Shown here piece after piece: positions 1-35,522 of a DNA stretch of 35,522 bases (its first letter is position 1; the number at the start of each line of letters is the position of its first letter). The DNA comes from an uncultured Rhizobiaceae group bacterium. Its GTDB lineage: Bacteria > Pseudomonadota > Alphaproteobacteria > Rhizobiales > Rhizobiaceae. Under the pieces are notes generated by a model. The model had not been told where the DNA came from and did not search any database. It worked only from the letters and a program-made list of their open reading frames with translations. The stretch lies in contig CALDZF010000191.1 in NCBI GenBank assembly GCA_937944165.1, positions 1 through 35,522 on the forward strand, in the 5' to 3' direction. Made by a program: the position numbers and the translations under genes.

Positions 1-19
1 GAAGGCTTTAGTTCTTTTG

Positions 20-625
20 TCATCCAGATGAATTGGCGCTTTGAAGTGCATCTTCAATGATTGGCATGAGTCTTTGTGCCAAATCCCGTGCATGAACTGG
101 CCCCACGTGTTTATAAATGATGCGGCCTTCATGGTTGACGATAAAAGTTTCTGGAACCCCATAAACACCCCATTCAATCGAGGCGCGGCCTGAACGATCT
201 ACCCCAACCACATCATAGGGGTTGCCCAGTTCTGCCAGAAACCCAAGCGCGTTGCGGTTGCTATCCTTATGATTAATGCCAACCATCTGCAAGCGACTAT
301 CATTGCCAAGCTCAACGATTTGAGGATGTTCCTGCCTGCAAGGCACGCACCAGGATGCAAAGACGTTTACGATGGATATTTTATCCTTGAACATATCCTG
401 CGTCATGCCCGGGATTTGTTTTCCAGCTTTGCTTAAGCCTTTGAGTTCCGGCACGCCAAGATTTGGAGCGGGTTTATCCAATAGTGCGGAAGGAAGCGCT
501 GAAACATTGCGTCCCTCCGTTGAGAGCAGGGAATAGCTAGCCCCCGCAATGCCTAAAAATATGAAAAGCGGTAAGATGGAAGTCCAGATTCGGGTCTTTG
601 GATTTTGTTCTGTTTCTTCAGTCAT
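20..625 (-). CDS. ccmG: Thiol:disulfide interchange protein CcmG/DsbE (cytochrome c maturation)
   Basis: Thioredoxin-like motif ASWCVPCRQEHP, N-terminal TM segment, downstream of ccmABCD. The likely start is MTEETEQ (ATG complement 623-625) rather than the longer ORF start at 658. Confidence 0.92.
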   Translation of the reverse strand: MTEETEQNPKTRIWTSILPLFIFLGIAGASYSLLSTEGRNVSALPSALLDKPAPNLGVPELKGLSKAGKQIPGMTQDMFKDKISIVNVFASWCVPCRQEHPQIVELGNDSRLQMVGINHKDSNRNALGFLAELGNPYDVVGVDRSGRASIEWGVYGVPETFIVNHEGRIIYKHVGPVHARDLAQRLMPIIEDALQSANSSG

Positions 626-779
626 GTTTTGCCCTGCGCTTAATGCCTGCTTCTTCAAGGCGCTTTAATTCCTGCTTGCGTGATTTATGTTGCGCAATGA
701 TGAAGACTGTCATGCCAAGAATAGCAATGAAACTGATGATATAAGAGGGAATGATAAAACTTGCGTGTTCGCCAAACAT
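618..779 (-). CDS. ccmD: Heme exporter protein CcmD (53 aa, absent from ORF track)
   Basis: Reverse-strand translation MFGEHASFIIPSYIISFIAILGMTVFIIAQHKSRKQELKRLEEAGIKRRAKHD*; a single TM followed by a basic tail, located between ccmC and ccmG. Confidence 0.88.
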   Translation of the reverse strand: MFGEHASFIIPSYIISFIAILGMTVFIIAQHKSRKQELKRLEEAGIKRRAKHD

Positions 780-1540
780 TATGCTTCTCCTGTTTTCGGT
801 TTTCTTGCCACTTGCATCTTTAAAGTGCGAATACGGCGAGAGAGTACTTCATTGCGCATGGACATCATGTGAAGTGTGAAGAAGATTGCCATATAGGCGA
901 GTGCCATGATGAGAAGTGGATATAAAAATTCAGGCCCCATTGCAGGACGATCAAAGCGTGAAACACTTGCAGGTTGGTGAAGAGTATTCCACCAATCGAC
1001 TGAAAACTTGATGATTGGAATAATCGCAAAACCTGTAAGCGTCATAACCGCTAATGGAAGGGCAGCTTCGGAAGGTTCGTCAAAGGCTTTTGCTAAAGCA
1101 ATCAGACCTAGATAGATAATAAGCAGCACCAGTACAGAGGTCATGCGCGCATCCCACTCCCACCAAGTGCCCCACATGGGTTTGCCCCAAAGCGAGCCAG
1201 TAGCAAGAGCAAGTATAGTGAACATGGCACCAAGCGGGGCGGCCGATCTGAGCGAGACATCTGCCAGTGGATGACGCCATACAATCGTGCCGATGGCTGA
1301 AATGCTCATAACGGAATAAGACATCATCGCAAGCCATGCGGCGGGTACATGAATAAACATGATAAGAACTGTATAACCCTGTTGATAATCTTCTGGTGCG
1401 TTTAAAGACATCCAAAGGCCAACGGCGAGTAATATAAAAGTAATAATCGCAAGGATGGGAATTGCCTTGTTGGCAAAACCCATGAAGCGGGTCGGATTGG
1501 CAAATGCCCAAATGGAGGGTTTGATTGTTTCGGTTGTCAT
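779..1540 (-). CDS. ccmC: Heme ABC transporter permease CcmC
   Basis: Tryptophan-rich WGxxWxWDxR segment (GKPMWGTWWEWDARMTS), multi-TM, ccm operon context. Confidence 0.95.
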   Translation of the reverse strand: MTTETIKPSIWAFANPTRFMGFANKAIPILAIITFILLAVGLWMSLNAPEDYQQGYTVLIMFIHVPAAWLAMMSYSVMSISAIGTIVWRHPLADVSLRSAAPLGAMFTILALATGSLWGKPMWGTWWEWDARMTSVLVLLIIYLGLIALAKAFDEPSEAALPLAVMTLTGFAIIPIIKFSVDWWNTLHQPASVSRFDRPAMGPEFLYPLLIMALAYMAIFFTLHMMSMRNEVLSRRIRTLKMQVARKPKTGEA

Positions 1541-1572
1541 AAAATCTATCTAAACTTTCAAAATGTCAGAAT

Positions 1573-2232
1573 TCAGTCGGCAGAATGCCGCAGCATCACA
1601 CTGGCCGCAAGAGGGCCTATCACAGATGTGAAAAGAGTTATGGCGCAAACAAACAAAAATGGCGAGGTAAAAGGTGCAGGGTCTTCTAGTGCGCCAGTAA
1701 TGGCGGCAACCCCGAAGATTAAAATCGGAATGACCAGCGGCAAAACGAGCACTGATATCAACATGCCGCCGCGCGGGAGCTTCACCGATACCGCCGCGCC
1801 TACTGTGCCGATGAAAGCAATGGCAGGTGTTCCAGCTAAAAGGGTTATCATTGTAGCGCCAATGCCCAGCGGAGAAAGATTTAGCATAATGCCAAACAGT
1901 GGTGTTGCCAGCACCAGCGGTAATCCGGTCATTAGCCAATGTGCTATCGCTTTAATAAAAATCGTAATAGCAAGCGGATGGGGTTGCATGACCAGTAAAT
2001 CAAGTGAGCCGTCTTCACGCTCCTGGGCAAATAATCTATCCAGCCCCAGAAGGCTTGCCAGCAATGCGCCGATCCAAAGAACGGCAGGGGCAAGATGGGT
2101 TAGAAGTTTTGTATCTGGCCCGACTGCGAAGGGAAAAACGCTGACCACTGCCAGAAAAAACAAAACACCTGTCAAAGCACCACCGCCTGCACGAATGCTT
2201 AATAGGATTTCACGTTTTAGAAGGGCGAACAT
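1573..2232 (-). CDS. ccmB: Heme exporter protein CcmB
   Basis: CcmB-type N-terminus MFALLKREILLSIRAGGGALTGVLFFLAVVSVFPFAVGP and the REDGSLDLL motif; start chosen at the internal ATG (complement 2230-2232). Confidence 0.93.
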   Translation of the reverse strand: MFALLKREILLSIRAGGGALTGVLFFLAVVSVFPFAVGPDTKLLTHLAPAVLWIGALLASLLGLDRLFAQEREDGSLDLLVMQPHPLAITIFIKAIAHWLMTGLPLVLATPLFGIMLNLSPLGIGATMITLLAGTPAIAFIGTVGAAVSVKLPRGGMLISVLVLPLVIPILIFGVAAITGALEDPAPFTSPFLFVCAITLFTSVIGPLAASVMLRHSAD

Positions 2233-2242
2233 GCTCAATTCT

Positions 2243-2851
2243 TTACCTTCCAATCTCAAGCGTCTTTTCAGTTTCAATACCAAGCGGCAAATGCGTTGCG
2301 GCGATTAATATTCCACCGCCTGCACAAAATGCCTTGCAGAGATTAGTAAACATTTTAACGGAATGGGCATCCAGTCCTGCGGTGGGTTCATCGACAATCC
2401 AGATGGGGCGGTCTGAAACCAGAAGTCGTGCGATGGATACGCGGCGTTTCATGCCTGCGGATAGATAGCTGAAGGGAAGGTCAATTGTGTGTGCGAGATC
2501 AACTTCGTCCAATGCTTCTTCAATGGTCATATCCGCATTGCCGCAAAACTTTTGCCAGAAATCCAGATTTTCCCGCACTGTTAGCGCTGGTTTCATGCCG
2601 TTTTGATGGCCCAGATAATGGCAATATTCACGCATCTCGCCTTCAAATTGCTTGCCTGTTTCATCAAGTAGTTTTACTGAACCTGCATTTAAAGGCAGAA
2701 GTCCTGCGATGCCTCTGAGTGTTGTTGATTTGCCCGAGCCGTTTTCTCCGGTCACGATTAGGGCTTCTCCTGCTTGCAATTTAAAAGAGATGTCGGAGAC
2801 AATTGCCTGGCTGGCGCGGGTTAATCCCAAATTTTTGATAATGAGTTTCAT
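2243..2851 (-). CDS. ccmA: Heme ABC exporter ATP-binding protein CcmA
   Basis: Walker A GENGSGKSTTLRG, signature LSAGMKRRVSIARL, Walker B IWIVDEPTAGLD; ccm context. Confidence 0.95.
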   Translation of the reverse strand: MKLIIKNLGLTRASQAIVSDISFKLQAGEALIVTGENGSGKSTTLRGIAGLLPLNAGSVKLLDETGKQFEGEMREYCHYLGHQNGMKPALTVRENLDFWQKFCGNADMTIEEALDEVDLAHTIDLPFSYLSAGMKRRVSIARLLVSDRPIWIVDEPTAGLDAHSVKMFTNLCKAFCAGGGILIAATHLPLGIETEKTLEIGR

Positions 2852-3039
2852 GACAGTCTTCTAGCGGGAAAGTTGCAAATCGAAAAGTCATGATTTGTTT
2901 TTCATTTAACTGGTTTATACCTTTACACTTTTTGACCTATTCACAATTTGGTTTTTTACATCTATAACCTGCCCTTGAGAGTGGGCATCTTTATGATGTT
3001 GCACATAAATGTATTCGCAAACTTCAAGAAAGATGCTTC

Positions 3040-5739
3040 ATGTTGAATTCCCTCGACAGTTTCAAATGTAAATCAATCATGACCGTGAACGGTAAGGAAT
3101 TTACATATTACTCCCTCGCAAAAGCAGAAGAAAACGGCCTTACAGGCATTTCCAAACTACCTTTCTCTTTAAAAGTGCTATTAGAAAACTTGCTTCGTTT
3201 TGAAGATGGTCGTTCTGTTACCAAAGAAAATATCTCAGCAGTTGCTGACTGGTTAAACACAAAAGGTTCTGCTGAAACAGAAATCGCTTATCGTCCTGCA
3301 CGTGTTTTAATGCAGGATTTTACAGGTGTTCCTGCTGTTGTTGATTTGGCTGCGATGCGTGATGCTACAAAAAACCTTGGGGGAAATACGGAAGCGATTA
3401 ACCCGCAAGTGCCTTGCGATCTGGTGATTGACCACTCGGTAATGGTTGATTTCTTTGCCAATGAAAAAGCTTTTACTATGAATGTTGATCGTGAATATGA
3501 GCGTAACGGTGAACGCTACACATTCCTTAAGTGGGGTCAGGAAGCGTTTGAAAACTTCCGTGTGGTTCCTCCGGGCACGGGTATCTGTCACCAAGTAAAC
3601 CTTGAAAACCTTGCTCAGACCGTATGGACAAAAGAAATTGATGGTAAAACTGTTGCTTATCCTGACACACTTGTGGGTACAGATTCACACACAACTATGG
3701 TAAACGGTCTTTCTGTTCTGGGTTGGGGTGTTGGCGGCATCGAGGCTGAAGCTGCAATGCTTGGCCAACCGATTACCATGCTTGTTCCTGAAGTTATTGG
3801 CTTTGAACTAACAGGTGAAATGACAGAAGGTACAACGGCAACGGACTTGGTTCTAACTGTTGTAGAAATGCTTCGTCAAAAAGGTGTTGTTGGCAAATTT
3901 GTTGAATTTTATGGTTCTGGCCTTTCAAGCCTTTCTTTGGAAGATCAAGCAACAATTGCCAATATGGCGCCTGAATATGGTGCAACTTGTGGGTTCTTCC
4001 CGGTTGATGTTGATTCGATTAAGTACCTAAAAGACACTGGCCGTGAGCCTGATCGTGTTGCCCTTGTTGAAGCTTATGCAAAGGAGCAGGGCATGTGGCG
4101 CGATGATGATACGCCAAATCCGGTCTTCTCTTCGACGCTTTCGCTTAACATGGGTGATGTTGTTCCGTCTCTTTCAGGACCAAAGCGCCCACAAGACCGT
4201 GTTTCACTTGCTGGAGCTGATGTAGCTTTTGCTGGTGCTGCCAAAGAGATTAAGTCTGGTGCTATTGCTCAAAAGGGTGATGAGAAACGTTACGAAGTTG
4301 AAGGTTCAAACTATAAGATTGATGATGGTGATGTGGTAATTGCCGCGATTACCTCTTGTACAAACACTTCAAATCCGTCTGTGATGATTGGAGCTGGCCT
4401 GCTTGCACGTAATGCACGCGAAAAGGGTTTAAGCGTTAAGCCTTGGGTGAAGACATCTTTGGCGCCTGGTTCTCAAATTGTAACGGATTACCTAGAAAAA
4501 GCTAATCTTCAAGATGATTTGGATGCAATGGGCTTTAACCTTGTTGGTTACGGTTGTACGACTTGTATTGGTAACTCTGGCCCATTGCCTGAACCAATTT
4601 CAAACGCGATTAATAATAATGATGTTTTGGCTACTTCAGTGCTTTCTGGCAACCGTAACTTTGAAGGCCGTGTAAGCCCTGATTGTCGTGCGAACTATCT
4701 GGCTTCACCGCCATTGGTTGTTGCTTATGCGATTGCTGGCTCAATGCACATCGACATTACGAAAGAGCCATTGGGTCAAGATCAGGATGGTAATGATGTT
4801 TATTTGAAAGACATTTGGCCTTCAACAAAGGAAATTGCGGATCTTATTCGTACTTCCATTAATGAAGACATGTTCCACACACGCTACGGCAATGCTTTCA
4901 AAGGGGATGCTGGCTGGCAGGAAATTGAAGTTTCCGGTGGTGAGACTTACAATTGGTCAGAAAACTCAACCTACGTGCAAAACCCGCCTTACTTTGAGGG
5001 CATGAGCATGGAGCCTGATGCAATTGAAGATATTAAGTCTGCTCGTATTTTAGGCCTTTTTGCTGATTCAATTACAACTGATCACATTTCTCCTGCAGGT
5101 TCGTTTAAAGCGGATACGCCAGCAGGGGGGTATCTGACAGACCGTCAGGTGCGTCCGATTGACTTTAACTCATATGGTTCCCGTCGTGGTAACCACGAGA
5201 TTATGATGCGTGGTACTTTTGCCAACATCCGCATCAAGAACCAGATGTTGAGCGATGTTGAAGGTGGTTTCTCCAAGCATTACCCATCGGGTGATCAAGC
5301 GCCGATGTATGATGTGGCCATGCGCTACAAGGAAGAAGGCGTTCCGCTGGTTATCTTTGCAGGTAAAGAATATGGTACAGGCTCATCACGTGACTGGGCT
5401 GCCAAAGGCACGCGTCTTTTGGGTGTGAAAGCAGTTGTAACTGAAAGCTTTGAGCGTATTCACCGTTCTAACCTTATTGGTATGGGTGTTCTGCCACTTG
5501 TATTTACCAATGGTGATACATGGGAAGGCTTAGGTATGAAGGGGGATGAGCAGGTTTCGATTTCTGGTCTTACGGATTTGAAACCTCGCCAGAAGCTTAC
5601 GGCTGATATTACCTTTGCTGATGGCTCTCAGAAATCAATTGAGCTTCTCGTCCGTGTGGATACGGAGGATGAGCTTGATTACTATAAAGCGGGTGGTATC
5701 CTGCATTATGTGCTGCGTAACCTAAATCGGGCTGCATAA
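3040..5739 (+). CDS. acnA: Aconitate hydratase A
   Basis: 899 aa, full-length aconitase, e.g. LVGTDSHTTMVNGL, ITSCTNTSNPSVM, GYGCTTCIGNSGPLP, GSSRDWAAKGT. Confidence 0.98.
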   Translation: MLNSLDSFKCKSIMTVNGKEFTYYSLAKAEENGLTGISKLPFSLKVLLENLLRFEDGRSVTKENISAVADWLNTKGSAETEIAYRPARVLMQDFTGVPAVVDLAAMRDATKNLGGNTEAINPQVPCDLVIDHSVMVDFFANEKAFTMNVDREYERNGERYTFLKWGQEAFENFRVVPPGTGICHQVNLENLAQTVWTKEIDGKTVAYPDTLVGTDSHTTMVNGLSVLGWGVGGIEAEAAMLGQPITMLVPEVIGFELTGEMTEGTTATDLVLTVVEMLRQKGVVGKFVEFYGSGLSSLSLEDQATIANMAPEYGATCGFFPVDVDSIKYLKDTGREPDRVALVEAYAKEQGMWRDDDTPNPVFSSTLSLNMGDVVPSLSGPKRPQDRVSLAGADVAFAGAAKEIKSGAIAQKGDEKRYEVEGSNYKIDDGDVVIAAITSCTNTSNPSVMIGAGLLARNAREKGLSVKPWVKTSLAPGSQIVTDYLEKANLQDDLDAMGFNLVGYGCTTCIGNSGPLPEPISNAINNNDVLATSVLSGNRNFEGRVSPDCRANYLASPPLVVAYAIAGSMHIDITKEPLGQDQDGNDVYLKDIWPSTKEIADLIRTSINEDMFHTRYGNAFKGDAGWQEIEVSGGETYNWSENSTYVQNPPYFEGMSMEPDAIEDIKSARILGLFADSITTDHISPAGSFKADTPAGGYLTDRQVRPIDFNSYGSRRGNHEIMMRGTFANIRIKNQMLSDVEGGFSKHYPSGDQAPMYDVAMRYKEEGVPLVIFAGKEYGTGSSRDWAAKGTRLLGVKAVVTESFERIHRSNLIGMGVLPLVFTNGDTWEGLGMKGDEQVSISGLTDLKPRQKLTADITFADGSQKSIELLVRVDTEDELDYYKAGGILHYVLRNLNRAA

Positions 5740-5762
5740 CGTTAAATTTACCAAATATAACT

Positions 5763-5803
5763 AAAAAAACCGCCTATTTTTAAAAAAATAGGCGGTTTTT
5801 TAT
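5763..5803 (+). terminator. Rho-independent terminator after acnA
   Basis: Near-perfect inverted repeat AAAACCGCCTATTTTT-TA-AAAAAATAGGCGGTTTT followed by a T-run. Confidence 0.9.
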
Positions 5804-5929
5804 GTTTTGGTGCCATGATTGCATACGTGTAACTGACTTGTGAGTCGCTTTTGTCGGTATATTCCCATAAAAAGTGTGGTATCAGACTATGGCTAATATT
5901 TTAGTATTAGAGTTAATGGAGTAAGTTCT

Positions 5930-6679
5930 TTGCGCAAATTATTATTATCTGCGATGTTCGCTGCATCGACTTTGGGTTTGGGAATAACTCAATCCAATGC
6001 TATCGAGATTAACAAACCAAAAGGCGTAGTGGAGCTTTTCACCAGCCAAGGTTGTTATTCTTGTCCACCTGCTGATAAGCTTGTAGGTGAATATGCAAAA
6101 GGCAAAGATGTTTTAGCGCTTAGCTGGCATGTTGATTATTGGGATTATCTTGGCTGGAAGGATATTTTTGCTTCTCCAGAGAATACGCAACGTCAATATA
6201 GTTACGCCCGCGCTTTAAGAGAGCGCCAAGTTTATACGCCTCAAGCTGTAATCAATGGACGCACTCATGCAGTTGGATCTAACAAACGTGAAATCAATAA
6301 GTTGCTAAAACTAATGCAGGAATCAAACAGAGGCATGACAGTACCGATAGATGTTATTGTTTCTGGTGAAAGCATGAAGATTGCGGTAGCAAATAGTGAA
6401 CAAGCTAATGATGCGACGCTTTATATGGTCTTTTTTAATAAAGAACATGAAGTTAAAATCAAGCGTGGAGAAAACGGCGGTAAAACGCTTTCTTATCACA
6501 ACGTTGTTCATAGCTCACAAGCTTTGGGTATGATTAAGGCAAGTGGCTTTCAGACAGAATTTCCTATGGTTGAGATGAAAAAACGTGGTTTTGATGGTTC
6601 TGCATTAATCTTGCAGAAAAACGATAGCCAAGGAAACCCATCTGCTATCATTGGTGCAACCGTGATTACAGGTCTGTAA
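5930..6679 (+). CDS. DUF1223 domain-containing secreted protein
   Basis: Signal peptide-like N-terminus, VVELFTSQGCYSCPPAD motif and HVDYWDYLGWKD typical of DUF1223; adjacent to acnA; TTG start. Confidence 0.88.
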   Translation: MRKLLLSAMFAASTLGLGITQSNAIEINKPKGVVELFTSQGCYSCPPADKLVGEYAKGKDVLALSWHVDYWDYLGWKDIFASPENTQRQYSYARALRERQVYTPQAVINGRTHAVGSNKREINKLLKLMQESNRGMTVPIDVIVSGESMKIAVANSEQANDATLYMVFFNKEHEVKIKRGENGGKTLSYHNVVHSSQALGMIKASGFQTEFPMVEMKKRGFDGSALILQKNDSQGNPSAIIGATVITGL

Positions 6680-6752
6680 ATAAAATTTGTGATATTTATA
6701 TAATTGCCAGTCGTGAAAGTTCGGGAATGTAGTTTAGATTTTCAATCAGTGT

Positions 6753-6840
6753 GGTCCAGCTTTTGATGACCGGGGGCTGGGGGGGCTGAAAACCGGTAGA
6801 TCTTCAAGCTGGACCGTTTGAGGCAACACATATACGTTGC
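6753..6840 (+). other. Candidate structured RNA or palindromic intergenic element with G-rich loop
   Basis: Perfect 10-bp inverted repeat GGTCCAGCTT (6753-6762) / AAGCTGGACC (6806-6815) enclosing ACCGG/CCGGT and CCGGGGGCTGGGGGGGCTG, then a small GCAAC/GTTGC hairpin (6823-6840). Confidence 0.4.
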
Positions 6841-7005
6841 TTTGTAATAGCGGTAAGATGGTGAAAATATTAGGGCAATATTATGGTTTTTTGCTTAAGT
6901 AAGTTTTGAAAACATCAAATTTTGAGACTTTATTTTAGTTTCATTATCATTTTTTAATTGCGAAAAATACTTGCAAATAAACCCATTCATATCCATGATT
7001 AGCGT

Positions 7006-7371
7006 ATGTCTATACAAAGTAATATCGTTTCACTGCATTCAAGTTATCCTCAAAAAGCGCCAAAGCCTGTCGAGCAGGTTTCTTTTAATCGCCGCGATAT
7101 TGATACGCTGATGCAATTTTATAGCAAACGCGTTGGTACAGGTGAATGGCGTGATTATGCAATGGATATGTTAAAGGACAGCGCGGTTTTTTCTGTTTTC
7201 AAGCGTGCCAGTGAAGTTCCAATTTATACAGTACACAAAACGCCTAAACTTGCTAACAGACAAGGTGAATGGTCTTTACTCAATGCAAATGGTTTGATTT
7301 TAAAGCGCGGTAAGGATTTAAAGCAGGTTTTGAAAGTGCTTGATAAGAAGCCTAAATTAACTTCTTCCTGA
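7006..7371 (+). CDS. DUF2794 domain-containing protein
   Basis: Alphaproteobacterial small protein pattern VSFNRRDIDTLMQFYSKRVGTGEWRDYAMDMLKDSAVFSVFKRASEVPIYTVHKTPKL. Confidence 0.8.
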   Translation: MSIQSNIVSLHSSYPQKAPKPVEQVSFNRRDIDTLMQFYSKRVGTGEWRDYAMDMLKDSAVFSVFKRASEVPIYTVHKTPKLANRQGEWSLLNANGLILKRGKDLKQVLKVLDKKPKLTSS

Positions 7372-7389
7372 TTTTCAATAATAATAGAT

Positions 7390-7418
7390 AAAAAAATGGC
7401 GCCCTGTTGGACGCCATT
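7390..7418 (-). terminator. Terminator for the Bax inhibitor-1 family gene (minus-strand orientation)
   Basis: AATGGCG (7395-7401) / CGCCATT (7412-7418) stem with an A-run at 7390-7396, which reads as a U-tract on the minus strand. Confidence 0.65.
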
Positions 7419-7445
7419 CTTGAGTATTTTTGTAAGTAACAATTT

Positions 7446-8177
7446 TTATTCGCTGCTCATGAAGCCTAATAACTGCAAGATGTTTACGAACATACTTACG
7501 AAGCTACCATATAACATGAATGCACCGAAGATTGACTTGCGGCTTGCAACGCCTACTGCGTCACCAGCTGAATACATGTTTTTAATAATTTGTGTTTCCC
7601 ATGCAGTAATCGCTGCAACAAGAAGGACAAATGCTGCACTTACAAACATTGAGAACCCAATGCTGCCAACAAAGAAGATGTTAACAAGTGCTGCTACAAA
7701 AATGCCAATCAGAGCCATCGCAGCAAACTGGCCGATGCCAGAAAGGTTTTTCTTGGTTGTGTAGCCCAAGATGCTCATGCCACCAAACATAACGGCTGTT
7801 ATGCCGAATGCTTGAAAGACCAGATTAGGTTGAACTCCTAAATAGTATCCAACGATTGGGGTAATTGCTGCTGCCCAAAGTGCCGCATAAAGTGCAAACG
7901 CACCGTGTGCCATTGCTGAACTGCGTGAGTTCATAATGAAGTTAGGGCCAAACCAACCTACAGCAATCATCCCGATAAGAAATACCCAGCGCATGCCGTA
8001 AACTGTTTCCAGTGCTGCCTGGTTACTTGATATGGCCAGAACAGCAATTGCAGTACCTGCAATGCCCAGAGCCATGTAATTGTAAACACCAAGCATATAG
8101 GAACGCAAGCCAGCGTCATATTCAACACCAGCGCGACCTATCGATTGGTCCATTTGATTTTGTCTAAAGTCAGCCAT
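7446..8177 (-). CDS. Bax inhibitor-1/YccA family membrane protein
   Basis: Seven-TM protein, N-terminus RAGVEYDAGLRSYMLGVYNYMALG typical of alphaproteobacterial BI-1 family. Confidence 0.92.
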   Translation of the reverse strand: MADFRQNQMDQSIGRAGVEYDAGLRSYMLGVYNYMALGIAGTAIAVLAISSNQAALETVYGMRWVFLIGMIAVGWFGPNFIMNSRSSAMAHGAFALYAALWAAAITPIVGYYLGVQPNLVFQAFGITAVMFGGMSILGYTTKKNLSGIGQFAAMALIGIFVAALVNIFFVGSIGFSMFVSAAFVLLVAAITAWETQIIKNMYSAGDAVGVASRKSIFGAFMLYGSFVSMFVNILQLLGFMSSE

Positions 8178-8318
8178 TCATTTTCTCCTGAAAAACTTGC
8201 CGAATAACCACCCATGCGGATGCTATCTTTAATATGAGGATTAATTGTAACATTCTCAAGGCCTAATTTTGCGTCAAAATGACAAAAAACGATGTTTTTT
8301 ATTAATATTAGTTAATAA

Positions 8319-10889
8319 TTACAGCTCTCTTAAGATAGGCGCTGCCTTTTGCCCCAATATTCGCCAAGTGCCTATCAGACCCAAAATAATGGTAAACCCA
8401 AGCGCTGCCACTACCGTTCCAAGTGCCACACTTGGTAAAGCGATGAATTGAAATTTCATAATAACTGAAATTACAAACCATGCAGCCAGGCTACCTGCAA
8501 GAATTGCAAAAATAGCTGTAGCAAGACCTAAAAGCGTGTATTCAAGGATAAGCATTTTAATCAATGTTGATCTGGTAGCACCCAATGTTTTGAGTATGAC
8601 TGCATCATGCACGCGTTCTCTATTACCTGCTGCTAACGCACCAGCCAAAACAAGAATTGAAGATATGAGCGCAATCGAAGCTGCTGCTCTTATCGCTGTA
8701 GAAAGTTGGCTGATTAACGTGTTTACCGTATTTAAAACATCGCGAATGCGCACTGCTGTGACGGCGGGATATTCCTTTGAAAGTCGCTTTAATAATTTAC
8801 CGTCGAACCCTTCTTTGACTATGCCACCCGTAGTGAGTGTTGAAAGATAAGAATGAGGTGCCCCAGCAAATGTATTGGGTGAAAATACAAAAACAAAATT
8901 TATACCCAGACTTTCCCATTGAACATCTCTGAAATTGGCAACTTCGGCACTAATATTTCTGCCCAGTACATTGATGGTGATTTCATCACCAATAGAAAGG
9001 TTTAATTCGCCAGCCTCTTCTGCACTAACCGAGACCAGGTTTTTGCCTGTATAATCTTCAGCCCACCATTTGCCCTCAGATAGTGTTGAATTTTCTGGTA
9101 TGCGTTTGGCATGTGTGATGCCGCGATCGCCATTTAAAACCCAGGCACCGCCCGGTTTTACCTGATATTCTTCTGATGGAATGCCTCGCAGAGAAATAAT
9201 GCGACCCCGCAGCATTGGCACGGCAATGGTTTTTCCTTCAGGGGCCATTTCTTCAAGCACTGCCCTGAAATTATCAATTTCATTGTTTTGAATATCTACA
9301 AAGAAGAAGTCTGGAGCGTCTTTTGGAATATTATTTGAAATTTGATTTCGCAAATTACCGTCAATTGTTGTTAAAGCTACAAGCAGTGCCAGACCTAACC
9401 CTAAAGACAAAATAATAGATGATGTTAAAGAACCTGGTCTATGAATGTTGGCAATCGCCATGCGCAGCGATGGTGATTTTGAGGAAGGCGCTTTTTTAGC
9501 GATATATTGAATAAGGATTGAAACGCCTTGAAGTAATAAAAAGGCAAAGGCAATTGCGCCTGTAAATACGATTGCAATAAACTTACTTTGTGAAAAATAA
9601 AGTGCCGAAGCAATTAGGACACAAACACAAAGTGCAAGAGCAAGAATGTAAACAAGTCTTGGCAGTTGTTTCTTTTGTCCAAATCCACTTGCGCGGAAAA
9701 GATCAGTGGGTTGAACGTCGCGCGACAAAGCCAAAGGCCAGATGGCAAATATAAGTGCGGTTAAAAATCCGTATAAAACCCCAGGAAGCAAAGCAATTGG
9801 AAAAAATAACGCCCCATCGGTAATAGGCAAAATACTGCCCATGGTTGCTCGTGCAAGATATGGCATTGCAATGCCAAGCAGTAAGCCTGTAAAAATACCA
9901 ATTGCTGCCATAATCAATATTTGAACTAGATAAAGTAGGAATATAAAATTACCAGGTGCGCCTAGGCTTTTTAATGTGGCGATTACCGGGCGTTTCGTCT
10001 CCAAATAAGCGCGTGTTGCATTGGCAACCCCTACACCGCCTACGATGAGTGATGTTAATCCAACCAACGTCAGGAATTCGGTAAATCGAGTAATGCTTCT
10101 AGAGAGTGCTGGTGCTGCATTTTTTTGTGACCTGATACGCCATCCTGCATTTGGAAATTTTTCATTAGCCTGTTCAATGGTTGTTTCAAGATTTGATTGC
10201 GAAGTATCGTAGAGTTTGAGGCGGTAATGATAGCGTAGCAGAGAACCTGGCTGGATTAATCCGGTACGCTCCATCCCGTCAATCGACATAAACAGTTTAG
10301 GGCCAAAGCCAATATTGAGACCCAGTTTGTCTGGTTCATTTTCAATGGTATCTTTTAGAATAAAGTCAGTATTACCAATTTGAAGTGTGTCACCCAGTTT
10401 TACATTCAACCGTTCCAGCAAAAGTGCTTCTGCAATAATTTCATTATTGTTTAAATTGAGTGTTTGGGCAGAGCCTAATTCCAGATTGCCATAAAGCGGA
10501 TAAGCCTCATCAATGGATTTTAATTCAACCAGAGTTTGTTCTTCTGCTTTTGTATTTCGTGCCATGGCGCGCATGGTAATAATTTTACTGATGTCCCCTT
10601 TGGCTTTTAAAAACTCTGTCTGTTCTTCGTTTAATTCACGTTGAACAAGAGAAAAAGATAAATCTCCTCCTAATATTGCCTGACTTTCAGATGCAATACC
10701 TTGTGTAATGGAGTTGGCTACAGAATTAACACCGCTGATTGCTGCAACGCCCAAGGCAATACAACCCAGAAAAATAAAGAACCCGCGAAGCCCTGCGCGT
10801 AATTCACGCATTGCGAATTTAATGGCAAGAGCAAGGCTAGGGATAAAGTTTTTGCTAGTCGAATTTGCTTCACGCATTAGCCATCTCAA
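8319..10889 (-). CDS. FtsX-like ABC transporter permease (YbbP type)
   Basis: 856 aa, FtsX/MacB-type permease repeats; ATP-binding partner encoded immediately upstream with overlapping ORFs. Confidence 0.92.
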
Positions 10890-11559
10890 TCAATCCTGAG
10901 CGAACTGGTATGGTTATGTCACATTGTTTTGCTAGGGAGGGGTCGTGCGTTACAAGAACCAGAGTTAAACCTTTTTCGCGTTGTCTTTCAAATAAAAGAT
11001 TAGCAACTTGGATGCCTGTTTCGCCATCAAGATTGCCTGTTGGTTCATCGGCAATTAAAACGGTTGGTTCAGGTGCAAGCGCTCTTGCAAGGGCAACACG
11101 TTGTTGTTCTCCGCCTGAAAGTTGGCCAGGATAATGGTTTAATCTATGACCTAGTCCAACAGCTTCCAGCTCTGCTTTTGCTTTTTCCATGGCTTTTTCA
11201 TCACCACTCAATTCCAGTGGTACTGCAACGTTTTCAATTGCTGTCATATTGGGAATAAGATGGAAAGATTGAAAAACAATGCCTACATGGTTGCCGCGAA
11301 AACTGGCAAGCTCGTCTTCATTGAGTGTGGTTATGTCAGTGCCATTTATGATAATACGGCCTTCATCAATGCGCTCAAGGCCGGCTATCACCATTAACAA
11401 TGTAGACTTGCCCGAACCTGATGGCCCTACAATACCTGTTGAAGTTCCTTTGGGAATTTCCAAGTCTATACCCTTAAGAACATGTACGCGAGAAGCATCC
11501 ACTCCTAAAGTGAGTTGCAGGTTTTCAAGAAAAATTGCTGAAGTAGAGACTTGTTTCAC
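10870..11559 (-). CDS. ABC transporter ATP-binding protein (YbbA type)
   Basis: Walker [12 protein letters not shown], signature [15 protein letters not shown], Walker [13 protein letters not shown]. Confidence 0.94.
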
Positions 11560-11625
11560 GAGAATTAAATGTCCAGATATAAAGAATCGTATGCTTTAGC
11601 ATCTATATGGGATATTGAATCTTAA

Positions 11626-12273
11626 ATGAAACCATTCTTTTATTACATTTTAGCAAGTTTTCTTTACCTGGCTTTGAATAGCTTTCCAGCTAACGCTAAC
11701 AGTGCCATTTGTGAGGGTAAAAAACTTGTTGTTTTTGGTGACAGTCTTGTGGCAGGTTTTGGCCTTGAGCCAGGCGCTGCTTTTCCAGAGCAATTGGACA
11801 AAGCGCTTGATGCAAAAAATATTAAGATAGAAGTTATCAATGCAGGTGTTTCAGGTGATACAACATCAAGCGGCCTGGCGCGGCTTGATTGGTCTGTGGG
11901 TGAAGATGTAGATGCGGTTATTTTGGAGCTTGGCGCAAATGATGCACTTCGCGGTATTTTGCCTGAGCTGACAGAAAAAAATCTTGATTTGATGATTTCA
12001 AAATTCAAAGAAAAGAATGTCAAAGTGCTTTTGGCTGGCATGATGGCACCACCCAATATGGGTAAAAGCTATGGTGTAACCTTTAACGCTATTTATTCAC
12101 GTTTGGCTATGAAGCATGAAGTTTCACTTTATCCGTTTTTTCTGGAGGGCGTTGCGGCTGATTCCAATCTTAACCAAGCAGATGGCATTCACCCTACCAA
12201 AGAAGGTGTTTCGGTAATTGTTGAAAAAATCATGCCAACTGTAGAGAAGTTTTTGAGCAAAGTTTGTTCGTAA
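11626..12273 (+). CDS. tesA: SGNH arylesterase/lysophospholipase (TesA-like)
   Basis: [10 protein letters not shown] block I, GANDALRG block [12 protein letters not shown] block V; divergent from the ybbAP-like pair, the classic tesA context. Confidence 0.88.
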
Positions 12274-12284
12274 GGAAATTAAAA

Positions 12285-12599
12285 ATGGCTAAATCAAAAC
12301 GTATCAGACCAAAACAACTGACAGCCGATGCAATTAGTGATGCCTTAAAGACAGTTGAAGGCTGGAGTATGGTTGAAGGGCGTGAAGCAATTTTTAAGAC
12401 GTTTACATTCAAGAATTTTATTCAGGCTTTTGGTTTCATGTCTCAGTCTGCACTTGTGGCTGAGAAGCTGGATCATCATCCCGAATGGTTTAATGTTTAT
12501 AAAACTGTAGATGTAACACTTGCTACACATGATGTTGACGGCCTTACAGAACTTGATTTTAAACTGGCCAGAGCAATGGACAAAATTAGCCAATCTTGA
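12285..12599 (+). CDS. phhB: 4a-hydroxytetrahydrobiopterin dehydratase
   Basis: [15 protein letters not shown]...[55 protein letters not shown]; internal ATG at 12285 preferred. Confidence 0.92.
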
Positions 12600-12642
12600 A
12601 GGTTGCAACTTAAATTCCCATTTATAAGGGAAGGAGAGGTGT

Positions 12643-13008
12643 ATGAAAAAAGTGCAGATTGATGAAATTCTTTATTCTGGCGATGATGATAAAAATGCTG
12701 AACGTGAGCGAACTTTAAAAGAAAAATTTTGGTTAAAATTCAAGCAAACAGCAAACCGTCTTCCGTTTTCTGAAGATGTTGCTGCTGCATACTATTGCGC
12801 GCTAGATCCCCAAACACCCAATAAGGTTCGTGGTATCTTGTTGGCAGCGCTTGCCTATTTTATTATGCCTTTGGATACAATCCCTGATTTTCTAGTTGGG
12901 TTTGGTTTAACAGACGACATTACCGTTTTGACTGTGGCTTTTACAGCCATTAGCGGGCATATCAAGGATAGCCATAGGCTTGCTGCAAAAAAAGTGCTTC
13001 AAGAATAG
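12643..13008 (+). CDS. DUF1232/YkvA family protein
   Basis: KVRGILLAALAYFIMPLDTIPDFLVGFGLTDDITVL, characteristic YkvA/DUF1232 segment. Confidence 0.88.
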   Translation: MKKVQIDEILYSGDDDKNAERERTLKEKFWLKFKQTANRLPFSEDVAAAYYCALDPQTPNKVRGILLAALAYFIMPLDTIPDFLVGFGLTDDITVLTVAFTAISGHIKDSHRLAAKKVLQE

Positions 13009-13100
13009 TATATTGGATTCGGACCTTAAATAGATATGGACTTATCCAAAATGATTACGTAAGTCGTGATCCTGATATTCATTTATAAAAAGCTTTTATC

Positions 13101-13637
13101 ATGCGTGGTTATTTTGGCATTGGGGTTGAGGGAATTTCCAAGCCTCTAAATTTTGGCAATCTTGCCCGTTCAGGTCATGGATTTGGAGCAAGTTTTATTT
13201 TTACGGTCGCTGCTACGCAAGCGATTGGTAAGCCTATTTCTGATACAACAAAATCAAAAGACCATTTGCCATGGTATTCTTATGACAGTGTAGAAGAAAT
13301 GCGTTTGCCCGATGATTGTCGTTTAGTGGGTGTTGAACTTACGCCGGATGCGGTTGAATTACCAAGTTTTCGCCATCCGGCAAAGGCTGCTTATGTGCTT
13401 GGGCCTGAAGGCGGTTCCCTTTCTCCAGCCATGATTGAAAAATGTGAGTTTACCGTAAAAATACCGATGGATTTTTGCATCAACGTTGCCATGGCTGGTG
13501 CGATTGTTATGTATGATCGAATGCATTCACTAGGACGTTTTGCCGAGCGACCAATTGCTGCTGGCGGGCCAAAAGAATTGTTACGCCCACATGTGCATGG
13601 CAAAAAGCAATATTCTGGTGGGCAACGGCTTCCTTGA
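13101..13637 (+). CDS. TrmH/SpoU-family RNA methyltransferase
   Basis: NFGNLARSGHGFGA, YVLGPEGGSLSP, FCINVAMAGAIVMYDR: SpoU-class SAM-binding knot motifs. Confidence 0.88.
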   Translation: MRGYFGIGVEGISKPLNFGNLARSGHGFGASFIFTVAATQAIGKPISDTTKSKDHLPWYSYDSVEEMRLPDDCRLVGVELTPDAVELPSFRHPAKAAYVLGPEGGSLSPAMIEKCEFTVKIPMDFCINVAMAGAIVMYDRMHSLGRFAERPIAAGGPKELLRPHVHGKKQYSGGQRLP

Positions 13638-13778
13638 TATTATTTGCAAACATATGTGTTCGTCATTCAAATATTTGGTAATATTTCTTGAATTTGTGAA
13701 TTTAAGGACAGATTCTTGCCTTGATTTTGAGCGATTATAGTTCAACATCGAATTATCTGGGGCAAATTAGCGAAGAGT

Positions 13779-13811
13779 TAAAGAAAATTTCAAATTTTCT
13801 TTAATTTTTTT
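13779..13811 (+). terminator. AT-only terminator-like hairpin
   Basis: TAAAGAAAATTT-C-AAATTTTCTTTA perfect inverted repeat followed by ATTTTTTTAC; located about 140 bp after the methyltransferase stop. Confidence 0.4.
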
Positions 13812-13922
13812 ACAGTTTGGTAACTAAAATTAACGCAATTTAAACCTGAATATTTGAACATACGCATAACATCGCTTGGTTTGGGCGATTTGTGAAAACT
13901 GCTATAGGACTGGTACAAAAGA

Positions 13923-14438
13923 ATGAACGCTAAACGTTTTTTAGGGCTTGCTTTTGCAAGCGTATTAATCAGCACTTCGATTCCAATTTCTGCGCAAGCA
14001 CAAGCTCCCACCCGCATTAAACAACATAATGCTTGGGGTGCTTACAGCCATGTAACTGGTAGCGGCAAGATTTGCTATGTGCTATCCATTCCAACAGATA
14101 AAAAACCTGCCGATCGTGATCATGGTGATGTTTTCTTTATGTTGGCAAAACACCCTGGCCAAAGCTCAACCTTTGAGCCGCAGTTTACCGTCGGCTATCC
14201 TTTCAAAGATGGTTCAAAAGTAACGCTTACGATTGATGGCAAAAACTTTGCAATGTTTACCAAAGGCGGAAATGCCTGGATGGAAAACCCTGCAGAAGAG
14301 CCAACCGTAGTCGCTGCAATGCAAGCAGGGCGTGCCATGTCAGTTTCCGGCCAGTCGCGCCGTGGTACTGTAACGACCTATGCTTATTCACTTTCAGGCG
14401 TAACAGCTTCACTTAAAGAGATTAATAGCTGTAGCTGA
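13923..14438 (+). CDS. Invasion-associated locus B (IalB) family protein
   Basis: Signal peptide; HNAWGAYSHVTGSGKICYVLSIPTDKKPADRDHGDVFFMLAKHP pattern of IalB-like proteins. Confidence 0.8.
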   Translation: MNAKRFLGLAFASVLISTSIPISAQAQAPTRIKQHNAWGAYSHVTGSGKICYVLSIPTDKKPADRDHGDVFFMLAKHPGQSSTFEPQFTVGYPFKDGSKVTLTIDGKNFAMFTKGGNAWMENPAEEPTVVAAMQAGRAMSVSGQSRRGTVTTYAYSLSGVTASLKEINSCS

Positions 14439-14484
14439 TAATTGGGTTTAGATACCGAGCTTTTTAAATTTATAAAATCATAAA

Positions 14485-14527
14485 AGCATGGGGTGATTTG
14501 AGTATCACTCCATGCTAAATCATTTTT
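14485..14527 (+). promoter_or_regulatory. Strong hairpin ending directly before the rlmN start codon (terminator of upstream gene or 5' regulatory hairpin)
   Basis: AGCATGGGGTGAT (14485-14497) / ATCACTCCATGCT (14504-14516): 13-bp stem with one G-U pair, 6-nt loop, then AAATCATTTTT and the ATG at 14528. Confidence 0.65.
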
Positions 14528-15760
14528 ATGGCCGTATCATTAGATCTTACAAATAAAGAAATACGTAAAAGCTTGGACATACTTAAACCTGCGTCTGCGC
14601 AAAAGCCGTCGCTTGTTGGCATGAGCCGTAAGGAGATGGGCGAAGCTTTGCATGTTGCTGGTATTGCGGATAAACAGATTAAAATGCGGGTTTCCCAAAT
14701 CTGGCATTGGCTTTATGTGCGCGGTATTTCAGACTTTGCAAATATGAAAAACCTTTCGAAGGATTTTCGCGCACTTCTTGAAGATAAATTTGATATCGCC
14801 CGCCCCAAGATTGTTGAAGAACAAATCTCCAATGACGGTACGCGCAAATGGCTGATGCAGTTTCCTTCTGGCGGTGCAGGCAAGCCTGTTGAAGTGGAGA
14901 CGGTCTATATTCCCGAAGAAGGGCGTGGCACGCTTTGTATTTCTTCTCAGGTTGGTTGTACGCTCACTTGTACGTTTTGTCATACGGGTACTCAGAAGCT
15001 AGTTCGTAATCTGACGGCTGGTGAAATTCTGGCGCAGCTTCTGGTGGCGCGTGATCGCTTGGGGGATTTTCCGCATTCGGATACGCCACAAGGGGCAATT
15101 GTGCCGAATGAAGGGCGCAAGGTTTCCAATATTGTCATGATGGGGATGGGCGAGCCGCTTTATAATTTTGATCACGTTAAACAGGCATTATTGATTGCTA
15201 TTGATGGTGACGGACTTTCCTTGTCTAGACGTCGTGTTACGCTTTCAACCTCCGGGGTGGTGCCGAATATTACTCGTACAGGCGAAGAGATTGGCGTGAT
15301 GTTGGCGATTTCACTGCATGCGGTGCGTGATGAATTGCGAGATGTACTGGTTCCAATCAACAAGAAATACCCGCTTAAGGAATTGCTGGATTCGTGTCGC
15401 AATTATCCGGGCGTGAATAATGCGCGTCGCATTACGTTTGAATATGTCATGCTCAAAGGCATTAATGATTCACTGGAAGACGCCAAAGAATTGGTGCGCT
15501 TGCTTAAAGGTATACCTGCTAAGATAAATCTCATCCCATTTAATCCGTGGGAAGGTTCAGACTATGAATGTTCTGACTGGGACACGATTGAGAAGTTTGC
15601 AGATTTCATCAACGCGAACGGCTACGCTTCTCCAATCAGAACACCAAGAGGCCGCGATATCATGGCCGCTTGTGGGCAGTTGAAATCTGAATCCGAGCGT
15701 ATGAAAAAGACCGAACGTCTGGCGCTTGAAGCGATAATGATTGCTGGGCATGGAGAGTGA
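14528..15760 (+). CDS. rlmN: 23S rRNA (adenine(2503)-C(2))-methyltransferase RlmN
   Basis: Radical [47 protein letters not shown]; 410 aa. Confidence 0.97.
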
Positions 15761-15845
15761 AACTCAACTTATTTCCTGAATTTCTGCACAAAATCTGAAA
15801 ATTGTTAAACTATGCTATTAAGAAATTATAATTAAGGGGATTCAG

Positions 15846-16235
15846 ATGCCATTTTGGTTACATACTACTATTGGCTATATCATTGCAGTCTTGTTTGCAA
15901 ATTTGGTTGGTATTATTATTTTCAAACTACATTTTTCTAATATAAATGATGGTTTATCCAACCTGTTAAGCGTTTATCTAATCTGTACTGTAGTTACTTT
16001 CATTACAGCCTTTCCAGGATTTTTAATTTCTATCTATATAGCAAAAATTAAGAATATGAATTCCTATTATTATTGGGTTAGCCTGGGGGTTTTAAATGTC
16101 TTGGCGGCGCACGTTTTGCTCGCTTTGTACGAAGGCGGATTTTTCTCTTTTGATATAATATTATTGTCTTTATTAAGTGGTGCTGCAGGCGGCTATTCTT
16201 ACGCATGTTTTAGAAAACGTTTTTCATACCGCTAA
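15846..16235 (+). CDS. Small multi-TM hypothetical membrane protein
   Basis: 129 aa, about four hydrophobic segments, GAAGGYSYACF C-terminus similar to the next ORF. Confidence 0.6.
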   Translation: MPFWLHTTIGYIIAVLFANLVGIIIFKLHFSNINDGLSNLLSVYLICTVVTFITAFPGFLISIYIAKIKNMNSYYYWVSLGVLNVLAAHVLLALYEGGFFSFDIILLSLLSGAAGGYSYACFRKRFSYR

Positions 16236-16320
16236 TCTCTGCCCCATCTCCCTACCCTCTGCATAAAATCTCATAATTGATTTTGCATAAGGTTCTTGAA
16301 ACTGAATTTCGGAGAGTGTT

Positions 16321-16803
16321 ATGTTAAGAATTTTATGGTGTGGTTTTGGGATTGGATTTGCGGTTTTAACAATTGTATTGGTGACATTGTTTGTGCCTAT
16401 TTTGCCGCCATTGGTAGTCTGGCATGATCCCAAGGGTCTGCTTGCATTATTCTTGGTTGGCGGCCTATTGGTGGGGCTGATTATTTATCCGACCTTTGCA
16501 TTTGCAGCTTGTGTAAGATCGCATAATTTGATTACGTCACCTTATTACTGGATTGGTATTGGTGGCCTTACAACACTTATATCCAATCTGTTTTTGACAA
16601 TTATTTTTATCCCTTATACGAATTTTATTATTCTTAATTCATCCATCATTGGTGGACTGGTTGGCGGGTTTGTTTATTCGCTGTTTGATAGTAAAGAGAC
16701 GCTTCCATTGATTTTGGCAGATTTGAAGACTTTGTTTTCTAGTATGAAATTTTGGGGATACAGGCTTTTTCAAAAGCCCGCGTTCATAAGAGTGACTGCA
16801 TAA
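16321..16803 (+). CDS. Small multi-TM hypothetical membrane protein
   Basis: 160 aa, hydrophobic, PYYWIGIGGLTTLISN and GGLVGGFVYSLF resemble the preceding ORF. Confidence 0.6.
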   Translation: MLRILWCGFGIGFAVLTIVLVTLFVPILPPLVVWHDPKGLLALFLVGGLLVGLIIYPTFAFAACVRSHNLITSPYYWIGIGGLTTLISNLFLTIIFIPYTNFIILNSSIIGGLVGGFVYSLFDSKETLPLILADLKTLFSSMKFWGYRLFQKPAFIRVTA

Positions 16804-16846
16804 TTATCTGCTTTATGCGTTGGGATAAAACCGCTATGAGAAGATT

Positions 16847-17371
16847 ATGTCTCTTTTTCTATCCATCCTTGGGCGTTTGATTGTTATTTGCTTTGGCTTG
16901 TTCATCGCACTTTTGGCTGCTGCAATGTTGATGTCTTATGGTGTTTCATCAGGTCTATTTGTTGAGGTTATTGGTGTCGAAGCATTAAAGGCAATTGATG
17001 AGACGGACTGGGGTTATGCAGTGCTTTTAATTGTGTGGGTTGGTATTGGCTTTGTGGCCAGCTTTAAACTTGCAAGTTTTGCACTTCTTCCAATTATTAT
17101 TGTTATTGCAGCAGTAGAAATGATGCGCTGGAACGGCATGGTAACGCATTTAATCTTGGGCGGTTTGGCTTCTTTATTTGTAATTTTTACGCAATTGCCA
17201 CCAGATGCTGTTCCTTCTGAAGGAACTTTGATTGTTACGCTTGCCATGGGATTTGTTGGCGGGTTTTTCTATTGGTTGATTGCAGGGCGTGGTGCAGGGA
17301 AATGGCAGGATAAATTACCTGTATTTCGTGAACAAAATGCGGATGACGGAACGATCAAAAGCGAAGAATAA
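16847..17371 (+). CDS. Hypothetical multi-TM membrane protein
   Basis: 174 aa, hydrophobic helices, GFVGGFFYWLIAGRG near C-terminus. Confidence 0.65.
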   Translation: MSLFLSILGRLIVICFGLFIALLAAAMLMSYGVSSGLFVEVIGVEALKAIDETDWGYAVLLIVWVGIGFVASFKLASFALLPIIIVIAAVEMMRWNGMVTHLILGGLASLFVIFTQLPPDAVPSEGTLIVTLAMGFVGGFFYWLIAGRGAGKWQDKLPVFREQNADDGTIKSEE

Positions 17372-17538
17372 ATTCTGTGTGTCTTACTCGTAATAACCTT
17401 TGAAAAACTATTATAGCTAATGTGCATGAATGATGGTTCACACATGTGAGTTTCTACTTTATACAACGCTTAATTTCTTAAATTTACAATCCGCTCTTTG
17501 CTTTTTGGTTGCGGATAATCGATCATCAAGGGTTCGTC

Positions 17539-18762
17539 ATGGCATTGGCAAAAGACAAAGTGAACAAGGTTGTTCTGGCATATTCAGGTGGTTTGGATAC
17601 GTCCATTATTTTGAAATGGCTACAAACAGAGTATGAAGCGGAAGTCGTCACTTTTACGGCTGATCTTGGTCAGGGTGAAGAACTTGAGCCTGCACGCAAA
17701 AAAGCCGAGATGATGGGCATTAAGGAAATCTACATTGAAGATGTGCGTGAAGAATTTGTTTCCGATTTTGTCTTCCCGATGTTTCGTGCCAATACCGCTT
17801 ATGAAGGGGTTTATTTACTGGGCACGTCTATCGCAAGGCCTCTTATTTCCAAGCGCTTGGTTGAGATTGCACGTGAGACGGGTGCTGATGCAATTGCACA
17901 TGGAGCAACTGGAAAGGGCAATGACCAGGTACGTTTTGAACTTTCAGCCTATGCGCTTGATCCAAACATCAAGGTGATTGCACCTTGGCGTGACTGGTCT
18001 TTCAAATCTCGCACTGATCTGCTTGAGTTTGCGCAAACCTATCAAATTCCTGTGCCAAAAGACAAAGAAGGTGAAGCGCCATTTTCTGTTGATGCAAACT
18101 TGTTGCATTCATCTTCTGAGGGAAAAATTCTGGAAGACCCTGCAGTGGAAGCTTCCGAACATGTTTACATGCGCACAATTTCTCCTATGGATGCGCCAGA
18201 TGTTGCAACTGATATTGAAATTGAATTTGAAAAAGGCGATGCAGTTGGTTTAAACGGTAAGCGCATATCTCCTGCAACACTTTTGGCGGAATTAAACAAG
18301 TTTGGGCATGACAATGGTATTGGGCGTTTGGACTTGGTTGAAAATCGTTTCGTGGGGATGAAATCACGTGGGATTTATGAAACGCCAGGTGGTACAATTT
18401 TACTGACAGCACACCGTGCTATGGAATCGATTACGCTTGACCGTGGTGCAGCTCACTTGAAAGATGAGTTGATGCCTCGATATGCGGAATTGATCTATAA
18501 TGGTTTTTGGTTCTCACCAGAGCGGGAAATGTTGCAAGCTGCCATTGATCATTCCCAAGTTCATGTTGAGGGTAAGGTTCGTATGAAGCTTTATAAAGGT
18601 AATGTGATTGTAACAGGGCGCGAAAGTGACAAGTCGCTTTATTCAGAAGAACTTGTAACTTTTGAAGATGACCAAGGTGCTTATGATCAAAAAGATGCAC
18701 ATGGCTTTATTCGCTTAAATGCGCTTCGTTTAAGAACTTTGGCTGCGCGTAATAAAATATAA
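17539..18762 (+). CDS. argG: Argininosuccinate synthase
   Basis: [19 protein letters not shown]-loop, [35 protein letters not shown] at 17539. Confidence 0.98.
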
Positions 18763-18830
18763 GTTTACACTCGCTTATATATTATTTTTGCCCTAAAAAG
18801 TAATGGGTTGAATTTTTTAGGTTAGCAACT

Positions 18831-20189
18831 GTGAAAAAAGCGGGAAAAAGCTCGGGCAGTAAAAAGTTCGTAGCTAACCAAGAGCAGGGTTCTGGTCTTG
18901 GGCATAGACGGGCATCAATTATTTTTATGTTAGTGTTAATCCTTTCAGGATTGGCAGGATATACCTATATCACTTACTGTAATGATGAACCAATCACGCT
19001 GAAAATTGCGGCAGGCCCTTATAGGTCAGATTCGTTTGAATTAATGACGGAAGTTGCAGACGTTGTTAGCCGACATTCTAAAGATTTGATAGTTGAAGTT
19101 ATTCCAAGCAAAGACTCCAGTAATAACATTGCCATGTTGAATAATGGTACTGTGGATTTAGCCACGATCCGCTCTGATACACCGGTAATAAGTGATGTTA
19201 GGATGGTTGCTGATTTATTTCCTGATTATTTCCAACTTATCTCTCGAAGTGAGAGCCTGATTTATTCTCCAACAGATTTGGTAGGTAAGAAAGTTGCAGT
19301 CCCTAATCATGGAACGCATGATCTACGTTCTTTTTGGATTATTGGTGATCATTATGATTTACCAATATCTGGGGTTAAATGGGTTCCAACAAGTTTTGAA
19401 AATGGAACCAGATTATTATTGTCTGGTGATGTTGATGCTGTGTTTACTGTAAGATCTTTACGCGACAGAGTTTTATTAAACTTGTTTGAAGACTCGGAAT
19501 TAAAAAACCTGTCACTGCGATACGTCTCATTAGATCAAGCAGAAGCCATTGCAATCAAACGCCCATTTTTACAAGTAGGCAGCGTGCCCAAAGGGACGTT
19601 TATTGGAAAAGCGCCAACTCCAAGAAGTCATACCATTACAACAACTGTGCAACGTATTTTGGTCACAAGAGAAAATCTGGACGTTGAGCCAATTCGTGAA
19701 TTAACACGTATTCTTTTTGAAAACAGGCTCGATCTGACAATTCGATTTGCCTTGGCTTCTGCTATTAAGATGCCTGATATAAATGAAGGGTTTGCGATAT
19801 CTTTACATGAGGGTTCTGAGCAATATTTTAACCGTGATGAGCCTTCATTCGTGCAAGAAAATGCTGAGCCTCTAGCCCTAATGGTTACAGTGTTTGCGAT
19901 GATGGTTTCAGGGTTAATCGCGTTAAGATCACGTTTTGTTTCTACTCAAAAAGACCGAATGGACAGTTACAATTATATGCTTTTAAACATTGCTGAAAAT
20001 GCAAAAAAGGTTACCAATGTTGATGAAGTTAAAACCTTGAAAGTTGAACTGCATAAAGTGTTGGAAAATGTTGTACGCGCATTGGATACGGATGAAGTAA
20101 CCGAAGAAGGGTTTCAAACCTTTTCTTTTTTATGGGAATCCGTGCGTGTTATGCTTAGTGAGCGAGAAGAAGAAGTTAATAGTTCTTAA
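18831..20189 (+). CDS. TAXI family TRAP transporter solute-binding-like protein, membrane-anchored
   Basis: TAXI-type fold sequence (LKIAAGPYRSDSFELMTEVADVV, NNGTVDLATIRSDTP, LVGKKVAVPNHGTHDL); N-terminal TM, second TM near residue 350 and a charged C-terminal tail. GTG start. Confidence 0.8.
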   Translation: MKKAGKSSGSKKFVANQEQGSGLGHRRASIIFMLVLILSGLAGYTYITYCNDEPITLKIAAGPYRSDSFELMTEVADVVSRHSKDLIVEVIPSKDSSNNIAMLNNGTVDLATIRSDTPVISDVRMVADLFPDYFQLISRSESLIYSPTDLVGKKVAVPNHGTHDLRSFWIIGDHYDLPISGVKWVPTSFENGTRLLLSGDVDAVFTVRSLRDRVLLNLFEDSELKNLSLRYVSLDQAEAIAIKRPFLQVGSVPKGTFIGKAPTPRSHTITTTVQRILVTRENLDVEPIRELTRILFENRLDLTIRFALASAIKMPDINEGFAISLHEGSEQYFNRDEPSFVQENAEPLALMVTVFAMMVSGLIALRSRFVSTQKDRMDSYNYMLLNIAENAKKVTNVDEVKTLKVELHKVLENVVRALDTDEVTEEGFQTFSFLWESVRVMLSEREEEVNSS

Positions 20190-20375
20190 GCCTATCGCAT
20201 TTTGAGTTAAAACAGAGTAACTTAAAACGTTGTACCTATTTGTTATAAGCATATTCTTCTGTGAAGACCGCAGACACCTTTAAAGAATATCCTATAATGT
20301 GCATAATTCCTAAATTTGAACGCTTTTTTTAAAATTTCACTTTAGGTTAACACAAAGTAAACGTATGATAGTTCC

Positions 20376-20882
20376 ATGTTTACGATTACTGCTCAAACAA
20401 GGCGGGCAACGCCTCAGGATGCCGCTGCAATATCCCAGGTTCATGAAGCTTCTTGGAGAAATGCTTATGCGGGTTTGGTTCCCTATGGCGCTTTGGCGCG
20501 CATGCTTAACCGCCGTGATGTGGCTTGGTGGACGAACGCAATTCGTAAATCTACGCTTATTTTGATCATTGAGATGGATAATAAGACTGTAGGTTATGCA
20601 ACGCTTGGACCTAACCGCGTAAGTACATTTCCTTTTGAGGGAGAAATTTATGAAATTTATCTTCTGCCGGAATATCAAGGCGTTGGTCTTGGAACCAAGT
20701 TATTCCTAGATGCAATCAACGAATTAAAAAGGCGTAATTATGAAGGCGCTGTTGTTTGGGTTTTGTCTGATAATCAGCCGGCAATCTCGTTTTACGAAAA
20801 TGCAGGTGGGCGCGCTATTGCAAATGGCTCAGAGTATTTTGATGATAAAAAACTCATTAAAACTGCATACGCTTGGGACTAA
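20376..20882 (+). CDS. GNAT family N-acetyltransferase
   Basis: EIYEIYLLPEYQGVGLGTKLFLDAINELK acetyl-CoA binding motif, NQPAISFYENAGGRA. Confidence 0.88.
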   Translation: MFTITAQTRRATPQDAAAISQVHEASWRNAYAGLVPYGALARMLNRRDVAWWTNAIRKSTLILIIEMDNKTVGYATLGPNRVSTFPFEGEIYEIYLLPEYQGVGLGTKLFLDAINELKRRNYEGAVVWVLSDNQPAISFYENAGGRAIANGSEYFDDKKLIKTAYAWD

Positions 20883-20920
20883 TATCTGATTTAAAGTTAA
20901 GCTTAACACGCCGCCCTACA

Positions 20921-20948
20921 TTGACTCTTTAGAAAATCTGGTTATGTA
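20921..20948 (+). promoter_or_regulatory. Candidate sigma70-type promoter for the asd leader transcript
   Basis: TTGACT (20921-20926), 16-bp spacer, TATGTA (20943-20948), 30 bp before the leader ORF start. Confidence 0.5.
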
Positions 20949-20977
20949 AAACCCATCGAAGCCAAGAGATTAGATTA

Positions 20978-21100
20978 ATGTTTGAATACGCTCTTACATT
21001 TTCATGTGTTAAATACCCAGTTACACTTGTTGACTGCGTCTCTCTTTGCTCGGCAAAAACTACGACAACTTCAAAAACAACGAAGACCATCACGGTCTGA
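20978..21100 (+). CDS. Putative threonine-rich leader peptide of asd (40 aa)
   Basis: Manual translation: MFEYALTFSCVKYPVTLVDCVSLCSAKTTTTSKTTKTITV*; 8 Thr codons among the last 14 sense codons (ACT ACG ACA ACT TCA AAA ACA ACG AAG ACC ATC ACG GTC TGA), directly upstream of asd. Confidence 0.7.
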   Translation: MFEYALTFSCVKYPVTLVDCVSLCSAKTTTTSKTTKTITV

Positions 21101-21165
21101 TCGCTTCCGCTTGTGCCCGTACACTCTCCCGGGCAAAACGGGAGGGTGATGACTAGGTGAGAGTG
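21084..21165 (+). promoter_or_regulatory. Attenuator-like set of alternative hairpins upstream of asd
   Basis: AGACC (21084-21088)/GGTCT (21094-21098); TGCCCG (21114-21119)/CGGGCA (21130-21135), mutually exclusive with CACTCTCCCG (21122-21131)/CGGGAGGGTG (21139-21148); CACTCTC can also pair with GAGAGTG (21159-21165). No clear U-tract. Confidence 0.6.
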
Positions 21166-21180
21166 AAGAAAGAAAGTTCC

Positions 21181-22212
21181 ATGGGATATAAAATTGCAAT
21201 TGTTGGTGCAACTGGCAACGTAGGTAAGGAAATGCTCGATATTTTGGATGAGCGTGGTTTTCCTGCTGATACAATAGTGCCGCTGGCTTCTCGTCGCAGC
21301 CAGGGTAAAGAGGTTTCTTATGGTGATAAGACCCTGAAAATCAAGGCGCTAGATGGCTATGACTTTTCTGATACAGATATAGCACTGATGTCTGCTGGTG
21401 GTGATATATCTAAGGGATGGGCACCAAAGATTGCTGCACAAGGGTGTGTTGTCATCGATAATTCATCTGCATTTCGTTACGACCAAGATGTGCCTTTGAT
21501 TGTGCCTGAGGTTAACCCGGATGCTATTGAAGGCTTTACCAAGAAAAATATCATTGCAAATCCGAATTGTTCTACGGCTCAATTGGTTGTGGCGCTGAAG
21601 CCTTTGCACGATAAAGCCAAAATCAAGCGTGTGGTTGTTTCTACCTACCAGTCTGTTTCAGGTGCGGGTAAAGAAGCGATGGATGAATTGTTTAATCAGA
21701 CACGCGCAGTTTTTGTAGCTGACCCTGTTGAGGCTGTTAAATTTCCAAAGCGTATTGCGTTTAATGTGATCCCGCACATCGATGTTTTCATGGAAGACGG
21801 CTACACAAAAGAAGAATGGAAAGTTCTGGCTGAAACCAAAAAGATGCTTGATAAAAACATCAAGGTAACTTGTACAGCAGTTCGTGTTCCTGTTTTTGTG
21901 GGTCACGCTGAATCGGTTAATATCGAATTTGAAAATGAGATTTCTGCTAAGGATGCCCGTGAGATTTTGCGTGAAGCGCCTGGTTGTCTGGTGGTTGATA
22001 ATCCTGAAGAAGAAACTTACATCACACCGCTTGAATGCGCAGGTGAAGACGCAACTTATATCTCTCGTATCCGTGAGGATATCACCGTTGAGAACGGTCT
22101 TAACATGTGGGTTGTTTCAGATAATCTTCGAAAGGGTGCGGCACTTAACACGGTTCAAATTGCAGAGCTCTTGGTTAATCGTGGACTTTTAAAAGCAAAA
22201 GCTGCTGCATAA
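21181..22212 (+). CDS. asd: Aspartate-semialdehyde dehydrogenase
   Basis: MGYKIAIVGATGNVGKEMLDILDERGFPAD, NPNCSTAQLVVALKPLHD, STYQSVSGAGKEAMDEL; ATG 21181 preferred over the upstream GTG at 21157. Confidence 0.97.
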   Translation: MGYKIAIVGATGNVGKEMLDILDERGFPADTIVPLASRRSQGKEVSYGDKTLKIKALDGYDFSDTDIALMSAGGDISKGWAPKIAAQGCVVIDNSSAFRYDQDVPLIVPEVNPDAIEGFTKKNIIANPNCSTAQLVVALKPLHDKAKIKRVVVSTYQSVSGAGKEAMDELFNQTRAVFVADPVEAVKFPKRIAFNVIPHIDVFMEDGYTKEEWKVLAETKKMLDKNIKVTCTAVRVPVFVGHAESVNIEFENEISAKDAREILREAPGCLVVDNPEEETYITPLECAGEDATYISRIREDITVENGLNMWVVSDNLRKGAALNTVQIAELLVNRGLLKAKAAA

Positions 22213-22219
22213 GTAGAAT

Positions 22220-24943
22220 TTAGGATTTCAGCAAGGCTCTTAAATCATATAGGGCCTGCTGAGCCTCTCTTGGTGACATATCATCAGGCGAGATGTTTTC
22301 CAGAGCCTCAACAAGTTTATTATCAGACTGTGTTTGAACGGATTGCGTTTGCGTAACTGAAAAAAGTGGCAAATCATCAATTAATGTCTTTGCGTTATTG
22401 GTGCGTTCGGAACTTTCAAGTTGATCTAAAACATCTCTTGCACGTGCGACAACTGCTGGCGGCAGGCCTGCCAGTTTTGCTACTTGAATACCGTAAGAAC
22501 GGTCTGCAGTACCTGTAATAACCTCATGTAAGAAGACAACATCACCTTCCCATTCCTTTACTTTCATCGTGACATTTGAAAGCCTATCAAGGGGTTCTGC
22601 AAGTGACGTTAATTCATGATAATGTGTGGCAAATAATGTTCGGCACAAGTTTACTTCGTGAAGGTTTTCAATTGCTGCCCATGCAATTGAAAGACCATCA
22701 AAAGTAGCTGTGCCACGCCCAATCTCATCCAGTATGACAAAGGATTTAACTTCTGCCTGATTAAGAATGGCTGCGGTCTCAACCATCTCCACCATAAAGG
22801 TTGAGCGACCGCGCGCCAGATCATCTGCCGCACCAACACGGCTGAACAAGCGGTCAACAATGCCTATATGAGCAGACTTTGCAGGTACAAAACTGCCCAT
22901 TTGTGCTAAAATAATAATGAGTGCGTTTTGACGAAGGAACGTAGATTTACCGCCCATATTAGGACCTGTTAAAAGCCATAATTTTCCAGCTTTATCACCA
23001 CCAATATTACAATCATTAGCTACAAATGGGTTTTGTGCATCCCGTTTTAAAACTTGTTCAACAACCGGGTGTCGGCCTGCTATCACTTCAAAAGCAAGAC
23101 TTTCATCTACCTTTGGCAAGCAATACTGATAGGTTTCTGCCAAATGTGCTAAGCCTTGGGCAACATCCAAGACAGCAATTGCGTCTGCTGTTTTGGAAAT
23201 TTGTTTGGATGCTTCAAGTACCGCACTTACCAGTTTTGAAAAAAGTGCTAATTCAATTTCTTGGGCTTTTCCTGCAGCATTTGCGATTTTACTTTCAATC
23301 TCTGCCAGTTCGGTTGTCGTAAATCGCATTGCATTTGCCAGTGTTTGGCGGTGGATAAATTTTGCCTTGCCTTCCTCATTCATGAAACTATCAGAATTAT
23401 TGGCCGTTACTTCGATGAAATATCCAAGCATGTTATTGTGCTTGATTTTAAGAGATTTAACGCCTGTTTTATTGGCATATTGCATTTGCATGCCAGCAAT
23501 TATACGTCTGCTTTCATCGCGTAATTTTCGTAATTCATCGAGCTCTGCATGATATCCTTCACGAATAAATCCGCCATCACGCGCCAATAAAGGCATTTCA
23601 TCGGCAAGTGAAGTTGACAATAAATCTTCTAATGATTGCGGCAGGGCTTTTATTATATTTTGAGCATATGTAAATTCAGGGGGCAGGTTTTCATGTTGTA
23701 TGAGTTGGGAAATTATTTCGCGCGCACCTTTAATGCCTGTAAGCAGGCTTGCCAGATCACGTGGGCCGCCGCGATTAAGGGCAAGTCTGGATAGGGCGCG
23801 AGCCATGTCTGGAATTTGCTTTATAGAAATACGTAAATTGCGAGTCAGTTCAGGCATGTCCAATAAAAAAGAAATAGAGCTTTGTCTTTGTGAAATTTGC
23901 TCTATATCCGTGAGCGGGTTCATCATGCGCTCGCCAAGTAATCTACCACCTGCGCCACTTACTGTATTATTGATTGCATGAAACAGACTGCCTTGTTTTT
24001 CACCTGATAGCGTTCGCATGAGTTCTAGGTTTGTACGCGTTGCAGCGTCAATGAACATTGCATGGCTAGCATCTTCGCGTGATGGCGGCATTAAAGCCGG
24101 ACGTTCATCAATTTGGGTTTTTTCTATATAGGCAAGTGCGGCTCCTGCAGCGCTTAGTTCAGCTTTTGAAAAATTACCAAACCCTTCAAGCGATTTGACA
24201 TTGAAAGTTTCTTTAAGACGTTCAATAGCCATTTGACTGTCAAAGAATGTGGGGCTTTCAATCGTTATGGCTTTTTCATCAAGCATGATTTTTTGCTTGA
24301 TATTTTCATCGCTGTAAATGCTTTCAGGCATAACCAGCTCACGTGGTTCAATGCGTGCAAGTGCTGAACCCAGTTCCTGGATTGAAACTTTTGTAACGCG
24401 AAAACTTCCTGTTGAAATATCAATCCAGGCGATTGCCATTTCATGTTCGCTCTCGCCTTGTTTTATTCTTGCCAGAGTTGCCAGAAAATTGGATCTTGAA
24501 GGATCAAGTAGTTTTTCTTCTGTAACGGTTCCAGGTGTAACTAAACGTACTACATCCCGTCTTACAACAGATTTTGAACCACGTTTTTTCGCTTCAGAAG
24601 GGTCTTCGGTCTGTTCACAAACTGCAACACGGTGGCCAAGGCCGATTAGTTTTTGCAAATAATCTTCTGCGGCATGAACAGGGACGCCGCACATTGGAAT
24701 GTCTTCGCCTTGATGCTTGCCGCGTTTTGTAAGTGTAATACCAAGTGCGCGCGAAGCAATTTCTGCGTCATCAAAAAATAGTTCATAAAAATCGCCCATG
24801 CGATAAAACAAGAGACTGTCCATATTAACGGATTTAATCTCTATAAATTGCTGCATCATCGGTGTAGGTGCCGTATTTTGTGCTTTATTATTTGGAGCTT
24901 GGGACAAGAGATACCTGATTAATATGGGTTCAGACTTACCCAC
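22220..24943 (-). CDS. mutS: DNA mismatch repair protein MutS
   Basis: [21 protein letters not shown] mismatch-binding motif, [14 protein letters not shown] Walker [21 protein letters not shown]; 907 aa. Confidence 0.98.
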
Positions 24944-25022
24944 TAAGATTCCTTAAAGTTGCCTTTCATGCAAGGCTTTGTCTTATCTTCAACTTGCCGT
25001 CCACAGGTGAGGTCAAATTGAA

Positions 25023-25847
25023 TTAGGTTTTGTCGCGGTGCTTTGTGGCATTAGCACCATAATAGTTTACATAACGTGGATTGATATTTGCTACAGGTAA
25101 GATTACTGCAATATCAATTGTGCCAAAATCTTTATCGATGACGATATCATTTGAAAAGTATGCGCCTAGCCGCATGTAACCTTTAATCAAAGGGGGCATA
25201 GACCGCAAAGCTTGCTTTTTATCTTTTACCAAGCTTTCAAATTGTTTTATTCCAATTGAGTTTTTAGAGGTGGGCCTTACTTGCCAAGCTGGATTGTTAT
25301 CTGAAATTTTTGATAGTAAACCCAACGCCATATTAATTTCGCTTATGTTTTGTGTATAAAAAGAAGCGCAGCCAATCATAACATCAACTTGCTTTTGAAC
25401 GGCATAAGCCCAAGTGCCATGCCACATAAGTTCCATGGTGCGCTTGCTGCGGTAGGCTTCCAAAATACAAGAGCGACCTAATTCCATAAACCGCTTTTCA
25501 GGATGCTTTAGCGCGAGTGCATCCATGTCAAATTCATTTTGAGATCTAAACGAAAGATGCTTATCAGTTGCAGTTTTTACCAAAAACCTTTGGGTGCCAA
25601 TGGTTTTGGGGGTTTGTAGATTATTAGTTTCCAAAACCAGCAGGTGATCACAAATTAAATCATGTTGTTCTTGTTCAAGTTTTAAACTTGAATTAATTTT
25701 TTTAAGAGCTGAAAACTCCTCACAAAACACCTTGTAACGCACGCGTTGAGCCTGTTTGATTTCATCATGGTTTTGCGCCAAGCGGGTTTTAAGCGTGCCT
25801 AATGTTCCTGTAATTAGGTTTTCTTTTTCAGATTTGGTTTTGCGCAT
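25023..25847 (-). CDS. olsB: L-ornithine N(alpha)-acyltransferase-like GNAT (OlsB family)
   Basis: RYKVFCEEFSA, FMELGRSCILEAYRSKRTMELMWHG, MIGCASFYTQN, MPPLIKGYMRLGAYFSNDIVIDKDFGTIDIAVILPVANINPRYVNYYG, as in OlsB/hemolysin-like acyltransferases. Confidence 0.82.
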   Translation of the reverse strand: MRKTKSEKENLITGTLGTLKTRLAQNHDEIKQAQRVRYKVFCEEFSALKKINSSLKLEQEQHDLICDHLLVLETNNLQTPKTIGTQRFLVKTATDKHLSFRSQNEFDMDALALKHPEKRFMELGRSCILEAYRSKRTMELMWHGTWAYAVQKQVDVMIGCASFYTQNISEINMALGLLSKISDNNPAWQVRPTSKNSIGIKQFESLVKDKKQALRSMPPLIKGYMRLGAYFSNDIVIDKDFGTIDIAVILPVANINPRYVNYYGANATKHRDKT

Positions 25848-28170
25848 GTCTGCTTGTTACGCTGTCTGTGCTGCTGAGTATTTTCTTGGGGTCTAGCGGC
25901 TTTGTTAAAAAGCCATTTGCGCCAAGTTTAATTGCTTCGTCACGAGTGTCTTTTTGCTCATCTGCAGTTAGGATAAATATTGGTATCTCAGAGTAAGCAT
26001 CTCTCTTCTCAATTTCCCTTATTTCTTTTAAGGCGTCCAAACCGTCTTTTACTGGCATTTGTAAATCCATAAAGATTACATCAAAAACATCGTTGCCTTT
26101 TTGCTCTTCCCAAAGAGCAATAGCTTCAGCACCATTTTGCGCACGGGCAACGGAATGGCCAGCCTTTTCCAAAATTGCTCTTGCCAGTTTTGCATTAATG
26201 TCATTGTCTTCTGCAATTAAAACGCGCTTTGGTTTGTTTGTAGCGATAAGTGAGGAAGACCAGCTTTTGGATCTAGAAACCTCTCGGTTATCATGCTGGT
26301 TAAATTCATTTCCTGCTATAATATTTAAGAGGGATAGTTTCCTTACTGGCTTAATTAGATAGCTATCAAAGCCTGCGGATATGTAGTCGTTTAATTTTGA
26401 TCGTGATTTAGCTTCAAGTAAAATGATTGCGCGCTTATTGGTTTTTTTACAAACTTCTAAAAGAGCCTTTATTTCTGGTTTTGATATATCAAATGTTTGA
26501 TCAATCAGAACGGTGCCAAATGAGCAAGATGGGTTACTTATATCACATATGCCACCACCATGATCAGTTATATATGAGATCAAACTATTTTTTTCAAAAC
26601 TATCAGTACCTAAAATAAGAGCCTTCTTGTCTTTAAATAGTTTAACCCTTGTTTCGAGTTTAGCTTCTTCTTTTATTTTAGTCTTAATTGTGAACTTGAA
26701 TATTGACCCTTTACCTACCTTACTCGTCAGATCAATTTGGCCAGACATCTCTTCAATAATGCGTTTTGAGATTGAAAGCCCTAAACCAGCACCACCATGT
26801 TGTCGTGTGCTTTCATTATCTGCTTGGGCAAATTCTTCGAATATTTTATGTTGGTCATCTAGCGAAATACCTGGGCCTGTGTCATGCACCTCAAAATTTA
26901 AAATTGCATGCTCGTCATTTGATTCTAGCATTTCCAGTTTAATGTGGACGCCGCCTTTTTCAGTGAATTTAAGAGCATTACCAACCAGATTAATCAATAC
27001 CTGGCGCAGTCTTCCAGCATCACCTTCAATGAGCCGTGGCACATTAATATTAACATAAGAAGAAATGGATATGCCTTTTTCATGTGCTCTTGACGATAAA
27101 AGCTCACAGACATCTTCAACCAGTAATCCTGGTTTCATAGGTGCTGTTTTCAATTCAAGCTTTCCAGCTTCAACAATGGTCATGTCTAAAATATCTTCTA
27201 TAAGTGTTAAAAGTGCAGTGCCTGAATCATGCACTGCATCCACATAAGCTTGCTGTTCTGGTGTTAAGGTTGTGTCTGCTAAAAGCCCAGACATGCCAAG
27301 AATGCCATTAAGCGGAGTGCGCATTTCATGACTTACATTTGCCAAAAAGCGTGACTTTGCATGGCTCGCCTCTCGTAGTTCATTTTCAATTTTCTTTTGC
27401 GGTGTAATATCCCTGATTATTGATCTTAGGGCTGTTTTGCCTGTTTCTTCTTCCCGAACGGGTAAGTCTAACCAAGCAAACCATCGTTCGCCTGAATTGG
27501 TTTTGATTTTTAAATCCCAAACAGTTTCAAAATTTGACGGGTGAGAACGTTTAACTTCTTCAATTAACTCTGGTTGAAAAGGTTGATTAATAAAATCCTC
27601 TTTACTTTCACCAAATGTAGATACAAATGCTTCGTTGACATAGGTTATGTTGCCATCAGCCGAGCGATGTAAAATCATATCGCCAAAGGCTTCAATTAAG
27701 CTGCGATGTCTTTCTTCGCTTTCGTGTAATTCCCATGTTCTATTTTCCAAAGTCTCTAATCTGTCTTCCAACTCAAGTCGCTCTTGATTGTTTTCCAGCT
27801 TTAAAGCTCTAGTCCGAAAAAAATATGCTGCAATAGCCACAATAAGAATTGTTTGTATTACAACTGATACATGCATGTTTAATGCGTTAAGTTCAAATAA
27901 TGTTGCTGCAATTGCAATTATGATTGCGCTGGTCATTGCTGCCCAAAAAATTATATTCCAAATGTTTAATTTTTTGGATTTTCGTTCTTGGGTATCCGAA
28001 ACTTTTTTTGAGTTTTTTGTTTGTGAAGTAAACTCAGCCAGAGGCGGGATGTCAGAGTCAATCAATACGCTATTATGTGATTGGCCTTTGAAAAAAGGCT
28101 CAGATTGTTGGTGTAAAATGTTTTTTTGACGTTGCCACGCATCAACGCGTTCTTTTTTTACCTGTACCAT
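25828..28170 (-). CDS. Membrane PAS-containing hybrid sensor histidine kinase with receiver domains
   Basis: Two TM helices, PAS, HisKA H-box FLANVSHEMRTPLNGILGMSG, HATPase (QVLINLVGNALKFTEKGG, GAGLGLSISKRI), divergent receiver-like segment and canonical REC (VLIAEDNDINAKLARAIL, VIFMDLQMPVKDG). Confidence 0.93.
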   Translation of the reverse strand: MVQVKKERVDAWQRQKNILHQQSEPFFKGQSHNSVLIDSDIPPLAEFTSQTKNSKKVSDTQERKSKKLNIWNIIFWAAMTSAIIIAIAATLFELNALNMHVSVVIQTILIVAIAAYFFRTRALKLENNQERLELEDRLETLENRTWELHESEERHRSLIEAFGDMILHRSADGNITYVNEAFVSTFGESKEDFINQPFQPELIEEVKRSHPSNFETVWDLKIKTNSGERWFAWLDLPVREEETGKTALRSIIRDITPQKKIENELREASHAKSRFLANVSHEMRTPLNGILGMSGLLADTTLTPEQQAYVDAVHDSGTALLTLIEDILDMTIVEAGKLELKTAPMKPGLLVEDVCELLSSRAHEKGISISSYVNINVPRLIEGDAGRLRQVLINLVGNALKFTEKGGVHIKLEMLESNDEHAILNFEVHDTGPGISLDDQHKIFEEFAQADNESTRQHGGAGLGLSISKRIIEEMSGQIDLTSKVGKGSIFKFTIKTKIKEEAKLETRVKLFKDKKALILGTDSFEKNSLISYITDHGGGICDISNPSCSFGTVLIDQTFDISKPEIKALLEVCKKTNKRAIILLEAKSRSKLNDYISAGFDSYLIKPVRKLSLLNIIAGNEFNQHDNREVSRSKSWSSSLIATNKPKRVLIAEDNDINAKLARAILEKAGHSVARAQNGAEAIALWEEQKGNDVFDVIFMDLQMPVKDGLDALKEIREIEKRDAYSEIPIFILTADEQKDTRDEAIKLGANGFLTKPLDPKKILSSTDSVTSRHAQNQI

Positions 28171-28289
28171 TTGCTTTCCCTAAGCTGTAATTAGGCAAAC
28201 ATCACATAATTTAATTGAAAAACTGTTTCTATTTTAAGGATTTTTGCTGCAATGTGTGGTGATTATAAACTTTCTAATGAGGTAATGAA

Positions 28290-29147
28290 TTGAATTCATC
28301 AAAAAAAATACACGCAGGCAAGCCTTGTATTTTGTGTTGTGCAATTACAGGCTCAGTACCCAAAAAAGCAGATAACTCCGCTGTGCCAATCAGTATTGAT
28401 GAACAAATAGAAAGTTCACATGAAGCCTTTGAAGCGGGCGCCTCCATAATTCATTGTCATGTTAGAAATCCGGACGAAACCACAACTTCGGAGCCTGAAA
28501 AATTTGCGCTCTTAAAAGAGGGTTTGGAAAAATATTGTCGTGGTGCGATTATTCAATTTTCTACAGGCGGGCGCAGTGGTTCTGGTGAAGAACGTGGCGG
28601 CATGTTGCATCTTGCGCCCGATATGGCTTCTTTAACTGTCGGATCAAATAATTTTCCTACAAGGGTTTATGAAAACTCACCTGATTTGGTGGAATGGCTT
28701 GCAGGTTTAATGCGTGAATATAAAATCACTCCAGAGATTGAAGCATTTGATTTATCTCATATTTTACAAGCAATAAAAATGCATAAAGAAGGTAAGCTTT
28801 ACGGCAAGCTTTATGTGCAATTTGTTATGGGCGTTAAAAACGCCATGCCCGTAGATAAGCACGTGTTCGATTTTTATGTTGAGACTATGAATAGACGTGC
28901 GCCTGGTGCTGAATGGTGTGCAGCGGGTATTGGTGCTGGACAAATTATTGTTAATGAATGGGCGATTTCTGCTGGAGGGCATACGCGCGCAGGATTGGAA
29001 GATAATGTCAGGTTGGATAAAGAAAGCCTTGCACCTTCTAATGCAGCTTTAATAAAACGTGCTGCTGATTTGTGTGAAAAATATCAAAGACCTGTTGCGA
29101 GTGTCAGTCAGGCGCGTGACATTCTTGGGCTTGAAAGTGTAAATTAA
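28290..29147 (+). CDS. DUF849/BKACE family protein (3-keto-5-aminohexanoate cleavage enzyme-like)
   Basis: CILCCAITGSVPKKAD, GASIIHCHVRNP, IIQFSTGGRSG, LDLS-type DLSHI, GIGAGQIIVNEWAISAGGHTRAGLEDN. Confidence 0.9.
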   Translation: MNSSKKIHAGKPCILCCAITGSVPKKADNSAVPISIDEQIESSHEAFEAGASIIHCHVRNPDETTTSEPEKFALLKEGLEKYCRGAIIQFSTGGRSGSGEERGGMLHLAPDMASLTVGSNNFPTRVYENSPDLVEWLAGLMREYKITPEIEAFDLSHILQAIKMHKEGKLYGKLYVQFVMGVKNAMPVDKHVFDFYVETMNRRAPGAEWCAAGIGAGQIIVNEWAISAGGHTRAGLEDNVRLDKESLAPSNAALIKRAADLCEKYQRPVASVSQARDILGLESVN

Positions 29148-29222
29148 CAGCTATTGAGCTTAGTTATTTGTTTGCAAGCATACTCTTATCTGAAACCAGT
29201 AAACACTTTTTGGGAATTTACC

Positions 29223-29714
29223 CTAAGCTGCAATGGCAAGCCGCTCACCAGCTGTTCTATATGCTATGGCTTCTGCTAAATGAATACGCCCGATTGTTTC
29301 AACACCGTCCAAGTCTGCAATGGTACGTGCTACTTTTAAAATTCGGTGATAGGCGCGGGCTGAAAACTTCATGTTTTCAGCAGCATCGCGCAACAATTGT
29401 TCTGCACCTAAATCTTGTACTGCAATAACTTCTGTAAGAGATGCAGAGGCGTGGGCGTTAAGTCTGCAATCTGCTTCTAACTCTAAAAATCGTGTTTGTT
29501 GGATTTGTTGGGCTTTCAAAACTCTTGCGGCTATATCTTTGGAAGGTTCGCTTGAGGTTCTGCCAATCATATCCATTGCGCTTACGGCTGGTACGTCAAC
29601 ACGTAGGTCTATGCGATCTAAAAGGGGGCCTGAAATTCGTGCCTGATAATCGCTTGCACATCGCTCTCCGCGTTTGCATGTATGCCCCGGTTCACCTGCC
29701 ATGCCACATCGACA
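29223..29714 (-). pseudogene. comM: C-terminal remnant of ComM/YifB Mg-chelatase-like AAA+ protein
   Basis: Reverse-strand reading ...CRCGMAGEPGHTCKRGERCASDYQARISGPLLDRIDLRVDVPAVSAMD...; homology-like reading ends in a TGA (complement 29715-29717) where a conserved NPC should precede CRCG. The N-terminal AAA+ part is absent from the window. Confidence 0.85.
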
Positions 29715-30153
29715 TCATTTCGTTGCCTTTTTGCAGTTTGGTGCTAAGTCATTGAAATCATTAATACCAGTGCCGTATGCACGTAATCCTAAGTCATTAG
29801 CAGAGCATTTGTTCAAGAGAAGAACAGAATTAAGGCTTAGACAGAAAGATGTAGCCAAATCCATGAGAATTGACGTGTTTACCTACCTCACATGGGAAAA
29901 AGGTCAGGTTATTAATCCTGAAATCCGTAAGTGGAAAGTGATCATTGAGTTCTTGGGATATGACCCAAATGGTGAAGCAAAGAACTTTGCAGAAAGGCTT
30001 ATTGCATACAGGAGAAAGCATGGTTTATCACAGAAGAAACTTGCTCAGATAATACACTGTGATGAAGGCTTGTTAGCGCGATGGGAGAACGGTTATATGA
30101 AACCGCATGTTGAAGAACACCTAACTATCTTGAGTAATATGAAATTGCTCTAA
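29701..30153 (+). CDS. Tandem helix-turn-helix (XRE-like) transcriptional regulator
   Basis: Two HTH-like repeats: SLAEHLFKRRTELRLRQKDVAKSMRIDVFTYLTWEKGQ and NFAERLIAYRRKHGLSQKKLAQIIHCDEGLLARWENGY. The start is uncertain (ATG 29674 or 29701, TTG 29752, GTG 29770); the first two lie in comM sequence. Confidence 0.8.
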   Translation: MPHRHHFVAFLQFGAKSLKSLIPVPYARNPKSLAEHLFKRRTELRLRQKDVAKSMRIDVFTYLTWEKGQVINPEIRKWKVIIEFLGYDPNGEAKNFAERLIAYRRKHGLSQKKLAQIIHCDEGLLARWENGYMKPHVEEHLTILSNMKLL

Positions 30154-30399
30154 GATCGGCTATGCGAAATCTTAATTGGATTTGATGCCATTGGAACACC
30201 GCCTGAGAGATTTATCTACCCATAAATCTGGCTTAATAATTCAGCTGGTAAACTGATTCCATTTTGCGAAATTCTTGAAAATAGTTGTATGATCGTAGTA
30301 GAATTTTTGATTCTAACTTAATATACTTTCTTAAAAGGCGTTTCAATCTAAATTATAGGTGTTGCTATCTTTGAAAACTTTAAACCAATCAGAAAAGCA

Positions 30400-32196
30400 A
30401 TGATAATTATCGCTGTCTCAGAGTACACTTTACCCTATCCCTCGTTGCCGGGAACTTTGACCAGCGCTGAGAGGTTGGCTAAATGGGCGCGGCAGAAAGG
30501 TCCGGGTCGCAACTATAATGTTTTGGAAATAACCGATGCCGATAGAATTCCAGTCACGGTAGCACGGATTAAGGATGAAATATCAACACTTCTTAAGACT
30601 GAGATTATTGATAGGTTGGTGGTATATTTTGCAGGACATGGATTGGTTCGGTCGGCCGCAGATCAGTTCTGGTTGCTTACAAACGCTGCAGAGGACCGAA
30701 GCGAGGGCATTGCACTAAGCGCTTTTATAAATGGCCTTAAACATTATGGAATAGGCGCTTTAAATTCAAACCTACCAAAAGGTCAGCTCTGTATAATTGC
30801 GGATGCATGTCGAAATACGCATTTTAATGCGATAAATTTTTCTGGTGATCCAATATTAACTGGAGGAGGCATAGCAAAGGAGCTAGAAATTGATTTCTTG
30901 ATGGCTACCACTTTGGGGCACTTCGCATTTCAACAAAACGCTATTGATGGAGGCAAGCCATACTGCTTATTTTCTGATACATTGTGTGACGCTTTAGAGG
31001 GTACTGTATCTGAGGTGATTGAGAAGAATTACCACCCATTTAGCCCTATTATATCCAATCATTTGCTAGCTAGATATCTGGACGATGAAGTGCCGAAGCG
31101 AGCTAATCAATTCAATGAGGATATGCAGCCTGATACGGCAACTGGTCTTCGTATGAATCACAACTATTATGATATTTTGTCTCAGGAGGAAATTCCGTTC
31201 GAATATGCCGCAAAACCAAATCAACATGTGAAAGTGGGTCACGGTCGTCGACTGCCTCCTGATGAAGCTAAATTAAAGTTCCAGCCCGACAGAGCTCAAA
31301 CATCTTCATTTCAAACTTTATTGGACCGGGCAGATTATCTCCTTGATCGTATGAGTTCGACCGAAAGATTTATGTCCTCTGTTGTTTGTGAAGGCAATGA
31401 GGAAATTGCCTTCCCTCCCAATATAAACCGTGAAGAGTTTCTTCGGGATGGTCGAGTTTGGTTGTATCGGCCATTTTTAGCGTTTGAAGGACACCTACCA
31501 CTTTTCGTAAGACAAGAGGCAGGGTGGACACTTGTACCGATCCTGCCTTTCACAAGGACCGTTCTTCAAGAAGATGCGCCAGGAGACATCTTACTTAAAC
31601 AGAACTCATTTTCCAAAGTTGGAAATTGGGACACATCACTAAGCTCGATGGTTGCAAACTCCCATTTGAAGCCAAGTCGATTGGCTGATGCAATACGCAT
31701 CGCTGATGAAATCCGCAGTTTGAAAGAAATGCGACCTAATAATGCAAATATAGCAGGATATCTCTACGATATGGCAGGAGACCGAGACAATGCCATCCGA
31801 ACCGCTCATTATATGCATAAAGTGGACTACGTCAGTCTAGATCTTGCGCTGATTGCAGCGGCTACATTGAATTGGGAAGAGGCAAATAACGGTACATGGC
31901 AAATTCGCGCCACGCTTGCAGCTGTCGAGAGTGATCAAACGAAATCTAAGAACAGACCAGCTTATGCAAACAGTAGCTTTGAACGAAAAGAAAATGTAAT
32001 TCTTGGAAGTGTTCTTCCTATTTTTAGGCAGGGGTGGCAGATGATGGAATGGGCACATCACAACAGCAATATGCCTGCGATTTTAAGGGAGTTGGCGCCG
32101 CAAACCCAAGGTTACTCAGCAGTAGTATTGCCAGATGAGGCGATGCAGAAACTTGCTGAAGCCTTCCATTATAGAATTGGTTCAATCCTTAATTGA
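30400..32196 (+). CDS. Caspase-like (C14 clan) peptidase with uncharacterised C-terminal region
   Basis: N-terminal caspase hemoglobinase fold motifs: MIIIAVSEYTLPYPSLPGTLTSAERLAKW, His in VVYFAGHG, Cys in LCIIADACRN. About 300 residues follow with no family I recognise. Confidence 0.88.
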   Translation: MIIIAVSEYTLPYPSLPGTLTSAERLAKWARQKGPGRNYNVLEITDADRIPVTVARIKDEISTLLKTEIIDRLVVYFAGHGLVRSAADQFWLLTNAAEDRSEGIALSAFINGLKHYGIGALNSNLPKGQLCIIADACRNTHFNAINFSGDPILTGGGIAKELEIDFLMATTLGHFAFQQNAIDGGKPYCLFSDTLCDALEGTVSEVIEKNYHPFSPIISNHLLARYLDDEVPKRANQFNEDMQPDTATGLRMNHNYYDILSQEEIPFEYAAKPNQHVKVGHGRRLPPDEAKLKFQPDRAQTSSFQTLLDRADYLLDRMSSTERFMSSVVCEGNEEIAFPPNINREEFLRDGRVWLYRPFLAFEGHLPLFVRQEAGWTLVPILPFTRTVLQEDAPGDILLKQNSFSKVGNWDTSLSSMVANSHLKPSRLADAIRIADEIRSLKEMRPNNANIAGYLYDMAGDRDNAIRTAHYMHKVDYVSLDLALIAAATLNWEEANNGTWQIRATLAAVESDQTKSKNRPAYANSSFERKENVILGSVLPIFRQGWQMMEWAHHNSNMPAILRELAPQTQGYSAVVLPDEAMQKLAEAFHYRIGSILN

Positions 32197-32207
32197 GGGC
32201 GGTAGGT

Positions 32208-33116
32208 ATGAGAAAACTTATATTCGTACACGGAATTAACAATGAAAGCTACACACCGGCTGAGATACAGAAAGAATGGTCAGAAGCGCTTAAATCTCAA
32301 TTGATTGGAGAAGGGAAAAAATGGTGGGATAACGTTGAAATTCGAACAGCCTATTATGCTAATGTTCTGCATTCAGAAGAGCAAAGTTGGAAGCAGGACA
32401 TTGAAGTAACAACAAGAATGAGTGTCGATTCACCAGCCTCAGATTATGCTGACGATGCAATCGCTTCTATGTATTTGGAGCTGCAAAATGCCTATAATCT
32501 TGATAATGAAACCGTTGCTGCCGAATTGGATTATGAAGACGAAATCGCGGCAGTTTCGCGAATGGCAGCTGGAATACATAAGAAATGGCTGAAAGCAATC
32601 GCTCGAGCGTTAGAAAAAGTCATCCCGTCAGCAGGCAATGGGTTGGCAAGAACTTTTCTATCACAAGCTGCTGCATATTTGAACAAACCTGGTGTTTTTG
32701 AGTCAATCAATGAACTTGTAAACGATCAAGTTTTTCATAACTTACAATCTAATGAGAAAACCGTTGTCGTTAGTCATTCTCTAGGTACTATTATTTCATA
32801 TGTTCTTTTGCGGCGCTTACAAACTAGTGACAAAATTCCCCTATTTGTGACGTTAGGGTCTCCACTGGGAATCAAGATTGTGAAGGATCGCATCAATGGT
32901 CCATACATTCGTCCTCCGTCTGTCAGCAAATGGATCAATGGAAGTGATCCAGAAGATTTTGTAGCATTACATCCAACGCTTAATGAAGAGACGTTTGGTC
33001 CAGCTAATATTATCAATATCGAAAGTATTGAAAATGGATACGAAGATGCGCACTCGATTTCAAGATATTTGCAAGAAGAGAGAATCGCCCGAGAAATTGA
33101 GCAAGTATTAAATTGA
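32208..33116 (+). CDS. Alpha/beta-hydrolase (lipase/esterase-like serine hydrolase)
   Basis: Oxyanion strand KLIFVHGINN, nucleophile elbow VVVSHSLGTIISY, possible acid in GSDPEDFVALHP, possible His in YEDAHSISRY. The ATG lies 11 nt after the caspase stop, preceded by GAGGGCGGTAGGT. Confidence 0.82.
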   Translation: MRKLIFVHGINNESYTPAEIQKEWSEALKSQLIGEGKKWWDNVEIRTAYYANVLHSEEQSWKQDIEVTTRMSVDSPASDYADDAIASMYLELQNAYNLDNETVAAELDYEDEIAAVSRMAAGIHKKWLKAIARALEKVIPSAGNGLARTFLSQAAAYLNKPGVFESINELVNDQVFHNLQSNEKTVVVSHSLGTIISYVLLRRLQTSDKIPLFVTLGSPLGIKIVKDRINGPYIRPPSVSKWINGSDPEDFVALHPTLNEETFGPANIINIESIENGYEDAHSISRYLQEERIAREIEQVLN

Positions 33117-33446
33117 GCAATGACCGGAGACTCTGACTTCAAATCCATCTTGAGACATTCTGAGATTCCTGCAGCTCTAAATTACATTGGAATACGGTAA
33201 AACTAGATCATGTCATATGGCGAAGGAGTCTGCCTAGGTTTACGCATTATACCAATTACCTATTTTGATGAGGCGTTTATAGTCTCCAACAATCATAAGA
33301 GGTGAGACAAAAAACGTCTGGACTGTATTTCTGTTTACGCGCAATCCTTGGAAACTGTTGCATATGTAGGCGCGTTTCAAAGCGCAAGTTGTTGATTTGT
33401 TTGCAATTCTAAAATAATAAGCTGTACTACTAATGTTTTTTGATAA

Positions 33447-34310
33447 TCAGGCGTTATTTGGGATCACCAAGTTTTTGTGGTTTAGAACTGCGCCATACGC
33501 TTCAGTGAATGCTTCTCTTGCATAACTATTGTGAGCATAAGCAAAACCATTATCACCCCAATTGTCCCCCCATGAATTTCGTACGATTAGATAATCTGGA
33601 GTATAACCAACCAAGCATACTGCGTGTCCACCGTTACGTGATGCTTCTGAGGTGTCATAGTTCTCAAGGTGTCCTTCTGTTTTTTGTGCATATTTAAAAG
33701 CTTCATCGACATCCAAGCGTGTAAGTACGGGGCCGTGATTGGCAAGCCAAAATTTGATGCGTTTCATATGACAACCGTCTTCATTCATCAAATTGTAATA
33801 CGCGTTAATTCTATATTGAGAAGCAATAGAAAAGAATGCACGTGGCCCCATTCTCGACAATCTACCCTCCATCGGCAACATAGATTCGAGAACACAGCCG
33901 TATTTTTTTGCCACTTTTAGTGCGAGTTTGGTAGATGTACCTGCTGAATCCAAAAAAGAGGTTGGATAGCTGGTGAAATTATCAGTCTCCTTGTTAGCCA
34001 TCCAAATGAATCTCGGTGAAATGAGTTCATCTTTTTCAATAAGTTCTTGGGTCACATAATGCCAACGCAAGACTCCATCGGCTGTCGCGAAGCCCACACA
34101 AGCGCCGCTTGTTTTTTGATCTCTGATTGTCCACCAGTCCTGCCGAAGATCTACACTATTAGGGGGGTCGCCTTCTGAAACCAAAAACTCAGCTCCTACA
34201 GCATCCCCGAATATCCAATCATCATCCATATCTTGAGACTTGATACAGTTCAGAACAAAACGGTTAGCGGCAGGTCCGCGTTTGACTCGTTTTTTGTTTT
34301 TGTTTGCCAT
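33447..34310 (-). CDS. C1 (papain-like) cysteine peptidase
   Basis: Oxyanion Gln and Cys in IRDQKTSGACVGFATADG, His in GGHAVCLVGYT, Asn in LIVRNSWGDNWGDNGFAY. Confidence 0.92.
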   Translation of the reverse strand: MANKNKKRVKRGPAANRFVLNCIKSQDMDDDWIFGDAVGAEFLVSEGDPPNSVDLRQDWWTIRDQKTSGACVGFATADGVLRWHYVTQELIEKDELISPRFIWMANKETDNFTSYPTSFLDSAGTSTKLALKVAKKYGCVLESMLPMEGRLSRMGPRAFFSIASQYRINAYYNLMNEDGCHMKRIKFWLANHGPVLTRLDVDEAFKYAQKTEGHLENYDTSEASRNGGHAVCLVGYTPDYLIVRNSWGDNWGDNGFAYAHNSYAREAFTEAYGAVLNHKNLVIPNNA

Positions 34311-34313
34311 TGC

Positions 34314-35210
34314 CTAAGTTGGGATTTGATCTTTGAACGCTGCGGCTTCAGTAACCGCTTCACTACCTTCAGAATTTTCCACTCTATTTGAACGAAAGCA
34401 CACGCCACTAAATTCGTAGTCTGTTGCACCACGCACCAAAATTCCTTCGACTTCACCATTCTCGTTAAACACCGCGGATCCCGAGTTGCCACCGTAGGTA
34501 TCTAAATTGGAGATCAACCATGGATCAGTTTTACGCATCAATACGGTTTCATTACCGAATGCGATTTTTACTGGCAGACCGCTTGGATATCCAATTACAC
34601 CGAGTTTAGAGCCAACACTGGGCTCACCAGAATCTCGAATTTTTAAAGGTTTTGCGCCTGGTGCATTAACTTTGCGATGTACTCTTACAATAGCGTAATC
34701 ACCAGTTGACGATTCATCAAAGGCGAGAAGTTCTTTACCAAAGTAAACTTGCTTTTCATCAAAAATCATTCTGCCTGGATCAGTAGGCGATGATGCTTGA
34801 AACCCGAAAATATAAGCTGTATCCTTTACTGCCTCCTCTGTTGTGCCGCAGTGTCCAGCTGTAGCTATCAAATCTTCGCCAACCAAAAAGCCGGAACACC
34901 ATCCGCCAACAAATTGATTTGCAAATTTCTCATCGCTGCAAGGAGGCATATTTCGTTGACGGAAAGACTTTACTGACAATGTATATGTGCCATTCCCATT
35001 GTCTGAAATATTGGACTTATCAGTCAGAATTACCGTTGAACGTGATAATGCCAAGTTGCGTTGATCTTGTTCTGATTCAGTCATCTCGTAGACGTCTTTG
35101 CGATCATCCTCACCGGCTATGACCTTATCGCCCGATTTTACTAGTGTGCCCTTGCCATTAGTTAGATTTGTGTCATCAAAGTATTTTTTTTGAATATCAT
35201 CTTCATTCAT
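34314..35210 (-). CDS. Trypsin-like (S1/V8-like) serine peptidase
   Basis: Catalytic His in LIATAGHCG, Asp in STGDYAIVRVH, Ser in DTYGGNSGSAVFNENGEVEGILV; AAAGGAGTAAAAAATG ribosome-binding context; ends 3 bp before the papain-like gene. Confidence 0.92.
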   Translation of the reverse strand: MNEDDIQKKYFDDTNLTNGKGTLVKSGDKVIAGEDDRKDVYEMTESEQDQRNLALSRSTVILTDKSNISDNGNGTYTLSVKSFRQRNMPPCSDEKFANQFVGGWCSGFLVGEDLIATAGHCGTTEEAVKDTAYIFGFQASSPTDPGRMIFDEKQVYFGKELLAFDESSTGDYAIVRVHRKVNAPGAKPLKIRDSGEPSVGSKLGVIGYPSGLPVKIAFGNETVLMRKTDPWLISNLDTYGGNSGSAVFNENGEVEGILVRGATDYEFSGVCFRSNRVENSEGSEAVTEAAAFKDQIPT

Positions 35211-35383
35211 TTTTTACTCCTTTATTTTTACTGTAATTACAAAACTATTTCGACTGATGCGACATTACTAGAAATAATATATTTCCAAAAATATTAAGCA
35301 ATTAGAAGATCAAAAATTCAACTATAATGTTTATTATTTTTAGCGTTTCTAAAAAATTATACATAACATTAGCTGATACATCA

Positions 35384-35522
35384 TGTCCGTCATCAGGGTA
35401 TTTGGAACAGACTGCTGCTTAGATTAAACAAGAGCTTGGCTCATCTGTTATGTTATATTAAGCGGCCTGATTGCGATATTGCAAGCGCCGTTGTTTGATT
35501 GTGTTTTGCTTAATCCTTTCTC
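35384..35522 (-). mobile_element. Probable end of an IS3-type insertion sequence, truncated by window edge
   Basis: Minus-strand reading from the edge ...ERIKQNTIKQRRLQYRNQAA* resembles IS3-family OrfB C-termini ending in QYRNQA; followed by CAGTCTGTTCCAAATACCCTGATGACGGACA, which looks like an IS3-type terminal region. Confidence 0.45.

Follow-up and report, generated by a model that had tools for sequence, protein, structure and literature searches.

We found that a caspase-like protease and an α/β serine hydrolase, encoded side by side in an uncultured Rhizobiaceae bacterium, form a conserved two-gene module that is inherited together in several phyla. This pair is probably a compact, self-sufficient switch for cell death or against invaders. 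The window (the 35,522-nt stretch of DNA that we analyzed, which is the entire contig C191 from an alphaproteobacterial assembly of 2.8 Mb in 269 contigs) probably carries a protease-effector module. The earlier note on this DNA had proposed that the two genes belong, along with two neighboring peptidase genes, to one four-part protease cascade. We instead treat the papain-like and trypsin-like peptidases as a separate operon that is a passenger of the same island.

All four open reading frames are intact and lie where the earlier note placed them. The caspase-like protease (30400..32196, + strand, 598 amino acids) and its partner, the α/β serine hydrolase (32208..33116, + strand, 302 amino acids), are transcribed rightward. 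The S1/V8-like serine peptidase (34314..35210, - strand, 298 amino acids), which is the first gene of the second operon, and the papain-like C1 peptidase (33447..34310, - strand, 287 amino acids) are transcribed leftward. For the hydrolase, the ATG at 32208, which is preceded by GAGGGCGGTAGG, is a likelier start than the listed TTG at 32193. With this start, the caspase and the hydrolase are separated by 11 nt; the trypsin and the papain are separated by 3 nt; and these gaps bear out the description of the locus as two tight convergent pairs. The catalytic residues that had been recognized in each protein are indeed present: H80/C137 in the caspase, S191/D250/H282 in the hydrolase, Q65/C71/H229/N245 in the papain, and H120/D171/S243 in the trypsin. 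Also as noted before, we saw no signal peptide on any of the window's four proteins. The earlier note saw no gasdermin, and we agree: PADLOC gave no gasdermin match among the proteins scanned, and there is no further convincing open reading frame between or around the four genes up to the end of the contig. In the PADLOC scan of the locus proteins, the sole caspase match was weak and generic (2e-4).

The family identities also held, with varying strength. The papain (Peptidase_C1, 5e-17) and the trypsin (Trypsin_2, 1.5e-17) match their families far beyond chance. The caspase matches are moderate: the best model is NCBIfam's caspase_w_EACC1 (2.6e-7, at 30 bits as compared to a cut-off of 140), and the match to Pfam's C14 (0.0011) is just below the cut-off. 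The protein is of the paracaspase/metacaspase type, and its structure model (pLDDT 66, pTM 0.46) matches metacaspase-4, MALT1, and caspase-11 (E of 0.004-0.02). The caspase domain (residues ~1-200) is followed by a low-confidence linker (~243-302), a beta-rich segment (~327-401), and a helical C-terminal segment (~428-598). The beta-rich and helical segments matched no named family and no recognized sensor domain. In particular, we found no VMAP region in this caspase with hhalign, nor in any of 10 caspases that we searched with Pfam at E ≤ 1.

For the hydrolase, the Pfam match is weak (PGAP1, 6e-4, below the cut-off), and the assignment is secure because of its homologues and its fold rather than because of this match. 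The catalytic triad is invariant in 20 homologues. The structure model (pLDDT 76, medium confidence) has the DDHD domain of Nir2 as its best match in the PDB (E = 2.3e-4, TM 0.41), followed by lipases. This suggests a remote DDHD/lipase-like fold. DDHD proteins include phospholipase A1 enzymes, but the substrate could instead be another ester or a thioester. We did not find a conserved candidate for a caspase cleavage loop in the hydrolase; a low-confidence stretch (residues 64-77) varies in both sequence and length among relatives.

The caspase and the hydrolase recur together across replicons. A tblastn search of plasmid sequences turned up the caspase in 20 records, with the hydrolase directly 3' of it in every close match that we inspected. 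These plasmid pairs are from Sinorhizobium sp. M14 (where the pair adjoins repABC), Agrobacterium, S. fredii, S. meliloti, R. ruizarguesonis, Bradyrhizobium, S. medicae, and Hymenobacter (a member of the Bacteroidota). Among genomes, the pair is present in Roseibium (56% identity for the hydrolase), Ensifer, Komagataeibacter, Undibacterium, and Cellulomonas. Overall, the caspase lies directly upstream of the hydrolase at 9 of 9 close-clade plasmid loci, at 7 of 9 genome loci, and on both of two viral contigs. (The genome contigs were searched with a narrower alignment of the hydrolase, which yielded just 9 loci, so these counts are small.) At one of the two other genome loci (L023), the caspase is missing entirely and the hydrolase is solitary; at the other (L025), an intact hydrolase lies beside a caspase remnant, of which just a C-terminal stretch is left. 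A solitary, distant hydrolase is also found in Acinetobacter.

Our comparison of the two proteins covered 20 pairs, which come from Alpha- and Betaproteobacteria, Actinomycetota, Bacteroidota, and viral contigs. Pairwise distances between the caspases were tightly correlated with those between the hydrolases (r = 0.954), and none of 10,000 permutations gave a correlation as high. The His and Cys of the caspase and the Ser, Asp, and His of the hydrolase are invariant across all 20 pairs. The carriers are mobile: conjugative plasmids, islands, and contigs derived from mobile genetic elements, including two IMG/VR contigs. In the phage collection, no record contained the caspase, and the matches to the hydrolase appear to be chromosomal, as they sit amid genes for tRNAs and metabolism. 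We considered that the pair at locus L075 might be cargo of an inovirus, but it lies between a ParA gene and the integrase and may be outside of the prophage. On two rhizobial plasmids, a different papain-like peptidase, accompanied by a chagasin-type inhibitor, is encoded downstream of the pair.

In plasmids from Bradyrhizobium and S. medicae (L015 and L016), both partners carry twin-arginine leaders, which implies that the two proteins share a compartment and that this can lie outside of the cytoplasm. Although it represents a single lineage, this joint change of compartment is good evidence that the partners act on each other or on one substrate. Because Tat export was acquired by both partners together, the stand-alone pair might be active on the inner or the outer side of the membrane, and the shared change suggests a substrate that is reachable from both sides. 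The leaders could also be read as the mark of two enzymes that are exported or surface-bound and play no part in defense, serving, for instance, interbacterial, envelope-maintenance, or nutritional functions, and a homologue of the neighboring trypsin (L085) does have a lipoprotein-type signal. However, we saw no convincing twin-arginine leader on either protein in the other 18 of the 20 pairs; the distribution is patchy, with carriage on mobile elements; and the hydrolase is homologous to that of a VMAP conflict system (99.8% probability from hhalign). We consider a non-defensive exported pair to be quite unlikely, and we favor a mobile conflict module.

The papain and the trypsin have a different history. 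The papain's closest relatives are from Microvirga (50% identity) and from two other genomes (G196 and G051), and the trypsin's are from Bradyrhizobium, Rhizobium, and the genome that encodes the lipoprotein-type homologue (G123). We never found relatives of the one beside relatives of the other, nor either of them beside the caspase-hydrolase pair; for the papain of G196, however, a contig of only 3 kb cannot settle the matter. Conversely, none of the loci that we inspected with the pair elsewhere encodes this papain or this trypsin. Across 385 genomes of the class, the hydrolase had a match in 9, the papain in 3, and the trypsin in 2; all three were present in this genome only. In viral sequences, searching with the trypsin returned nothing, and searching with the papain returned only a weak peptidase. 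On this evidence, the two gene pairs are not co-inherited, which counts against the proposal that the four genes are one system.

The one remaining link between the two operons is an upstream element that they share. The sequence TAGTAGAATTTTTGA-TTCTAA-CTTAATAT (30296..30325, + strand) starts 104 nt before the ATG of the caspase, and a second copy (35290..35324, - strand) starts 114 nt before the ATG of the trypsin. The two copies have a gapped similarity of about 29 nt, in the same orientation relative to transcription, with a score of 37. This score was reached by 0 of 2000 shuffles and 0 of 3000 random pieces of the window, and the best of 23 other leaders from the contig scored 25. Near matches elsewhere in the genome are mostly in coding sequence. 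The similarity was noticed after the fact, and we did not see the element upstream of the pairs in the closest relatives. We also considered that the repeat might represent the terminal inverted repeats of a transposon, but we saw no target duplication, and there is no transposase inside, so we prefer to view it as a shared leader. The two copies might serve as a site of joint regulation or be left over from a shared insertion. All four hydrolases might be one co-regulated system in which the trypsin and the papain act before the caspase and the lipase or in parallel with them, and the different papain-like peptidase and chagasin-type inhibitor behind the pair on two rhizobial plasmids would fit with this. 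Given that we never found homologues of the trypsin and the papain with the pair or with each other, that just 1 of 385 genomes (this one) has the full combination, and that the element is a post hoc observation that is absent from the closest relatives, we view a four-part cascade as quite improbable. We return to the two-gene module, with the second operon as its fellow passenger.

All four genes are carried by an acquired island, which interrupts yifB (encoding a comM-like Mg-chelatase ATPase). The island's left edge is the 3' part of yifB (29223..29714, - strand): similarity to the intact yifB of congeners ends at 29714, within the conserved NPCRCG motif, and the 5' part is at the end of another contig (C138), with the middle of the gene missing. 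Two congeners have a complete yifB. To the left of 29714, there is synteny with the congeners (a gene for a 3-keto acid cleavage enzyme adjoins yifB), and the 3 kb of C138 also match the congeners' yifB neighborhood. At the junction, there is no obvious transposon end. On the right, the final ~138 bases of the window have two further copies in the genome, as would a repeated element, so the locus is truncated on this side. A caspase profile found no match in 11 genomes from the same genus. Within this genome, the generic Pfam caspase model found no other caspase above threshold, but at that threshold the divergent caspase of the window likewise goes undetected. At the island's edge is a double helix-turn-helix regulator (29773..30153, + strand) with a weak match to the VC1465/XafT family; it is probably not part of the module, as it is not found beside other caspase-hydrolase pairs.

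Relatives of the hydrolase are found with other partners as well. A trypsin-like protease is encoded upstream of the hydrolase in Rhodococcus (L013) and is fused to it in Streptomyces (L069) and Nonomuraea (L074), and in Agrobacterium (L072), a trypsin-like protease with a TPR-S domain is encoded downstream. Other partners are a STAND-type ATPase that is annotated with WD repeats (L070), a CHAT protease (L071), and, also in Streptomyces (L068), a caspase-like protein with VMAP domains (VMAP-M2, 1.4e-48). Two more hydrolases (L073 and L034) adjoin other caspases. In a phylogenetic tree, hydrolases with CHAT partners and some with trypsin partners are near those with caspase partners, with several branches being long or weakly supported. 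(We excluded L069 when interpreting the tree.) These pairings suggest that the hydrolase is the constant element and that the protease is the variable one.

Which protein is the effector? Caspases function in several bacterial immune systems, according to papers that PMC12799240 cites, so the caspase might itself be the executioner, as in type IV Thoeris or Craspase, with the hydrolase as a sensor, a signal-processing enzyme, or a controlling deacylase. Furthermore, the hydrolase persists intact beside the caspase remnant at L025, which implies that cells can at least tolerate it without its partner. In contrast, a hydrolase that stays constant while its partners change among trypsin, CHAT, STAND, and VMAP proteins is the pattern that is expected of an effector. 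We consider a caspase executioner to be unlikely and prefer the hydrolase as the effector.

We propose, as a somewhat better than even prospect, that the pair is a mobile conflict module in which the caspase triggers a membrane-attacking hydrolase, leading to abortive infection. We infer that the caspase acts on the hydrolase and not the reverse, that the substrate is lipid, what the trigger is, and that the pair functions against phage. In a resting cell, the hydrolase would be held inactive or away from its substrate. Infection or a competing element would produce a signal that the caspase senses, probably via its C-terminal ~340 residues, and once active the caspase would cleave or otherwise release the hydrolase. 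The released hydrolase would then attack membrane lipids, so that the cell stops growing or dies. The earlier suggestion of an immune or abortive-infection module thus survives for the caspase-hydrolase half, as a mobile and co-evolving conflict module, but not for a four-part cascade. Similarly, the idea that a lipase-like protein takes the place of a gasdermin is reasonable, because the hydrolase's family is repeatedly found beside protease or NTPase partners from known conflict systems.

Which described systems does this pair resemble? According to Kaur et al. (2020), caspase-type VMAP systems always have an adjoining α/β-hydrolase, and the two probably function jointly (PMC7159879); a 2021 eLife paper in the same line lists α/β-hydrolases as effectors that act on membrane lipids. 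The window shares this feature of the VMAP ternary systems, and the hydrolase of the Streptomyces VMAP locus (L068) is homologous to that of the window over its full length. In contrast, the window's caspase has a ~340-residue unnamed region in place of the VMAP-M or VMAP-C region; there is no VMAP, MoxR, or vWA gene in the window up to the end of the contig; and MoxR and vWA are not annotated within ~5-8 kb of the pair on the complete plasmids (L004-L009 and L014-L016). Of the models that we compared, that of the caspase in the two-gene EACC1-caspase system (PMC7159879) fits the window's caspase best, but far below its cut-off, and we saw no EACC1 transmembrane gene. Unlike type IV Thoeris, the proteins of the visible locus contain no TIR (ThsB) domain. 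According to PMC13236601, phospholipases stand in for gasdermins in some CARD-NLR systems. The logic that we propose, a protease plus a membrane-active effector, is shared with bacterial gasdermin and CARD-NLR systems, but we saw no gasdermin, CARD, or NLR in the visible locus.

A precedent for a stand-alone pair is Canu (2025), in which a caspase activates a partner pro-nuclease; that study also predicted other enzymes that are gated by proteases (PMC12799240). As in Canu, a paracaspase-like gene lies upstream of a hydrolytic partner enzyme in a stand-alone, mobile unit; the differences are that the partner is a Ser-Asp-His α/β-hydrolase rather than an MBL-fold nuclease and that there are two genes, with no CanB-like third gene. 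Our literature search, which was incomplete and did not cover preprints, found no paper on a stand-alone caspase-lipase defense pair. Tentatively, we suggest a widespread stand-alone immune pair that would be a lipid-attacking counterpart to Canu: its paracaspase-like protease would switch on a DDHD-like phospholipase, and the phospholipase would then breach the membrane of its own cell. The pair is a concrete candidate, with a lipase-like partner and many homologues, for the idea from the Canu study that gating by a partner protease extends beyond nucleases. As expected for the broad class of conflict pairs of a caspase and an α/β-hydrolase, the two genes are inherited together, with intact active sites, on mobile DNA. 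Given the VMAP systems and the precedent of Canu, we view the pair as a stand-alone form of a known pairing: the caspase and hydrolase of the large VMAP systems, freed here from the sensor apparatus to give a minimal two-gene unit.

On its left side, the island interrupts yifB (comM-like) at the conserved NPCRCG motif; in congeners, yifB is intact. The gene is split between positions 29223-29714 of the window and another contig of the same assembly (C138, 10209-10991), which carries the 5' part; about 76 codons that separate the two parts are absent from the assembly. Immediately at this edge of the island lies a gene for a double HTH regulator (29773-30153), which weakly matches the VC1465/XafT family (Xer activation). 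The right end of the island is hidden because the contig stops in repeated sequence: its last positions (35385-35522) recur at two other places in the genome (L002 and L003), and this repeat is probably an IS.

Pairs of the caspase-like protease and the α/β-hydrolase are also found elsewhere. In those on plasmids of Bradyrhizobium (L015) and S. medicae (L016), caspase and hydrolase alike have twin-arginine leaders. In Ventosimonas (L025), a leftover caspase C-terminus (7888-7995) lies upstream of an intact hydrolase, which is a case of one partner decaying. A search of a phage collection with the hydrolase also returned a record named Acinetobacter phage MD-2021a (L092; CAKLQH020000003.1). The region around the hit looks chromosomal (gltX, tRNAs, cusA, and transporters), and the record is probably a mislabelled contig.

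The surroundings of the Roseibium pair (L018:1943-3488 and 10018-12492) encode a class 3 lipase, a small, possibly SLATT-like protein (judged by eye only), and another caspase, in fusion with a TCAD9 ternary-complex domain. On two rhizobial plasmids (L006:9685-11315 and L008:9592-11291), the pair adjoins a fusion protein that combines an M78 peptidase with an I42 inhibitor of the chagasin type; a papain-like C1 peptidase comes next. The fusion and this peptidase might form an inhibitor-protease switch of their own. Homologues of the window's trypsin (34314-35210, minus strand) on rhizobial plasmids (L011 and L012) sit in a protease-rich cluster, surrounded by genes for peptidases of families S8 and C25 and for ferritin-like, radical SAM, and tyrosinase proteins. 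On a Priestia megaterium plasmid (L017:3911-5105), an I42 inhibitor gene directly follows a papain-like peptidase, an arrangement that resembles a protease-inhibitor pair.
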